A stretch of 64,000 bases of DNA, taken from positions 1,054,001-1,118,000 of the forward strand of contig NZ_CP133188.1 in assembly GCF_030913635.1 (NCBI RefSeq). The letters run 5' to 3'. Positions 1-64,000 of this stretch are shown here, one piece after another. This stretch comes from Sedimentibacter sp. MB35-C1 (lineage in GTDB: Bacteria > Bacillota > Clostridia > Tissierellales > Sedimentibacteraceae). The translations under genes and the position numbers were made by a program. The notes beneath the pieces were generated by a model. It had not been told where the DNA came from, ran no database searches, and saw only the letters and a list, made by a program, of their open reading frames with translations. Each line of letters begins with the position of its first letter. Positions within the stretch are counted from its first letter, which is position 1.

Positions 1-216
1 AGTGCAGGTTCTGCCCCGTTCAATATATTTATACAGCCAGCGTTATTCACGAGTGGCTTTTACCTTATAATATGCTTGTACGGCTTATGGGTTACTTGTT
101 TTTTAACGGAATCATATTACCTTACAAATAGTTGGCTGAGTGCTGGTATTTCTTATATTTCAATTCTTTTCGGGATTTTTGCTTTTTATTGCTTTATAAA
201 AATAATTATGATATAA
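1..216 (+). CDS. C-terminal end of an integral membrane protein (5' end outside window)
   Basis: The frame starting at base 1 stays open to a TAA at 214-216 and gives 71 residues without the protein's start. The fragment is strongly hydrophobic, with about two to three membrane segments rich in Phe, Ile, Leu and Tyr and few charges, ending in Lys-Ile-Ile-Met-Ile. I do not recognise the family from this piece. The stop codon overlaps the -10 box of the dnaX promoter, so the gene ends right where dnaX transcription begins. Confidence 0.55.
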   Translation, partial: SAGSAPFNIFIQPALFTSGFYLIICLYGLWVTCFLTESYYLTNSWLSAGISYISILFGIFAFYCFIKIIMI

Positions 217-217
217 T
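189..217 (+). promoter_or_regulatory. Sigma-A-type promoter of dnaX
   Basis: TTGCTT at 189-194 and TATAAT at 212-217 are separated by exactly 17 bp. The expected transcription start is near 224, just before the Shine-Dalgarno sequence and GTG start of dnaX at 245. It overlaps the 3' end of the preceding membrane-protein gene. Confidence 0.65.
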
Positions 218-244
218 TTTTAAAAATAACCAGAGCGAGGTCAG

Positions 245-1939
245 GTGGTTAAATTGTCACATCAAGCAATATACAGGAAATTTCGGCCCAAAACATTTGA
301 TGATGTTCTTGGACAGGAGCATGTTACAAGGACGCTAAAAAATCAAATAATGACGGATAATATCGCTCATGCTTATCTTTTCAGCGGTATAAGGGGAACA
401 GGCAAGACTTCCACGGCAAAAATATTTTCAAGAGCTGTAAATTGCCTTAATAACCATGACGGCAATCCGTGCAACGAATGTGAAATATGTAAAAGCATCC
501 TGAATGAAACCAATATGGATGTTATAGAAATGGATGCTGCTTCAAATAACGGCGTTGAAGATATAAGAGAATTACGCGACAAGGTTAAGTTTCTTCCCGT
601 AAAGAGCCGATACAAGGTATACATAATAGATGAAGTTCATATGCTTTCAAAAGGAGCATTTAATGCTCTGCTCAAGACGCTTGAAGAGCCTCCGGAGCAT
701 TTATTGTTCATACTTGCAACGACAGAACCTCAAAAAATTCCGGCTACAATTCTGTCGAGATGTCAAAGGTTTGATTTAAAAAGAATTAAATCTGATGTAA
801 TTGTAGAGAATATGAAAAGCATATGTGAAGAAATTGGTATAGAATACGATGAAAAAGCGTTAAGTCTTATTGCAGCAAACTCGGAAGGTGCAATGAGAGA
901 CGCACAGAGCATACTGGACAGGTGTATATCATTTAATGAGGATAAAATCGATTATGAAACTGTGATAAATCTTCTTGGGACGGTAAATTATCAGGTCGTG
1001 TTAGAAGCTGCTAATTACATGGTAGATAAAGATATAAAAAGCACCATGGTTTTGGTAGACGACATATTGAATAGGGGTAAGGAAATTTTATCTTTCCTTG
1101 ACGAACTGATAGTTTGCTTCAGAAATATGATGATTATAAAGTCAACCGGTTTAACTGATAACATAATCAGAATGTCGGAAGAAGAAGCAGGAGATCTGAA
1201 AAAATTAAGCAACAGGGTTTCCATTGATGAAATCGTTGAATTTATCGAGGAGCTTTCGTCTGCTCAATTAGAATGTAAACGTGCCTTAAATCCTAGGGTC
1301 TTATTGGAAGCTAAGCTGATAAAAATGCTCAACAAGGTTGAAGATCTAAACATCGGTTCATTGATTAATAGAATAGAAGAACTTGAAAATAGTATTAAAA
1401 ACGGAAATACGGCAACTGTTATTAAAACAAAACCGCCTGCCGGCAGACACGTTGCGGCTGAGACTAGGAAAAAATCTGCTCCAGCAGGAAATGCTTTGAA
1501 CCCGGAGAACTTTGAAATTAAAAAACAAGATACTTCAGAAAAAATTGTTAAAGAAGAACAATTTGAAAATAAAAGTGATGAAGCAATATACAATGCCATT
1601 ATAAATAATTGGCAGGCAATACTTAAAAAGGTAAGAAGTGAAAATGCAGGACTTCAAGCAATAATACGAGAGTCTAGATTGCATGAGGTTAAAAATAAAA
1701 AAGCTGTATTTGAATTTGACCCCAAATTTACTTTTCATATAAATGCTGCAAATCAACCAAAAAATAAAGTGAAATTCAAGGAAGTTTTGAGCGGAATTTT
1801 AAATGAAGAGTGTGAAGTAGAATTTACGATAAAAAAAGATGAAAAACCAATTAAACCCAAACATACAATAGAAGATATATATGAAGATGTTGTAAGAGAG
1901 TTTGGAGAAGAAATAGTGGAATTTAAGCAGGAGGATTAA
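245..1939 (+). CDS. dnaX: DNA polymerase III subunits gamma and tau
   Basis: This 564-residue protein is the clamp-loader motor subunit, which loads the beta sliding clamp and links leading- and lagging-strand polymerases in the replisome. The AAA+ module carries Walker A GIRGTGKT at residues 48-55, zinc-binding cysteines at 67, 76, 79 and 82, Walker B YIIDEVH at about 126-132, and an SRC sensor motif near 170. A charged linker and tau-type C-terminal region follow. The start is GTG, with a gcgagg-type ribosome binding site just upstream; a TTG three codons later is the alternative. It begins the usual dnaX-ybaB-recR operon. Confidence 0.97.
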
Positions 1940-1941
1940 AA

Positions 1942-2292
1942 ATGAGCAAGGGTAGAAGAATGCCTATGGGAATGCCCGGAGGCGGAAATATGAATAATAT
2001 GATGAAGCAGGTTCAAAAAATGCAAAAGCAAATGGAAGACATGCAAAAAGAGCTTGAGCAGGCTGAAATGGAAGCAACTGCAGGTGGAGGAGCGATTACA
2101 GTTAGAGTAACTGGAAAGAAAGATCTTCTTGAAGTTAAAATAGATCCCGAGGTAGTAGATAAGGATGATGTTGAAATGCTCGAAGATATGATAGTGGCTG
2201 CAGTTAATGAAGCATTTAGAAAAGTTGATGAAAAGAAGGAAAATGAAATGAATAAAGTTACGGGTGGATTAAATATTCCCGGGTTATTTTAA
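1942..2292 (+). CDS. ybaB: YbaB/EbfC family nucleoid-associated protein
   Basis: This 116-residue DNA-binding protein has the family layout. A Gly/Met-rich N-terminus leads into a helical [20 protein letters not shown] stretch, followed by the conserved [20 protein letters not shown] strand region and a C-terminal helix. Family members form dimers that coat or bridge DNA. A strong AGGAGG-type ribosome binding site precedes the ATG, two bases after the dnaX stop. Its stop overlaps the recR start, as expected for translational coupling. Confidence 0.94.
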
Positions 2293-2888
2293 TGGAGCAA
2301 TATACACCACCTATAACTAAGCTGATAGAAGAGCTTGCAAAGCTTCCCGGCATAGGAAGGAAATCGGCTCAACGCCTTGCTTTTCACATTTTAGATATGA
2401 AAGGCAGCGATGTGTTAGAACTTGCGAAAGCGATAGTTAATGCAAAAAAACTTACTAAACACTGCAAAACTTGTGGGAATTTAACAGAAGGAGATGTTTG
2501 CGGCATCTGCGGAAATGTTAAAAGAGACCATTCGGTAATTTGTGTTGTAGAAGATGTTCGCGATATATCAGCAATGGAGAGGACAAAGGAATACAAAGGC
2601 GTCTACCACGTTCTGCATGGTACCATATCACCTTTGGAAGGAATAGGTCCGGAGGACATAAATATTAAAGGTCTTATAACAAGACTTGATTCAGAGGTGT
2701 CAGAAGTTATTCTGGCAACAAATCCAACAATTGAAGGAGAGGCTACAGCAGTATATATATCAAGGCTTATAAAGCCGATGGGGATAAAGACAACGCGCAT
2801 AGCTCATGGAATACCTGTGGGCGGAGACATAGAATACGCTGATGAAGTAACTCTTATAAGAGCAATGGAGGGTAGAAGAGAAATATAA
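2292..2888 (+). CDS. recR: Recombination mediator RecR
   Basis: This 198-residue protein acts with RecF and RecO to load RecA at single-strand gaps. It has a helix-hairpin-helix (PGIGRKSA, residues 19-26), a four-cysteine zinc finger (C58, C61, C70, C73) and a Toprim domain beginning at CVVEDVRD, with [11 protein letters not shown] further on. The length is normal for the family. The ATG overlaps the ybaB stop as TAATG and has no strong ribosome binding site of its own, so translation is probably coupled. Confidence 0.97.
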
Positions 2889-2948
2889 TAGCAATAGTAG
2901 TTGTACCATCCGAGCGTAGCTCTATTTGGGCAATCGGATTTGTGAAAA

Positions 2949-2966
2949 TGTCATTTTGACAAAATG
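2949..2966. promoter_or_regulatory. TGTC-N5-GACA palindrome upstream of mobA
   Basis: TGTCATTTTGACA (2949-2961) has the same TGTC-N5-GACA form as the two sites at 3767-3800. It also overlaps a perfect CATTTTG-A-CAAAATG inverted repeat (2952-2966). It sits about 145 bp before mobA. I see no sigma-54 promoter (GG-N10-GC) between it and mobA, so its target promoter is unclear. Binding by the sigma-54 activator at 12659 is inference. Confidence 0.4.
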
Positions 2967-3106
2967 TTACTCTTCTTGTGAAAATGTAAGATACATATGG
3001 TATCAAGTACTTTAGTCATATATTTTTATGAAAAACTAAATGATGAATTTGACAGCATATATAATAATACAATATAGGACAAGGGCGTACAGTAAAAGGT
3101 GATGTT

Positions 3107-3712
3107 ATGAATAAATTTGGAACAGCGATGATTTTGGCAGGAGGTAAAAGCTCAAGAATGGGCTTTGACAAACAATTCATAAAAATCAATGAAAAAAGAA
3201 TTGTAAATATAATAGCGGCAAAATTAGAAAAAGAATTTGACGAAATAATTATAATAACCAATAAGGCTGATGAATATAAAGAATCAAAATATAGGATTGC
3301 CGAGGATGTTATAAAAGGTAAAGGACCATTATCAGGAATACATGCCGGACTTAGTATTTGCACGTCAAAATATGCATTTGTGGTGGCTTGTGACATGCCC
3401 AACATTAACATTGATTATATTAAGTATATGAAGAGTATAATAGAAAGCAATGATGTGCAGGGATGTGTAACTAAGTATGAAAACTGGATAGAACCCTTCA
3501 GCGGGTTTTATTCAAAGGATATTTTAGTAAATATAGAGAAACAGCTGAAATCAAATATGAGATCTATTAATAAACTGCTTAAGGAACTGGACATATATTA
3601 TATAAATGAAAAGAAAGCTAGGGAGTTTAGCCCTACGTGGGATATGTTTTTAAATTTAAATACTAAAGATGACTTAAACAATTATTTAGAGGTTACTGAC
3701 AGTATAGATTAA
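3107..3712 (+). CDS. mobA: Molybdenum cofactor guanylyltransferase MobA
   Basis: MobA transfers GMP from GTP to molybdopterin to make the MGD cofactor that DMSO-reductase-family enzymes need. The 201-residue protein opens with the nucleotidyltransferase signature LAGGKSSRMGFDKQ (about residues 10-23) and has the GKGPLSGIHAGL and VVACDMPN motifs of the family. The ATG has an AAAGGTGAT ribosome binding site. It is followed by a strong terminator and then by the molybdoenzyme operon it presumably serves; mobB and moeA lie further on. Confidence 0.93.
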   Translation: MNKFGTAMILAGGKSSRMGFDKQFIKINEKRIVNIIAAKLEKEFDEIIIITNKADEYKESKYRIAEDVIKGKGPLSGIHAGLSICTSKYAFVVACDMPNINIDYIKYMKSIIESNDVQGCVTKYENWIEPFSGFYSKDILVNIEKQLKSNMRSINKLLKELDIYYINEKKAREFSPTWDMFLNLNTKDDLNNYLEVTDSID

Positions 3713-3713
3713 A

Positions 3714-3754
3714 GGTCCTCTTGGGTAAAATATTTTGCCCAAGGGGATTTTTTT
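3714..3754 (+). terminator. Rho-independent terminator after mobA
   Basis: A stem of up to 16 bp (TCCTCTTGGGTAAAA pairing with TTTTGCCCAAGGGGA, with G-T pairs) is followed by seven T residues. It separates mobA from the sigma-54-controlled operon downstream. Confidence 0.85.
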
Positions 3755-3766
3755 ATCTGTCAATTT

Positions 3767-3802
3767 TGTCATAATGACATTCTGTTTTGTCTATTTGACA
3801 AA
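3767..3802. promoter_or_regulatory. Tandem TGTC-N5-GACA sites, candidate upstream activator sequences
   Basis: TGTCATAATGACA (3767-3779) and TGTCTATTTGACA (3788-3800) are both TGTC-N5-GACA palindromes. Their centres are 21 bp apart, two helical turns, so two dimers would lie on the same DNA face. They lie about 155 and 175 bp upstream of the predicted sigma-54 transcription start, the usual place for enhancer sites of NtrC-type activators. A-tract-rich DNA lies between the sites and the promoter. The likely binder is the activator at 12659-13984; this is inference from linkage. Confidence 0.6.
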
Positions 3803-3920
3803 TATTGTAATCGTTATTGGAATTTTAAAAATGCATTTAACAAAAAATTAACAAAATAAACAAAAAATTATACAGCAATATCAACGGATGAGTTACTAAT
3901 CTGACTTTATTATTAGGTGG

Positions 3921-3937
3921 TTGGCATAAATATTGCA
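3921..3937 (+). promoter_or_regulatory. Sigma-54 (-24/-12) promoter of the molybdoenzyme operon
   Basis: TTGGCATAAATATTGCA contains the invariant GG (3923-3924) and GC (3935-3936) exactly 10 bp apart and matches TGGCAC-N5-TTGCA at nearly every position. Transcription would start near 3948, before the TTG start at 3986. It is paired with a sigma-54 activator gene in the same cluster and with upstream palindromes. Confidence 0.8.
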
Positions 3938-3985
3938 TTTCATCTTCAGGCGAACTTGATAAAAATATTCAGAGAGGTGAAGAAC

Positions 3986-6900
3986 TTGAAAAGACGTTCA
4001 TTTTTAAAACTTTTGGGAGGAGTCGGAGCACTAAGCTTTACCGGCTTAACCATAGGTTGTGACAAAAAGGATTCTGTTGATGCAGACGCTCCGGATCAAT
4101 TCCCAAAGCTTTCCAAACTTTCGGGACAAAAGCCAGAAGCGGTTGTGGATGTCAAAACAGGAAAAGTACAAGTTGATGGGTCAATATTGATGAGGCACAG
4201 CGCCTGCTTGGGATGCTACAGCTCATGTGGTAACCGTGTTAAAATTGACAAAAATACTGGAAAAATATTAAGGGTGTATGGAAATCCATATAATCCAAAC
4301 AATGCGGAACCGCATCTTTCTTTTGAAGAACCGCTGGCAGAATCATATCTTGCATTTAGCGGGTATAAAGATAAAGGAAGCATAAACAGAGGAACTTTAT
4401 GCGGCAGAGGAAATGCTACATTGGAAAGTCATTACGATCCTATGAGAACATTGGTTCCTTTAAAAAGAACAAGTGGGCGAGGAGAAGGAAAATGGATGCC
4501 TATAACCTGGGAAGAAGCTGTTGAAGAAACAGTGGAAGGCGGAGAGCTGTTTAAAGACGCCGGTGAAAGTACTTATGTGGAAGGATTTAGGCAAGTAAGG
4601 GATTTAGATACTCTTATTGATGAAAAAGCTCCTGAGCTCGGATCAAAAGCCAATCAATTGGTTTTCTTCGGAGGAAGAGGAGATGGAAGAACATCTTTTG
4701 GAAACAGGTTTATAAACGCTTTTGGAACATTAAACAGTTATAGTCACGGCTATTCCTGAGGCGGCTCAAAAACACCCGTGGGACGGGTTACAGCCGGTGG
4801 TCAAAATATGAGACCTGATATAAACAATGCAGAGTACATATTGTATGAAGGAGCTTTTCCTGGGCACAGCGGAAAGCCTATGCAAACTATAGCAAGACAA
4901 ATAAAATTTGGGGTAAATGAAGGCAGCCTGAAATATTCTGTAGTGGACCCTGTGCTTGTTGGAGGCGCAGTAACTCCATTATATAAAAAAGGTGAATGGG
5001 TTCCCATAAAGCCTGCCACTGACAATGCATTCGGGATGGCACTTATAAGATGGATTATTGAAAATGAAAGATATAATAAGAAATTTTTGTGTTCTCCAAA
5101 TTACGATGCTGCAGTATCCAAAGGGTTTAACAGTTGGACCAATGCTGCGCACCTAGTTATAGATGATCCTGAGCATCCTAATTACAGAAAAATGCTTAGG
5201 GCAGAAGATTTAGGTATGGAGACAGGCAAAGATGAAAAGGACATATTTATTGTAATCGATAATTTAACAAAACAACATGACAGGTTTGATAAAGTAAGCG
5301 AAGCAGATTTATTTTTTGAGGGAAAGGTTGCTGCTGCAGACGGAAAAGAAATACAAGTTAAAACTTCATTTTTACATTTGAAGGATAGCGCCTTTTCACA
5401 TACTATAAAAGAATATTCAAACGCATGCGGAGTGCCTGAGGAAAAAATAAAAGAGATTGCAAATGAGTTTACTTCTCACGGAACAAAGGTAGCCATGGAT
5501 GGTATGGGAAGCACTGCTACAGCTAACGGTGCAGATATAACTATGATTAGTTATATTTTAATGTCTATGGCTGGAAGCCTAAATAAAAAGGGCGGAGCTA
5601 TTATTAGAAGAAATTCGTATAAATCGGCAAGTGACGGACCTAGATATAGAGTAAGTGTCATACCTGATGCACCAAAAAAATCAGGAATAAGAATAAGTCG
5701 TACTGGGGTAAGCTACGAAAGTACTTCTGAATATAAAAATAAGGTTGCAAATGGTGAGAATCCATATCCATCCAAGATGCCTTGGCATCCTGTGGGAAGC
5801 GCGTCTGATAATCAGGCTGTTTTTTCTATTGTTAATAAATACCCTTATCAGGCAAAAATAGTATTTAACTGGATGGCAAATCCTTTGTTGGCTGTTCCGG
5901 CAGCGGCAAAAAAAGAAGTGTTGGAAGCTCTTAAAAGCACTGATAACGTACCGCTGTTTATTTCATGCGATCCTTATATGGGTGAAATGACTGCTCTTGC
6001 AGATTATATAATACCGGATACAACTCCTTATGAGAGCTGGGGACTTGCAAATATCGAAGGGAACTTTTCAGGAAAGGGTCTTACATTGAGATGGCCTATA
6101 GTTGAGCCTGCAACACCTAAGCTTCCTGACGGGAGACATACTTCTTTTGAGACATTTATAATAGATGTTGCAAAGAAAATAAATCTTCCGGGATTTGGAG
6201 ACAGGGCAATGTTTGACGCAAATGATAATTTACTTCCTCTTAATAGCAGAGAAGATTATTTTGTAAGAGGTATTGCCAATATGGCATATGACGGAGAACC
6301 GGTATCAGATATTTCAAAAGATGAAATGGACATGCAAGATTTAGAAAATGCAATGAAAGACTGGAAAAATTCCGTTACGGAGGAAGAATGGCCTAAAGTG
6401 TTAAAGGTAATTTCAAGAGGTGGCAGGTTTGAGGATCACGGTGCCGGATTTGACGGAGATAATCATAAATATCCATATAAAGGTGCTGTAAACTTCTATG
6501 TTGAAAGCTTTGCTAATGGTATAAACTCAATGACAGGCGAGCACTATAGAGGAGTTGCCGCATGGAATCCTGAATCATTCTCCGATGGAACGTTAATTGC
6601 CGACACGTTCCCTGAATCACAGTGGCCGTTTAAAGCTGCGAATTACAAGCCTAAATTCAGAAGTATAAGCATGCTTTCTAACAGTTCCATTATGAGGGAT
6701 TTGAGCAAACATAACTATGTGGAGCTGAACTCTGAGGATGCAGCTAGTCTTGGAATTAGAACTATGGATCTTGTAAAGGTAGTACCTGCAACTGGAGGCG
6801 ATTTTACAGGATATGCTTTGGTCAGAGAAGGAATAGCAAAAGGAACTATAGGAATAGCATACGGATATGGACATTGGGAATACGGAAGCAAGGAATACAG

Positions 6901-7060
6901 CATAGACGGAAAGCCTAATGGAGGGAACAAGGATTTAGGTGCGGGAGTTCATTTGATGAATATATTAGACCCTAAAGTTAATGGATTGTTCGGAATTTCA
7001 GAATCATCCACAGGCGGTCCTGGAAGAAATGGTGGCGCATACAGAATAGAGAAGGTATAA
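3986..7060 (+). CDS. Selenocysteine-containing tetrathionate-reductase-like molybdopterin oxidoreductase, catalytic subunit
   Basis: One frame runs through the TGA at 4757-4759, giving 1024 residues with selenocysteine at 258. The TTG start at 3986 is chosen because an AGAGGTG site precedes it and the product opens with a twin-arginine signal, KRRSFLK (residues 2-8), and a lipobox-like LTIGC; a GTG at 3917 lies before the sigma-54 -24 box. [4Fe-4S] ligands are C74, C77, C81 and C139. The stretches RGEGKW.PITWEE..EE.VEGG and KANQLV resemble TtrA, and HGYS-U-GG falls where TtrA has a catalytic Cys. The enzyme should carry bis-MGD and act outside the membrane. The substrate is unproven: tetrathionate or another sulfur, selenium or arsenic oxyanion. 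Confidence 0.85.
4760..4798 (+). promoter_or_regulatory. Candidate bacterial SECIS element
   Basis: Immediately after the in-frame UGA, CGGCT (4762-4766) can pair with AGCCG (4792-4796), and ACCCG (4774-4778) with CGGGT (4784-4788). The apical loop is UGGGA, separated from the outer stem by an internal loop. Position, two-part stem and G-containing apical loop fit bacterial SECIS hairpins that recruit SelB. The fold was drawn by eye. Confidence 0.65.
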
Positions 7061-7063
7061 AAT

Positions 7064-7756
7064 ATGAACAAATCAATAGCAGAAGAGACTATTTTTGTAG
7101 TAAGTAAGAGACTTGAAATATATGAATTCTTGTCATTTGCCTTTTTAAATACTCCATCTGAAGATATTTTAAATTCCTTGAGAAAAAATGCTGAATTTTT
7201 TAAGGAGCTTTGTCCAGTAAATACAGATTTTTTATATGAAAAAAGTACGGATGATTTCGTTCAGGAATATTATGACAGGTTTTTTGTGCCTACTTCGAAA
7301 TTGTTTGTTCCTTCTCATGAATCTTCCATAAGGAACAGAAAAATAAAAAAGGGTAAAACAATTTACGGTAAAATTGACAGCAATGAAACATTTCATGTAA
7401 AAGCATGTTATGAAATGGTTGATTTCAAAATTCGTGAGCTAAATGGATTCAGTCCTCTTAAGGATAACCACTATCCGGATCATGTAGCTTTTGAACTTGC
7501 ATTTATGGCATACATGGTGAAACTTGAACTGTCAGCATTAAAATGCGGTGATGAAGAAAATTCTGTGAAATGGAAAAAGCTCCAGAATGATTTTCTGGAC
7601 GAGCACTTGAGTAAGTGGATTGGTGATTATGCAGAATTAACCGAGGAAAAAGGAAATGGCATGTATTCTTATTTAAGCTGTATTTCCGCCGCTTGGACGG
7701 TTATGGATTTAGAGCATTTGAATGAAGAATTCATTAAAGACAGAGAGGTGATATAG
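7064..7756 (+). CDS. TorD/DmsD-family molybdoenzyme maturation chaperone
   Basis: This 230-residue cytoplasmic, mostly helical protein carries family hallmarks: YDRFFVPTSKLFVPSHESS (about residues 70-88) and the DHVAFELAFMAYM helix near 140-152. TorD-type chaperones bind the Tat signal of their partner and hold the apoenzyme until Mo cofactor is inserted. It lies 3 bp after the selenoenzyme gene and 1 bp before the Fe-S subunit gene, so that enzyme is the obvious client. Confidence 0.85.
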   Translation: MNKSIAEETIFVVSKRLEIYEFLSFAFLNTPSEDILNSLRKNAEFFKELCPVNTDFLYEKSTDDFVQEYYDRFFVPTSKLFVPSHESSIRNRKIKKGKTIYGKIDSNETFHVKACYEMVDFKIRELNGFSPLKDNHYPDHVAFELAFMAYMVKLELSALKCGDEENSVKWKKLQNDFLDEHLSKWIGDYAELTEEKGNGMYSYLSCISAAWTVMDLEHLNEEFIKDREVI

Positions 7757-7757
7757 T

Positions 7758-8351
7758 ATGAAAAAGTATGGAATGATTATAGATTTAAAGCGCTGTGTGG
7801 GATGCCATGCGTGTACCATAAGCTGCAAAATGGAAAATGAGATTCCGGAAGGCTGCTTTAACACTTGGGTTGAAGAATGGGATACTGGCAAATATCCGAA
7901 TGTATCAAGAGTAAAATTACCTAAGATGTGTAATCACTGCGTGGATGCGCCGTGTATCGAAGCTTGTCCCGTAGATGCAACATTTGCCGTTGAAGGCGGT
8001 ATAGTAGTTGTAGATGAAGAGAAATGCATCGGTTGCGGAGCGTGTGTTTCTGCATGTCCTTATGATGCAAGATATATGAACAGTGCAACAAACAAAGCAG
8101 GAAAATGTACATTTTGCATACAAAGGGCAGAAGCCGGAATGATGCCGGCATGTGTAAGCACGTGCATATCCCATGCAAGATTCTTCGGAGATCTCAATGA
8201 TCCAGACTCAGAGGTAAGCAAGCTTATGGCTGAAAACAAAACAGAAGGCTTAAAGGAAGAACTGGGTCTTGAGCTTAATGTTAAATATATCGGACTAAAG
8301 GATGCGTTGAAGAACGGAGAGCCGGAGGAACGTTACAGAGGCGGAAAATAA
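7758..8351 (+). CDS. Four-cluster Fe-S electron-transfer subunit (DmsB/TtrB-like)
   Basis: This 197-residue ferredoxin-like protein has four cysteine groups typical of DmsB, PhsB and TtrB: CVGCHACTISC, CNHCVDAPCIEACP, CIGCGACVSACP, and CTFCIQRAEAGMMPACVSTC. It should pass electrons to the molybdoenzyme through [4Fe-4S] clusters. It lacks its own Tat signal, so export bound to the catalytic subunit is likely. No membrane-anchor gene of the DmsC or TtrC type follows, which leaves the quinol or ferredoxin link open. Confidence 0.9.
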   Translation: MKKYGMIIDLKRCVGCHACTISCKMENEIPEGCFNTWVEEWDTGKYPNVSRVKLPKMCNHCVDAPCIEACPVDATFAVEGGIVVVDEEKCIGCGACVSACPYDARYMNSATNKAGKCTFCIQRAEAGMMPACVSTCISHARFFGDLNDPDSEVSKLMAENKTEGLKEELGLELNVKYIGLKDALKNGEPEERYRGGK

Positions 8352-8378
8352 AGAAGGGGTTTTCGCAAGGAGAAAAAC

Positions 8379-8555
8379 ATGTTTAAAATGGGTGCAACAG
8401 AATTAATTTTAATACTTGGCATTGCGTTGATAGTATTTGGACCAGGAAAGCTGCCGGAAATTGGAAAAGCATTGGGAAAATCTATAACTGAATTTAAAAC
8501 TCATGCCAATAAATCCTATGATGCTACGATAGAAAAATCAGAGGACAAGGAATAA
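8379..8555 (+). CDS. tatA: Twin-arginine translocase subunit TatA
   Basis: This 58-residue protein has a short N-terminal membrane helix (ATELILILGIALIVFGPGKLP) with the Phe-Gly-Pro hinge, followed by an amphipathic helix (EIGKALGKSITEFK) and a charged tail, the TatA layout. An AAGGAG ribosome binding site precedes the ATG at 8379. Location in the operon of a Tat-dependent enzyme fits a dedicated translocase component. No tatC is present in the window. Confidence 0.9.
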   Translation: MFKMGATELILILGIALIVFGPGKLPEIGKALGKSITEFKTHANKSYDATIEKSEDKE

Positions 8556-8560
8556 CCATA

Positions 8561-8597
8561 TGAAAGCAAGGCTTATTTTGCCTTGCTTTCAAAGTTT
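8561..8597 (+). terminator. Terminator-like hairpin after tatA
   Basis: TGAAAGCAAGGC (8561-8572) pairs perfectly with GCCTTGCTTTCA (8580-8591) around a 7-nt loop. The following tail is only moderately T-rich, so partial termination between the structural genes and the downstream sensor genes is possible. Confidence 0.6.
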
Positions 8598-8648
8598 ATT
8601 AAATTACTTTAGACAGTGAGAAGCTAGTAATTATATGCGGAGATGTTT

Positions 8649-9791
8649 ATGTTTAGAGCTGATAAAATTATAGAAAAAGCTACGGCAAGACTTGACGCCG
8701 TTTCTGTGAATGCGGAAAGATGCTCAAGATTGCGTTCGTCTTTATCAAAATGCACAAAGTGTACGGATATCTGCCCTGAGATGGGGATAGATATAAATAA
8801 GTCAGGTATTCAATTAAATTACAGTTGTATACAGTGTGGATTATGCGCAGCAGTTTGTCCGACAGGAGCATTGTCTATTCAGGAGCCGACAGAACTGAGC
8901 TTGTATGAGTATGCTTCTGCCTTGGGAAAAGACGGCAAAGATTGTGTAATAAGTTGCAAGCGTAATGATACTGTATCAAATGATATTTTTAAGGTTCCAT
9001 GCTTGGGAAGTTTAACTATAGAGCTTCTATTTAGCTTGGATTTGCTACCAAATAAGGTGTACATGGTGTTTTGCGAAAATGAATGCGAAAAGTGTGCGGT
9101 AAATCATGGCATCAGGCACTATTACAGCAGAATTAAAGAAGTAGATAAAATAAAAAGTAATCTTGGCTTGTGTGGAGGAGCTTTAACTGATGCGGAACAT
9201 CCACCTGAGCTTAAATATAAAGATATTCATTCGGATAAAATGAATGAAGAAAGAAGAGAATTTATCTTTTCTGCATTTAGATTATTTGAAGAAACCATAA
9301 AGAACATTCCTGATATGGCGGTGGAATATTTACTTGGCGAGGAAGAAGAAAAAGGCTCTGTTTCCTCCGCTGATAAAATTGAAAAATATCCCATGTTTGT
9401 AAAATCATTTGAAAGAATTGAGAAATGTAATATAATTAATGGTGAAGTTAATGAATATTTCAAGCCATTTTTGGCTGGAGAATGCAGATTCTGCAAGGCG
9501 TGTTCCATATTATGTCCAACGGGAGCATTGAAGTGTACAAAAACACATGATACTATAGAGATAGTATTGTCTCCGAATGCTTGTTGTGGATGCAATTTAT
9601 GTGTTGAGGTGTGCTACCACAATGCATTGGATTTGGAAACAAAGAAAGCGGAAGATTTTATGGGTGATTCTCCATATACCATTGCAAGAGGAGTTGTTCA
9701 AAAATGTATTTTTTGTGGAAAAGAAATTTATTCTGGGAAGAAAGAAGAAATTTGTCAGTCATGCTTAAAGATGGGCAAGAAAATCAGGTGA
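8649..9791 (+). CDS. Multi-cluster 4Fe-4S protein of the molybdoenzyme cluster
   Basis: This protein of about 380 residues has ferredoxin-type motifs near the N-terminus (CTKCTDICP, then CIQCGLCAAVCPTGAL) and in the last third (CRFCKACSILCPTGAL, CCGCNLCVEVC). It ends with a zinc-ribbon-like CIFCGKE...CQSC pair. The middle contains a further CENECEKC motif. The start at 8649 fits the GGAG at 8639-8642 better than the ATG at 8643. There is no signal peptide or membrane helix. It could donate electrons to the Fe-S subunit or act as a redox sensor. I do not recognise a named family. Confidence 0.75.
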   Translation: MFRADKIIEKATARLDAVSVNAERCSRLRSSLSKCTKCTDICPEMGIDINKSGIQLNYSCIQCGLCAAVCPTGALSIQEPTELSLYEYASALGKDGKDCVISCKRNDTVSNDIFKVPCLGSLTIELLFSLDLLPNKVYMVFCENECEKCAVNHGIRHYYSRIKEVDKIKSNLGLCGGALTDAEHPPELKYKDIHSDKMNEERREFIFSAFRLFEETIKNIPDMAVEYLLGEEEEKGSVSSADKIEKYPMFVKSFERIEKCNIINGEVNEYFKPFLAGECRFCKACSILCPTGALKCTKTHDTIEIVLSPNACCGCNLCVEVCYHNALDLETKKAEDFMGDSPYTIARGVVQKCIFCGKEIYSGKKEEICQSCLKMGKKIR

Positions 9792-9796
9792 TATAA

Positions 9797-10807
9797 ATGA
9801 AAAAGATTATTATTTTTTTCGCCTGCATCATTGGATTAGCCTGTTTTATTTATTGCGGCAAGAGTAACGGTTTTGGAGACACTGGCGTAGAAAGCAGGCA
9901 TAAAATAGGCGTTCTGTCGGCATCTGACATAAGGTTGCTTAAAGTAAATGCTATGATTACAGAACTTGATAATTACGGATATAGTAAAGATACGCTGGAT
10001 ATTGTAGTAAAAAACGCCGAAGGCGATAAAAGCAGATTGAATGAGTTAGCACGAGAGCTGGTAGATGAAGATGTTGATATTATAGTAACAACAGGTGTTT
10101 TTGAAACTTCTTCGGCGCAAAAATTTGCGGAGAGCAAAAATATCCCGATAATTTTTATCGGAGTAAGCTGTACGGTGGAACTAGGTCTTATAAATGACAA
10201 AATAACTCCGGGATGTAACATAACCGGTGTCGATAGCGACTATGTTCGCCTGACAGGGAAAAGACTGGAATTTTTAAAAAGAATTGTACCTGATACAAAA
10301 CGGGTTCTTATATTGTATAATCCGGACGCCATACCTTTCGGGCCAAGTTCAAAGCTATTTCATGAAGCTGCTGATAAGCTTGACATACAGCTTGATATGA
10401 TATCGGCTAAAAACAGGGACGAAATGGTTGAGGCTATAATAGAAAACAGCCAAAAGTGTGACGGAGTAATACTTATGTGCAGCTTGCTGTACGAATCTAC
10501 AATTAAGGATATTGCTGATACTTCGTTAAAATATAAAATACCTGTTATGGGAGTCGACAATGTTCAGGTGGAAAAGGGGATATTAGCTTTTTATGGAAGT
10601 ACAAATTATAATGAAGGAATTCAGGCTGCAAGGCTGGTTGCAAATGTATTTGACGGTCATGATATAAAAATAATTCCTATTGAAAAACCGGAGCACTTGG
10701 AGTTTCACATAAATGTTGATACGGCAGAAGCCCTCGGAATAGATATTGATTACTCAGGAATGACGTTTGTTGATAAGTTTGTACGAAATTCAGATGATAG
10801 CAGATAG
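9797..10807 (+). CDS. Solute-binding protein, ABC_sub_bind family, with no transporter partner
   Basis: This 336-residue protein starts with a hydrophobic export signal containing candidate lipidation cysteines (GLACFIYC). Two Rossmann-like lobes typical of the family follow: KIGVLSAS, DVDIIVTTGVFETSSAQKF, KRVLILYNPDA and IPVMGVDN. No ABC permease or ATPase is nearby. It is followed at once by a sensor kinase and response regulator, so the likely role is to bind a ligand outside the cell and present it to the kinase. Confidence 0.78.
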   Translation: MKKIIIFFACIIGLACFIYCGKSNGFGDTGVESRHKIGVLSASDIRLLKVNAMITELDNYGYSKDTLDIVVKNAEGDKSRLNELARELVDEDVDIIVTTGVFETSSAQKFAESKNIPIIFIGVSCTVELGLINDKITPGCNITGVDSDYVRLTGKRLEFLKRIVPDTKRVLILYNPDAIPFGPSSKLFHEAADKLDIQLDMISAKNRDEMVEAIIENSQKCDGVILMCSLLYESTIKDIADTSLKYKIPVMGVDNVQVEKGILAFYGSTNYNEGIQAARLVANVFDGHDIKIIPIEKPEHLEFHINVDTAEALGIDIDYSGMTFVDKFVRNSDDSR

Positions 10808-10815
10808 TGGTGATT

Positions 10816-12657
10816 ATGAATAAAAAAATTTTAGTGAGTATAAAGTTAAAGCTTGTGTTAATGATTGTGTCGGTATCTGTAATTCCTTTAGTTTTTTTAT
10901 CATACATCAATATTAAGACTCTGAAAAATGAGGTAAAGGTATCTATACACAAGGGACACGAGCTGGCGGCATCAAGAATATCTCAGACTATTGTGGAGAT
11001 GGTGAAGACCACACAAGAATCGATGCAAGCGGTGGCTTTGACTAATCCTGAATTGTTCAAGCCTGACAACGGGGTAAACAGAGAAGATATTATATATAGA
11101 ATGTTTAAGAGATATGAACATTTAGAGGAAATGTCCATGATTTCTAAAAATGGACTGGAACTTGCAAAAATTTCAAAAAGGCATGTTATTTCTCTAGATG
11201 AGTTAAATGATATTTCTAATGAGGACAAGTTTAAAGTGCTGGAAAAAGGCAGTTTGTACATAGGCGAGCCAAAAATGGATGCGGACAAACAAGTGGTTTT
11301 TGAACTTGGCGTACCCATAGGCGGAGGAGACGAGTATTTGTCAGGTGCTATTACAGCTAAAATAAGCCTTCGCCAGATAATGAATAAAATTAATTCCACA
11401 AAAGGTGAAGAAGGAAGCTATATATTTCTAATAGATGAAAACGGAGCTTTAATAGGGCACTCAGATTATAACCAGGTAATGAGAGGTCAGGATGTTACAA
11501 AAAGCGAAGGGGTAAAGAAACTTCTTGAAAATAAAAAAGAATTTAAAAGTGGCATTAAAGATATTAACTTTGACAGCAAAGTATATGAATCTTATTCAGG
11601 CCAAAAGGTACTGGGGGTATATGGGTTAATCCCCATAGTTAATTGGGGAATTGTTGTGGAACATCCGTTGGATAAAGTTTATATGACAATAAGGCAAATG
11701 ATTGCCAAGATATTGGTAACATTGTTGTTGACGTTGATTTTTACCGGAATGGCAGTGGTGTGTTTAATTAATATTTTTATGAAATCCATAAATGAAATTG
11801 AAAAAGGAGTTAATTCAGTTAAAAGTGGAAATTTTGACTATAAAATTCCAAAGCAAAGCAATGATGAGATAGGTGCAATAATTGATGCATTTAACAATAT
11901 GACGGATGAGATAAAAAGAAAGAAAGAAAATGAAAAGCTTATTATTTCAGCTGAAAAAAGGGCGGCGATAGGTACTTTAGCTGCCGGTGTGGCCCATGAG
12001 ATAAATAATCCCATGAACAACCTTGGATTTTACACTTCAGATTTGCTTGAAAGACTTGAAACGGAAGATATCAATGAATTATATGAAGGTAAAACTATAC
12101 AGAACTATCTTGAAATAATGAAAGAACAAATTGAAAGGTGTTCTTCAATTACTCATAATTTGCTGAAAATTTCAAGGGAATCTGCTGTCAATATCAAACC
12201 AGTAAATATATATGCAACAATTAAGGATATATTGAAACTCATGGAGCACAGAATTAAGAAACAAAACATATCTGTGAAGATTGACTTGCATGCACCAAGG
12301 CCTGTTGTTATGTCAGATGAGTCGCAAATACAGCAAATGCTTTTGAACATAATTACAAATGCATTGGATGCAATGGAGAAAAAAGGAACTCTAAGAATCA
12401 GCATAGAAAATTTTCATAATGATGATACCTTGCTTATAAAAGTAAGGGATACGGGATATGGAATCAAGGATGAAGATAAAGATAAAATATTTGATCCTTT
12501 CTATACAACTAAGCCTGTAGGAAAAGGAACAGGATTGGGACTTTCAATAAGCCAGGTAATTATTGAAAGAATGAGGGGCACTATAGAAATACACAGCGAA
12601 GAAAATATCGGTACGGTAATATATATAAAGCTTCCTGTTGCAAAAGAGGTGGATTAA
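10816..12657 (+). CDS. Membrane sensor histidine kinase (Cache-type sensor, HAMP, HisKA, HATPase)
   Basis: This protein of about 613 residues has an N-terminal membrane helix, an extracellular Cache-like sensor of roughly 260 residues, a second membrane helix near 295-320, a HAMP linker, and a kinase core. The core has phosphoacceptor His in AAGVAHEINNPMNNL and an ATPase with DTGYGIKDEDKDKIFDPFYTTK and GTGLGLSIS. The ATG at 10816 is preferred over the GTG at 10807, which overlaps the previous stop. It is the NtrB-like partner of the regulator one base downstream. Confidence 0.93.
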   Translation: MNKKILVSIKLKLVLMIVSVSVIPLVFLSYINIKTLKNEVKVSIHKGHELAASRISQTIVEMVKTTQESMQAVALTNPELFKPDNGVNREDIIYRMFKRYEHLEEMSMISKNGLELAKISKRHVISLDELNDISNEDKFKVLEKGSLYIGEPKMDADKQVVFELGVPIGGGDEYLSGAITAKISLRQIMNKINSTKGEEGSYIFLIDENGALIGHSDYNQVMRGQDVTKSEGVKKLLENKKEFKSGIKDINFDSKVYESYSGQKVLGVYGLIPIVNWGIVVEHPLDKVYMTIRQMIAKILVTLLLTLIFTGMAVVCLINIFMKSINEIEKGVNSVKSGNFDYKIPKQSNDEIGAIIDAFNNMTDEIKRKKENEKLIISAEKRAAIGTLAAGVAHEINNPMNNLGFYTSDLLERLETEDINELYEGKTIQNYLEIMKEQIERCSSITHNLLKISRESAVNIKPVNIYATIKDILKLMEHRIKKQNISVKIDLHAPRPVVMSDESQIQQMLLNIITNALDAMEKKGTLRISIENFHNDDTLLIKVRDTGYGIKDEDKDKIFDPFYTTKPVGKGTGLGLSISQVIIERMRGTIEIHSEENIGTVIYIKLPVAKEVD

Positions 12658-12658
12658 A

Positions 12659-13984
12659 ATGAACAGCTTCAGATTGCTGATAGTAGATGATGAGGAGAAA
12701 TTCGTAGAGCTGTTGAGAGACAGATTGAGAAGGAAGGGCTTGTATGTTCAGGCAGCAACATCCGGAATAGATGCGGTAGAACTGATACAACAGGAAGAAT
12801 TTGATGTTGGGCTGTTTGATATTATGATGGATAAAATGGACGGACTTAGGCTTCTGGAAGAAGCTAAAAGAATTCAACCTGACATGGAAGTAATTATGCT
12901 TACGGGCTATGGTACTGTGGAGACCGCTATAAGAGCTATGAAGAACGGAGCTTATGATTATCTTTCAAAACCGATAAACCCCACCAAACTTGATTTGGTA
13001 TTGGAAAGAGCTTCGGAAAAAAAGAAGCTCAAGGGATACAATAATAATCTCGTCGAAAACATAAAAATTATTAATAACAAAAGAGAGATAATAGGAGAAT
13101 CTAGGTTGATAGCAAACCTTAGATACATGATAGATAAAGTTGCTGATAGCAATCTTCCGGTGCTTATATTGGGTGAAAGTGGCACTGGCAAAGATTTGGT
13201 GGCAAATGAATTGCACTGTAAAAGCATGAGAAAGGACAAGCCGTTTATTCCAATAAACGCTGGGGCTATCCCCAATGATCTTCTGGAGTCTGAATTGTTC
13301 GGACATGTTAAGGGTGCTTTCACAGGAGCACACACAAATAAAAAAGGTCTTGTTGAAATAGCCGACGAAGGAACTCTTTTTTTGGACGAAATAGGTGATA
13401 TGGAACTTGGCCTGCAGAAAAAGCTTCTAAGATTTTTGGATACAGGTGAATTCAGACCTGTGGGGGGCACAATGGTTAAAAGAACCTCTGTAAGGGTTGT
13501 GACGGCTACAAATAAAAATTTGGAGGAAGCTATTGAAAAGGGCAAGTTTAGACAAGACTTGTTATACAGGTTAAGTGTTATTACCATACATGTTCCACCA
13601 TTAAGGGAAAGAGGTGGAGATGTATTACTTTTAGCGGAGTATTATTTGAAAAAATCACCGGATTTAAAAGAACTGACAGAAGAAGCAAAAGATTTTCTGC
13701 TTAGCTATAGCTTCCCTGGAAATGTAAGAGAACTGATTAATTTTATCGACAGAGGGATCTTGCTTTCAAAGGATAATAAAATACATTCTGGTGACTTATA
13801 TACGAAAGCGCTGATGCCAGAGCAGCAATCCGGCGATAAAATGACTTTGGGTGATATAGAAAAACAGCATATTATAGAGGTGCTGAATTCAACAAACTGG
13901 GATAAGCCAAAGGCAGCTAAAATATTAAAAATTGGACTTAGAACATTGTACAGAAAAATTGATAAGTATGAAATACATAGGTGA
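12659..13984 (+). CDS. Sigma-54-dependent response regulator (NtrC/AtoC type)
   Basis: This 441-residue enhancer-binding protein has a receiver domain (D10, D11, phospho-acceptor D54, K104), an AAA+ domain with Walker A GESGTGKD (172-179), the sigma-54 contact loop GAFTGA (219-224) and Walker B FLDEIGD (241-247), and a C-terminal Fis-type helix-turn-helix. The ATG at 12659, one base after the kinase stop, has an AGAGGTGGA site. It almost certainly activates the sigma-54 promoter at 3921, probably from the TGTC-N5-GACA sites; the binding itself is inference. Confidence 0.95.
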   Translation: MNSFRLLIVDDEEKFVELLRDRLRRKGLYVQAATSGIDAVELIQQEEFDVGLFDIMMDKMDGLRLLEEAKRIQPDMEVIMLTGYGTVETAIRAMKNGAYDYLSKPINPTKLDLVLERASEKKKLKGYNNNLVENIKIINNKREIIGESRLIANLRYMIDKVADSNLPVLILGESGTGKDLVANELHCKSMRKDKPFIPINAGAIPNDLLESELFGHVKGAFTGAHTNKKGLVEIADEGTLFLDEIGDMELGLQKKLLRFLDTGEFRPVGGTMVKRTSVRVVTATNKNLEEAIEKGKFRQDLLYRLSVITIHVPPLRERGGDVLLLAEYYLKKSPDLKELTEEAKDFLLSYSFPGNVRELINFIDRGILLSKDNKIHSGDLYTKALMPEQQSGDKMTLGDIEKQHIIEVLNSTNWDKPKAAKILKIGLRTLYRKIDKYEIHR

Positions 13985-14008
13985 CGGCAGTCATAAATGG
14001 AGGTTTAT

Positions 14009-15244
14009 ATGCAGCAGAATATATCTGTGGAACAAGCAAAATCAATTATTTTAGACGGTAGGGAAAAAACGGACATTATTGAAATCCCTATTTTGGAATC
14101 ATTGGGGCATGTGCTGGCAAATGATGTGAAATCACACATGGATATGCCGCCTTTTGACAGGTCTCCTTTAGATGGATACGCATTGATGTCTGAAGATACA
14201 AAAGATGCAAGTATAGAAAGGCCGGTGGTATTAGATGTAATAGATTATGTTCCGGCAGGATATGTAAGCTCAAAGAAGGTAAAAAATGGTCAGGCAATAA
14301 GGATTATGACCGGGGCAAAAATTCCAGAAGGAGCAGATATAGTAATAAAATACGAAGATACAGAATTTACGAAAGAAGATGTGAAAATATTTAGTTATAC
14401 AAAATCCGGAGCCAATATTGTAAGAAGAGGGGAAGATATAAAGTGCGGAGAAACTGTATTGGCAAAAGGAAAGGTTATTCAACCGGCAGATATAGGGATA
14501 TTAGCTACGCTGGGAATGAGCAAAGTGCAGGTGTACGCAAAATTAAAAATTGGGATTCTTGCGACTGGGGATGAACTTGTTGAAGTTGATAAAAAACTTG
14601 ATGAAGGGAAAATAAGGAACAGCAATTCATATACTCTTGCGGCTCAAATAATTAGAAGCGGTGGAGATCCTGAAATATTAGGAATATGCAAGGATGATAT
14701 CGGCGAAATATCTGAAAAATTAAAAAGTGCTTTAGAAAAATATGACATGATTATAACAACAGGTGGAGTATCTGTTGGAGATGCAGATTTGGTAAAAGAA
14801 GCTTTTAAGAAGATAGGGGCAGAAATATTATTTTGGAAAGTGCAAGTAAAACCAGGTTCACCTATTACGGTAGCCAAGTACAATAATAAATTTCTCTTTG
14901 GTTTGTCGGGAAATCCGGCTGCTGCCAGCATAACATTTGAACAGTTTGTCCGACCAGCGGTTCTAAGCTTAATGGGAAGAGAAAATGTGGATCTTATTAA
15001 AGTGAAGTCTGTTTTAAAGAGTAATTTTAATAAAATTAGAAATCACAGCCGGTATGTAAGGGCAGTTACTTACTATAAAGACGGAGGATTTTTTACATTG
15101 TTGCCTGATAAGCACAGCTCCGGAGTTTTATCATCATTGTCTGGTATAAATTCTTTGCTTTTAATAAAGGCAGGGGAAGGCCCTTACAAATCGGGAGACA
15201 TAATAGAGGTAGAACTGCTAAGTAAGCCAGAGGTAGTAGTATGA
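14009..15244 (+). CDS. moeA: Molybdopterin molybdotransferase MoeA
   Basis: This protein of about 411 residues inserts molybdate into adenylated molybdopterin to form Mo cofactor. It shows MPPFDRSPLDGYAL near the N-terminus, VPAGY, IMTGAKIPEGADIVIKYED, the RGEDI motif, GILATGDELVE, the TTGGVSVGD motif, and GLSGNPAAA. The start at 14009 has GGAGG at 13999-14003; the upstream ATG at 13997 overlaps that site. It follows the response regulator closely, and its last bases overlap mobB. Confidence 0.95.
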   Translation: MQQNISVEQAKSIILDGREKTDIIEIPILESLGHVLANDVKSHMDMPPFDRSPLDGYALMSEDTKDASIERPVVLDVIDYVPAGYVSSKKVKNGQAIRIMTGAKIPEGADIVIKYEDTEFTKEDVKIFSYTKSGANIVRRGEDIKCGETVLAKGKVIQPADIGILATLGMSKVQVYAKLKIGILATGDELVEVDKKLDEGKIRNSNSYTLAAQIIRSGGDPEILGICKDDIGEISEKLKSALEKYDMIITTGGVSVGDADLVKEAFKKIGAEILFWKVQVKPGSPITVAKYNNKFLFGLSGNPAAASITFEQFVRPAVLSLMGRENVDLIKVKSVLKSNFNKIRNHSRYVRAVTYYKDGGFFTLLPDKHSSGVLSSLSGINSLLLIKAGEGPYKSGDIIEVELLSKPEVVV

Positions 15245-15732
15245 TACCTGTAATTTCTGTTGTGGGAGCTGAATCAAATGTGGGAAAAACAACGGTTATT
15301 TGCAAGATAATAAGGGAGCTTAAATTAAGAAATTATAAAGTCGCAACTATAAAGCATCACAAAGGCGATTTTGATATAGACTATCCTGAAAAGGATACAT
15401 GGAAACATTATGATTCAGGCGCTGATACGGTTATTATTTCTTCGCCTGTAAAATTAGCACGAATAGAGCGCAGGTCTGAAGAATATAAGCTGGATGAAAT
15501 TATAAGCGGAATAAGTAACGTTGATATTATTATAACGGAAGGATATAAAACCTGTCATAAGCATAAAATTGAAGTAGCGAGAAAGTGCTTTTCTCAGAAG
15601 ATAATTTCAAAAGAAACAGAACTGTTTGCAGTTGTAACGGATTTTTATGTTAAAAGTAACATTCCAAGGTTTTCACACGATGATATAAAGGAACTGGTAG
15701 ATTTAATTGAAGAAAAATTTTTAAATGAATAA
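15241..15732 (+). CDS. mobB: Molybdopterin-guanine dinucleotide biosynthesis adaptor MobB
   Basis: This 163-residue P-loop GTPase carries GAESNVGKTT near the N-terminus, then KVATIKHHKGDFDIDYPEKDTWKH and the IITEGYK motif typical of MobB. It assists MobA in delivering the guanine dinucleotide form of the cofactor. The ATG overlaps the moeA stop. It closes the Mo operon, followed by a terminator. Confidence 0.93.
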   Translation: MIPVISVVGAESNVGKTTVICKIIRELKLRNYKVATIKHHKGDFDIDYPEKDTWKHYDSGADTVIISSPVKLARIERRSEEYKLDEIISGISNVDIIITEGYKTCHKHKIEVARKCFSQKIISKETELFAVVTDFYVKSNIPRFSHDDIKELVDLIEEKFLNE

Positions 15733-15741
15733 TGAAAAGTT

Positions 15742-15781
15742 AGGAGAACAATGGTTTTTAAAGGCATTTTCTCCTTTTTTT
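15742..15781 (+). terminator. Rho-independent terminator after mobB
   Basis: AGGAGAA-C-AATG (15742-15753) pairs with CATT-TTCTCCT (15765-15775), with one bulged C, and is followed by a run of T residues. Confidence 0.75.
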
Positions 15782-15943
15782 ATGAATATTTGCGCAAAGA
15801 GCAACTGCACTTTAAGTAAATAATCCATAAAGAATATTTGGCTTCGCATAAAAAATATGATAAATTTCTTTAAATAGTATAAAATTATGTTATAATATAA
15901 TCTTAATTAGACATACATTATACATTAAGGAAAGGAACTTAAA

Positions 15944-16981
15944 TTGAACACAGTAAGTTATAAAGATGCAAAAAATAAATATTTTTTTATTGATGTAAGA
16001 AGTCCAGCAGAATATAAAGCCGATACCATAACAGGTTCTGTAAACATACCTTTGCTGAACGATGAAGAAAGAAAAGAGGTTGGTACCACATATGTGCAGG
16101 TAGGAAAAACGGAAGCCAAAAGGCTTGGCGTAAAACTTATATCATCGAGACTGCCTGACATATTTGAGCAGGTGCTGGAATTAAAGTTTAAGCATAATAA
16201 TTTAGCGGCATTCTGTGCAAGGGGAGGCTATAGGAGCTCATTTATATGTGCTTCATTCAGTTCAGTAGGAATTCCGCTGTTTCAGTTGGAAGGAGGATAT
16301 AAAAGCTACCGCAAAGAGGTGATAAGTTCTATTCCAAAACTGAATGAGAAGACAACATACATTGTATTAAATGGAAATACCGGAGTGGGTAAAACCGATA
16401 TACTGTACGGATTAAAAAAGCTTGGATGCTCCATACTTGACTTGGAAGGAGCTGCAAACCACAGAGGCTCTATTTTTGGAAGCATAGGTATAGGTGAATG
16501 CAATACGCAAAAGAAATTTGAAACAAATATTTACGACCAGTTGGTTGAAGCTGAAGGCAAATATGTATTTGTTGAAGCTGAAAGCCAGAAGATAGGAAAA
16601 GTTACACTACCTAAATGCATATCAGAAAAAATGAAACAAGGCATACAAGTGTTTGTTGATGCAGACATGGAACACAGAATAAAAAGCCTTAAAAAAGATT
16701 ACACTTTAGATGATTCGTGGATTAGTGAATCTATTAAGGCTATGGATTATCTAAAAAGATATATAGCAAGAGAAAAGATTGAAATGCTTAAGCAGGAAGT
16801 AATAAAGGGTAACTTTGACAATGTAGCAAGAGAACTTATGGAAAAATATTACGACCCAATGTACAATTTTAAATCAGGCAAATTAAATTATGCTGCGTCA
16901 TTTCACAACGAAGCAGGCACGGACAATGTGTCAGACAAAATGTTTATGTGGTACAGGGGATTACAAATGTCAACGGTTTAG
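15944..16981 (+). CDS. mnmH: tRNA 2-selenouridine synthase MnmH (SelU)
   Basis: This 345-residue enzyme uses selenophosphate to convert 2-thiouridine to 2-selenouridine at the tRNA wobble position. It has an N-terminal rhodanese domain with active-site C91 in FCARGGYRS and a C-terminal P-loop domain with GNTGVGKT at 144-151. The start is TTG with an AAGGAAAGGAA site. It shows that the cell makes selenophosphate, in line with the selenoprotein 9 kb upstream. It appears to be transcribed separately from mobB. Confidence 0.94.
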   Translation: MNTVSYKDAKNKYFFIDVRSPAEYKADTITGSVNIPLLNDEERKEVGTTYVQVGKTEAKRLGVKLISSRLPDIFEQVLELKFKHNNLAAFCARGGYRSSFICASFSSVGIPLFQLEGGYKSYRKEVISSIPKLNEKTTYIVLNGNTGVGKTDILYGLKKLGCSILDLEGAANHRGSIFGSIGIGECNTQKKFETNIYDQLVEAEGKYVFVEAESQKIGKVTLPKCISEKMKQGIQVFVDADMEHRIKSLKKDYTLDDSWISESIKAMDYLKRYIAREKIEMLKQEVIKGNFDNVARELMEKYYDPMYNFKSGKLNYAASFHNEAGTDNVSDKMFMWYRGLQMSTV

Positions 16982-16993
16982 CAATTATAAGGA

Positions 16994-17533
16994 TTATTCT
17001 TTCAGAAATTCTTCCCTCTTTATTGAGTAGAGATTCATAGTTCTATTATCAGGCCAATCAACCTTGTTTTTATACCTTAGCCCGATATAATTCAGAATGT
17101 GTTCAGACGCGGTGTTCAATGAATCAACCGCCGCGGATATTTCATCAAAATCTAAATTATTAAATCCATATGAAAGTATTTTTTTAGTGGCTTCTTTAGC
17201 ATAGCCTTTTTTCCAATAAGGCTTTGCGAATCCGAAGACCATCTCAATACCTCTGATCGCATCACTATGTTTAAAACCGCAGTAGCCAATATATTTATTT
17301 GTGTTTTTTTCTATTACAGAAAATACATAATTGCTATTAATTCCGAAAGTATTGATTTTTTTAAAATAACTGCTCAATTCATTTTCATATGACTGCTTTG
17401 TTATACCTCCCGTATATTTCATAACATCTCTGTTGCATTTCATCTTTATAACTTCAGGGAAATCATCCATACTGGGATTTTTTATTATAAGTCTTTTAGT
17501 TTCTATAAATATATTTTGAATTGGATCTATCAT
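16994..17533 (-). CDS. GNAT acetyltransferase, RimJ/RimL type
   Basis: This 179-residue protein begins with the ETKRLIIKNPSMDD pattern of RimJ/RimL-like N-acetyltransferases. It contains IGYCGFKHSD, a GFAKPYWKKGYAKEA acetyl-CoA-binding segment, and a C-terminal SEHILNYIGLRY. The substrate cannot be predicted. It is convergent with mnmH, 12 bp away, and I see no strong terminator between them. Confidence 0.88.
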   Translation of the reverse strand: MIDPIQNIFIETKRLIIKNPSMDDFPEVIKMKCNRDVMKYTGGITKQSYENELSSYFKKINTFGINSNYVFSVIEKNTNKYIGYCGFKHSDAIRGIEMVFGFAKPYWKKGYAKEATKKILSYGFNNLDFDEISAAVDSLNTASEHILNYIGLRYKNKVDWPDNRTMNLYSIKREEFLKE

Positions 17534-17665
17534 TTTTAAACCTCAAAAACAAGTTTGCTATATTATAAACAAATATAGCAGGTATTGCAATATTAAATTA
17601 AGAATTAAATTAATATAAAATTATAGTTATCTATTATTATCCGTTAATGGATATATTTGAAAATA

Positions 17666-17694
17666 TTGTATAAATGGACTATTTGTGTTATAAT
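17666..17694 (+). promoter_or_regulatory. Sigma-A-type promoter of tdk
   Basis: TTGTAT (17666-17671) and TATAAT (17689-17694) are 17 bp apart. The leader of about 85 nt that follows holds two adjacent hairpins (17724-17746 and 17746-17765) before the GGGAGG ribosome binding site. Confidence 0.6.
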
Positions 17695-17786
17695 GTCTTG
17701 TTTTGATTGATGGAATTTATTATCAGATGACTGAGAAGTTCATCTGTTCTAAGGAAATTCAGAACTAGGAAGATAGGGAGGACAAT

Positions 17787-18440
17787 ATGGCACAGCTTTA
17801 CTATAGATATAGTACCATGGGTGCGGGAAAAAGCATAGAGGTTCAAAAAGTTGCATTCAATTATGAAGAAAAGGGACAAAATCCGTTGATATTTACATCT
17901 GGTTTGGATGACAGATATGCGGAATCAGGAATTGTTGCTTCGCGCATAGGGTTGCAACGAAAAGCGATATCGGTAAATGATGAAATGAATATTTTTGATA
18001 TTGTAAAGAAATACAATGACCTGTTCAGAGTGGATGCTGTTATAATTGACGAATGTCAATTTTTAAAGAAACATCATATAATGGAACTTACTGACGTTGT
18101 CGACGATTTAAATATACCGGTCATGTGTTATGGCTTGAAATCAGATTTTAAAAATGAATTGTTTGAAGGATCATACTGGCTTTTGGCAATGTCTGATAAA
18201 ATAGAAGAAATTAAAACGGTATGTTGGTGCGGCAAAAAGGCTATCGCCAATGCGCGCCTCATTGACGGAAAGGTTGTTTATGAGGGAGAACAAATTTTTG
18301 TCGGTGGAAATGAAAGCTACACAGCCTTGTGCAGAAAGCATTATAAAAAAGGGCTGGTTATGCCGTATCATGAAGAATCCAAAGACTTAATAACAAGATA
18401 TGAGAGGTTGTCTAAAGAAGAAAAAGACAGCAATGAATAA
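17787..18440 (+). CDS. tdk: Thymidine kinase, type II
   Basis: This 217-residue enzyme phosphorylates thymidine for the salvage pathway. It has a P-loop STMGAGKS (about residues 9-16), the Walker B-like IIDECQFL, the MCYGLKSDF region, and zinc-binding cysteines (CWCGKKA and a later LCRKH). The lasso-like GNESYTALCRKHY segment at the C-terminus is also typical. A good GGGAGGACA site precedes the ATG. Confidence 0.94.
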   Translation: MAQLYYRYSTMGAGKSIEVQKVAFNYEEKGQNPLIFTSGLDDRYAESGIVASRIGLQRKAISVNDEMNIFDIVKKYNDLFRVDAVIIDECQFLKKHHIMELTDVVDDLNIPVMCYGLKSDFKNELFEGSYWLLAMSDKIEEIKTVCWCGKKAIANARLIDGKVVYEGEQIFVGGNESYTALCRKHYKKGLVMPYHEESKDLITRYERLSKEEKDSNE

Positions 18441-18515
18441 TATATTTTAACATTATGGAATATTATGAATAAAAAGGAATCTCCTGTTTATAATGTAATA
18501 TAGGAGGTTTTTACT

Positions 18516-18788
18516 ATGAGCAGTATTTCTAAAAATGATAAAAAAATAAAATTAATGAATATCAAAAATATTTTTTACAACTCTAAAGTAAGAAGCAGCA
18601 ATGATAAAAATGACTTATATGCAAATTTAGAAAGTGCAAGGAAAGAGTGGGAAGAAGCAAAAAATATTTTTGAAAACGTATCAGAGCCTGATTTAGTTGA
18701 TTATGCTATTTATAATGTAGAAGCAGCTGAAAAGAAATATATCTATTTGTTGAGACAGATAAAAAACGAAGAATCAGCTGCTAATTAA
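18516..18788 (+). CDS. DUF2508 (YaaL-like) small protein
   Basis: This 90-residue acidic helical protein has the family pattern: ARKEWEEAKNIFENV, then EPDLVDYAIYNVEAAEKKYIYLLRQI. YaaL-like proteins often sit beside recR or sigma-K processing genes in Firmicutes; here the gene stands alone behind tdk. The function is unknown. A strong TAGGAGG site precedes the ATG. Confidence 0.75.
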   Translation: MSSISKNDKKIKLMNIKNIFYNSKVRSSNDKNDLYANLESARKEWEEAKNIFENVSEPDLVDYAIYNVEAAEKKYIYLLRQIKNEESAAN

Positions 18789-18803
18789 ACTTAAAGGTGT
18801 AAA

Positions 18804-18837
18804 AAGGTGTAAACTTTTTGTTTGCGCCGTTATTTTT
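18804..18837 (+). terminator. Terminator after the DUF2508 gene
   Basis: GGTGTAAAC (18806-18814) pairs with GTTTGCGCC (18820-18828) through nine pairs including G-T pairs, with a T-rich tail after it. Confidence 0.6.
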
Positions 18838-18982
18838 GCTAATTTAAAGGATGAAGTTATTTTGTTGGAGTATTGATATAGCTTAATTTGGCAATTGTTT
18901 ACATAAAAAAATATTACCATTTGCAAATGCACCGGGCTCATGTTAAACTAAACGAAAAAAGAATTAGAAAGTATGTGATTAA

Positions 18983-20038
18983 ATGATATCGTCCTTAAGT
19001 AAGGCGGAAATTAGTAAAATGAAAGAAGACAAGCTTTATGAACTTGATTACATGAGGTTTATTGCATGTCTTGCGGTAATTATTGTTCATATAACTGCAA
19101 CGGGAGTGACCGGATACATTCACGGAAGCTTTCCACATATAATGGTATTGATACTAAATAGAAGTTTAAAGTTTACAACACCTATCTTTATTTTTTTGAG
19201 CGGTGTTACCAGCTTCTACAGTTATCGAAAAAAAGAATTTAAACTTTTTCAGTTTATAAAAAAAAGGCTGAAGAAGGTTCTTGTAGCATATTTTTTTTGG
19301 TGTGTGGTATATTATTTGGCGTATATTAAGTTAGGGTTTTACACGTTTGATATTAAGTTTTTTTCGAAAAACGTGATTTTAGGAACAATGTCATACCACC
19401 TTTATTTTGTAATAATAATAGCGCAGATGTACATTGTTGGCCCGATTTTTTATAAATTGCTTAAAAATTCTGATAAAAAGGTTGTCATATTAATTGTATC
19501 GGCACTGGTGACGATGCTTTGTGCTGAATTTATCAGATTTAAATATGCGGATAGAATCTTTTTGAAATATATGTTTTTCTATATGCTTGGAATATTTGTG
19601 ACATTGGAGTATGACAGGTACATGGCATGGATAAATAAGTACAAATTAATAATTACAGCGGGATATGTAGCTGCTTCTGCAGTATACACATATGTTTCGT
19701 TCAACGATATGTCCACATATATTTATGCGTGGTTTGTTTTTTCAGTATTTTCAGTTTTCTTTGTATATGTTGTAGGACTTGTTATGAAAAAATACATGGC
19801 AAAAATATATAGTTTTATCAAGTTGTTCGGTCAAAGCTCGTACTATATTTATCTAATGCATCCGCTGGTGCTTACAATGGCAATAATGTATGCCGATAGC
19901 CATGGAATACTGTCAATTACATCAAGGCTTATTATCTATTCACTGACAGTGATTCCAATAACAATTATATTTTGTCTGGTTTTTACCGCAGCAAAAAACA
20001 AAATAAAGAAAAGCAAAAAAGCGGCATTAGCCGCTTAG
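18983..20038 (+). CDS. Membrane acyltransferase, acyltransferase-3 family
   Basis: This 351-residue protein has about ten membrane helices and the family signature at its N-terminus: ELDYMRFIACLAVIIVHI with the conserved Arg and His. FLSGVTSFYSYRKK and a C-terminal YYIYLMHPLVL follow. Members O-acetylate or acylate cell-wall or surface sugars. The acceptor cannot be told. The start at 18983 has no strong ribosome binding site; MKEDKLYELDYMRF at 19019 is a possible alternative start. Confidence 0.88.
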   Translation: MISSLSKAEISKMKEDKLYELDYMRFIACLAVIIVHITATGVTGYIHGSFPHIMVLILNRSLKFTTPIFIFLSGVTSFYSYRKKEFKLFQFIKKRLKKVLVAYFFWCVVYYLAYIKLGFYTFDIKFFSKNVILGTMSYHLYFVIIIAQMYIVGPIFYKLLKNSDKKVVILIVSALVTMLCAEFIRFKYADRIFLKYMFFYMLGIFVTLEYDRYMAWINKYKLIITAGYVAASAVYTYVSFNDMSTYIYAWFVFSVFSVFFVYVVGLVMKKYMAKIYSFIKLFGQSSYYIYLMHPLVLTMAIMYADSHGILSITSRLIIYSLTVIPITIIFCLVFTAAKNKIKKSKKAALAA

Positions 20039-20046
20039 CTAGCATG

Positions 20047-20078
20047 AAAGGGTGTTGAAACTTCAACGCTCTTTTTTA
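20047..20078. terminator. Bidirectional terminator between convergent genes
   Basis: AGGGTGTTG (20049-20057) pairs with CAACGCTCT (20064-20072), followed by six T residues on the plus strand; A residues precede it on the other side. Confidence 0.7.
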
Positions 20079-20639
20079 ATTATTTGAGGCTTTTTCGTAC
20101 TCTCTCATTGCTAAAATTGTTTGCTGAAATAAATTATCCAGCTCCCATCCAAGCATTTCGGCTCCCTGTTTAATTGCATCTCTTGAACATCCGGCAGCAA
20201 AGCTTGAGGTTTTGAATTTTTTCTTTAATGATTTTAATCCCAGATCTGATACGCTTTTTGAAGGCCTCATTAATGCTACAGCCCCTATTAAACCTGTAAG
20301 TTCATCAATGGCAAACAGAACTTTTTCCATTTGGTGTTCAGGTTTTGCGGTTGTTTCAGTCAGTCCGTAACCGTGGCTTGCTACGGCATGTATGATTTTT
20401 TCATCAATTCCTTTTTCGGCCATTATTTCCTGAACCTTTACGCAATGTTCCTCAGGATACATTTCAAAGTCCAAGTCATGCAGAAGTCCTACTATTCCCC
20501 AAAATTCTGCTTCATCTTCATAACCTAAATTCTTGGCAAAATACTCCATTACAAAACCTACGGTTTCGGCATGCTGTAAATGAAATTCTTCCTTATTATA
20601 TTCCTTAAGTAATTTCCAGGCTTCTTCTTTTGTAATCAT
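20076..20639 (-). CDS. HD-domain phosphohydrolase-like protein
   Basis: This 187-residue cytoplasmic protein has metal-binding HD motifs: HLQHAETV, then GLLHDLDFEMYPEEH and HAVASHGYG. The HDIG-type fold suggests hydrolysis of a phosphate ester or nucleotide. The substrate is not known. A clear AAGGAGG site lies before the ATG. Confidence 0.85.
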   Translation of the reverse strand: MITKEEAWKLLKEYNKEEFHLQHAETVGFVMEYFAKNLGYEDEAEFWGIVGLLHDLDFEMYPEEHCVKVQEIMAEKGIDEKIIHAVASHGYGLTETTAKPEHQMEKVLFAIDELTGLIGAVALMRPSKSVSDLGLKSLKKKFKTSSFAAGCSRDAIKQGAEMLGWELDNLFQQTILAMREYEKASNN

Positions 20640-20824
20640 TTTAGTTCCTCCTTAATTATTAATTATATAAATTTAATTTTAACTTATCATACAAAATATG
20701 TCCATAATTTTTATAAGGTTATATATTATATTTCTGCATATAGCTTATTTATTAGAAATACAGGAAAATTTTAAGCTATGTATATATGAAGTTAGGTCAA
20801 ACTAATAATGGAAATAAATAGCCG

Positions 20825-20853
20825 TTGACTACATAAAAACATTTTGTTAAAAT
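20825..20853 (+). promoter_or_regulatory. Sigma-A-type promoter of the two-module lipoprotein gene
   Basis: TTGACT (20825-20830) and TAAAAT (20848-20853) are 17 bp apart, about 65 bp before the start codon. Confidence 0.6.
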
Positions 20854-20919
20854 CGTACATAATAAAAAGATATAAACAACTGTTTATATATGAAACTTTT
20901 TTAATATATGGAGGGAAAA

Positions 20920-21996
20920 ATGAAAAAATTAATAGCGATATTATTAGTTCTGCTGATGTCATTATTTGCATTTGCAGGATGCACTAAAGAAGAACCAAAA
21001 GAGGAAAATCCAATTATTGAGGAACCGACTAACGAGGAATCAGGAGACAAAGAGGTTTTGGCGGAAAATGCTGTTAAAACCGGCTTAGCAGTTGTAACTT
21101 CAGTAGCAAAATCAAAAGATGCAACAGCTGATGCAGAGGGCTTAGGACAATCTGACTCTGTGGTAGTTGCTGTTACAGTTGATAAAGATGGAAAAGTTGT
21201 TAAGGCTGCTATTGATACTGCACAAACTAAGATAAATTTTTCAGCAGATGGAAAGATTACTTCTGACCTGACTGCTGTGTATAAATCTAAACAGGAACTT
21301 AAAGAAGAATACGGAATGAAAGGCGCGTCTTCTTTAGAAAAGGAATGGTACGAGCAAGCAAATGCCCTTGCTGATTATTTTGTCGGAAAGACCACAGAAG
21401 AAATAAAAGCGATACCGACTGATGATGCAGGTGTTACAACTGATGCTGATTTGGTTTCTTCAGTAACGATTAAAATTAATGATTACAAAGCAGCGGCTGA
21501 AAAGGCTATAGCTAGTGCTCAAGATTTAGGAGCAACGGATGAAGATACCTTAGGATTAGGTGTTTTGACAACTGTAGCAAAATCAAAAGATGCAGCTGCA
21601 GATGCTGAGGGACAGACTCAGGCTTATTCAACATATGCTGCAACTACATTTGATGCAGAAGGAAAGATTACAAGCTCAATTATTGATTCATCACAGGCTA
21701 CTGTTAAGTTTGATTCTGAAGGAAAAATAACTTCTGATATAACTGCACCTGTAAAGACTAAGGTTGAGTTGGGAGATGAATACGGAATGAAAGGCGCATC
21801 TCAAATTAAAAAAGAATGGTTTGAACAGGCAGAGGCCTTTTCAGAATATACCATAGGAAAAACTGCTGAAGAAGTGGCAGGGACTGAAGTGGATGAAGAG
21901 GGAACCGCAACTGATGCAGATTTGGTATCATCAGTAACAATTGGAATTGAAGGATTTCTTGAAGTAATTGCTAAATCTGCAGCCAACGCAAAATAA
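20920..21996 (+). CDS. Secreted lipoprotein with two tandem copies of one module
   Basis: The product of about 358 residues starts with a lipoprotein signal (MKKLIAILLVLL..FAFAGC). The ATG at 20920 is chosen over 20908 because GGAGGG lies just before it. Two modules of about 150 residues follow, near 50-200 and 205-355. Both contain TSVAKSKDA or TTVAKSKDA, ADAEG, GKITSD, EYGMKGAS, KEWYEQA or KEWFEQA, GKT.EE and TDADLVSSVTI. The family has no function I can name; a ligand- or flavin-binding role is speculation. It has its own promoter and terminator. Confidence 0.85.
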   Translation: MKKLIAILLVLLMSLFAFAGCTKEEPKEENPIIEEPTNEESGDKEVLAENAVKTGLAVVTSVAKSKDATADAEGLGQSDSVVVAVTVDKDGKVVKAAIDTAQTKINFSADGKITSDLTAVYKSKQELKEEYGMKGASSLEKEWYEQANALADYFVGKTTEEIKAIPTDDAGVTTDADLVSSVTIKINDYKAAAEKAIASAQDLGATDEDTLGLGVLTTVAKSKDAAADAEGQTQAYSTYAATTFDAEGKITSSIIDSSQATVKFDSEGKITSDITAPVKTKVELGDEYGMKGASQIKKEWFEQAEAFSEYTIGKTAEEVAGTEVDEEGTATDADLVSSVTIGIEGFLEVIAKSAANAK

Positions 21997-22008
21997 ATAG
22001 ACATTATT

Positions 22009-22043
22009 AAAGCTTCGATGTTTAACATCGAAGCTTTAGTTTT
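22009..22043 (+). terminator. Rho-independent terminator after the lipoprotein gene
   Basis: AAAGCTTCGATG (22009-22020) pairs perfectly with CATCGAAGCTTT (22026-22037), with a T-rich tail. Confidence 0.8.
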
Positions 22044-22104
22044 TGTACAAACAAAAAGGTTTTTTGAATCTTAAGGTAAACTATTCACTTACAAATTATT
22101 TACA

Positions 22105-22133
22105 TTGACATAAAAATTTATTTATGTTATTAT
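22105..22133 (+). promoter_or_regulatory. Promoter of the SRP RNA gene
   Basis: A perfect TTGACA (22105-22110) and TATTAT (22128-22133) are spaced 17 bp apart, placing the start near 22140, the beginning of the RNA. Confidence 0.75.
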
Positions 22134-22140
22134 TCTTATG

Positions 22141-22406
22141 CTGTGCTACATGGGGAGGTAGCGGTGCCCTGTACTTGCAATCCGCTGTAGCAAGGTGGAA
22201 TTCCCTCTCTAGGCTTATATTGTGAGGGCTGACTTTTTTAAGTGGCGTTGATAACCCGGTCTCGTGCAATGAGACCCCGTGAACCCTGTCAGGTCCGGAA
22301 GGAAGCAGCAGTAAGCGGATCGTCTCGTGTGACGCGAGGGCGCCGGGTTAGAGTTAACTGTAAGAGTACGCTTGTGATATAATGTCGAAAGAGGGTGCAC
22401 AGCACT
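22141..22406 (+). ncRNA. ffs: Signal recognition particle RNA, long Gram-positive type (scRNA)
   Basis: The RNA of about 265 nt has the Alu-domain start (GGGGAGGTAGCGGTGCC). Helix 8 carries the conserved Ffh-binding core GTCAGGTCCGGAAGGAAGCA at about 22288-22307. Its 5' GTGCT can pair with the 3' AGCAC at 22401-22405. It resembles Clostridium SRP RNAs and works with Ffh in membrane targeting. The ends are estimated from pairing and from the promoter. Confidence 0.95.
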
Positions 22407-22794
22407 TTATTAATAAAATAAGTAATTTTATGACCATAAGGCAGAAATGCATATGGTTTTTTTATTTTATAGCGACATTGGGTAGGTTTGTGATTGTAAT
22501 ATGTACATATGGTTGAGTTAAAATCAAATAACAATACAAAAACTTTAAAAAATATAATTTTTCTATTGATGTTTTTATACAAGTGGTGATATAATGTGAC
22601 TCAATATATTTTAAATTAAATCATGTGATTTCAATGCTTGTGTACGCTTAATAAAGTCATGGAAATGTTATCTGCACTAAAATTGAGTACAATTTTATTA
22701 AAGGTGCTCGTAATATTATGCATTATATATGCGAACAAAATAAAGTGATATTTATTGATGCACATACAAGAAGAAACACAAAAGGAGGAATATT
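22407..22794 (+). other. Intergenic region before the 22.8-kb transporter gene
   Basis: There is no gene. TTGATG (22566-22571) and TATAAT (22590-22595), 18 bp apart, make a plausible promoter, with a leader of about 190 nt before the next ATG. I recognise no riboswitch class in this leader. Confidence 0.45.
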
Positions 22795-23961
22795 ATGAAT
22801 GGTTTAGTAGCACTTTTAGTAGTTTTTGTTGCATTTGCTGTTGGGGATTTTGTATCATATAAGACAAAAGCAACATTTTCAATGCTGTTTACAACAGCGA
22901 TAATTTTTCTTGTGGCGTTTTGGTTAGGACTTCCGGCTACAGTTTTTAGTGATTCTGGTCTTTTAACAGTAGGAATACTTACTATGTCACTGTTGCTTGT
23001 TAACATGGGTACATTAATAAGTCTGAATGAATTGGCTAAACAGTGGAAAACAGTGTTGATAGCAATATCAGCAGTTGTAGGAATTGGAGTTTTTGTATAT
23101 ATGGTAGGCGGAATTGTTTTTGGGAAGCAAATGGCAGCGGCAGCAGCTCCGCCAATTTCAGGCGGTGTTGTAGCTGCATTGATTGTAAGTGAAGTGGCAA
23201 AGGCTAAAGCACTTGAAAGTGTTGCCGTGTTTGCTACACTTTTACTAGTTACACAAACTTTCTTTGGAACGCCGGTTGCATCATATTGCTTAAAAAAAGA
23301 AGCGAGAATAGTTCTTGACAACCACAGTGTTAATGCGGAATCAGAAAAAAAAGAAGACTCTATAGAAGAAGGAAAGAAGAAATTAATTCCTGAATTAAAA
23401 AAAGAACTTCGCACAAATTCACTGCTGCTTGCAAAACTTGCTTTAGTAGCATTTTTGGCTACAAAGGTATCGGAGTTGACAAACGGTACGATCAATGCAC
23501 TTATAGTTTGCTTAATATTTGGTGTTATTGCAAGCGAAATTGGATTCCTTGAAAAGGATCCTATGACCATGGCAAATTCACAGGGATTTGTTATGATAGC
23601 TCTGCTGACTGTCATATTTAACAATCTTTCATCAGCAACTCCGCAAATGCTGATGTCATTGATTGGTCCGATACTTGGATGCCTGTTGCTGGGTGTTATA
23701 GGATTCAGCATATTTGCAGGAGTTGTTGGTAAGATACTGGGCATGGACATATATATGTCTATTGCTATTGGGGCATCTGCTTTATTTGGATTCCCAGGAA
23801 CATTTATAATTCCTAATGAGGTTGCTTCGGTGGTTGGTAAAAATGAGGAAGAGAAGAATATTATTCTGGAGGAAATACTTCCAAAAATGATAATTGCAGG
23901 CTTTGTCACAGTATCTATAGCTTCTGTTGGCCTTGCCGGAGTAATGTCAAAATTAATATAA
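22795..23961 (+). CDS. Polytopic membrane transporter-like protein of unknown substrate
   Basis: This 388-residue protein has about ten to eleven membrane helices interrupted by a charged cytoplasmic loop near residues 175-210. Gly-rich motifs APPISGGVVAALIVSE and a late FGFPGTFIIPNEVA suggest two inverted halves, as in glutamate- or citrate-type secondary carriers. I do not recognise a named family. It lies 27 bp before an M20 amidohydrolase gene, so the pair probably imports and hydrolyses an N-acyl amino acid or peptide. An AAAGGAGG site supports the start. Confidence 0.75.
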   Translation: MNGLVALLVVFVAFAVGDFVSYKTKATFSMLFTTAIIFLVAFWLGLPATVFSDSGLLTVGILTMSLLLVNMGTLISLNELAKQWKTVLIAISAVVGIGVFVYMVGGIVFGKQMAAAAAPPISGGVVAALIVSEVAKAKALESVAVFATLLLVTQTFFGTPVASYCLKKEARIVLDNHSVNAESEKKEDSIEEGKKKLIPELKKELRTNSLLLAKLALVAFLATKVSELTNGTINALIVCLIFGVIASEIGFLEKDPMTMANSQGFVMIALLTVIFNNLSSATPQMLMSLIGPILGCLLLGVIGFSIFAGVVGKILGMDIYMSIAIGASALFGFPGTFIIPNEVASVVGKNEEEKNIILEEILPKMIIAGFVTVSIASVGLAGVMSKLI

Positions 23962-23988
23962 ACAACATTTGAATAAAAGGAGTATGAA

Positions 23989-25161
23989 ATGAATATACAG
24001 GAACTTTCAAAAAAATATGCGCAGTATGTAGTTAATATGAGAAGAGAATTTCATATGAATCCTGAAATAAGCATGCATGAGGAAAGAACAGCACGAAGGA
24101 TAGCAGAGGAGCTGACAAAGATGGGCATACCATGCAAACCAATTGCAGGGACAGGTGTGCTGGGTATAATAAAGGGCAATCATGAAGGAAAAACAATAGC
24201 TTTGAGAGCTGATATCGATGCTCTAGAAATTACTGAAAAGAACAATGTCGAATATAAATCCCAAACTGACGGCGTGATGCATGCATGCGGCCATGACTGC
24301 CATGCGGCTATGCTTCTGGGTGCGGCAGCCATACTTAATGAGATTAAAGATGAAATAAAAGGAACTGTAAAATTGATGTTCCAGCCTGGCGAAGAAGTTG
24401 CTCAGGGAGCTAAAAAAATGATAGAAGAAGGGGCTTTAGACGGAGTCGACGAAGTATTCGGAATGCATGTAATGGGCCATCTCCCTGCAGGAAAAATTGC
24501 TATAGGAGCAGGAGCAAGAATGGCATCCGCAGATTCTTTCAAAATTACCGTAAAGGGAACTGGTGGTCACGGGTCTATGCCTAACCTTGCAGTTGATGCG
24601 CTGCTTGCAGCTTCTGCAATAGTAATGAACTTGCAGTCAATAGCAAGCAGAGAAGTATCGCCGATGGATACTGTTGTTGTAAGTGTTGGAAAACTGATTT
24701 CTGGTACAAGGTTTAACATAATTGCCGATGAAGCCGTTATGGAAGGAACAACAAGGTGCTTCAGCTATGAAGTTAGAGATAAGCTTCCGGAAATGATAAA
24801 AAGAATAGCAGAATCTACTGCCGCAACTTACAGAGCTAAAGCTGAACTGGAATATAAACTATTAACAGCACCAACTATAAATGATGAAAAGTCTACGGAA
24901 AGAGTAGAAAAGTCGATTAAAAAAATAATGTCTGAGGATGCAGTAATAGAGATGCAAAAGATGCCCGGCGCAGAGGATTTTTCAGAGTATCTTGAAAAGG
25001 TTCCGGGAACTTTTGTACTGGTTGGGACAGCTAATGAAGCTAAAAACACATGCTTTGCAAACCATCATCCTAACTTTGATGTTGATGAAGATATGCTGCA
25101 TTACGGATCTGCGCTGTATACACAGTATGCAACTGACTATCTTAATGAAGTTGAAAAGTAA
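23989..25161 (+). CDS. M20 family amidohydrolase
   Basis: This 390-residue cytoplasmic metallohydrolase of the aminoacylase/IAA-amino-acid hydrolase type shows ALRADIDAL, the HACGHDCHAAM metal site, MFQPGEE with the catalytic Glu, a GGHGSMP dimerisation-domain motif, and MPGAEDFSEY. It should release an amino acid from an N-acyl or dipeptide substrate. It shares a transcript with the transporter upstream and ends before a strong convergent terminator. Confidence 0.92.
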   Translation: MNIQELSKKYAQYVVNMRREFHMNPEISMHEERTARRIAEELTKMGIPCKPIAGTGVLGIIKGNHEGKTIALRADIDALEITEKNNVEYKSQTDGVMHACGHDCHAAMLLGAAAILNEIKDEIKGTVKLMFQPGEEVAQGAKKMIEEGALDGVDEVFGMHVMGHLPAGKIAIGAGARMASADSFKITVKGTGGHGSMPNLAVDALLAASAIVMNLQSIASREVSPMDTVVVSVGKLISGTRFNIIADEAVMEGTTRCFSYEVRDKLPEMIKRIAESTAATYRAKAELEYKLLTAPTINDEKSTERVEKSIKKIMSEDAVIEMQKMPGAEDFSEYLEKVPGTFVLVGTANEAKNTCFANHHPNFDVDEDMLHYGSALYTQYATDYLNEVEK

Positions 25162-25184
25162 AGCTTGAAATTAAATTTAATACA

Positions 25185-25222
25185 AAATATCGCCGGATAA
25201 TATTTTCCGGCGATATTTATTT
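25185..25222. terminator. Bidirectional terminator between convergent M20 genes
   Basis: AAATATCGCCGGA (25185-25197) pairs perfectly with TCCGGCGATATTT (25206-25218); T-rich flanks occur on both strands. Confidence 0.85.
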
Positions 25223-25229
25223 TAGATAT

Positions 25230-26432
25230 TTATTTGCTTAGTCTCAGCCATTCAATAGCGGTATTGGCATAGACTGCAGAACCTATGTAGAAAACATCCT
25301 CATCAAAATTTACCTTTGGATGGTGTTGAGGGTACGGGTATCCTTGCTCAGGAGAGCCTCCGCCTAAAGCCATCATAACTGAAGGAACTCTTTCGCTGAT
25401 ATAACCGAAGTCTTCGGAACCGGTCATTTTCCCTCCTGGGAATGCTGTATCAAATGCTTTGACAGCTTCTTTTCCCAATAAATCTACATTGATTTTATGC
25501 ACTTGTTCATAGAGCTCTGGGTTGTTATAAACAGAAGGGCATTCCATTCTATATTCAACATTTGCTTCTGCTCTGAAAGTTGAGGCTGTTCCTTTTGAAA
25601 TTTCAACAACTCTATTTTTCATATGTTCTCTTTCTTTTTCGTCAAATGCCCTGATACTTCCCTGAATAAATGCAGTATCTGGAATTATATTTGACGCATT
25701 TCCTCCGTGCATCTGTCCGATAGTAATAACAGTTGTGCTTGAAGGAGGTACTTCTCTTGAAATAATTTCCTGAAGTGAAATATGTATATGAGCAGCTACA
25801 TTCAGTGGATCCACAGAATTGTTAGGCATTGCCCCATGACCGCCCTTACCTTTAATATCTATATGGAACATGTCTCCTGATGAAGTTACATATCCTCCAT
25901 TAGGTACAAGCAGAGATCCAGCAGGTACCGGCATGCCGGAAAAGATATGGATCATAATTGCAGCATCCACCTTTGGGTTCTCAAGCACACCTGCTTCAAT
26001 CATTGATTTTGCTCCAGACAGCTGTTCTTCAGCTGGTTGAAACATGAGCTTAACTGTTCCTTCAAGCTCATCTTCGTGGCTCTTTAAAATTTGAGCAGCT
26101 CCAAGCAGCATTGAAGCGTGGACGTCATGGCCGCAGGCATGCATATTTTTTGTTGTTGATTTATATTCAAGCCCATTTTCTTCAAGTATGGGCAGAGCAT
26201 CCATATCTGCTCTCAATAAAATAGTGGGGCCTTTCTTTTTTCCGCCGGCTAGAGCTACAATTGCTGAATCGGTAATAACCTGAGGTTCATAGCCCATTTC
26301 TTTCAGTCTGTTTACTAAATATTCGGAAGTAATCGGCAAGTCATGCCCCAGTTCAGCATTCTGATGCAAATACCTTCTGTCCTTTACTATTACTTCCTGC
26401 AGTGTTTTAGCTTCATCTAAAACATTTTTCAT
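25230..26432 (-). CDS. M20 family amidohydrolase (second copy)
   Basis: This 400-residue paralogue has the same metal and catalytic motifs: LLRADMDAL, HACGHDVHASM, MFQPAEEQ, GGHGAMP and MTGSEDFGYI. It differs enough from the neighbouring enzyme to suggest another substrate rather than a recent duplication. An AGGGGTGAT site precedes the ATG. It is divergent from the ECF S-component gene; no transporter is in its own transcription unit. Confidence 0.92.
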   Translation of the reverse strand: MKNVLDEAKTLQEVIVKDRRYLHQNAELGHDLPITSEYLVNRLKEMGYEPQVITDSAIVALAGGKKKGPTILLRADMDALPILEENGLEYKSTTKNMHACGHDVHASMLLGAAQILKSHEDELEGTVKLMFQPAEEQLSGAKSMIEAGVLENPKVDAAIMIHIFSGMPVPAGSLLVPNGGYVTSSGDMFHIDIKGKGGHGAMPNNSVDPLNVAAHIHISLQEIISREVPPSSTTVITIGQMHGGNASNIIPDTAFIQGSIRAFDEKEREHMKNRVVEISKGTASTFRAEANVEYRMECPSVYNNPELYEQVHKINVDLLGKEAVKAFDTAFPGGKMTGSEDFGYISERVPSVMMALGGGSPEQGYPYPQHHPKVNFDEDVFYIGSAVYANTAIEWLRLSK

Positions 26433-26701
26433 TGTATCACCCCTTAGTTTGTCTGATAATTAGCACTTATTATAAAGCATTATCTATAAAAAGTCAAAAA
26501 CATTTATAAATTTTAATAGTCTTTTTTTATTTGGAAGCATTTTTGCTTTAATTTTCCATTGGGCAGGTAAAGTAGATAGATTTTTATACATATAAAATAA
26601 AATACATCTGTACACTATATAAAACAATAAACTGTATCTTTTCAAGGGTACAGATAAGATTATAATTAAGATATAAATAATATTAAAAAGGGAGGTAAAG
26701 T

Positions 26702-27220
26702 ATGGAAGATAAGAAAATAAAAGAATTAGTATACACATCTCTGCTTGCGGCATTGGTTTGCGTTGCAACATTTATTATAAAGGTACCTTCGCCTGTAACA
26801 AATGGGTATACTCATTTAGGAGATGGATTCATATTTATTGCTGTACTGTTGCTAGGCAAGAAAAATGGAGCGTGGGCAGGAGCAATAGGAGCTTCTTTGG
26901 CAGATATTATCGGCGGCTATAGTTTTTATGCAGTACCAACATTTATAATTAAAGGAATAATGGCATTGATCATGGGTACAGTTGCTGAAAAACTGCCTGG
27001 AGGAATGAAGCATAAATGGGTTGCAGGAGCTTTAGCGGGAAGTGTATGGCAGATATTTGCCTACTATGTTGTAGGTTCTGTGATGGTTGGAAGCTTTATT
27101 TCAACAATAAGCGAAATTCCAGGCAACTCTATCCAATCGGCAGCCGGAATTATTTCTGCTACGTTATTTATGGCGGTGTTTAAACATACACCAATAGGCA
27201 GAGATATGTTGGAATGTTAG
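26702..27220 (+). CDS. ECF transporter substrate-binding S component
   Basis: This 172-residue membrane protein has about five to six helices and the motif set of the PF07155-type S components: YTHLGDGFIFIAVLLLGKKNGAWAGAIGASLADIIGGY, followed by PTFIIKG. Such proteins bind a vitamin or similar micronutrient and use a shared ECF ATPase module encoded elsewhere. The ligand cannot be assigned. A GGGAGG site precedes the ATG; no known vitamin riboswitch is visible in the 270-bp leader. Confidence 0.82.
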   Translation: MEDKKIKELVYTSLLAALVCVATFIIKVPSPVTNGYTHLGDGFIFIAVLLLGKKNGAWAGAIGASLADIIGGYSFYAVPTFIIKGIMALIMGTVAEKLPGGMKHKWVAGALAGSVWQIFAYYVVGSVMVGSFISTISEIPGNSIQSAAGIISATLFMAVFKHTPIGRDMLEC

Positions 27221-27223
27221 GTT

Positions 27224-27261
27224 AAAAAAATGAACCTGTTAATTTATCAGGTTCATTTTTT
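27224..27261. terminator. Bidirectional terminator
   Basis: TGAACCTG (27231-27238) pairs with CAGGTTCA (27248-27255), flanked by runs of A on the left and T on the right, serving the convergent genes on both sides. Confidence 0.8.
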
Positions 27262-27652
27262 ATGATTTTTGAATGAATTTTGTATGACATTTTTGGCATG
27301 TAACTGCTATTTTTCCTCTTCCCCTTGGAACTCTCAGTTCCTGTTTACAATTAGGGCACTTAAAGTATTTATATGATTTATTTGACTTTAAAATGCTGTA
27401 CTTTGTACTTAGCCAATCTTTTGCGGGATTCCAATAGTGCAGGAATTTTGCGTTTTCTTTTCGTCTTGCAATAATGTTTTTTGACAGTGTTCTATAGATG
27501 CTCATTAAAAATGCTGCGTAGGATATTAATGTTAGAAGATCCAGTCTAAAAACATCACCTGTAAATGTTAGAACCATGCCTAATATAATAAGTGCTACAG
27601 TGAGCTGGTCTGTGCCATATCTTCCTGTCATAAAATTTCTAAAACCGTTCAT
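27260..27652 (-). CDS. Small membrane protein with C-terminal zinc ribbon
   Basis: The 130-residue product has two hydrophobic helices in its first half and a basic cytoplasmic linker. A CPNCKQELRVPRGRGKIAVT..CHTKF zinc-ribbon ending follows, with two CxxC pairs. This architecture recurs in Firmicutes without assigned function. It lies downstream of the GerMN gene on the same strand, about 18 bp away, probably in one operon. Confidence 0.75.
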   Translation of the reverse strand: MNGFRNFMTGRYGTDQLTVALIILGMVLTFTGDVFRLDLLTLISYAAFLMSIYRTLSKNIIARRKENAKFLHYWNPAKDWLSTKYSILKSNKSYKYFKCPNCKQELRVPRGRGKIAVTCQKCHTKFIQKS

Positions 27653-27669
27653 TTATTTCTCCTTTACTT

Positions 27670-29046
27670 TTACTGATTTTCCTGAACAATTTCTGGGTTT
27701 ATGAAATAAGGAGGATACATAGCCGCAGCTATATCTCTACCATCATCAAACTCTACGAAATTTTTCAGGGGTTCACCGTTAACTGTTATTTTTACGCTGT
27801 CAATTCCAGGTATTGTTGTAAAAGTATATACCATAGATTCAATCATCATTTGTCTTAAATCGGGTTTATCTTTGTAAGCATTTAAAAATTCAGATCCAAA
27901 GTCTAAAACTAATGTTGAATTCTCAGTTTTTGCTTCTTGCAATGTAATGCTTTCAGGAATCGGACTTATTCCGTATGGTACATCTGAATCTTTGTATGCA
28001 TCAAATAATTTTTGCGCTTTAAGTTCAATGGAATCTTCTGCCGATATTCCGGTTTTACTCATATCAGTTTCATAATCATATAGGTAGTACCTGCCATCTA
28101 TTTTGTATGCCATGTAAAGCAGGTAGTTCATTTCTGCATTGGGTAGTAAATTCAAACTTTCGCTTGAAAGTCCATTGAAATAAGTATCTGTTTTTAATCT
28201 GTCAACTGTAAAGGTTACACTGTATATTGGCCAATATCTATCAACATCAAAAATTGTTTTTACAAATGCGCTGTATGCAAGGGAAGCATCTTTGCTTCCA
28301 TCGTTGTATCCTGCGTATGAACTAGGAATGTCAATTACAACGTTGCCGTTATTATATGTTGTGTTTGTAACATTTTTTATAACCGATTCCATACCGTTGT
28401 TTACGGGCCCGTTTTGAAGCTGTTCAATCGCCATTCTGGTGATTGATTTGTCCTCTACAACAAAACGGGTAACTGGAATTAATTCATCGGTATATTCGGC
28501 AACAAAATATAATGTTAGACCTTTAGTGTTAACGGGGGACTGGCTAGTTGCATGGTAGTACGCTCCGCTGGTATCATAGGTAACATTTATTGATAATGTT
28601 GATTTGTCAGAATCCGATATTAGATTTGAATTGAAAACAAATTTATAAATCCCGTCTTCGAGTCCAAGTTTTTTCTGATTGATATCTAATGTCGTCAGTA
28701 TAGGGTTATCCTTATTGACTGATATTGACATGTTTACAGAAGGAGAAACAAGTTCGAGTCCGCTTATACCATTTTTAACGATTTTATCATTTTTGTAAAT
28801 ATCAAGGGTAAAAATATTATCAGAAACGCTTTTAATTATTTCGTCATTTAAAGAAACATGACTTATAGTAATTGATTCCGGATTCAGTAAATCCTTTTCA
28901 TCTGATTCCAGGCTCAAAGTCCTTTCTTCCTGTGGAGTTTCTATTTCAATTGTTCCTCTATAATCTATCGGAGAAAGATTAAATAAATAAGTGGATGAAA
29001 ACAGACCTATTAGGGCTAATACAATAATATTGCTTAATATTTTCAT
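27670..29046 (-). CDS. GerMN-domain protein, probably sporulation or germination related
   Basis: This 458-residue protein has an N-terminal signal or anchor helix, a beta-rich region of about 150 residues, and two GerMN-like units. The first is near 170-290 (TRMAIEQLQNGPVNNG..., VVIDIPSSY); the second is near 340-440 (TLVLDFGSEFLNAY, VKITVNGEPL). GerM-type proteins act outside the membrane during spore development. An internal fusion-like duplication of the domain is visible. It points to a spore former. Confidence 0.8.
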   Translation of the reverse strand: MKILSNIIVLALIGLFSSTYLFNLSPIDYRGTIEIETPQEERTLSLESDEKDLLNPESITISHVSLNDEIIKSVSDNIFTLDIYKNDKIVKNGISGLELVSPSVNMSISVNKDNPILTTLDINQKKLGLEDGIYKFVFNSNLISDSDKSTLSINVTYDTSGAYYHATSQSPVNTKGLTLYFVAEYTDELIPVTRFVVEDKSITRMAIEQLQNGPVNNGMESVIKNVTNTTYNNGNVVIDIPSSYAGYNDGSKDASLAYSAFVKTIFDVDRYWPIYSVTFTVDRLKTDTYFNGLSSESLNLLPNAEMNYLLYMAYKIDGRYYLYDYETDMSKTGISAEDSIELKAQKLFDAYKDSDVPYGISPIPESITLQEAKTENSTLVLDFGSEFLNAYKDKPDLRQMMIESMVYTFTTIPGIDSVKITVNGEPLKNFVEFDDGRDIAAAMYPPYFINPEIVQENQ

Positions 29047-29207
29047 ACAGTACCTCGTTTGTCGTTTTATAAAACCATTATATAATATATCATAAAAAAA
29101 ATAAACATTTTAATAAAATTTAGTTATTAAAATGAAAAAAATATGTAATTAATGGCATATGTATAGTTGGTTTCATATAATAAATAAAAACGGCAGGAGT
29201 GATGAAG

Positions 29208-29513
29208 GTGGGCAGAAGAAATTATGATAGAGATATGTACAGCAAAATGTATGACATAATAGAGCTGATATATATTTTAAACAGATTATCAGAGAAGCCG
29301 TATGTGGAAGACAGCTCAAAGCAGTATCTTATAGGTATGCTGAACAATATGGAATCTGTAAAAAGTAATTTTGACAGATATAGATATAAGGATTACGATC
29401 CTGGCAACACTCAGATTCACAGTAGTGGATACAGTGGGTACAACTATAAAGGGCAGAGCAGTTTGGGTGATAAAATAATTTTGTTTTTAAAATCATTAAA
29501 TAATGAACAATAA
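29208..29513 (+). CDS. Small hypothetical protein, divergent from the GerMN gene
   Basis: The product of about 101 residues is charged and Tyr-rich in its first half (GRRNYDRDMYSKMYDIIELIYIL) and has a flexible Ser/Gly/Tyr middle. I do not recognise a family. An AGGAG site at 29195-29199 best fits the GTG at 29208; an ATG at 29202 or GTG at 29199 would be too close. It is followed by another small protein gene on the same strand, and both sit between spore-type genes. Confidence 0.6.
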   Translation: MGRRNYDRDMYSKMYDIIELIYILNRLSEKPYVEDSSKQYLIGMLNNMESVKSNFDRYRYKDYDPGNTQIHSSGYSGYNYKGQSSLGDKIILFLKSLNNEQ

Positions 29514-29573
29514 AGTAACACTTTAATTGTCTTATGAATAATATATATAAAAATTAATTTTAGGAGGTTCTAT

Positions 29574-29783
29574 ATGTTTAACAATATATTAGGAGACAAT
29601 GGGAACAGCTTATTATTCTTCTTCCTGCTTTTGGTAGTTATCGGATGCATGTGCGGAGATGACGGATTGCTGGGCGGAATAGGCGGAATAGGCGATAATG
29701 ACAGCTTATTATTCTTCTTCCTGTTATTGGTTGTATTGTTCTGCAACTGTGATAGAGTAGGCGGAGCAGGAGATTGCTGCTAA
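29574..29783 (+). CDS. Small hydrophobic Gly/Cys protein with an internal repeat
   Basis: The 69-residue product holds two copies of SLLFFFLLLVV (residues 12-22 and 44-54), each followed by cysteines, with a Gly-rich GGIGGIGDND linker and a DCC end. The repeat is also present in the DNA, with 23 identical bases. A TTAGGAGG site gives high start confidence. Similar short Gly/Cys-rich hydrophobic proteins occur in spore-forming Firmicutes as spore-associated proteins. The function is not known. Confidence 0.72.
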   Translation: MFNNILGDNGNSLLFFFLLLVVIGCMCGDDGLLGGIGGIGDNDSLLFFFLLLVVLFCNCDRVGGAGDCC

Positions 29784-29810
29784 TCATTTAACATAGTACA
29801 TTTTTAAAAA

Positions 29811-29840
29811 GTCTTCCCGATTATTTTGGGAAGATTTTTG
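29811..29840 (+). terminator. Rho-independent terminator
   Basis: TCTTCCC (29812-29818) pairs with GGGAAGA (29828-29834) and is followed by T residues, ending the small-protein operon. Confidence 0.8.
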
Positions 29841-29898
29841 TTTATTGTTAAAAGCTCTCAATAAACAGAGAGCCTTTAACACTATAAATATATAAATT

Positions 29899-31878
29899 CT
29901 ACCTCAAATATTTTTCAAACCAGTTTGTCATTTCCTCAAGTCTTTTAACTCTGTGTCGTGGCTTTCCACTTCTGCTCAGTTCATGATTTTCCTCTCTGAA
30001 CATGCACAGCCGTGCATCAACTCCGTGATATTTTAAGGCGGTAAACATTTGAAGCCCTTCTGCCAGCCAGCAGCGATAATCCTTCTCCGAATGAATAAAT
30101 AGTGTTGGTGTTACAGCTTGATTGGCATATTTAAGCGGCGAATGAAACCACATTTTTTCCGGGTTATCCCAAGGAGTTGATTGGTTCTGATCGGAATTGA
30201 AGTAATATCCTATGTCTGTAGTTCCAAATTTTGAAATCCAATTTGAGATACTTCTTTGTGATACGGCACATTTGAATCTGTCTGTGTGGCCTATAATCCA
30301 GTTTGTCATAAATCCGCCGTAAGAGCCTCCTGTTACTCCTATGTTAGATCTGTCTATCTGTGGATATTTTTTAAGCACCAAGTCGGTAAATTTCATTAAA
30401 TCTTCGTAATCTATGGTTCCGTATTTTCCTCTTATGTCAGCAAATTCATCGCCTCTGCCTTCGCTGCCTCTCGGGTTGCAGAAAAATACAAAATATCCTT
30501 CGTTTGCCCAAACCTGCATTTCGTGATAGAAAATTTCGCCGAATACGGTTTTTGGACCGCCGTGTATGTCGAGAATTGCAGGATAGCTCTTGTTTTCATC
30601 ATAGTTGACAGGTTTCAAGATATAACCTTCTATTTTTGTTCCGTCATTTATAAATTCCATTCTTTCAGGTTTTATTATGTTTTTAGTTTCTGATATCTTT
30701 TCATTAAATTTTGTTTTCTGAGTTGACCTGTTGCTTGCATATGTATATATTTCCTGAAGTCTATTTCCCCGGAGGCCTATAAAGACTATTCCCTCGCTAC
30801 ATATGTCAAAACAGTCTATTGACCCGTTATCGGATGTTATTTTTTCAATGGTTCCGTCTAGTGAGAGCTTTTTGATAAAGGAGCTTTTATTTTCGGTTGA
30901 TACAAAGTACAGGCAGTTATCAAACACTCTGTAATCGGCACCGCCTCCGTAACGGCAGTCTGACCCAACCGAATTGTGCATTCCGAAGTCATGTTCGCAT
31001 ATGAGTTCCGCCTCGCCGTTTCTCAATTTATAGAAGTAAGGATTTTGGTTCAAGCCGTACTTATCCATTGCAGAGGCTGCGAATAAAATTTCGTTACCTA
31101 CAAATTCCGCAAAATCTATATTAAATTCATCTTCCTCAATTAATAGCATTGCTTTTTCAGAGTATAGATCGTACAAATACAGTTCGTTTGTCAGCTCAAG
31201 CTTGTTGGTGTAATTTTGGGACGTATAAAGAACTTTTCCATCTTTAATACCTGTTACTGTAACATTTTCAAACTGTCCTGAAATCGGAACTATATCTTTA
31301 GTGCCTTTATCGAATAAGTACAGCCTGTTTCGTTTTTTGTTTATAAATCCCTCTCCGTTTGACCAAAACGGTATTTCATCCAAAATTTCATAATCTTTGT
31401 TTTCTTTTATTTTGTCAATTGCTTTATCCTTTTCATCTGACTTGTGTGAATGAAGATTTATGCCATAGTGGTCATATTCTGCTGTAATGAGGAACTTTTC
31501 ATGGGCTATCTTTTTTATTTCATTGACTTTGAGGGGTATTCTCATGTATTCATAAGCTTCTCCTCCGTTAATGTCAATTGCGTAAAATACAGTCCAATGT
31601 TCTCCGTCTTCTGTTTTTTTCTTTAATTTTTCATCACGCATGGATTGAAAAATCAGTGTGGTGTTGTCAAGCCATATAAAAGACTTTTCCTTGTTCATAT
31701 TGGTAAGTTTTTTGGATTCTCCGGTCAGGCAGTTGTAAGTCCAAATAGTTGAATCGTATTTATTATCGTCGTAATCAGAGGTGTGAACCACAAACGCTGC
31801 ATGATTTTTATCCGGTGACAGCTCAATCCCCGATAAAAACTTATAATCCAAGAAATCTCTAAGCTTTATGTTTTCCAT
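29899..31878 (-). CDS. S9 family prolyl-oligopeptidase/acylaminoacyl-peptidase
   Basis: This serine peptidase of about 659 residues has an N-terminal beta-propeller-like region and a C-terminal alpha/beta hydrolase domain. The nucleophile Ser is in GVTGGSYGGFMTNW, the oxyanion region is LDIHGGPKTVFGE, and a late Asp (HSEKDYRCW) and His (ENHELSRSG) complete the triad. It should cleave short peptides in the cytosol. The start at 31878 is set by GGGAGG; codons further upstream have no such site. Confidence 0.92.
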   Translation of the reverse strand: MENIKLRDFLDYKFLSGIELSPDKNHAAFVVHTSDYDDNKYDSTIWTYNCLTGESKKLTNMNKEKSFIWLDNTTLIFQSMRDEKLKKKTEDGEHWTVFYAIDINGGEAYEYMRIPLKVNEIKKIAHEKFLITAEYDHYGINLHSHKSDEKDKAIDKIKENKDYEILDEIPFWSNGEGFINKKRNRLYLFDKGTKDIVPISGQFENVTVTGIKDGKVLYTSQNYTNKLELTNELYLYDLYSEKAMLLIEEDEFNIDFAEFVGNEILFAASAMDKYGLNQNPYFYKLRNGEAELICEHDFGMHNSVGSDCRYGGGADYRVFDNCLYFVSTENKSSFIKKLSLDGTIEKITSDNGSIDCFDICSEGIVFIGLRGNRLQEIYTYASNRSTQKTKFNEKISETKNIIKPERMEFINDGTKIEGYILKPVNYDENKSYPAILDIHGGPKTVFGEIFYHEMQVWANEGYFVFFCNPRGSEGRGDEFADIRGKYGTIDYEDLMKFTDLVLKKYPQIDRSNIGVTGGSYGGFMTNWIIGHTDRFKCAVSQRSISNWISKFGTTDIGYYFNSDQNQSTPWDNPEKMWFHSPLKYANQAVTPTLFIHSEKDYRCWLAEGLQMFTALKYHGVDARLCMFREENHELSRSGKPRHRVKRLEEMTNWFEKYLR

Positions 31879-32020
31879 AATAAACCTCCCTTTAGCGTAT
31901 ATAATTCTAATGATATTATATATTTTAAACCATATGCGTGCAATTATCAATTAAAGTATTGTAAATGTGAAAGGATTAGTAGTATAATTCTATCATAATA
32001 TTTTTTGGAGGGACAAGTAC

Positions 32021-33055
32021 TTGGAAACTAACATTAAATACACTCTTGAATTGTTGGAGGCAATAATTAGCATACCTAGTCCTACCGGATTTTGTAAGGA
32101 GGTTATGCAATATATTGAAAAAAAAGCAGATGAAAGTGAATACAGCATTTCAAGAAATAAAAAAGGTAACAGAATAATTGAAATAGAAGGAATTGACAAC
32201 AGCTATTGCATAGGAATTCCGGTTCATGTGGATACTTTGGGCGCAATGGTAAGATCAATAAATTCAGACGGTACATTAAAAATTACATCAATAGGCGGAA
32301 ATATGTTTACAACCCTTGACGGTGAATATTGCAAAATTCATACAAGAACTGGGAAAATATATACTGGAACTATGATTTCGACGTCTCCTTCGGTACATGT
32401 ATATACTGATGCAAGAAGCAAAGAAAGAACCGAAGAAAATATGATGATAAGGCTTGATGAAAAAGTAAAAAATAAAGAAGATGTACAGAAGCTGGAAATA
32501 GGCTCGGGTGATTTTATTTCCATAGATCCGAAGTTTATAATAACGCCTTCAGGTTTTATTAAATCAAGATATCTTGATGACAAGGCAGGAACGGCGTGTG
32601 CATTAAGCTTGATGGAAATGTTTAAAAGACTTGGAACAAAACCGAATACTAATGTCAAAATTATAGTTTCATCTTATGAAGAAGTCGGTCATGGATGCTC
32701 TAACATACCAGATGATGTAGATGAGCTTGTAGCAATTGATATGGGGTGTATAGGTCTTGATTTATCTTGTACAGAGCATGACGTATCAATTTGTGCCAAG
32801 GATAGTTCAGGTCCGTATGATTATGATATTACCAATAAATTAATGGGGATGGCTAAAAAGCATAAATTAAATTATGCAGTAGATATATACCCGATGTATG
32901 GCTCGGACGTATCCGCTTCTTTAAAGGGCGGAAATGATATAAGAGGAGCTCTTATCGGTCCGGGGGTTCACGCTTCGCACGGAATGGAAAGAACTCATAT
33001 TGAAGGTATAGAAAATACTATTAAACTAATTTATGCATATTTGACAGAGCAATAA
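32021..33055 (+). CDS. M42 family metallo-aminopeptidase
   Basis: This 344-residue enzyme matches M42 glutamyl-aminopeptidase/endoglucanase-like peptidases: SIPSPTGFCKEV near the N-terminus, IPVHVDTLGAMV with metal-binding His and Asp, SRYLDDKAGTACAL with the bridging Asp, SSYEEVGHG with the catalytic Glu, IDMGCIG, and HASHGMERTH at the end. It is cytosolic and forms large oligomers in known relatives. The start is TTG with a GGAGGG site. It fits a peptide-degrading lifestyle. Confidence 0.93.
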   Translation: METNIKYTLELLEAIISIPSPTGFCKEVMQYIEKKADESEYSISRNKKGNRIIEIEGIDNSYCIGIPVHVDTLGAMVRSINSDGTLKITSIGGNMFTTLDGEYCKIHTRTGKIYTGTMISTSPSVHVYTDARSKERTEENMMIRLDEKVKNKEDVQKLEIGSGDFISIDPKFIITPSGFIKSRYLDDKAGTACALSLMEMFKRLGTKPNTNVKIIVSSYEEVGHGCSNIPDDVDELVAIDMGCIGLDLSCTEHDVSICAKDSSGPYDYDITNKLMGMAKKHKLNYAVDIYPMYGSDVSASLKGGNDIRGALIGPGVHASHGMERTHIEGIENTIKLIYAYLTEQ

Positions 33056-33072
33056 GATAGAAAGGACTTGAT

Positions 33073-34011
33073 GTGGAAAATTTATTATTCTCAATCAATG
33101 TTGTATTGCCAATATTCTCTCTGATGATGATAGGATATTTTCTGAGACAGATAAAAATATTTGACAAAGATTTTCTTGTGAAGGCAAACAATTTTGCATT
33201 TAAAGCGCTTCTTCCGGTGCTTTTATTTAATAATATATATAAGAGTCATATTTCAGATTCGGTTAACATACGTTTGATTCTGTTTGCTATAAGTATAGTT
33301 TTGATTCTGGTAGGCATAATGTTTATAGTGGTTCCCAAATTTGAAAAGGAAAAAAGAAACCGCGGCGTAATAATACAGGCCATATATAGAAGCAACTTTG
33401 TGCTTTTCGGTGTTACGCTCAGCAAGAATATTTTTGGAGATGCTAACCTGGAAGTTGTTACAAGCCTTACTGCAGTAATAATACCGTTGTTTAATTTTCT
33501 GGCCGTAGTAATATTGGACTGGTATTCAGAAGTAAAGAGTAATTTATTAGATACTGCCGTAAATATAGTTAAGAATCCGTTAATAATAGGTTCTGTTCTT
33601 GGCATCGTATTTTCTATTTTTGGCATAAGGCTTCCGGGTTTTGTGGAAAATGTGGTGTCTGATGTAGCAGGAATGGCTACGCCGCTTGCTTTGATGGTGC
33701 TTGGCGGTGAGATTGAAATCAAAAATTTATCAAAAAATATAAGGCATATATATTTTGCCGCATTTGGCAGACTTATACTATTTCCGGCAATTATACTTAT
33801 TGCCGCAGTATTGCTTGGCTTTAGGGATGTTGAACTTGGAGCGCTACTAAGCATGTCTGCTCCGTCATGTGCTGTTTCAAGCTATACAATGGCGCAGCAA
33901 TATGATTGTAACTATGAATTGGCCGGACAGCTTGTATTTGTTACTACTATGATATGTCCTTTGACTATATTCATGTTTATATATTTATTGAAGACTTTTG
34001 CTCTAATTTAA
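33073..34011 (+). CDS. AEC family (auxin efflux carrier-like) transporter
   Basis: The 312-residue membrane protein has ten helices in two five-helix halves, the family layout. MIGYFLRQIKIFD lies near the start, NIVKNPLIIGSVLGIVFSI in the middle, and MATPLALMVLGGEI and SAPSCAVSSYTMAQQY late. Bacterial members move small carboxylates such as malate or malonate. The start is GTG. It sits between a peptidase and a methylase gene with short gaps. Confidence 0.88.
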   Translation: MENLLFSINVVLPIFSLMMIGYFLRQIKIFDKDFLVKANNFAFKALLPVLLFNNIYKSHISDSVNIRLILFAISIVLILVGIMFIVVPKFEKEKRNRGVIIQAIYRSNFVLFGVTLSKNIFGDANLEVVTSLTAVIIPLFNFLAVVILDWYSEVKSNLLDTAVNIVKNPLIIGSVLGIVFSIFGIRLPGFVENVVSDVAGMATPLALMVLGGEIEIKNLSKNIRHIYFAAFGRLILFPAIILIAAVLLGFRDVELGALLSMSAPSCAVSSYTMAQQYDCNYELAGQLVFVTTMICPLTIFMFIYLLKTFALI

Positions 34012-34021
34012 GGAGAATTAA

Positions 34022-34735
34022 ATGGATATAAAAGCGTATAAAAAGGGCTTTGAGCATTCATATACATTTGGTATGTTTCCAACCGTTGAACTGATAAAAT
34101 TCCGGCCTGAAGCAGTTGTAAAGGTGCTGGTTAGCTCTAATTATAAATCGGAATCGGATGCCGATATTTTTGAAATTTGCAGAAGGTACGGCGTGAAGAC
34201 AGAAGTTGCCGATAAAGCGATAAGACGAATAAGTGACAAGGAAAATAATTTTGTTGTTGGTGTGTTTTCCAAATACCAATGCCGGTTGAATGCAGAAGCT
34301 TCGCATCTAGTTCTGGTTAATCCGGGAAATATGGGAAATATGGGAACAATTATACGAACGCTGACAGGTTTTGGGTTGAGCAACCTGGCAGTTATAAGTC
34401 CCGGCGTCGATATATTTGATCCAAAAGTGGTCAGAGCTTCGATGGGTTCTCTGTTCAGAATAAATTTTAAATATTTTGATAGTTTTGATGAATATAAAGA
34501 TGCGTATAATAATAGAAGAATTTATACATTTATGTTGGACGGAGCAAAGACACTAAAGGATGTTAGGCATGATGAAAACGAGCTGTTTTCTCTTGTTTTT
34601 GGAAATGAATCCACAGGACTGGATTCAAGCTTTTCTTCTGCAGGTACAAGTGTGTTTATAAAGCATACCGACAGGATAGACTCCCTAAACTTAACCATAG
34701 CTGCCGGAATTGCAATGTATCATTTTTGCAGTTAG
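34022..34735 (+). CDS. TrmH/SpoU family RNA 2'-O-methyltransferase
   Basis: This 237-residue protein has a small N-terminal RNA-binding part and a SPOUT domain with its three motifs: NPGNMGNMGTIIRT (motif 1), LVFGNESTGLD (motif 2) and IDSLNLTIAAGIAMY (motif 3). The target (rRNA or tRNA nucleotide) cannot be inferred. It follows the AEC transporter by 10 bp with an AAGGAG site. Confidence 0.9.
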   Translation: MDIKAYKKGFEHSYTFGMFPTVELIKFRPEAVVKVLVSSNYKSESDADIFEICRRYGVKTEVADKAIRRISDKENNFVVGVFSKYQCRLNAEASHLVLVNPGNMGNMGTIIRTLTGFGLSNLAVISPGVDIFDPKVVRASMGSLFRINFKYFDSFDEYKDAYNNRRIYTFMLDGAKTLKDVRHDENELFSLVFGNESTGLDSSFSSAGTSVFIKHTDRIDSLNLTIAAGIAMYHFCS

Positions 34736-34863
34736 ATTTATTGTAAAAAAATACTTTGAATTCAATAAAAAGGATAAATAATTCATCGCCAAATGTTAAT
34801 AATATATTTGAGGCAGCAAATTGTAATAACTGTCTTTAATATGTTGATTGAAGGTGATCGATC

Positions 34864-35235
34864 ATTACGAACAATAATAGCAAAAATTCAAATAACGATT
34901 CATTGTTATTGAATTGGGAAGAACAGTCAAAATTAGACAGCCAACAAAACTTAAGGGAGCAGATGAAGCGAATGAATAATAATTTCCAAAATAAGAATGA
35001 AACCAACAGATTTGAAAACAAGAATAACAATAATTTCGAAAACAAAAATAATAACAAAAACAATAACAACAGATTTGAAAACAAAAACAACAACAGGTTA
35101 AACAATCGTGAGAACAATAGATTTGATAACCGCGAAAATAACAATCAAAACAATAATCAAAATAATAATAATCAAAACAATAACAACAGAAACAATAACA
35201 ACAGAAACAATAACAACAATAATGACTTTAGATAA
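34864..35235 (+). CDS. Asn-rich low-complexity protein, possible ATT start
   Basis: The C-terminal two-thirds are almost only Asn with Gln, Arg, Glu, Lys and Phe, in repeats such as RFENKNNN and NNNQNNNN. The open frame goes back to 34858. A GAAGGTGAT ribosome binding site (34850-34858) is well placed for an ATT at 34864, giving an N-terminus MTNNNSKNSNNDS that matches the rest. A TTG at 34903 is the conventional alternative but lacks a site. A helical LNWEEQSKLDSQQNLREQM segment precedes the repeats. The function is unknown; coat- or biofilm-like scaffolding is a guess. Confidence 0.6.
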   Translation: MTNNNSKNSNNDSLLLNWEEQSKLDSQQNLREQMKRMNNNFQNKNETNRFENKNNNNFENKNNNKNNNNRFENKNNNRLNNRENNRFDNRENNNQNNNQNNNNQNNNNRNNNNRNNNNNNDFR

Positions 35236-35237
35236 CA

Positions 35238-35281
35238 CTAAAAATAAGAATGGCAACTTAAAAATGCCATTCTTATTTTTT
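35238..35281. terminator. Bidirectional terminator
   Basis: AAAAATAAGAATGGCA pairs with TGCCATTCTTATTTTT around a short loop and lies between the convergent Asn-rich and flavodoxin genes. Confidence 0.85.
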
Positions 35282-35761
35282 TGATTGTAATATATCACTT
35301 GCCATTGTCTGTATACTTTCGTAATCTATTTCTGTAAATTTTCGGCTTTCTAATTTGAAATTTTTTTGAACGGTTTTAATAATTAATCGATCAAACAATT
35401 TATGGGGCTTAACTTTTAATTTTCCTCCGAAGCATTGGATTGATATGGATTTGTTCAATAGTTTCTTTGGGAAATTATGAAGTAGGTATTGATTAGCTTT
35501 TTCTGGGAAACCGCAACACAAATATATGGCAGTGTTTTTTTTCATAAGTACTTCTAAGTTATGTCTGATAAAATTTACTACTGAAGAATGTATGTTGTTA
35601 AATCTTATACAACTTCCTATTATAATGGTATCATAGCCAGATATGTCCGGGCTTTCTTTAGTTAAATTTACTACATGAGAACCAGGAAGTTTTTCAGACA
35701 GTAACTTCGCGCATTCTGAAGTAGTGCTGTTATTGCCTGCATATGTTATTAAAATATTCAT
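35273..35761 (-). CDS. Flavodoxin-domain protein (HemG-like)
   Basis: The product of about 162 residues has the FMN-binding first loop ILITYAGNNSTTSE, then SGYDTIIIGSCIRFNNIHSSVVNF and AIYLCCGFPEKA. This resembles the short flavodoxin-like protoporphyrinogen oxidase group and related redox proteins. No heme genes are nearby, so a general redox role is likelier. The ATG at 35761 is set by GGAG six bases upstream. Confidence 0.82.
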   Translation of the reverse strand: MNILITYAGNNSTTSECAKLLSEKLPGSHVVNLTKESPDISGYDTIIIGSCIRFNNIHSSVVNFIRHNLEVLMKKNTAIYLCCGFPEKANQYLLHNFPKKLLNKSISIQCFGGKLKVKPHKLFDRLIIKTVQKNFKLESRKFTEIDYESIQTMASDILQSKK

Positions 35762-35902
35762 TTTCCACTCCATATATTGATATATATAAAATAATAATAG
35801 TTTAGCAGATAAAAGTCAAGAAGTATATATTGATATAAAGTTATCATAAATATGCGGACAATAGCTCTCTTAAAAGTAGTTTTTTTCACGATACAAAAAC
35901 TG

Positions 35903-35931
35903 TTGACTCTTTGGAATTAAAGTTTTATAAT
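35903..35931 (+). promoter_or_regulatory. Promoter of the glycine riboswitch and gcv operon
   Basis: TTGACT (35903-35908) and TATAAT (35926-35931) are spaced 17 bp apart, placing the start near 35938, about 65 nt before the aptamer. Confidence 0.75.
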
Positions 35932-35999
35932 ATGGTTAAAAGTAACAAATAAAGGTTTATCAGTAAGAATAAAAATACGCAAGTATAATTGTATGAAAA

Positions 36000-36157
36000 G
36001 CTTTGGAGAGACCCCGAAGGGGGAGCCGAAGAAGCAAGTCGCACGTGTCGAGTGCGATGAAACTTTCAGGCAAAAGGATGAAGCTTGGACAATTCTCTGA
36101 ATAACAAAGATTAAGACAGAGGTAATGACATTGGTTATTATCGCTGTCTTTTATTTT
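36000..36157 (+). promoter_or_regulatory. Glycine riboswitch (single aptamer) with terminator platform
   Basis: Conserved glycine-aptamer elements occur in order: GGAGAG (36005-36010), AGCCGAAGAAGCAAG (around 36024-36038), TCAGGCAAAAGGA (36066-36078) and TTCTCTGAA (36093-36101), which closes P1. A terminator follows: AAGACAG (36113-36119) pairs with CTGTCTT (36144-36150), with an inner GGTAAT/ATTATC stem and a T-rich tail. Glycine binding should prevent termination and switch on glycine cleavage. I see only one full aptamer, not the common tandem. Confidence 0.9.
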
Positions 36158-36202
36158 AGGCATTATTATATGTCAAATGAATAATTGAAAAGGAGTGATT
36201 TA

Positions 36203-37297
36203 GTGAAAACGACACCATTATATGAAAAGCATTTAGAATTAAAGGGTAAAATAATTGACTTTGGCGGTTGGAATCTTCCTGTGGAATATTCGGGGATAAT
36301 TTTGGAGCATGAGGCAGTTAGAAGTAAGGCGGGATTGTTTGATGTGTCTCATATGGGAGAGATAACAGTCAAAGGTGAAGATGCGGAAAAATATCTGCAA
36401 ATGATTGTTACTAATGATATTTCTGTTCTTGCGGATAATCAGATAGCATATACAACAATGTGCTATGAAGATGGTGGAGTAGTAGATGATTTGCTGGTGT
36501 ACAAATACAGCAGTACTGATTATTTGCTTGTTGTTAACGCTTCGAACACTGAAAAGGATTATGAGTGGTTGAATAATAATGCGTTAGGGAATATAAAAAT
36601 TAAAAACGTATCGCTTGATTATGCTCAGCTTGCTCTTCAAGGGCCTGAAGCACAAGCGATTTTACAGAAGCTTGTAAATGAAAATTTAGACGAAATAGAA
36701 TTTTATCATTTTAAAAGCGACGTGAATGTTGGTGGAATAAGTGCTTTGTTATCACGAACAGGATATACCGGAGAAGATGGGTTTGAACTTTACTTCGCTT
36801 CTTCCGAAGGGCCTAAGATGTGGGATATGCTTCTTGAGGCAGGAAAGGAAAACGGAATAGTTCCGGTGGGACTGGGAGCAAGAGATACATTGAGATTTGA
36901 AGCGGCTCTTCCTTTATACGGTCACGAAATAGATAAAGATGTAACGCCTCTGGAGGCTGGCCTGGGTTTTTGCGTAAAATTATCAAAGAATAATTTTATA
37001 GGAAGGAATACCTTATCAGAGCAAAAGGCATCAGGATTAAAAAGGAAACTTGTGGGATTTGAAATGCTTGGAAGGGGAATTCCAAGGAATCGATACGAAG
37101 TGCACTCAGACGGTAAAAAAATAGGCTATGTAACTACAGGGAGCTATTCGCCTACTTTGAAGAAAAATATAGGTCTTGCATTAGTAGATGCAGAATATGC
37201 AAAGGAAAAAACACCTATTGAGATTGTCATAAGAAATAAAAATGTAAAAGCTGAAGTTATTAAAAAGCCATTTTATACAAAAAAATATAAAAAATAA
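36203..37297 (+). CDS. gcvT: Glycine cleavage system T protein (aminomethyltransferase)
   Basis: This protein of about 364 residues transfers the methylene group from aminomethyl-lipoyl GcvH to tetrahydrofolate, releasing ammonia. It shows LYEKHLELKGKIIDFGGWNLPVEY, the FDVSHMGEI motif, RTGYTGEDGFE, and PLEAGLGFCVKL. The GTG at 36203 is favoured by AGGAGTGA; the TTG at 36185 overlaps that site. It is the first gene of the riboswitch-controlled operon. Confidence 0.96.
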   Translation: MKTTPLYEKHLELKGKIIDFGGWNLPVEYSGIILEHEAVRSKAGLFDVSHMGEITVKGEDAEKYLQMIVTNDISVLADNQIAYTTMCYEDGGVVDDLLVYKYSSTDYLLVVNASNTEKDYEWLNNNALGNIKIKNVSLDYAQLALQGPEAQAILQKLVNENLDEIEFYHFKSDVNVGGISALLSRTGYTGEDGFELYFASSEGPKMWDMLLEAGKENGIVPVGLGARDTLRFEAALPLYGHEIDKDVTPLEAGLGFCVKLSKNNFIGRNTLSEQKASGLKRKLVGFEMLGRGIPRNRYEVHSDGKKIGYVTTGSYSPTLKKNIGLALVDAEYAKEKTPIEIVIRNKNVKAEVIKKPFYTKKYKK

Positions 37298-37325
37298 TGA
37301 AAATATAAAAATAATGGAGGGCATT

Positions 37326-37700
37326 ATGAAATTATTAAAGGAATTAAAATATGTAGAATCACATGAATGGGTGAAAGTAGAAGGAAGCAAGGCTTATATA
37401 GGTATAACAGATTATGCTCAGGATCATTTGGGTGAAGTGGTGTACGCTGAACTTCCTGAAGTGGGTGCAACTGTTGAAAAGGGAGACCAATTTGTAGTTC
37501 TTGAATCAGTAAAGGCTGCATCAGATGTTTATGCTCCGCTTTCAGGCACTATAGTTGAAGTCAATGAAGAGCTTGCAGACAGCCCAGAAAAGATAAATGA
37601 ATCACCGTACGATGCATGGTTTGCTGTTATAGAAATGTCCAATCCAGATGAAACACAATCTCTGCTTACGTCAGAAGACTACGAAAAAATATGCGAGTAA
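37326..37700 (+). CDS. gcvH: Glycine cleavage system H protein
   Basis: This lipoyl carrier of about 124 residues shuttles the aminomethyl group between the P and T proteins. The lipoylated Lys is K63 in VLESVKAASDVYAP. The start at 37326 has GGAGGG upstream; an ATG at 37314 overlaps that site. The length is typical. It lies between gcvT and gcvPA. Confidence 0.97.
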   Translation: MKLLKELKYVESHEWVKVEGSKAYIGITDYAQDHLGEVVYAELPEVGATVEKGDQFVVLESVKAASDVYAPLSGTIVEVNEELADSPEKINESPYDAWFAVIEMSNPDETQSLLTSEDYEKICE

Positions 37701-37710
37701 GGAGGAACGA

Positions 37711-39048
37711 ATGACAAGATATATAGGAAATACTAATAATGACCAAGAGCAGATGCTTAAAGAAATGGGATATGATAGTATCGAGTCTCTATTCAAGTCA
37801 GTTCCTCAGTCGGTAATGCTAAAAACAAATTTGGATATTCCAGAGGCGGTATCTGAAATGGAGCTTGTAGAGAAGATGAAGTTATTAGCAAATAAAAACT
37901 GTAATCTTGATGACTATACATGCTTTTTAGGTGCAGGTGCCTACGACCATTATATTCCGGCGGTTATAGATCACTTAATTTCACGCCAGGAGTTTTATAC
38001 AGCGTATACTCCATATCAGCCAGAAATAAGTCAGGGGACACTGCAGGCCATTTTTGAATATCAGACGTTGATAAGCGAATTGACAGGCCTTCCTGTTGCA
38101 AATGCTTCGTTGTATGATGGTGCTACTGCATTGACAGAGGCAGCAATCATGGCATGCGAAGCTACGAAGAGATCCGAGGTTATAATTGCATCAAATGCTC
38201 ATCCTGAAAGTATAAAAGTGCTTAAGACATACGCGCAGTTTAGAGATATTACGGTAACTGCTGTCGGATATAAAGACGGACAAATTGATTTGGATGATTT
38301 AAAAAATAAAATTAATGAAAACACGGCCGCTGTAATTATTCAGAGCCCTAACTTCTTTGGAATTATTGAAAATATAAAAGATATAGCAGATATAGCTCAT
38401 GAAAATAAGAGCCTGCTAATAGCCAGTGCTGATCCAATATCGTTGGCATTGCTGAAAAGCCCTGGGGAATTGGGAGCTGACATAGCTGTAGGCGATGGAC
38501 AGTCACTGGGAAATCCACTAAGCTTCGGCGGACCTTACCTAGGATTCATAGCAGTTACAAAAAAACTTATGAGAAAATTGCCTGGCAGAATTGTAGGAGA
38601 GACTGTTGATAAGGATGGGAACAGAGGCTTCGTTCTTACACTACAGACGAGAGAACAGCACATAAGAAGGGAAAAAGCGACTTCTAACATTTGCTCAAAT
38701 CAATCATTAAATGCTTTGACTGCCGCTATTTACCTAACGCTTATGGGAAAAGAAGGATTAAAGGAAGTTGCCAACCTTTGCGTACAGAAAGCGCATTATA
38801 CATATAATGAATTAATTGGAACGGGAAAATTCAGTTCCGTATTTTCTAAGCCATTCTTTAAGGAATTTACGGTAAAGAGCGAGAAAGATGTAGCAAGCCT
38901 TAACAAAGACCTACTGAAATACAACATTATCGGAGGCTATGAACTGGCAAAAGATTATCCAGAACTAAAAGACGGCTGGCTTTTGGCTGTAACAGAAAAA
39001 CGTACAAAAAGTGAAATAGATAATTTTATTAGAAAGGCGGCAGAATAA
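37711..39048 (+). CDS. gcvPA: Glycine dehydrogenase (decarboxylating) subunit 1
   Basis: This 445-residue N-terminal half of P protein occurs as a separate chain in Firmicutes. [18 protein letters not shown] opens it; [39 protein letters not shown] and [10 protein letters not shown] follow. It pairs with GcvPB to decarboxylate glycine. The ATG at 37711 has AAGGAGG directly after the gcvH stop. Confidence 0.96.
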
Positions 39049-39049
39049 T

Positions 39050-40510
39050 ATGCTAAAACATCAACCCTTGATATTTGAATTAAGCAGAGAAGGGCGAAAA
39101 GCATATTCTCTGCCTGAATGTGATGTTCCTTCTTTAGAAATGGAAGAACTTATTGGTAATGAATATTTAAGAGAAAAATCTCCTGAACTGCCTGAGGTAA
39201 GTGAACTTGATGCGGTACGTCATTTCACACAACTTTCGCAGAGAAACCACGGTGTAGATACAGGGTTCTACCCTCTGGGAAGCTGTACAATGAAGTATAA
39301 CCCAAAGGTAGACGAAGTAGTAGCAAGATTTGACGGATTTTCAAAAATTCATCCATATCAGCCGGAAGAAATTTCACAAGGAGCTATGCAGGTGATATAC
39401 GAGCTTGATGGCATGCTTTCAGAAATTTCGGGAATGGACAAATGTACTCTTCAGCCTGCGGCAGGAGCTCACGGAGAGCTGACGGGCCTTATGATAATAA
39501 AGGCATATCACAGAAGTAGAGGCGACGAAAAAAGAAATATAATAATTATTCCTGATTCAGCCCATGGAACAAATCCTGCTTCAGCAGTAGTTGCAGGGTT
39601 TGAGACAGTTGAAGTTAAGTCAAATGATAAGGGTTTAGTTGATTTAGAATCCCTAAAAACTGTTATGAGTGATAAAGTGGCAGGGCTTATGCTGACAAAT
39701 CCTAATACGCTTGGTTTGTTTGATGAAAATATATTGAAGATATCTGAGATAGTGCATGAAGCAGGCGGGCTTATGTACTATGACGGAGCGAATGCAAATG
39801 CAATTCTTGGCGTTACCAGACCTGGAGATATGGGATTTGATGTAGTTCATTTCAACATTCACAAAACATTCAGTACACCTCATGGCGGAGGAGGACCTGG
39901 ATCTGGACCGGTAGGGGTTAAGGAGCATCTTAGCGCTTTCCTGCCTGTTCCAGTTGTTGCTAAGAAAGAAAATGAGTACGTCTTCGATTATGACAGACCG
40001 CTGTCTATAGGAAAGGTAAGATCATTCTATGGAAATTTTGGAGTTTATGTGAAAGCCTATGCTTATATCAGGGGACAAGGTCCGGAAGGATTAAGGGCTG
40101 TAGCTGAAAATGCAGTGCTCAATGCAAACTATATTGCATCAAAACTCAAAGGAAGATACTACCTGCCTGTTGACAGAGAATGTATGCATGAATGTGTGTT
40201 GTCAGGCGATTTACAGAAAGAACGCGGTGTAACCACTCTGGATATAGCTAAGAGGCTTCTGGATTTCGGATACCATCCTCCTACAGTTTATTTTCCGTTA
40301 ATTGTTTCTGAGGCAATGATGATAGAGCCAACAGAATGTGAAACAAAGGAAACATTGGATCAGTTCATAGGGGCTATGATACAGATTGCTGATGAAGTAG
40401 AAAATGATCCGGACGTAGTAAAAAATGCTCCGCATACAACAGTAGTTTCCAGGCTTAATGAAGCTCAAGCCGCAAGGAAGCCTGTACTTCGCTATAATAA
40501 GCAGGTGTAG
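39050..40510 (+). CDS. gcvPB: Glycine dehydrogenase (decarboxylating) subunit 2
   Basis: This 486-residue PLP-binding half carries the cofactor Lys at K272 in [16 protein letters not shown], and [23 protein letters not shown] and [11 protein letters not shown]. It acts with GcvPA and GcvH. The start lies one base after the gcvPA stop, and the next gene starts one base after its own stop, so the operon is compact. Confidence 0.96.
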
Positions 40511-40511
40511 A

Positions 40512-41912
40512 ATGAATAGAGATTTGGTTATTATCGGTGCGGGCCCAGGAGGCTATGAAGCGGCTATAAAGGCCGCACAGCTTGGAGCTAAGGTGACGGT
40601 TATAGAAGAGACCGGACTTGGTGGAACATGCCTGAACAGTGGGTGTATACCAACAAAATCCTTTTATAAGAATGCAGAAACAGTTAAATCATTAAAGAGT
40701 ATTGAAGAGTATGGAATAGCAATGGGAAATTACTCATTTGATATGCCAAAAGCTAAAAAGAGAAAAGATGAAGTTGTCAGCAAACTTGTATCAGGTATTG
40801 ATAAACTGTTAAAAGCAAACTCAATAGAAGTAATAAAAGGAAGAGCTTCATTTAAAGGAAAAAATGTATTAGAAGTAATAAGTGAAAACAGTGTCGAAGA
40901 AATAACATTATCAAATATTATTATAGCTACAGGCTCGGTTTCATCATCAGTTCCTGTCACCGGAATTGATTTGCCAGGCGTTATAACAAGTGATGAGATA
41001 TTAAACTTTGAAGAAGTTCCTAAAAGTTTGGCCATATTAGGCGGAGGCGTTGTAGGAGCCGAATTTGCCGGAATATTTGCTGCTCTGGGGTCTCAAGTAA
41101 CGATAATAGAATTCCTGCCTAAAATATTGTACAGACTTGATGATGAACTGTCTAAAAAATTGGCTGTTTATATGAAAAAACAAGGCATAAAAATTTTGAC
41201 AGGCTCTGCACTGAAAGAAGTACATAAAGCAGAAGAAGGACTTAAGTTGACGGTTGATAGCGGAAAGGGAATCTTTGAAGTTCAGTGTGATTACTTGCTG
41301 TCAGCTGCCGGAAGGAAACCTAATATAGATGGATTAAACCTTGAAGCTGCAGGAATAAAATATGATAAAAAAGGAATAAAGGTTGACGAAAAATATATGA
41401 CTTCAGCGGAAGGAGTATATGCAATAGGTGATGTAATTGGAGGCACAATGCTTGCGCACATTGCATCGGAAGAGGGAAAATCATGTGTTGAAGGCATATA
41501 CGAGCATACTTTGCCACAATTAAACTACAATGCAGTTCCTTCATGTGTTTTTACATTTCCTGAGGCTGCCTCAGTTGGAATGACAGAAGACGAGGCAAAA
41601 GAAGCAAATATAGAATATGTTATCGGTAAGTCAATGTTTGGAGCTAATGGTAAGGCTCTGGCAATGGGCGAAGGTGAGGGATTTGTAAAAGTCATGGCAG
41701 AAAAAGACAGCCATAAAATAATTGGAGTTCATATAATGGGCCCTCATGCTAGTGACATAGTGCATGAAGGATCTATGGCAATAAAAAATGGACTTAAGGT
41801 TGAAGATATTAAAACAACAGTGTTTGCTCATCCCACGTTGTCGGAGGTTTTTTACGAAGCCGTATGCTGCTGCACGGGAGATGCAATACATTCAATGCCA
41901 AAAAAGAAGTGA
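40512..41912 (+). CDS. lpdA: Dihydrolipoyl dehydrogenase (L protein)
   Basis: This flavoprotein of about 466 residues reoxidises dihydrolipoyl-GcvH with NAD. It has the FAD motif GAGPGG (9-14), redox-active C40 and C45 in GGTCLNSGCIPTK, the NAD motif GGGVVGAEFAG, the YAIGDVIGG motif, and C-terminal HPTLSE with the catalytic His. No extra lipoyl domain is fused. It is the last gene of the gcv operon and ends in a strong terminator. Confidence 0.95.
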   Translation: MNRDLVIIGAGPGGYEAAIKAAQLGAKVTVIEETGLGGTCLNSGCIPTKSFYKNAETVKSLKSIEEYGIAMGNYSFDMPKAKKRKDEVVSKLVSGIDKLLKANSIEVIKGRASFKGKNVLEVISENSVEEITLSNIIIATGSVSSSVPVTGIDLPGVITSDEILNFEEVPKSLAILGGGVVGAEFAGIFAALGSQVTIIEFLPKILYRLDDELSKKLAVYMKKQGIKILTGSALKEVHKAEEGLKLTVDSGKGIFEVQCDYLLSAAGRKPNIDGLNLEAAGIKYDKKGIKVDEKYMTSAEGVYAIGDVIGGTMLAHIASEEGKSCVEGIYEHTLPQLNYNAVPSCVFTFPEAASVGMTEDEAKEANIEYVIGKSMFGANGKALAMGEGEGFVKVMAEKDSHKIIGVHIMGPHASDIVHEGSMAIKNGLKVEDIKTTVFAHPTLSEVFYEAVCCCTGDAIHSMPKKK

Positions 41913-41934
41913 TATACATAAATAATATTTATGT

Positions 41935-41970
41935 TAATAAAAAGCTGGCGACCGCCCGCTTTTTATTATT
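41935..41970 (+). terminator. Rho-independent terminator of the gcv operon
   Basis: TAATAAAAAGC (41935-41945) pairs perfectly with GCTTTTTATTA (41958-41968), with an inner GGCG/CGCC stem. Confidence 0.88.
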
Positions 41971-42036
41971 TTTGTAAAATATAGTAATATTTTACTTGGC
42001 CTGTAAGATTTATATATCTGATCGGCTTTTTATTAA

Positions 42037-42065
42037 TTGACATGAATAAGTTTTTTTGATAATCT
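42037..42065 (+). promoter_or_regulatory. Promoter of guaA
   Basis: TTGACA (42037-42042) and TAATCT (42060-42065) are 17 bp apart. The leader is only about 35 nt, with no room for a purine riboswitch. Confidence 0.65.
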
Positions 42066-42106
42066 ATATAAAAAATAAAGGTCGTTTACCTAAGAGGAGT
42101 AAAAAA

Positions 42107-43639
42107 ATGATAGTAATAGTTGATTTTGGTGCACAGTACAGTCAACTCATAGCGAGAAGAGTTAGAGAAGCAAATGTGTATTGTGAAATAATGCCATACA
42201 CATCTTCAATCGATAAAATAAGAGAAAAGAAACCTGAAGGAATAATACTTTCCGGAGGACCGGCCAGCGTATATGCTGAAGATGCTCCGAGCATTTCAAA
42301 TGAAATATTTAATTTAGGAGTTCCTTTGCTTGGTATTTGCTACGGTGGTCAATTTATAGCTCAGGAATTCGGAGGAAAGGTAAAGGGAGCCGATTCTAGA
42401 GAATACGGAAAAATTAAGCTTCAGATAATGTCAGGCGATAACCTGTTTAAAGGAATCGAGCAAGATACGCTGTGTTGGATGAGCCATACAGACTATATAG
42501 AAAAAGCACCGGAAAATTTTGAAATAACTGCAAAATCAGATACATGCCACATATGTGCTATGAAAAATGAAGAAAAGAAAATTTACGCAGTTCAGTTTCA
42601 TCCAGAAGTTGAACACACTCAAAGAGGAAAGGAAATTATCAATAACTTCCTGTTCAATGTATGTGGGTTAAGCAAAGATTGGAATATGGGTAATTTTGCT
42701 GAAGAAAGCATAGCAAGAATCAAAGCCGAAGTAGGAGATAAAAAAGCTCTCTGTGCTTTGTCCGGAGGAGTGGATTCATCTGTTGCTGCAGTAATGGTTC
42801 ACAAGGCAATCGGTTCAAACTTAATATGTGTATTTGTTGACCATGGTCTTTTGAGAAAAGACGAGGGAGATCAGGTTGAAAAAGTATTCAAAGAAAAGTT
42901 TAACATGAATCTAATCAGAGTAAATGCAGGCGAAAGATTCCTCGGCAAATTGGCAGGAGTTACAGAACCGGAAAGAAAAAGAAAAATAATTGGCGAAGAA
43001 TTTATTCGAGTATTTGAAGAAGAAAAACAAAAATTAAAAGATGAGTTCGGACATATTGATTACTTAGTTCAGGGAACAATTTACCCTGATGTTATAGAAA
43101 GCGGTACAGCAACTGCATCTGTTATAAAAAGTCACCACAACGTAGGCGGACTACCGGAAGACGTAGATTTTGAGCTCCTGGAACCATTAAGACAACTGTT
43201 TAAAGATGAAGTTCGACAAGTTGGAAGAGAGCTTGGAATACCGGAAGAAGTAGTTGAAAGACAGCCATTCCCTGGCCCAGGTCTTGCAATCCGTGTATTG
43301 GGTGAAATCACAGAGGATAAATTAAAGATAGTTAGAGAAGCTGATTTCATATTCAGAGATGAAGTCAAAAAAGCAGGTCTGCAGAATAAAATTTGGCAGT
43401 ACTTCGCTTGTTTGCCTAACATCAGAAGTGTAGGAGTTATGGGAGACGGCAGAACATACTCACACACAGTTGCATTAAGAGCAGTAAACTCAACAGACGG
43501 AATGACTTCCGACTGGTCAAGAATTCCATACGAAGTTCTTGAAAAAGTATCAACCAGAATAGTAAACGAAGTGGATAATGTAAACAGAATAGTTTACGAT
43601 ATTACAAGCAAGCCACCTGCTACTATTGAATGGGAATAG
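42107..43639 (+). CDS. guaA: GMP synthase (glutamine-hydrolysing)
   Basis: This enzyme of about 510 residues converts XMP to GMP. The class I glutaminase half has nucleophile C78 in GICYGGQF and the HPEVEHT motif. The ATP-pyrophosphatase half has [17 protein letters not shown] and [12 protein letters not shown], and the protein ends in KPPATIEWE. The ATG at 42107 has AGAGGAG upstream. Its 3' end borders an accessory region; guaA ends are known targets for integrative elements. Confidence 0.97.
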
Positions 43640-43716
43640 TAAAAAAGCCAAATAATAAGACCACAAACCCAGTATTAGCAAGGGTTTCGTAAGGATGTTT
43701 TTCAGATTTAGGATAT

Positions 43717-43748
43717 GCGGTATAGCATTTGAGGTGCTATACCGCTTT
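43717..43748. terminator. Hairpin at the guaA/accessory-region border
   Basis: GCGGTATAGCA (43717-43727) pairs perfectly with TGCTATACCGC (43734-43744), with TTTT following on the plus strand. It can terminate guaA; it overlaps the 3' end of the recombinase remnant. Confidence 0.6.
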
Positions 43749-44345
43749 TCCTTTCCAAAGAGTAAACTTTGAGTGGTCGAATATCCCGATATGATTGTAG
43801 ATAATCTCAATTTCCTGTAACCGCCTCCCGCTGCTTTTATCGGGAGCATGGACAAGTATCTTATCCACAAACTCATGCAGTATTTCAGGGGTAAGTTCCG
43901 TTAAGTGGGTGTACTTCTTGACAATGGAGAGTAAACGGTCAACATTGACGTTCTGCTTTTCCTCCTGCTGAATGTTCTCTCGTAACTCTGCCATTTCTTT
44001 TTGTAAATCGGACTGCTCTGCATCATATCCCTTTGAAAGTTTCATAAATCGTTCATCCGACAACTTCCCACTTATATTATCCTCATAGATACGCTGAAAC
44101 AGATTATCCAGTTCCTTTGTCCTTGTTTGGATTTCCACCAGCCGTTTTTATGTTTTGCCAGGTCCTTGTTCCTTTGGCGCACATCCGTCTCCATTACCAA
44201 CTGAACAAATTCATTTTCGTAAGCAGAAACATATCCAATAATCTCTTTCAGGTTATCCAACACGATCTGTTCAATGACAACATTACGGATATAGTGCATG
44301 GAGCATAAGGATGTGCTTTTACGATAAGCGCTACAAAATTTTGAA
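43737..44345 (-). pseudogene. Remnant of a large serine recombinase (transposon type), frameshifted and 5'-truncated
   Basis: Two overlapping minus-strand frames carry consecutive parts of one protein. The first covers YRKSTSLCSMHYIRNVVIEQIVLDNL to RQRNKDLAKHK; the second covers LVEIQTRTKELDNLFQRIYEDNISGKLSDERF to the DUF4368-like end. Adding one A to the A5 run near 44143 restores ...KHKKRLVEIQT..., so a single-base deletion broke the gene. The catalytic N-terminal resolvase domain is absent. It marks decay of a Tn4451/Tn5397-like or related element. Confidence 0.8.
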
Positions 44346-44374
44346 AGGCTCCGGCACAGGCGGAAAACCGTCAA

Positions 44375-44405
44375 AAGCACAAAAAAGCCCGACTGAAAAA
44401 ATCCA
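44375..44405 (-). terminator. Minus-strand terminator
   Basis: CCCGACTG pairs with CAGTCGGG around an 8-nt loop and is followed on the minus strand by six T residues. It lies just after the 36-residue ORF. Confidence 0.75.
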
Positions 44406-44431
44406 GTCGGGCAAAAATGATTTGTTGACTA

Positions 44432-44542
44432 TTAAATATTGATATGTGAGTTCATCTTGTTAGCCGGAATATCCTGTTGGTGGGGACAGGCTTTTTTTGA
44501 CAAACTATTGATTGTCAAATATTGTCGATATAAAGTTTTCAC
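44432..44542 (-). CDS. Possible 36-residue peptide
   Basis: On the minus strand a GTG at 44542 follows an AGGAGG ribosome binding site and opens a 36-codon frame (MKTLYRQYLTINSLSKKAC...), ending at TAA just before a terminator. It lies between two minus-strand terminators in the accessory region. The peptide is basic with a central CPH motif and has no family I recognise. A short leader or toxin-like peptide is possible; coding is not proven. Confidence 0.45.
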   Translation of the reverse strand: MKTLYRQYLTINSLSKKACPHQQDIPANKMNSHINI

Positions 44543-44609
44543 GGCTATACCTCCTAAGATAACGCCGTATCCTTAAAAAGGGCGACTTTAATACTCTTGC
44601 TTTGAAAAA

Positions 44610-44648
44610 AGAAAAACGGCGGCTTTGATTGTTATTTCAAAACCGCCA
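44610..44648 (-). terminator. Minus-strand terminator of the acetyltransferase operon
   Basis: On the minus strand GGCGGTTTTGA pairs with TCAAAGCCGCC around an 8-nt loop, followed by a long T-rich tail. Confidence 0.75.
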
Positions 44649-44708
44649 TTAAGCTATTTTAATATAAAATGGGCGCATGAAAACTACGCCGCCACAACAA
44701 CGGTTTTT

Positions 44709-45290
44709 TTATTTACCGTTGGGCAGTAGCTTTTTATCAGTTATGTCAATATAATCTGCTTTCGTCATACCATACAAATAGTAATCACAATATGTGTTCA
44801 CCATTTTACCGTCCCGAATATGCCCCTCCCGCTTAAATCCTGCTTTTTCAAGTGTTCTATATGACGCGATATTTAGAATGTGAACATCAGACCATAGCCG
44901 CTGTAGCTCTGTTTTTTCAAAACAGAAAATCACTACTTCTGTTAAGGCTTCTGTCATAAAGCCATTTCCTTGATAGATTGGAGAGAGCCGGAATGCTACT
45001 TTTGCCATACGGTCATTTTCTATGAGATATACCCACATTTCGCCAATTACTTTATTGTCCTTTTTATGGACAATACCCCAATGAAAACTCTTTGTAGGTC
45101 TTTCTTTTTTTTGAAATAGCAATTCGGGGTTTAAGTCACTTTTTCCGGGACGTTTTCCCCAATATTGATACAATGAATTGTCACTCAACCATTCTTTCAA
45201 ATTGGCAACATCATCATATTGTAGTGGACGCAATAAGAGTTGCCCTGTTTCAAGTATCGGTTTGTTCTGAACAAAATCCTGTAGTTTCAT
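44709..45290 (-). CDS. GNAT acetyltransferase, RimJ/RimL type
   Basis: The 193-residue protein has ETGQLLLRPLQYDDVANLKEWL at the start, NKVIGEMWVYLIENDR, LSPIYQGNGFMTEAL for acetyl-CoA binding, and NIASYRTLEKAGFKREG near the end. It could modify ribosomal protein termini or a drug. It is the second gene after the MerR-type promoter, 9 bp behind the TsaA-like gene, which suggests a resistance-type role; that is inference. Confidence 0.88.
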   Translation of the reverse strand: MKLQDFVQNKPILETGQLLLRPLQYDDVANLKEWLSDNSLYQYWGKRPGKSDLNPELLFQKKERPTKSFHWGIVHKKDNKVIGEMWVYLIENDRMAKVAFRLSPIYQGNGFMTEALTEVVIFCFEKTELQRLWSDVHILNIASYRTLEKAGFKREGHIRDGKMVNTYCDYYLYGMTKADYIDITDKKLLPNGK

Positions 45291-45299
45291 AAAGCCCCC

Positions 45300-45776
45300 T
45301 TAGAAATTAAATACCTGTTCCCAATTAAAGCAGCCGGACGCTTCTGTGCTTCTCGGCCATTCACTGCACCATGCTGGAACACCGGGCGTTTCTACCCTGT
45401 CAAAGCTCGGTGTGTATGGCTTTATATCCAGCACGGGAGTACCATCATTCGCGTCAATGAAAGTAACTCGAATAATTCCCTTGTTAAAATCAACGTTGAT
45501 AATTTCTGATGTTGTTAAAGCAATAGGGTTAGGACGTGCGGGTGACCTTGTGGCGAAAACGCCCATTATTGTTGGCGCATTTTTATAGGGCTGTTCGGCT
45601 TGCAATATATTTCTGTTTGCCTGACTATCACATTCGCTAAACCACCACATTACATTGATATGGCTAAATCCCTCCAATGCTTGCAGTCCGGAAATATATT
45701 CCGGTTCTAATTCAATAAATGCTCCGCTGTCATCATTTTTTACCTTTCCAATAGGTTTTAATTGATAATAATTCAT
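45300..45776 (-). CDS. TsaA/TrmO-like SAM-dependent tRNA methyltransferase
   Basis: The product of about 158 residues matches the YaeB/TsaA fold: LKPIGKVKND at the start, LEGFSHINVMWWF, GVFATRSPARPNPIALT and GTPVLDIKPYTPSFD. E. coli TrmO methylates t6A37 of threonine tRNA. The copy here is in a mobile-type operon controlled by MerR, so the in vivo target may differ. The start at 45776 is chosen because GAGGAGG lies seven bases upstream. Confidence 0.88.
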   Translation of the reverse strand: MNYYQLKPIGKVKNDDSGAFIELEPEYISGLQALEGFSHINVMWWFSECDSQANRNILQAEQPYKNAPTIMGVFATRSPARPNPIALTTSEIINVDFNKGIIRVTFIDANDGTPVLDIKPYTPSFDRVETPGVPAWCSEWPRSTEASGCFNWEQVFNF

Positions 45777-45807
45777 ATCGTACCTCCTCATTTTCTGTTG
45801 TGAATTC

Positions 45808-45838
45808 AGTATAATACCTCACATCATGTGAGATACAA
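45808..45838 (-). promoter_or_regulatory. MerR-type promoter and operator
   Basis: On the minus strand TTGTAT and TATACT are 19 bp apart, and the spacer contains the perfect palindrome CTCACAT-G-ATGTGAG (45818-45832). A 19-bp spacer with a centred operator is the hallmark of MerR-family activation, and a MerR gene lies directly upstream. A TATTAT with 16-bp spacing is an alternative -10. Confidence 0.75.
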
Positions 45839-45875
45839 GAGGGAAAATAAAAATGCCCTACATTTTTGCAGGACA

Positions 45876-46691
45876 TTACGTTTGGAGTTCCAACGGTATT
45901 TGAATTTCGGTCAGGTACTTTGCTGGATTACTCTCATTCCACGATCCTCTATGCACAATTTGCCGCATGGGGTTGGACATTCGATATTTACTATTTTTTT
46001 GCAACCATTCAGCAAAAGCAATATACGCTCCTTTGATATTTGAAAAATCACCATATACCATTGTGCAAGCCATAACAGGTACTGGCTCGATAATATGGAA
46101 GGAAAACGGGGCAATATTTTTGCATAGCTTACTTACAGGGACGCATAACTCAATATCCACATTTTGTTCCTTATACTCTGTGTCATGATAAACAGAAAAA
46201 GTATGATTGGACATTACTATTTTCTGCTCTTTGGCAAAAGCAGAAAGTTCATTCCATAAATCGCCCTCGGAGTAGTATGTAGGAACAATTCTGCGTAAAG
46301 AAAGCACTTGATACTCTGGTATTGATTTAATGGAAATGTTGTAATGAAGTTCTCCTTTGTTTCCTTGTATTTCGCTTTTAGCAATCGCAATTTTCCGTAG
46401 TTTTTCCTGCTCATTTTGTATAGTATCCATAATTTCTAATCGCTTTTGGTCAAGGGTTTCAAGAAGTAAACAATCATCCATTTCAAGTGCAAGCGCAATT
46501 TCAGGAACACTAAAACCGCTGTCACGCAAATACAATATTCTGTTTAGACGGGGTATTTGAGTTACAGAGTACATTCGGTGTCCCGTCCATTTATCGACTT
46601 CTGCCGGTTTCAACAGCCCCGCTTCATCATAATATCGAAGCATACGAATAGATACTTGCGTTAGCTTTGAAAACTCACCTATTCTAAACAT
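45876..46691 (-). CDS. MerR family regulator with GyrI-like effector domain
   Basis: This 271-residue protein has an N-terminal MerR winged helix (IGEFSKLTQVSIRMLRYYDEAGLLKPAEVD), a coiled-coil dimer helix around 75-115, and a C-terminal GyrI/BltR-like domain that binds hydrophobic or cationic compounds. It probably controls the methyltransferase/acetyltransferase operon through the palindrome at 45818-45832. Its own promoter is likely TTGAAG-16-TATAAT just upstream (46739-46712). Confidence 0.9.
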   Translation of the reverse strand: MFRIGEFSKLTQVSIRMLRYYDEAGLLKPAEVDKWTGHRMYSVTQIPRLNRILYLRDSGFSVPEIALALEMDDCLLLETLDQKRLEIMDTIQNEQEKLRKIAIAKSEIQGNKGELHYNISIKSIPEYQVLSLRRIVPTYYSEGDLWNELSAFAKEQKIVMSNHTFSVYHDTEYKEQNVDIELCVPVSKLCKNIAPFSFHIIEPVPVMACTMVYGDFSNIKGAYIAFAEWLQKNSKYRMSNPMRQIVHRGSWNESNPAKYLTEIQIPLELQT

Positions 46692-46858
46692 TTTATCACC
46701 ACCTATATATAATTATACTGGAAATTTTTTATACTTCAACCCGATTTTGCATGTCTAATAATCAATAATAATATGCGCTATTACTATCAATACTATGATG
46801 CGTGTAATCATATCCAAGACACGCAGGTGAACGGTAAAATGTAATAGGGTGAAATATT

Positions 46859-46945
46859 ATGAAGAAAGCAAAAGAAAAGTTTGATTTTAAGGCTTTCGGA
46901 CTGGCAATAGAAGAGGCACGAAAGGCAAAGGGATATTCAAGAATT
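46859..46945 (+). pseudogene. 5' fragment of an Xre-type element regulator
   Basis: The first 28 or so residues (MKKAKEKFDFKAFGLAIEEA then RKAKGYSR) match the start of helix-turn-helix regulators of Tn916-type elements. The similarity ends at about 46945. The rest of this frame is antisense to the lipoprotein fragment, so the 102-codon ORF is a chimera made by a deletion. Confidence 0.65.
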
Positions 46946-46953
46946 TTACGGTT

Positions 46954-47133
46954 TCATCTATTGTATAAATCTAAAAATACGACTTCATCATCAAATATTT
47001 TTAATACTTCTTGGGTTTCTTCTGAAAATTTGCTGGGCATGATTATCATTCCATTATGGTTGTCATCGGTGTTGTTGCAAGCTGATAATACGATTGATGT
47101 TACTAAAATTAATGAAAGTATTGCTTTTTTCAT
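46954..47133 (-). pseudogene. 5' fragment of a small lipoprotein gene
   Basis: On the minus strand a GGAGGG site precedes ATG at 47133. The 59 residues begin with a clear lipoprotein signal (MKKAILSLILVTSIVLSACN) and stop at the junction with the Xre fragment. The gene is downstream of blaR1/blaI on the same strand and was probably cut by the same deletion that truncated the Xre gene. A naturally short lipoprotein cannot be excluded. Confidence 0.55.
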
Positions 47134-47353
47134 TGCACCCTCCAATCGTTGTAAAATTAGGATTTGATATTATGCTTATTCTACTAAACCATCTATTTAT
47201 TTCCTGTATTTTTTATTATTGTATCATGCAAAGAAAATGATGTAAACAAAACGCTTTATTTATACAAATATTACTTTCTTTACAGAATGTTCGAACGATA
47301 TGTGTTCAATATGTTTTGGCTTAACATATGAGATCGAAATGTCATTCGATCTA

Positions 47354-49000
47354 TCAGTTCACTTGCTGCTGTTTTATTTGTTCTGTTTGTTCCAATACTT
47401 TTTGAGATATGTCCTTAATCACTTTTTCAAGGCCCTCACGAGTCTCAGTTCTTGCAAAATAGTTTTCACCTAAAAATGCTGAAGCTGTACCATTTGCTAA
47501 CTGGAATGTATTTGAATTTACCCCATCATTAAAGACAAATTGTATTATCTCTGCATTCTCAATTAAAGAAAACATAACAACAGCATTTTGAGTAAATATA
47601 TGTTGATGTAATGACCCAGAATAGAAGTTGCGAGTTTCTGTATCAGTTTTTAAGTGTACGGTGATTGTATATGGGTGTCCTTCTGTGTATAACTCAAATT
47701 CATCATAAATAATATTTTCTGGAAAAATAAGCGACGAAATAATGTTTCCAACAGCTGAGTTATCTCCGATGTATTTGGTGCGATTTTCCCATAAAGTGTT
47801 TACATCGTAGGCTTTTTCTTTACTGACGAAAGGTATGAAGTAACCAGTGTAATCCTCTAAATAGATAGTATTTTTCTTTTCTGGGTCTTGATAAATAGGA
47901 TTTCCTGCATATTTTGCATCTAAGCCAATCGCTTGAAAATTACTATTAAACTCTTTGTTAAATCCGTGAAGAACACTATCAAGAATGCCTATTTCAAAAG
48001 CATTATATGGTAATTCCATTATGTTTTCACCGCTTTCATAATAAATGGTTTCATTAATTCGTATTTTAGCCTTAAGAGGGTTGCTCACAAGTCCCACAGT
48101 TACACAAATAATAGCTAATACTGTCACTAAAATTATCCAAAAGGTTGGTTTTTTGTAGTTTAGCACATTCTTTATTCTGCCTTTTGTATCCCCCTCGCCA
48201 AAGGCAAGAGGTGTGCCATAAATCATGTGTCTGCCTGTTGCAAGGGAAAGGAGCGAATTTGAATAATCTTTTTTTACATCATTGCCTAGCTTTTTGATAA
48301 CGGCTTCATCACAGGACATTTCCATATCCTTAGCACTTAGAAAAAATGCAACCCAAACCAGCGGATTAAACCAATGGACGCATAACACCAAAAAGCTGAT
48401 AATCTTAATAACGTGGTCAAAACGCCTGATATGGGTTTGCTCATGAAGCAGGATATATTCTTTTTCTTTTGCAGTAAGGTCTGCTGGCAGATAGATTTTA
48501 GGAGAAAATATGCCCAAAACAAAGGCGGTTTTTAAACCGTCGAAAATATAAATATTATTTAAACTATGTACGGCGCGTTTGAGTTTGCTTTTTAGTTTTA
48601 AAAGTGAAACTATGCTGTAAGCGAGTAGTACCATAATTCCGAGCAGCCAAACAAATGTAAAGATACTTTGTAGCGCGGGCGCAGAATTAACCGCATGAAT
48701 ATTTTCTATAACAGTGCCGTCAGGAATATTTGCAGGCGTTTCAATTATAGATGAAAAAGTGGTAAATTCATCTGAAAATGGGCGAAAGTTCTCCATTGTT
48801 CTACCGGTTAATGAAAAAATGCTCAATACGCTTTCAAAAGAATATGGGCAGATTAGTCGAAATAAAACTACACTCCACAAAGCGTAAGAAAAAATTTTCG
48901 GCGATTTCTTGAGGAATAACCGTGCAAGTAGTACAAATAGAATTACGTAACTTGCTGTAAAACTCATGTTCAGTGCTGATGAAAATAAATTATCTATCAT
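47354..49000 (-). CDS. blaR1: BlaR1/MecR1-type M56 sensor metalloprotease
   Basis: This 548-residue membrane protein has N-terminal helices and a cytoplasmic zinc protease domain with HEQTHIRR (HExxH type) and the MEMSCDEAVIKKLG motif. A further membrane helix near residue 300 and an extracellular C-terminal domain of about 240 residues follow. The C-terminal domain is not an obvious penicillin-binding sensor, so the signal may not be a beta-lactam. It lies 2 bp behind the BlaI gene. No beta-lactamase gene is nearby. Confidence 0.88.
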   Translation of the reverse strand: MIDNLFSSALNMSFTASYVILFVLLARLFLKKSPKIFSYALWSVVLFRLICPYSFESVLSIFSLTGRTMENFRPFSDEFTTFSSIIETPANIPDGTVIENIHAVNSAPALQSIFTFVWLLGIMVLLAYSIVSLLKLKSKLKRAVHSLNNIYIFDGLKTAFVLGIFSPKIYLPADLTAKEKEYILLHEQTHIRRFDHVIKIISFLVLCVHWFNPLVWVAFFLSAKDMEMSCDEAVIKKLGNDVKKDYSNSLLSLATGRHMIYGTPLAFGEGDTKGRIKNVLNYKKPTFWIILVTVLAIICVTVGLVSNPLKAKIRINETIYYESGENIMELPYNAFEIGILDSVLHGFNKEFNSNFQAIGLDAKYAGNPIYQDPEKKNTIYLEDYTGYFIPFVSKEKAYDVNTLWENRTKYIGDNSAVGNIISSLIFPENIIYDEFELYTEGHPYTITVHLKTDTETRNFYSGSLHQHIFTQNAVVMFSLIENAEIIQFVFNDGVNSNTFQLANGTASAFLGENYFARTETREGLEKVIKDISQKVLEQTEQIKQQQVN

Positions 49001-49002
49001 AA

Positions 49003-49359
49003 CTATTCCTCCTTATGTTCATTTATTAGTTTTTGTAATTCAGCAATGTCCTTATCGCTTAGCTTGTTTCTGCGAGTAAATGCAGCTAAAAATTTTGGCA
49101 ATGAACCTCCAAAATTTTCTGCTACCAGTTCTTTCCCCTGAGTTGCTCCAAAATCCTCTTTGCTCATCAAAGCCACAACTGTACCATTCTGATTTTCAAA
49201 AATACCTTTTTCACAGAGTCCTTTGAGCATAGTATATGTAGTAGTGCGTTTCCAACCCAGTTTTTTCTCGCAAATTTCTGTTAAAGCACGAGATCCGATG
49301 GGTTGATGCTCCCAAATAATATCAGCAAAAACTTTTTGTTTTTTTCCTAGTTTATCCAT
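49003..49359 (-). CDS. blaI: BlaI/MecI/CopY family repressor
   Basis: This 118-residue winged-helix repressor has VFADIIWEHQPIGSRALTEIC, then KLGWKRTTTYTMLKGLCEKGIF, and a dimerising C-terminus. In known systems the M56 protease inactivates BlaI when a cell-wall signal is present. It is translated just before blaR1 and probably controls its own promoter through the repeats at 49383-49420. Confidence 0.93.
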   Translation of the reverse strand: MDKLGKKQKVFADIIWEHQPIGSRALTEICEKKLGWKRTTTYTMLKGLCEKGIFENQNGTVVALMSKEDFGATQGKELVAENFGGSLPKFLAAFTRRNKLSDKDIAELQKLINEHKEE

Positions 49360-49382
49360 AAGAAAACCTCCTGTCGTATTTC

Positions 49383-49432
49383 ATTAGACTGTAATATGTT
49401 ATTAGTCTACTCTGATTAGACAAAATTGTCAA
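49383..49432 (-). promoter_or_regulatory. blaI-blaR1 promoter with overlapping operator repeats
   Basis: On the minus strand TTGACA (49432-49427) and TAGACT (49409-49404) are 17 bp apart. TAGACT (49385-49390) and AGTCTA (49404-49409) form an inverted repeat over the -10 and start site, and a third TTAGAC half-site lies at about 49415-49420. This is where a BlaI-type autorepressor would bind. Confidence 0.65.
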
Positions 49433-49592
49433 ATCTTTTGTTATAAATGAAATTAACAAAAAAGGATACAAATACTCTTTAAATTAGAAATTTTATTTTA
49501 ATTTATAATAATATTATATTGACAATGTAATATTATCATAATATAATACATTTAAACAAATAAACACTAAAAAATTATATCGAGGTAATCAG

Positions 49593-50888
49593 ATGAATGA
49601 AAAGCAAAGGAAATTGTATGCTATTTTAAGAAAAGAAGTAACACCGGCTCTTGGATGTACTGGTCCTACGGCTGTTTCTTATGTAGCCGCAGAGGCAGCG
49701 ACTGCCGTTGGAGGTAATCCTCTGAAGGTGGAAATTAAAGTAGACCGGCATATAGGAACAAAAAATAGCGATGTTGGTATTCCTGGTACAAGTGTTGTAG
49801 GACTAAAAATGGCGGCTTCTCTGGGAGCGCTTGCAGGGGATGCAAAAGCAGGTTTAAATGTTTTACATAAAGTGACAAATGAGGATGAACAAAAAGCACT
49901 GGCTTTTTCTAAGGAAGGTAATGTAAAAGTTATACCTGATTTGGAAACGGATATTCTTGGACTTTATATGGATTGTATAGTTACAACAGACAAAGGCACT
50001 GGACGAGCTATTGTTTTAAAAACGCATAATAATTTAGTTTATCGTGAGGCAAACGGTGTCAAACAGGTTAATATTCCATTTGATCGCATTAATTCAATGA
50101 ATGAAACAAAAGATGTAATGGCTCATTATCAGATAGCTGATTTTTATGAACTTGCTACCAAAACGCCTATAGAAGATTTAGAATTTATAAAAGAAGCTAT
50201 AAAACTTAATAAAGCATTAGCTAATGCTTGCCTTTCAGGCCAAGCAAAAGGTGCAGGTTTTGGTATATCAATGCAAAAACGTGCGGGAGGTGATATGATA
50301 AAAAGGGCTCAGGCAATTACAGCAGCTGGTGCCGAAACAAGAATGATTGGCTATCCATTGCCTGCAATGAGCTGTGCAACAAGCGGTAATGTGGGAATTA
50401 CAGCTTCACTTCCTTTAATCAGCATGGCGGAAGACATGAATTGTTCTGAGGAACAGCTGCTTCGTGCATTGGCTATGAGCTTTCTGATGACGATTTGTGT
50501 CAAGAATCGTATCGGACGCGTATCTTCCATGTGTGCGTGTGTTACAGCAGCATCTCAGGGAATAGCAGCCGGAGCAGCTATGCTGTTGGGAGGAGATTTG
50601 GCATGTATAAACAAAGCTATTAATAATACCATTGTAAACATTTTTGGTGTTGTTTGTGATGGCGCGCGTTTGGCTTGTGCATTGAAACTTGCCTCTGCTG
50701 CTGGCATAGCATTGGAATGTGCAATGATGGCATATGATGGAGTTGAAACACCTTTAAATGAGGGCGTTATTGGAAGCACTGCTGACATGTCTCTGAATTT
50801 TATGGGAAAATTTGCTCAGACGGGCATGGCTGGTTCTGACTTAGCGCTGTGTAAGGCGCTTTATGAAAAACAATTAGAGCAGGAGTAA
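49593..50888 (+). CDS. CyuA/YhaM-like Fe-S L-serine ammonia-lyase or L-cysteine desulfidase
   Basis: This 431-residue protein of the UPF0597/serine-dehydratase-alpha group has EVTPALGCTGPTAVSY at the N-terminus, then PLPAMSCATSGNVGI, CVKNRIGRVSSMCACVTAASQG and VCDGARLACALKLA. The conserved cysteines can hold a [4Fe-4S] cluster. Relatives desulfurate cysteine or deaminate serine. It precedes TRAP permease genes in a likely operon, so its substrate is probably the imported compound. Confidence 0.85.
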   Translation: MNEKQRKLYAILRKEVTPALGCTGPTAVSYVAAEAATAVGGNPLKVEIKVDRHIGTKNSDVGIPGTSVVGLKMAASLGALAGDAKAGLNVLHKVTNEDEQKALAFSKEGNVKVIPDLETDILGLYMDCIVTTDKGTGRAIVLKTHNNLVYREANGVKQVNIPFDRINSMNETKDVMAHYQIADFYELATKTPIEDLEFIKEAIKLNKALANACLSGQAKGAGFGISMQKRAGGDMIKRAQAITAAGAETRMIGYPLPAMSCATSGNVGITASLPLISMAEDMNCSEEQLLRALAMSFLMTICVKNRIGRVSSMCACVTAASQGIAAGAAMLLGGDLACINKAINNTIVNIFGVVCDGARLACALKLASAAGIALECAMMAYDGVETPLNEGVIGSTADMSLNFMGKFAQTGMAGSDLALCKALYEKQLEQE

Positions 50889-50943
50889 ACTTCTATCACG
50901 CTAAATAATATTTATGGCTTTATTGAATGGAGAGGAGGACAAG

Positions 50944-51480
50944 ATGGAATATTATAAGAGTATTAAAACGCCTGCACTAAGAAGGATTTATCGAGTGATT
51001 ATCGCTGTGCAAAGATTTATATGCTATATCTGTGCTATAGCGCTTCCGCTTATCATTACCTATCAGGTAATTCTACGCTATATTCTTAAGGCACCGTTAA
51101 TGGGAATTGAGGAATTATTAACATTTTTCATTATTTGGCTTTATATGATGGGGGGATCTGTTGCATCAGAAAAACGTAGTCACATAGAGTGTGGTATTTT
51201 AACGCTTTATATAAAAAAGGAAAAAACAATGAAAATATTCAAACTATTTAAAGCGCTTTTTTCTTTTATTATATGTGCATGGTTGACACGTTGGGCATTT
51301 TGGTTTTTTCAGTATTCGTTTAAACTATGGAAGACAAGTGACATTTTAAGAATACCGATGTTTTTAGGCGAAAGTTCCATGTTTATCGGCCTCATATTTA
51401 TGCTGTTTTTTGCAACAGTTGAAATGATTGATTATATTAGAGATCTAATAATATTTTTACAGGAGGGGAAAAGGTTATGA
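50944..51480 (+). CDS. TRAP transporter small permease (DctQ)
   Basis: The product of about 178 residues has four membrane helices and the DctQ pattern: ALPLIITYQVILRYILKAPLMGIEELLTFFIIWLYMMGG and SHIECGIL. The start at 50944 follows GAGAGGAGG; the ATG at 50914 is upstream of that site. It overlaps the DctM gene by 4 bp. TRAP systems import organic acids or amino acids with Na+ or H+. Confidence 0.9.
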   Translation: MEYYKSIKTPALRRIYRVIIAVQRFICYICAIALPLIITYQVILRYILKAPLMGIEELLTFFIIWLYMMGGSVASEKRSHIECGILTLYIKKEKTMKIFKLFKALFSFIICAWLTRWAFWFFQYSFKLWKTSDILRIPMFLGESSMFIGLIFMLFFATVEMIDYIRDLIIFLQEGKRL

Positions 51481-52784
51481 GTACATTAACTATTGTGGGG
51501 CTAGATGTTGTTTTGTTGGTAATGCTTCTAATGCTTAGTATTCCGTTACCTTATTGCTTTGCTGGTGCTTTGTTTTTTATGAGTATTTTTGGCAATGTAT
51601 CAATGAAAAGCATGATGCTGTGGGCCTATTCGCAGTCTGTAGGAACTGTTTTGCTGGCAAGTCCGTTGTTTATTCTTGCAGGTACATATATGGGAGGCAG
51701 CGGTGTAGCAAAAAAGCTATTAGATCTTTGCGATGCTTTTATAGGGCGTATTAAAGGCGGAATGGGAGTTGTAAGTGTTATTACATGTGCTGTAATTGGT
51801 GCAATTTCTGGGAGTGGTTTTACAGGCGTTGCAGCTACTGGGCCTATTATGATTCCTAGAATGGTGGAACAAGGGTATCCAAATGGCTTTGCGACTTCAT
51901 TGGTGACGGTGTCTTCTGTGCTTGGTCTATTAATTCCACCCAGCGCTATTATGATTATTTACGGCTGGATAACAGAAACTTCGATTCTTGCTTGCTTTTT
52001 AGCTACTGTAGGTCCAGGTATTTTAGTTATGTTGTTATTTTGTTTGATTAACCTTATAGAATGCAGGAAGTTTGATTTAAAACTAATGCCTCCAATGTCT
52101 TTTGCAGAAAAAATGGAAGTAACAGGAAAAAGAGCTGTGTCTGCAATTCCTGCTCTGATGATGCCAATTATAATTTTGGGAGGAATCTATTGCGGTGTAT
52201 TCACGCCTACTGAAGCTGCAGCTGTTGCAGCAATATATAGCATACCTGTGGGAATTTTTATTTATAAGGCAATGAAGTTAAAGGATATTAAACAAATGAC
52301 TTTTGATTCTATTTGCTCTATTGGATCAATAATGGTAATGATAATATTTTGTCTTATGCTAAGTCAAACGTTTGTCATGCTTCAAGTTCCTCAAGCACTG
52401 ATTAAAATTATATTCAGCATTACCACAAATAAGGTAGTAATTTTGATTCTTATGAATATATTTTTATTTTTAGTTGGCATGATTGTAAACGATTCTACAG
52501 GTATGTTACTTTGTGCTCCATTGTTGTTGCCATTGGTCCAGCAACTTGGCATTTCTCCAATTCACTTTGCTGCAATTATGGGTGTGAATTTGGCCATGGG
52601 TGGTATAACACCTCCATATGCCAGCATCCTTTACTTAGGCATGCGTATAGGCAAATGTGAATTCAAGGATATTATTGGTCCAACAATGAAGTTATTGATA
52701 TTTGGGTATGTTCCAGTTGTATTTTTGACTTCTTTTTACCCTGATTTATCACTGTTTCTTCCAAAACTTTTTGGATTTATATAA
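51477..52784 (+). CDS. TRAP transporter large permease (DctM)
   Basis: The 435-residue protein has about twelve helices and family motifs: SPLFILAGTYMGGSGVAKKL, GAISGSGFTGVAATGPIMIPRM, LGLLIPPSAIMIIYG, FTPTEAAAVAAIY, and GMIVNDSTGMLLCAPLL. It forms the translocation channel with DctQ. It is followed by an ornithine-cyclodeaminase-type gene before the binding-protein gene. Confidence 0.94.
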   Translation: MSTLTIVGLDVVLLVMLLMLSIPLPYCFAGALFFMSIFGNVSMKSMMLWAYSQSVGTVLLASPLFILAGTYMGGSGVAKKLLDLCDAFIGRIKGGMGVVSVITCAVIGAISGSGFTGVAATGPIMIPRMVEQGYPNGFATSLVTVSSVLGLLIPPSAIMIIYGWITETSILACFLATVGPGILVMLLFCLINLIECRKFDLKLMPPMSFAEKMEVTGKRAVSAIPALMMPIIILGGIYCGVFTPTEAAAVAAIYSIPVGIFIYKAMKLKDIKQMTFDSICSIGSIMVMIIFCLMLSQTFVMLQVPQALIKIIFSITTNKVVILILMNIFLFLVGMIVNDSTGMLLCAPLLLPLVQQLGISPIHFAAIMGVNLAMGGITPPYASILYLGMRIGKCEFKDIIGPTMKLLIFGYVPVVFLTSFYPDLSLFLPKLFGFI

Positions 52785-52825
52785 TTCCTATACATGGAAT
52801 TTAAAAAATATAAAGGAGATAAGAT

Positions 52826-53824
52826 ATGACAAAAATATTTGCTATCGATGATGTTAAACGCCTTATCACCATGGATGATGTTGTCCAAAGTGTGGAAAAG
52901 ACTTTTTGTGGGCTGGCTGATGGCACAGTAATTAATCCCACAAAAGTTACGCTGGATTTGGGTGAATCTGCCCCTTATCCTCCGTATGAAGGATTCTTTA
53001 ATGCAATGCCTGCTTATATTGGATATCAAGACATAGCAGGTATCAAATGGGTGGGAGGAATTTCAGGCGAAAGAAAAAAAGCTGGATTTCCCTTCATATG
53101 TGGAATTATTGTTTTAGCAGATCCGCGATTAGGAAAATTTTTAGCTGTTTTGGACGGAGCATATATTACGGATTTACGTACTGGGGCTCAGACAGCTGTA
53201 GCGCTAAAATACATTTTTACAGATAAAAAGAAATTAAAAATAGGTATTTATGGTGCCGGCATGCAAGCGCGTACTCAAACATTAGCTATTTCTAAATGCT
53301 TTGATATTGAAGAACTTCGAGTTTACGATGTAAATCCGATAGCGTCGGAAAAGTTTAAATCAGAAATGCAGGAAGTTGTAAATGGTAAAATTATTATTTG
53401 TAAGGAGCCGGTAGATGCTTGTTGTGGAGATGCTGTGATTTGTGTAACTCAGTCAAAGAAACGAATTATTAAAGCAGATTGGGTAAAGCCTGGAACTGTC
53501 ATATTTCCGATGGGGTCCTATCAAGAAATTGAAAACGAAGTTATTGAAAAGTCTGATATGATTATTGTTGACCATATCGGACAGGCTTTACACCGCGGGG
53601 CATTAAAGGATTTAAGCCAGCAAGGAAAGATTACGGAAAAAGATATTACAACTACAATTGGAGAACTGGCTAATGGTTCTGTTAGTCTTGGCGATATAAG
53701 TGATAAACGAATGATTTGTATTCCTATTGGTACAGGTGCTATGGATGTTGCGGTTGCAGGTATTTTCTATGAGAGAGCCATTGCTCAGGGATTGGGTGTT
53801 GACTTTGATATTACAGGTGAATAA
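52826..53824 (+). CDS. Ornithine cyclodeaminase/mu-crystallin family enzyme
   Basis: This 332-residue NAD(P)-dependent protein has GIKWVGGISGERKKAGFP, DGAYITDLRTGAQTAVALKY, a Rossmann motif KIGIYGAGMQARTQTLA, and GSYQEIENEVIEKSD. Members include ornithine cyclodeaminase, alanine dehydrogenase and ketimine reductases. The exact reaction cannot be assigned. Its insertion inside a TRAP operon, next to amino acid deaminases, suggests reduction or oxidation of an imino or amino acid derived from the imported compound. Confidence 0.88.
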   Translation: MTKIFAIDDVKRLITMDDVVQSVEKTFCGLADGTVINPTKVTLDLGESAPYPPYEGFFNAMPAYIGYQDIAGIKWVGGISGERKKAGFPFICGIIVLADPRLGKFLAVLDGAYITDLRTGAQTAVALKYIFTDKKKLKIGIYGAGMQARTQTLAISKCFDIEELRVYDVNPIASEKFKSEMQEVVNGKIIICKEPVDACCGDAVICVTQSKKRIIKADWVKPGTVIFPMGSYQEIENEVIEKSDMIIVDHIGQALHRGALKDLSQQGKITEKDITTTIGELANGSVSLGDISDKRMICIPIGTGAMDVAVAGIFYERAIAQGLGVDFDITGE

Positions 53825-53848
53825 TCCTAAAAATTGGAGGAATGAATA

Positions 53849-54871
53849 ATGAAAAAGTTTTTTGCTTTACTTATTGTATTAGTTATGTTAGTATCTTTGG
53901 TTGCCTGTGGAGGCAGCAATGAAGTTGTAGAACAGAATGAAGAACAGACAGTTAAATTATCTTTGGCACATATTAGACCAGTAGGTTCTTCAGCGGATTT
54001 GGCAATAAAGGCTTTTGCTGAAGAAGCTACAGAACTTTCCGGAGGTACCTTGGAGTTTGAAATTTATCCTGCTAGCCAGCTAGGCGATTATACAACTGTC
54101 CAAGAACGAGTTGGCATAGGCGATGTTGATATGCAAATTGCCAGTCTTGGTAGTAATATGGATAAAGTTTTCGCTATGTCTAATGCTGCATATCTTTGCA
54201 GCACTTGGGATGAGGCTAAAAAAATGTTTTCGGAAGGAAGTTCTTTGATTGAAATTTATAAAGAAAAATTAGCTGAATATAATATGACTTATTTGGCAGC
54301 ATACCCGCTATATTTTGGAGGTATTGCATTGAATGTGGATCCTGTTGACCCAACTAATCCGCAAGCGCATTCAGGCATTAAGATTAGGGTGCCATCTATG
54401 ACTACTTTTGAAAAGACTGCAACAACACTTGGGTACTTGGCAACTCCGTTACCATCTTCTGAAATGTTTACTTCAGTCCAGACTGGTGTAGTAGATGGGG
54501 CTATTGGAGCGGGCGCTGAAATGTATTATGGAAATCTATCTGGTTTGGTAAAATACTATCTCCCTATTAATGATCACTTTGAACAATGGTATATGTATAT
54601 CAATACGGATAAATGGAATAGCTTAAGTGATAATCAATGTAATGCAATTCAAACTGCTGCAAATAATATGCAGGAAGCAAGATGGAAAGTTGCAGAAGCT
54701 GAAACTTCTGAGTATGAACAAAAGCTGCGAGATAGCGGCACCGTTGTTGTAGAATATACAGATGAACAATTGAGTGAATTTGCACATATTGTACGTGAGG
54801 CTGTTTGGCCTGTGATTGCAGAGGAATATGGCTCTGAATATTTTGAATCTGTTGTAGATAGTATAAAGTAA
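53849..54871 (+). CDS. TRAP transporter solute-binding lipoprotein (DctP)
   Basis: This 340-residue protein starts with a lipoprotein signal ending in SLVACGGS. DctP features follow: LSLAHIRPVGSSADLAIKAFAEE, GTLEFEIYPASQLGDYTTVQERV, GIKIRVPSMTTFEKTATTLG and VQTGVVDGAIGAGAEMYYGNL. The conserved Arg in KIRVPS normally pairs with a ligand carboxylate, so the ligand is probably an acid or amino acid. A GGAGG site supports the start. Confidence 0.92.
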   Translation: MKKFFALLIVLVMLVSLVACGGSNEVVEQNEEQTVKLSLAHIRPVGSSADLAIKAFAEEATELSGGTLEFEIYPASQLGDYTTVQERVGIGDVDMQIASLGSNMDKVFAMSNAAYLCSTWDEAKKMFSEGSSLIEIYKEKLAEYNMTYLAAYPLYFGGIALNVDPVDPTNPQAHSGIKIRVPSMTTFEKTATTLGYLATPLPSSEMFTSVQTGVVDGAIGAGAEMYYGNLSGLVKYYLPINDHFEQWYMYINTDKWNSLSDNQCNAIQTAANNMQEARWKVAEAETSEYEQKLRDSGTVVVEYTDEQLSEFAHIVREAVWPVIAEEYGSEYFESVVDSIK

Positions 54872-54888
54872 ATTTATTAAGTGTACAA

Positions 54889-54920
54889 AAAAGCCGCATA
54901 ATTAAGCGGCTTTCTTGTCT
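54889..54920 (+). terminator. Terminator after the TRAP operon
   Basis: AAAGCCGC pairs with GCGGCTTT (54906-54913) around an 8-nt loop, with a T-rich tail. Confidence 0.75.
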
Positions 54921-55002
54921 TTTGATTTAGTTGCTTGTATATGCTAGTTTTTTGAATTTTCACAAGGCATTATAGAGTTACGTTAAATTAAGGAGGATAT
55001 AT

Positions 55003-56535
55003 ATGAGTACAAGTATTTTTGAAATTATAGGACCAATTATGATTGGGCCTTCCAGCTCACACACTGCTGGAATGGTTAGGATTGGAATGATGGTTAACAG
55101 AATTGTAAATGAAAATATTCAATATGTGCATATAGAATTCAGTCCAAAGCTGCAAACAACATACTCGGGGCATCGCTCAGATGCAGCTTTAATTGGTGGC
55201 GTTATCGGTTTAAGTGAAAGTGATATAAAAATCAGAGATGCTATTGCTTTAGCGCGATATCAAGGGATAGAAACAAAAGTTGATTTTCTGCCTGAGGGAA
55301 TGTACCCTCAAAATACAGCTCGTATTATTGTTGGATGCAAGGACGGGAGAGTTGTTACGGTGGTAGGTACATCTGTTGGCGGTGGCAGTATTATTATTAA
55401 TTCAGTGGACGATGTTCTTCTTGAGATTGTTCCTGAAGCATATCATGTTATTATTTGGAGTAATAATGATTTAAATTTATCGGGAATTAAGGGCAAAATT
55501 CAATCAGGAAAAGGACAGAAAGGATTCGTTACATGCTTAACATTTTCAACTATGCCTTCAGAAGTATTGCTATCACAGCTGCATAAGTTAAAAGGTGTTA
55601 TGGAGTTTAAAGTTGTTCATCCGATTATTGACTATGGTATATCTTTGCCGAATGAAAAAAGCTATCAAAGCTGTTTAGATTTGTGCAAAGAGGCACAGCA
55701 AAGTGGACTTACCATAGCAGAACTTGCCGTAAAGTATGAGGCATCAAGAACCGGATTCTCTGAAAAAAGTATTCGTGATCGAATGTTTCAGCATCTAACA
55801 AAAATGAAGGAATCAGTTTTGGAGGGAGAAAAACCAAATAAATTATTGTATGGGTTGGCAAATGGTAGGGATGCATGTTTGTTAAGAAAAGCTGTAAATG
55901 AGAAAAAATTAATCTCCGGTGGTATTGTGCCTTTAGCTGTTTCAAGGGCTCTTGGTGTAATGGAGTATAATGGATCTATGGGTATAATTGTGGCAGCACC
56001 TACTGCAGGTTCTTCAGGCATTGTTCCGGGTTGTTTTATTACTTTACTGGAGGAATATAGGTTTTCAGATGAAAAAATCATAAATGCACTTTTTGTATGT
56101 GGTATTATGGGTGTTATAATGGCAAATCGAAAAGTGTCTTTTTCTGGGTCTGTTGGCGGCTGTCAGGGAGAAATAGGAGTGTCTAGTGCAATTTCAGCCG
56201 CGGGTATAGTTAGCTTATTTTCTAATGATTCTGCAAAAGTGGTTCATGCAATGGCGTTATGTCTAAAAAACCTACTCGGATTGGTATGTGATCCAATTGC
56301 AGGTCCTGTAGAAATTCCCTGTATTAAACGAAATGCTGTAGGAGTAGCCAATGCATTTATTTCAGCTGATATGGCATTGGCAGGAATTCGCAGCTTTATT
56401 CCGCCGGACGAAGTCATTGATGCTTTAGTCGATGTTGAAAAACGGCTGCCTCAAGAGTTAAAGTGTGCTACTGTAGGAGGGTTAGCTAGTACGTGTACAG
56501 CTAAAAAAGTTAGAGAAGAATTATTAAAACAATAA
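55003..56535 (+). CDS. L-serine dehydratase, iron-sulfur type, beta and alpha domains fused
   Basis: This 510-residue enzyme deaminates L-serine to pyruvate. The beta-like N-terminal part has FEIIGPIMIGPSSSHTAGMVR, and the alpha-like C-terminal part (about 265-510) has VAAPTAGSSGIVPG, SVGGCQGEIGVSSA and GLVCDPIAGPVEIPCIKRN with the cluster cysteines. Many clostridia have the two parts as separate subunits; here they are one chain in beta-alpha order. It has its own terminator-separated unit between the TRAP operon and the regulator. Confidence 0.92.
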   Translation: MSTSIFEIIGPIMIGPSSSHTAGMVRIGMMVNRIVNENIQYVHIEFSPKLQTTYSGHRSDAALIGGVIGLSESDIKIRDAIALARYQGIETKVDFLPEGMYPQNTARIIVGCKDGRVVTVVGTSVGGGSIIINSVDDVLLEIVPEAYHVIIWSNNDLNLSGIKGKIQSGKGQKGFVTCLTFSTMPSEVLLSQLHKLKGVMEFKVVHPIIDYGISLPNEKSYQSCLDLCKEAQQSGLTIAELAVKYEASRTGFSEKSIRDRMFQHLTKMKESVLEGEKPNKLLYGLANGRDACLLRKAVNEKKLISGGIVPLAVSRALGVMEYNGSMGIIVAAPTAGSSGIVPGCFITLLEEYRFSDEKIINALFVCGIMGVIMANRKVSFSGSVGGCQGEIGVSSAISAAGIVSLFSNDSAKVVHAMALCLKNLLGLVCDPIAGPVEIPCIKRNAVGVANAFISADMALAGIRSFIPPDEVIDALVDVEKRLPQELKCATVGGLASTCTAKKVREELLKQ

Positions 56536-56716
56536 TAAGAGAGAAAAAGGATGGATAATAAAAATATAGTTTAAAATGCGAATATATGTTATAATTAACC
56601 TATATGTATACTATGTTTATATTTGCAATTTTTGAATAACACTCTTATCGTGGGTGAGTATTGATGCATAATAACTGTAGTGAATATCAAAATAACTAAT
56701 AGAGGAGGACATTGTT

Positions 56717-57439
56717 GTGAAGGCAATTAGGCGCCAATCTCTGTCTGAACAGGTTGTAGAATCTATTTTGCAATACATTAAAGATAATGATTTGAAATCT
56801 GGTGATCAGATTCCAACTGAAAGTGAATTTGCTGAGCTATTTAAAGTAAGCCGTACCAGCATTCGTGAAGCTATGAAGGCACTGAGCATTAATGGAGTGG
56901 TTTCATCTACACCGGGAAAAGGAACTTTTTTGCAGCCAAAAGCTATGAATACTGTTATAGGAAACGATGGTACGTTGCAAACAAAAGCCCGTGCTACAAT
57001 TGCTCAGATTATGGAACTTCGTACACCTTTGGAGATTCTGGCTGCTGGATTGGCGGCCGAAAGAAGAAATACGTCGGAGCTTGAAGAACTAGAAGAAATT
57101 ACGAAAAAGTATAGAGAGGAAGTACTTGCTAAAGGTTGTTGGATACAATGGGGAACAAAATTTCATTCAAAGATAGCCGAGATGAGTAGGAATCCTCTAC
57201 TTGTTTCCACTCTTCGGCTTTTAAGCAATATGGTTGAACAATACCGCGAAAACTTGGCTGTATTTTATGATGATAAATCACTTTATATTGAAAATCAAAA
57301 ACGTATTTATGCTGCTATTTGTAATCAAGATGTAGGCGCAGCTCAAACAGAGATGCAAAAACATATGAAAATTACTGAAGATGCTCTAAATATGATTATT
57401 AATGAAGGAAATGCAATAGAATTTCTTCCACATCAATAA
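56717..57439 (+). CDS. FadR/GntR family transcriptional regulator
   Basis: This 240-residue protein has an N-terminal winged helix (LSEQVVESILQYIKDNDLKSGDQIPTESE then FAELFKVSRTSIREAMKALS) and a C-terminal FCD domain with metal-ligand-like residues (ELRTPLEILAAGLAAE, FHSKIAEMSRNPLL, MQKHMKITED). Such regulators sense small carboxylates. It probably controls the TRAP/deaminase cluster upstream. The start is GTG at 56717 with a GAGGAGG site; TTG at 56714 is possible. Confidence 0.9.
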   Translation: MKAIRRQSLSEQVVESILQYIKDNDLKSGDQIPTESEFAELFKVSRTSIREAMKALSINGVVSSTPGKGTFLQPKAMNTVIGNDGTLQTKARATIAQIMELRTPLEILAAGLAAERRNTSELEELEEITKKYREEVLAKGCWIQWGTKFHSKIAEMSRNPLLVSTLRLLSNMVEQYRENLAVFYDDKSLYIENQKRIYAAICNQDVGAAQTEMQKHMKITEDALNMIINEGNAIEFLPHQ

Positions 57440-57884
57440 TATGTTATGAAATATTTTTTTCTGATGATATGATAATTAAATTTCCTTTTTAATTCATTGT
57501 TTTTCGTAAAAATAATGATGTTGTAAAATTTAAATAAATTTTGTTTTGGTTGTGTAAAATTTTTTTGTTCTCATATTTATTTAGGAACAATATATTTTTA
57601 GAACAGTATCTGGTAAGCTAAAATATCGGATACTGTTTTTATAATTTATGGATATGTTTATACTAGCAAGCAAAAATCTTAACCATTAACCAAAAGGTCA
57701 AAAATAATAAAAAAACAGTCAAATTTGATAGTATGATGATGCGTTCATGGTATTTTATAATGGAAGTTAATTAAGAAAGACTTGGCTTATGTTTACTATT
57801 TTTTCAAAAAGTGTTATCATAAAATGATCTCTAATAGTGAGATTGCAAAGAAATTTTTAATTAATAGGTTAAGGAGCTCAATAT
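57440..57884 (+). other. Intergenic region between the GntR regulator and the cupin kinase gene
   Basis: There is no gene. A terminator at 57602-57640 (AACAGTATC pairing with GATACTGTT, then T5) ends the regulator transcript. A TATAAT at 57756-57761 could serve the kinase gene but lacks a good -35 box. The rest is very AT-rich without recognisable elements. Confidence 0.5.
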
Positions 57885-59384
57885 ATGATTCAGAAAACAG
57901 AGTGGGGACACATCGAATGGTTGCATAAATGCAAGGAGGATGCCGCGTCTTCTTTTAGTGTAGGAATAACTTCGTTGCTTCAAGGTAAACGTATGCTGAA
58001 ACATATTCATTATGGTATTGAACAGTTTATATATATACTTGAAGGGGACGGAATTTATTATATAAACGAAGAAAAAAAATATATTAGTAAAGATATGTGC
58101 TTTTATATGGAGCCTGATATAGTTCATGAAACAATAAACACAGGTTCTGTGCCCCTTAAGGAGCTGGTAATATCTAGACCTGTGAGTTATGATTCAGGCA
58201 TAAAACTTGAAGAGGATTATCTTAATGCTAATCAAAGAACAGCCAGTTTGGTCTCAGTTAATATTATATATTCAGCAGTTGAGGCAATAACAACCTTGCT
58301 GCTTGAGTCAATAAGCCTTCCGTTTACGATTTACGATGATATGGGAGAAATTATTATTCAAAGCAGAAAGTTCTCCAGCTATTGTACTGCAAAGTGCAAT
58401 CCTGCATGCAACAGCAAATCTTGTAGCTGCATGATTCAAAAAAATTTCGATAAATTGGACAAGGTAACACAGTTTACTTGCGAATATGGTCTTACAGTTT
58501 TCAGTTATCCTATTATATATAACGGATTGCAGCTCGGGACTATAAGCGGAGGACATATTCTTGTATCTGATTATACAACAAACGAACATGACGATTTATA
58601 TGATTCTCCTGAAAGTACAGTTATTGGAATAAAAAGTTTACTTAAACAAATTGCTAAAAGCATTACAAGTTACTGTTCGTTTTATGAATCGAGGATGATG
58701 ATTGAAAAAAAGGATAATGATATAAAAGAAGAAATAAGAAGAAACGAAACTCTTAAAAATAATTTGTACGTAATAAATGATAAAGTTACAAATTTACGAA
58801 TTAATCACCACTTTCTTTTTAACACTTTAAATTCAATTGCAAGTATGGCATTAACCGGAGATAGAAGCTGTTTATATAATTCTATAATTGACCTATCAAA
58901 AATGTTCAGGTATACCATGACCGTTGATTTAAGGTTTGTGACGTTAACGTCTGAAATAGAATATCTGGAAACATATCTTAATTTACAGAAGTTAAGATAT
59001 GGAGATGATCTAGAGGTTTTATATAATATTGAAAAAGGCATGGATAACATTAAAGTTCCATTTAACTTCATTCAACCTATTGTGGAAAATGCGTTTACGC
59101 ATGGGTTTATACCCAGCAATAATAAAAAGTTAATAAAAATTTCCGTAGAAAAAGTTAAAGATAAAGCAAAAATAGTTGTATTAAATAATGGTGTGCTTTT
59201 AGATGACATTACCCTTAATAGAGTAAACAGAGGATTGTATAGAAATACTGGGCATGGATTGTCATTTATATATGAAAAGTTAAAATCAGCTTACAGTGAT
59301 GAGTTCAGTATGAATATAACATCCAGCACAAAAGATAACACAAAGGTTTCTGTAATAATACCTGTTTTATTCGAGGAGGAATAG
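57885..59384 (+). CDS. Soluble cupin-PocR sensor histidine kinase, LytS/YesM type
   Basis: This 499-residue protein has no membrane helix. Residues 1-110 form a cupin (HIHYGIEQFIYILEGDGIYY, EPDIVHETINTG). About 125-280 is a PocR-like ligand domain with a Cys-rich run near 167-183 (CTAKCNPACNSKSCSC) and QLGTISGGH. The kinase core has LRINHHFLFNTLNSIASMAL near 308 and an ATPase with QPIVENAFTHGF. It should sense a cytosolic small molecule rather than an external one. It is one base from its partner regulator. Confidence 0.87.
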   Translation: MIQKTEWGHIEWLHKCKEDAASSFSVGITSLLQGKRMLKHIHYGIEQFIYILEGDGIYYINEEKKYISKDMCFYMEPDIVHETINTGSVPLKELVISRPVSYDSGIKLEEDYLNANQRTASLVSVNIIYSAVEAITTLLLESISLPFTIYDDMGEIIIQSRKFSSYCTAKCNPACNSKSCSCMIQKNFDKLDKVTQFTCEYGLTVFSYPIIYNGLQLGTISGGHILVSDYTTNEHDDLYDSPESTVIGIKSLLKQIAKSITSYCSFYESRMMIEKKDNDIKEEIRRNETLKNNLYVINDKVTNLRINHHFLFNTLNSIASMALTGDRSCLYNSIIDLSKMFRYTMTVDLRFVTLTSEIEYLETYLNLQKLRYGDDLEVLYNIEKGMDNIKVPFNFIQPIVENAFTHGFIPSNNKKLIKISVEKVKDKAKIVVLNNGVLLDDITLNRVNRGLYRNTGHGLSFIYEKLKSAYSDEFSMNITSSTKDNTKVSVIIPVLFEEE

Positions 59385-59385
59385 T

Positions 59386-60069
59386 ATGATAAATGCAATA
59401 ATAGCAGATGATGAACCTGCAGTAGCTAATATAATACGTTATTTTATTAAAAAGGAAAAACTACCCATATCAATTGTTGGAACAGCATGCAACGGTAAAG
59501 AGGCATTGGAACTATTAAAAAATAATAAAGTAAACTTGGTATTTTTGGATATCATCATGCCATTCATGGATGGTTTTAAAGTAATAGAAAACGCCCCGGA
59601 CAATAATTATATAGTTATTACGGCATATGATTCCTTTGAATATGCTCAGCGCGCCTTAAGGCTGGGCGCTAAGGATATATTGCTTAAGCCTATTGAATAC
59701 AAACAACTTTTGCAATCAATAACCAGAGCCGTGGGGTGGAAATTTACAGACAATGATACATTAAACGATATACTTGAATACATAAACATAAATTATGCAG
59801 AAAAAATCGACTTGCAGAAATTATCAAGTGAATTCTATGTATCCCCAAGCCATGTATCAAGATTGTTTAAGAAGTTTATGGGAGTTACAACCGTCGAATA
59901 CATACACGAAGTAAGGATTAAACAAGCTATTAATATGCTTGATAAAGGAAAATATAGCATTAAAGAAGTTGCTGAAATTACAGGATATGACAGCTTAAAT
60001 AATTTCTATAAAAAATTTAAAACTCATACAGGGACAACCCCGGCTTTATACATGCAGACACATAAGTAA
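59386..60069 (+). CDS. AraC-type response regulator (YesN family)
   Basis: This 227-residue protein has a receiver with D8, D9 and phospho-acceptor D55 (FLDIIMPFMDG) and a lysine in LLKPIEY. A C-terminal AraC DNA-binding domain at about 125-227 has FYVSPSHVSRLFKKFMG and ISIKEVAEITGYDSLNNFYKKFK-like helices. It is paired with the cupin-PocR kinase. Likely targets are the amidohydrolase and symporter units that follow. Confidence 0.93.
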   Translation: MINAIIADDEPAVANIIRYFIKKEKLPISIVGTACNGKEALELLKNNKVNLVFLDIIMPFMDGFKVIENAPDNNYIVITAYDSFEYAQRALRLGAKDILLKPIEYKQLLQSITRAVGWKFTDNDTLNDILEYININYAEKIDLQKLSSEFYVSPSHVSRLFKKFMGVTTVEYIHEVRIKQAINMLDKGKYSIKEVAEITGYDSLNNFYKKFKTHTGTTPALYMQTHK

Positions 60070-60130
60070 TTTTGGCTAGGTTATAATGGTTTTAGTTCGT
60101 ATATTATTGCGATTTTATAATAAATAATAG

Positions 60131-60187
60131 CTCTTAGCGTATAATTTTATTCTATAAAAAAATAAAATTAAACAGCTAAGAGTTTTT
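60131..60187 (+). terminator. Terminator after the response regulator
   Basis: CTCTTAGC (60131-60138) pairs with GCTAAGAG (60175-60182), extended by an inner TAATTTTATT/AATAAAATTA stem and followed by T5. Confidence 0.8.
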
Positions 60188-60272
60188 ACTAAATGTCAAT
60201 AACGGTAAAAAATATGATTAAATTGAGAATTTAAGTTTCTGTAAAAACATTTTATAATAACAGTTATATTGA

Positions 60273-60301
60273 TTGATCAAAAGATAACGTTATCAAAATT
60301 A
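60273..60301. promoter_or_regulatory. Palindromic operator before the M20/DUF3100 operon
   Basis: The 12-bp perfect palindrome GATAACGTTATC (60283-60294) is part of a 19-bp block identical to one at 63077-63095, with TTGATCA just upstream. It matches the catabolite-response consensus TGWNANCGNTNWCA at 13 of 14 positions, so a CcpA or other LacI-family protein is a candidate binder; a site for the AraC-type regulator is the alternative. Confidence 0.6.
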
Positions 60302-60368
60302 GTGAAGAGAGGGGTAATATATGCCTGATGGTTAAGTAATTTTCTAAAATTGAATGGAAGGAAAAAAG

Positions 60369-61562
60369 ATGGATAATATTAAAGAATTAGAAAAATTATA
60401 CAGCGATGAATTAATAAAATTTAGAAGAGACTTGCATGAAAATCCGGAGCTAAGTTTTAAAGAATTTAGGACAACCAAGAAGATTAAAGATAAGCTTACA
60501 TCCTTAGGGATTAAGATAATTGATATTGGAATGGAAACGGGAGTAATAGGATATCTTGAAGGATGCAGTGATGGTCCCACTATAGCATTGAGAGGTGACA
60601 TTGACGCTCTTCCTATAGTGGAAATGAATGATGTGCCTTATAAATCCAAGGTTAATGGTGTTATGCACGCATGCGGTCATGATATACATGCTGCATCTGT
60701 TATTGGAGCCGCGTGCATATTATCAGGGTTAAAAGAAAAATTAAAGGGAAATGTTATATTTATATTTCAACCGGCTGAAGAGCTGAATAAGGGTGCTAAG
60801 TTAATGGTTGAAAAAGGAATTTTTACTAAAATAAAAGCTGATATGATTTTTGGACTTCACAACAATCCTGAAATACCATGGGGTAAAATAGCCATAAAAA
60901 AAGGGGGGCTAATGGCCTCTGTTGATACAATCAGAATAAAAATTAAAGGAAAAGGTGGTCATGGGGGGCTGCCTAATGCTACAAGGGATCCTATTGTTGC
61001 TGCGGCAGCCGTTATAATGAATTTACAGACTATCGTAAGTCGTAATGTAAGCCCATTAGAGTCTGCTGTAATATCTTTTGGAACGTTGCACTCGGGTACC
61101 GCAAACAATGTTATACCTGAGCTGGTTGAGATTACTGGCACGGTTAGAAGCTTTGATGCAGGTGTAAGAAAAATGCTATCTGAAAGAATACGAGAAGTAT
61201 TAGAAAGCACAGCACAAGCATATAGAGTTGAAAGCGAGTTGGAATATATATTTGATTTACCAGCTGTATTTAATTCAAACGAATTAACTGATTTAGCGTA
61301 TGAAGCTTCAGTTGAAGTATTAGGACAAGAATTAATAGTTGATCCGATTCCTTCAACAGGAGGGGAAGACTTTTCTATATTTACTGAAAAAATACCTGGT
61401 TTTTTCTTTTGGCTAGGTGTTGGCAACAAAGAAAAAGATATTAATCATGTTTGGCATAGTCCAAAATTTGACGGTGATGATAGAGCTATTATTAACGCAT
61501 CTGCTGTAATGAGCAACATGGTGCTAAAAGGATTTGATTATATAAATAATAAGAAGGAGTGA
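60369..61562 (+). CDS. M20 family amidohydrolase (third copy)
   Basis: The enzyme of about 397 residues has ALRGDIDAL, HACGHDIHAAS, IFQPAEELNKGAK, GGHGGLP and STGGEDFSIF, the metal and catalytic motifs of aminoacylase-type hydrolases. The first acidic motif reads RGDIDAL, not RADIDAL as in the other two copies. The start at 60369 follows GGAAGGA; the ATG at 60354 is too early. It is in an operon with two membrane proteins that probably bring in its substrate. Confidence 0.92.
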   Translation: MDNIKELEKLYSDELIKFRRDLHENPELSFKEFRTTKKIKDKLTSLGIKIIDIGMETGVIGYLEGCSDGPTIALRGDIDALPIVEMNDVPYKSKVNGVMHACGHDIHAASVIGAACILSGLKEKLKGNVIFIFQPAEELNKGAKLMVEKGIFTKIKADMIFGLHNNPEIPWGKIAIKKGGLMASVDTIRIKIKGKGGHGGLPNATRDPIVAAAAVIMNLQTIVSRNVSPLESAVISFGTLHSGTANNVIPELVEITGTVRSFDAGVRKMLSERIREVLESTAQAYRVESELEYIFDLPAVFNSNELTDLAYEASVEVLGQELIVDPIPSTGGEDFSIFTEKIPGFFFWLGVGNKEKDINHVWHSPKFDGDDRAIINASAVMSNMVLKGFDYINNKKE

Positions 61563-61566
61563 TACT

Positions 61567-62394
61567 GTGAGTGATAAATCATTTAACATATATGATTGGA
61601 AGTTACATTTAACAATTTTAGTAGTTTGTGTTATTTCTGAAATTATTGGTATAGTAAAAATACCATTAGGGCCTGGGTCAATAATGTTCCTTCCTCTATT
61701 ATATTCAATGGCATTTGGGCTGATTCTATATTTATTAAAGCCTGTAACTTTTATTAATGAAAAACATGCGCCTTTGGCCGAAAAATTTATAACAATAGGC
61801 ATAGGTGTTTTTATTGCAAAAGTAGGAGTTCAAAGTGGTGCTGCCGTTCAATCGGTTATAGATGCAGGCCCGGCACTTATATTGCAGGAATTAGGTAACC
61901 TTGGTACTATATTAATCTCTTTACCCATTGCATTAATGCTAGGATTTAAGAGAGAAAGCATTGGTATGTGTCATTCCATTGCAAGAGAGCCAAACGTTGG
62001 ACTCATTGCTTCAAAATATGGACTCAGTTCACCTGAAGGAAGAGGTGTAATGATTATATACATAGTAGGTACATTAGTCGGAACAATATTTATGGGACTT
62101 TTGTCTAGTATACTAGCATCATTCACATCTTTGCATCCATATGCTATTGCAATGGCTACAGGAGTAGGAAGTGGAAGCATGATGGCGGCTTCTTCAGCAC
62201 CGCTGGTAGAAATGTTCCCGGACATTGCAACAGAAATTTCTGCTTTTGCTGGAATGAGCAACCTTTTATCAACAGCTGACGGTATATACATGTCAATCTT
62301 TGTTGCAATTCCAATGAGTAATTTCTTATATAGAAAGCTTGAACCAATTTTCGAACGAAGGAAGAAACTTGCAAATTCGGAAAACAATAAATAG
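61567..62394 (+). CDS. DUF3100-like membrane protein
   Basis: This 275-residue protein has about seven to eight helices and looks like the DUF3100 family: GIVKIPLGPGSIMFLPLLYSMAFG, a Gly-rich KVGVQSGAAVQSVIDAGPAL, IAREPNVGLIASKYGLSSPEGRGV and ATGVGSGSMMAASSAPLVE. The function is not established; transport is likely. GTG start with an AGGAGTGATA site. It is sandwiched between an amidohydrolase and a second small membrane protein. Confidence 0.75.
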   Translation: MSDKSFNIYDWKLHLTILVVCVISEIIGIVKIPLGPGSIMFLPLLYSMAFGLILYLLKPVTFINEKHAPLAEKFITIGIGVFIAKVGVQSGAAVQSVIDAGPALILQELGNLGTILISLPIALMLGFKRESIGMCHSIAREPNVGLIASKYGLSSPEGRGVMIIYIVGTLVGTIFMGLLSSILASFTSLHPYAIAMATGVGSGSMMAASSAPLVEMFPDIATEISAFAGMSNLLSTADGIYMSIFVAIPMSNFLYRKLEPIFERRKKLANSENNK

Positions 62395-62405
62395 GAGATG
62401 ATAAT

Positions 62406-62873
62406 ATGACTAAAGGTTTTACAACGGAAAAATTTATGGAATACCTGTTGATTCTATTAATTATTGCCTTTATAAGTATATTGGGTAATTTTGCAGGTTA
62501 CGATATGGGGATAATGGAAAGCCTCCCCGGAATGTTAATTCTGCTTGTAGTTGCGCTTATAGGTGTCACATTAGCGGATGTTATTCCTATGAACATACCA
62601 TCGGTTGTTTATATTAGCATATTGGGACTATTAATTTCCATACCTGCCAGTCCTGTATCCAATGCTGTAATTGAATATACAAGCAAAATACAAATGCTGC
62701 CTCTTGCAACGCCTGTGCTTGCCTATTCTGGGATTTCAATGGGAAGAAGCTGGGCAGAATTTAAAAAAGTCGGTTGGAAGGGTATACTTGTAGCTTGTTG
62801 CGTAATGTTTGGAACATTTATTGGCTCTGCAATTGTTGCTGAAATTATTTTGAAAAGCCAAGGAATTATTTGA
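62406..62873 (+). CDS. Partner membrane protein of the DUF3100-like protein
   Basis: The 155-residue product has four to five helices, with SLPGMLILLVVALIGVTLADVIPMNIPSVVY, LPLATPVLAYSGISMGRSW and a final IGSAIVAEII. It starts 11 bp after the DUF3100-like gene with a GGAG site, so the two probably form one two-subunit carrier. I do not recognise a named family. A terminator follows. Confidence 0.7.
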   Translation: MTKGFTTEKFMEYLLILLIIAFISILGNFAGYDMGIMESLPGMLILLVVALIGVTLADVIPMNIPSVVYISILGLLISIPASPVSNAVIEYTSKIQMLPLATPVLAYSGISMGRSWAEFKKVGWKGILVACCVMFGTFIGSAIVAEIILKSQGII

Positions 62874-62904
62874 TATAAATAAATTTGTACCCAGAACAAA
62901 AAAT

Positions 62905-62945
62905 AAGATGCGGTCTAGCATATATGCTTGGTTGCATCTTTTTTT
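62905..62945 (+). terminator. Terminator of the M20/DUF3100 operon
   Basis: AAGATGC (62905-62911) pairs with GCATCTT (62934-62940), with an inner AGCA/TGCT hairpin and a T-rich tail. Confidence 0.75.
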
Positions 62946-63061
62946 GTTAATGAATTCATATACTAAATTAGTAAAAGTCATAATTAAAAAGTCAATAATA
63001 ATAAATAATAGGACAATATTAATAATTTATAATATCATAATTTTCATTTATAATAAATTAA

Positions 63062-63095
63062 TTGATCAATCACGAGGATAACGTTATCAAAATTA
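63062..63095. promoter_or_regulatory. Palindromic operator before the symporter gene
   Basis: GATAACGTTATCAAAATTA (63077-63095) repeats the 19-bp element at 60283-60301 exactly, again with TTGATCA (63062-63068) upstream, but 8 rather than 3 bases away. It lies about 45 bp before the ATG. Confidence 0.6.
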
Positions 63096-63136
63096 AAAAA
63101 TTATATTACGGATAATTTTGCAGAGAGAGGTGTAAA

Positions 63137-64000
63137 ATGGAACAAGTTATGAATTTTGCAAACATTTTGAGCAATGAATTATGGAGTAAGTGGGTATTAA
63201 TTGCGTTGCTTGGTACGGGAATTGTAGTTACAATTGTAACTGGAGGAGTGCAAAAAAAATTAGGACTGGCTCTTTCTAGAACATTCAAAGCATTTATGGG
63301 AAAAGAACAAAAGGAAACTGATGAAAATGAAGGAAATATTTCTTCTATTCAGGCTCTTTCTACTGCTCTTGCTTCAACAGTAGGTGTTGGTAATATAGCA
63401 GGTGTAGGAACTGCGATTGCCGCAGGAGGACCCGGAGCGGTTTTCTGGATGTGGGTTTCTGCAATATTCGGCATGGCCTTAAAATATTCAGAAATCGTTC
63501 TTTCGGTAACATACAGAGAAAAAGGCAATGACGGCTTGTGGCGCGGTGGACCATCATATGTTTTTAAAAATGCTCTAAATGCAAAATGGGCAGGGGGAAT
63601 ATTTGCTGTATTTATGATTCTAGTATCACTTGTAAGCCTTAATATGATGCAAGTCAGTTCTGTAGCTAGTGCGATGAATTCTTCGTTTAATGTACCTACA
63701 ATGATAACAGGGTTGTTGCTTACTGTATTAACAGGATTAGTAATATTTGGAGGAATTAAAAGATTAGCCAAAGTTACATCGATTCTTGTGCCGGCTATGG
63801 CCCTTATTTATTGTATAGGAGGTATTATTGTTCTTGTGCTAAATATTAAAAGCATACCTGCCGCCTTTGTTCTTATAATTAAAGATGCATTTACTGGACA
63901 AGCAGCTGCAGGAGGAATCTTGGGCTCAACTATGATTATGGTTATTAGGTATGGAGTAGCCAGAGGGTTATTGTCTAATGAAGCTGGCTGTGGAACGGCT
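63137..64000 (+). CDS. AGCS family sodium:alanine/glycine symporter, 3' end outside window
   Basis: The first 288 residues show the AGCS pattern: ALSTALASTVGVGNIAGVGTAIAAGGPGAVFWMW (about 77-110), MALKYSEIVLSVTYREK, and SNEAGCGTA at the edge. It imports a small neutral amino acid with Na+. The ATG at 63137 follows GAGAGAGG. It shares its upstream palindrome with the M20/DUF3100 operon, which suggests a joint amino-acid uptake and release programme. Confidence 0.93.
   Translation, partial: MEQVMNFANILSNELWSKWVLIALLGTGIVVTIVTGGVQKKLGLALSRTFKAFMGKEQKETDENEGNISSIQALSTALASTVGVGNIAGVGTAIAAGGPGAVFWMWVSAIFGMALKYSEIVLSVTYREKGNDGLWRGGPSYVFKNALNAKWAGGIFAVFMILVSLVSLNMMQVSSVASAMNSSFNVPTMITGLLLTVLTGLVIFGGIKRLAKVTSILVPAMALIYCIGGIIVLVLNIKSIPAAFVLIIKDAFTGQAAAGGILGSTMIMVIRYGVARGLLSNEAGCGTA

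Follow-up and report, generated by a model that had tools for sequence, protein, structure and literature searches.

A predicted selenocysteine-containing clade of TtrA-like molybdoenzymes in Sedimentibacter and relatives from two phyla

The window analysed in this study is a stretch of 64,000 nucleotides from Sedimentibacter sp. MB35-C1 (contig NZ_CP133188.1, positions 1,054,001 to 1,118,000), and coordinates given without a locus name refer to it. The central gene (3986-7060, + strand) was assigned by Pfam and NCBIfam profiles as the catalytic subunit, 1024 aa in length, of a TtrA-like molybdoenzyme that is predicted to contain selenocysteine (Sec). The gene starts at a TTG codon preceded by a 6-nt ribosome-site match, GAGGTG, and forms one frame of 1024 codons with a single internal TGA, codon 258 (4757-4759, +), thereby bearing out the original prediction that the same frame continues on both sides of the TGA to make one protein of 1024 residues. 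The TGA is read here as selenocysteine, residue 258, a predicted Mo ligand, and TGA occupies the same column in 14 genes. Upstream lie a gene for a MobA-like molybdenum cofactor guanylyltransferase (3107-3712, +; best match NF001457, 135.1 bits, below the cut-off of 164) and a motif-scan match to a sigma-54-type -24/-12 promoter, TGGCATAAATATTGCA (3922-3937, +). Downstream, and all on the + strand, follow genes for a TorD/NarJ-type maturation chaperone (7064-7756; PF02613 over cut-off, TorD-type NCBIfam models all below), a TtrB-like ferredoxin subunit (7758-8351; NF011569, 226.8 bits, below the cut-off of 416), the export component TatA (8379-8555; over cut-off), a ferredoxin-like Fe-S protein of 382 aa (8643-9791), an ABC-type substrate-binding protein that is a probable sensor partner (9797-10807; PF04392), a dCache sensor histidine kinase (10807-12657) and a sigma-54-dependent response regulator (12638-13984), the last two by both NCBIfam and Pfam. 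The row continues with a MoeA-type molybdenum insertion protein (13997-15244; three MoeA domains over cut-off, the MoeA equivalog below) and the molybdopterin guanine dinucleotide adaptor MobB (15241-15732; TIGR00176 over cut-off).

The catalytic subunit contains the domains of the DMSO reductase family, with PF00384, PF01568 and PF04879 all over cut-off. Its best NCBIfam match was TtrA (NF011567) at 731 bits, under the equivalog cut-off of 1750, and it is thus nearer to TtrA than to ArrA (69 bits); the substrate is not readable from the family because the TtrA score falls so far under the cut-off. A twin-arginine signal followed by a lipobox-like Cys is predicted at the N-terminus, and C74, C77, C81 and C139 are candidate [4Fe-4S] cluster ligands. 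The RR pair and the four cluster Cys were invariant across 15 compared sequences. Among the members of the TtrA/SrdA/archaeal arsenate reductase branch, TtrA resembles the Sec enzyme in length, Tat-like N-terminus, Fe-S Cys set, TtrB-like partner and ligand position, with 34% identity for Citrobacter TtrA and 38% for an Azospirillum homologue. The two differ in that Sec replaces Cys, the TtrA cut-off is not reached, TtrC was not seen beside the window gene, and the substrate-binding protein, dCache kinase and sigma-54 regulator stand in place of TtrSR. A structure prediction from four sequences was of low confidence (mean pLDDT 31.4, pTM 0.23), and no conclusion was based on it.

A Sec formate dehydrogenase, or another known Sec molybdoenzyme, could conceivably have been misread as TtrA-like; FdhA and FwdB belong to the same family with Sec at the Mo/W site, and the available part of PMC13188914 calls FdhA the most widespread selenoprotein of bacteria. 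We consider such a misreading extremely improbable, given the 731 bits of the TtrA model against 78 for Fdh-alpha, the motif U-G-G in 14 of 14 Sec genes where FdhA and FwdB have UHxP according to the same available text, and a different branch with different partners, namely the TtrB-like and TorD-like neighbours.

The UGA of the TtrA-like gene falls in the context HGYS-U-GG, and Citrobacter TtrA shows AHGAY-C-G with Cys in the same column, in agreement with the earlier claim that the UGA stands at the Mo-ligating Cys of TtrA. H254, four residues before U, and G259, directly after it, were invariant in the 15 compared sequences. The U column also aligns with Cys in the solved structures of Thermus PsrA (2vpw; residue 173, counted along the printed alignment) and ArrA (6cz7), and these Cys are the Mo ligands of the two enzymes. 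In an alignment of 94 rows the column held 12 Sec, 82 Cys and zero other residues. Cys was thereby found in 82 of 82 non-Sec homologues, one of them an annotated TtrA, the residue that the original prediction had proposed to look for in homologues, and close homologues with a residue other than Cys or Sec, named beforehand as evidence against selenocysteine, numbered zero among these rows. The count refers to the set after removal of the weak distant matches L026-L040, L074 and L077 and of matches without an issued locus; L147 and L148, outside the alignment, both also have U.

Thirteen further genes with TGA at the same codon, 46-95% identical to the window protein, bring the total to 14 genes in 13 genomes of two phyla after duplicate removal (L019 and L070 equal L022, L021 and L072 equal L025, and L071 equals L020). 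The closest named relative was a Sedimentibacter metagenome-assembled genome with 95% protein identity (locus L019). In the searched genome sets, which overlap, Sec-type relatives occurred in 5 of 100 close relatives (protein query), 6 of 398 genomes of the phylum and 6 of 249 genomes of the order with 7 genes, the own genome included in all three, and in 2 of 277 in the class of Desulfuromusa and 2 of 45 in one family. In L147, one of these genes, the frame is broken close to the start, and the first residues are odd. Genome G956 carries two Sec TtrA-like genes on one contig (L149:5502-8585 and 15838-18888), L148 being a paralogue located close to L147. Their identities to the window protein are 46% (L148) and 78%, each copy is accompanied by a TorD-like and a TtrB-like gene, and the two are arranged around one kinase/regulator and Mo-cofactor cluster; the sensor kinase (L149:10138-12004) is in three reading-frame pieces, either real or an assembly error, and a gene pair resembling a UGA-split formate dehydrogenase was noticed by eye near the Sec pair (L150). 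A TGA-bearing candidate outside the Sec clade (G810:C7:2052-3920) was rejected because, when its pieces were compared separately, it proved to be a paralogue with a broken frame that has Cys in the U column and the TGA at the end of the first frame. In G810, a frame-broken TtrA-like Cys paralogue (L143:1455-4575) immediately precedes an intact Cys member. The query patterns were without match in the viral collection, and 130 plasmid records with a match were all less than 60% identical, the two inspected ones both having Cys.

A SECIS-like hairpin supported by folding and covariation (4774-4788, +; stem ACCCGT/ACGGGT) follows the UGA. Positions 4774-4779 pair with 4783-4788 around the loop GGG at 4780-4782, and the spacing from UGA to loop is 20 nt. 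Counted from the T of the UGA, the loop begins at nt 24 in the 14 Sec genes, except for 23 in L042/L043 and 26 in L045, and loop position 1 or 2 is a G in all of them. The uninterrupted stem measures 6-8 bp in 13 of the 14 genes and 4 bp in L020; in L045 the hairpin is shifted by 2 nt, and another fold wins in its 48-nt minimum-energy structure. The original prediction described a two-part hairpin right after the UGA. Its upper hairpin was confirmed, and its outer part was absent from the consensus fold of 12 sequences, an outer stem being predicted for the window and L022 and, in other registers, for L042-L044. RNAalifold recovered the same stem from the 12 sequences unprompted, with one more outer pair. 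By chance, uninterrupted stems of at least 6 bp in the tested distance range were found behind 4.1% of 1425 TGA triplets on the + strand of the window and behind 5.1% of 946 on the - strand, as against 13 of 14 Sec sites.

In a 40-column alignment of the 14 genes, L147 and L148 included as in the hairpin geometry, five of the six pairs changed on both sides in some sequence, and 94% of the 84 pair cells were standard, compared with 26-44% for slid pairings. None of 500 shuffles reached the observed value on four of five covariation measures, and the fifth, on further pair types, was not above the shuffles (5 versus a mean of 5.6). When compared with synonymous recodings, a test run without L147 and L148, the mean z was -3.8 in 12 Sec genes and -0.03 in 82 Cys genes, and for stability the hairpin took rank 5 or better out of 500 in 9 of 12 Sec genes versus 2 of 82 Cys genes; weaker Sec cases were L042 (rank 36), L043 (13) and L045 (11 of 500). 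These counts are not independent because the Sec rows are related. The bacterial SECIS model in the available part of PMC13188914 specifies a loop of 3-9 nt, a stem of 4-16 bp, G in the first two loop positions, a spacing from the UGA of 16-37 nt and a minimum free energy (MFE) of -7.5 or lower. This geometry was found in 14 of 14 Sec genes by applying these published values directly rather than the accompanying program. The 48-nt MFE ranged from -8.4 to -20.6 in the 12 folded Sec genes, with the conserved hairpin present in 11 of them (L045 folding otherwise), and the hairpins of L147 and L148 alone gave -8.0 and -9.7. Rfam at gathering thresholds matched nothing in the TGA region. By its sequence and predicted fold, the hairpin fits the published bacterial SECIS model.

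Should the TGA be a true stop, the locus would represent a pseudogene, a sequencing error or a split gene giving two polypeptides, and we regard this as very improbable. A TGC or TGT miscalled as TGA, which the original prediction had named as a refuting outcome, is most unlikely because the same TGA is present in 13 further genes. The distribution of the TGA over 14 genes and two phyla and the covarying hairpin behind it also argue against a stop in general. Selection on the two sides of the TGA is similar and purifying, which again argues against termination: dN/dS against L022 was 0.068 before and 0.061 after the TGA, and against L023, where dS was saturated, 0.059 and 0.066; comparisons with L024, L041 and L042, wholly or partly saturated, were excluded. 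The earlier statement that the downstream half has no ribosome binding site was nearly right, although a 4-nt match, GGTG, stops 8 nt short of the in-frame ATG at 4808, which gives the split gene some footing; the match at the true start is 6 nt long. That ATG is missing from 9 of the 14 Sec genes, and the first in-frame start codon past the TGA lies in them anywhere between 5 and 41 codons on. The best argument for a split gene, which we nevertheless consider weak, is a conserved in-frame ATG located 39-43 codons past the TGA in 14 of 14 Sec genes, the Met of which occurs in 12 of 12 Sec rows versus 15 of 82 Cys rows, and it leaves some room for restart. In the window this Met is encoded at 4880-4882, 41 codons past the Sec codon, and is without a good ribosome site. 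Against its use as a start, the ribosome-site match is at most 3 nt throughout and the ATG is already some 41 codons into the homologous region. A break at the UGA would presumably divide one cofactor-binding fold.

The genome itself holds the machinery for selenocysteine incorporation, since selA, selB, selC and selD, the genes on which the original prediction was to be checked, were all found, with selD, selA and selB adjacent and tRNA-Sec about 5.4 kb on. The selD gene (L018:8380-9348) carries an in-frame TGA of its own, and a plain ORF caller listed it short because this TGA precedes the listed start; Sec is usual at this position of SelD. Another user of the SelD product is encoded in the window, the tRNA 2-selenouridine synthase MnmH (15944-16981, +; NCBIfam over cut-off), which uses selenophosphate. 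In the other Sec genomes (12 in all, with G956 outside the test), selB was over cut-off in 11 of 11 tested, a result that is consistent and is weak evidence alone because selB was also found in 140 of 199 sampled genomes of the phylum. Insertion of Trp or Cys at the UGA by a near-cognate tRNA, with selenium playing no part, is chemically possible, and Cys stands at the site in 82 other homologues. It is nevertheless a highly improbable account of genes in which the UGA is marked by a stable, covarying hairpin at SECIS distance, in a genome with the full Sec gene set, and where a Cys codon would suffice for Cys. Selenocysteine is by far the best reading of the TGA at 4757-4759 on the available sequence evidence. 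We hold with high confidence that the gene encodes a Tat-exported bis-pyranopterin enzyme of TtrA type, with Mo (or W), whose metal-ligating Cys has given way to selenocysteine, and the earlier reading of a selenoprotein branch of the TtrA/ArrA-type reductases is thereby supported by the Cys column, the covarying hairpin, the sel genes and the 13 further TGA genes.

In a tree of 13 full-length Sec and 23 chosen Cys rows, from which, as from the other tree, the fragment L025 was left out, the Sec sequences formed one clade with support of 100/100 and recovery in each of the 200 bootstrap trees. A single Sec clade also appeared in a quick tree of 49 rows, 11 of them Sec; roots were midpoint only. 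The neighbour of the Sec clade was a Cys clade with all rows from family f31, a family searched more deeply than the others. A single gain of Sec from Cys would be the simplest reading of the rows in the tree. Desulfuromusa kysingii (strain DSM 7343, locus L020) and a classmate group within the Sec clade, which points to a transfer of the Sec gene between phyla. Members of the Cys sister clade (L108, L126, L046, L109-L112) are 39-44% identical to the Sec enzyme, and three inspected loci (L142-L144) resemble the Sec loci in their TorD-like and TtrB-like genes and in the type of substrate-binding protein, kinase and sigma-54 regulator. They differ in having Cys at the site and an NrfD-like gene in all three loci, and in the sister clade the hairpin region does not exceed synonymous recodings in stability (ranks 103-500 of 500).

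Every Sec neighbourhood compared has a TorD-like and a TtrB-like gene after the Sec gene (L019, L020, L134-L141, L080 and both L149 copies; L136 and L080 are short contigs). L019, L134 and L150 have MobA-like relatives close to the Sec gene, MobA/MoeA/MobB genes accompany it in the window, L134, L135 and G956, and modABC-like genes were recognised by eye in L134 and G956. The membrane partner varies, being of NrfD type in L138 and L139 only, and a cytochrome b resembling the formate dehydrogenase gamma subunit in L140 and, on inspection by eye, in L141. No membrane partner was recognised in L019, L020, L134, L135, L137 and L149, either by eye or by BLAST with two NrfD/TtrC queries, and no NrfD/TtrC-type gene was seen beside the window gene among ten window proteins searched with NCBIfam. 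The 382-aa protein, with relatives in L019, L134 and L149 and more distant ones in L135 and L136, has two ferredoxin-like regions and goes with the Sec enzyme in Sedimentibacter-type loci; it may serve as the electron entry in place of a membrane subunit. The genome has another Pfam molybdopterin match, L145, which by eye looked like an NADH-linked Fe-S flavoprotein, and the Sec enzyme is not claimed as the only Mo enzyme of the genome.

The promoter match upstream of the Sec gene has the form TGGCAT-N5-TTGCA. The motif was found once in the window, against 0.29 expected, and at least once in 26 of 100 shuffles. Among the Sec loci scanned, a set without G956 and in which the contig of L080 ends close by, a match at 10 of the 11 scored sigma-54 positions was located 64-69 nt upstream in 7 of 7 loci with a sigma-54 regulator in the stretch fetched and in 0 of 4 where the regulator was not seen. 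The operon is probably under sigma-54 control.

From the neighbour genes, the cofactor genes and the promoter match, we infer an exported, Mo-loaded and inducible reductase. In the mechanism proposed, SelB with Sec-tRNA would bind the hairpin and decode the UGA, the TorD-like protein would guide cofactor loading by MoeA, MobA and MobB, and the folded enzyme would leave by Tat. Electrons would reach it through the TtrB-like ferredoxin for reduction of an acceptor, probably a compound of sulfur, selenium, arsenic or antimony, and the adjoining sensor kinase and sigma-54 regulator would probably switch the operon on from its promoter. An oxyanion reductase activity is suggested by the family, the Tat signal and the neighbours. 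The same selenoprotein could instead work as an oxidase or hydratase, which we consider rather unlikely. The superfamily holds the arsenite oxidase ArxA (PMC7331816 and PMC10100899, in their available parts) and, with a weaker structure match, acetylene hydratase, and a quinol-linked membrane subunit was not seen next to the window gene; on the other side, the TtrB-like, NrfD-like and sensor genes of the Cys sister clade (L142-L144), and the ttrB, ttrC and ttrRS genes beside Citrobacter TtrA, are arranged like those of respiratory reductases. The reductase reading, taken in its widest form, proposes a new Sec family of respiratory reductases in the S/Se/As branch that gained Sec once from Cys, spread across phyla and employs Mo-Se chemistry on a substrate, possibly an oxyanion of selenium or antimony, for which Cys enzymes are poorly suited; we give this full scenario about an even chance.

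As far as the literature searched reaches, the Sec TtrA-type clade is an apparently undescribed variant. Table 1 of PMC13188914 (2026), in the form available, contains 119 prokaryotic selenoprotein families or subfamilies, and its DMSO-reductase-family catalytic subunits are FdhA and FwdB only. A TtrA-type molybdoenzyme is absent from that table, the sole "tetrathionate" entry being a tetrathionate-reductase-family octaheme cytochrome selenoprotein (TIGR04315), which shares the name alone and is a c-type cytochrome by its listed name. In the accessible portions of PMC7331816 and PMC10100899, TtrA, SrdA and archaeal arsenate reductase are given Cys where the ligand is shown, and Sec was sought in the former with FwdB, FdhG and FdhH queries. 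The available text of PMC3306737 reports two TtrA genes in Desulfitobacterium hafniense with Sec unmentioned for them, and a Sec TtrA-type family was not found in the available parts of PMC9312934, PMC1088965 and PMC12013277. More broadly, full-text searches of open literature, with the matches judged mostly by titles and the starts of abstracts, yielded no description of a Sec TtrA-type enzyme. The accessible text of PMC7331816/PMC10100899 proposes Sec as the ancestral ligand, and the Sec clade bears on this proposal because the Sec genes sit here inside a set of Cys enzymes, which gives Sec the look of a gain. A Sec clade in the TtrA/SrdA branch would bring Mo-Se chemistry into a lineage of respiratory reductases, and the Sec and Cys sister clades would form a natural pair for asking about the role of selenium at the Mo site. 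Any gene caller that knows UGA solely as a stop will split such Sec genes in two. Elsewhere in the window, a large bacterial SRP RNA (22141-22402) and a glycine riboswitch (35993-36091), the latter just upstream of what appears by eye to be a glycine cleavage operon, are both ordinary.
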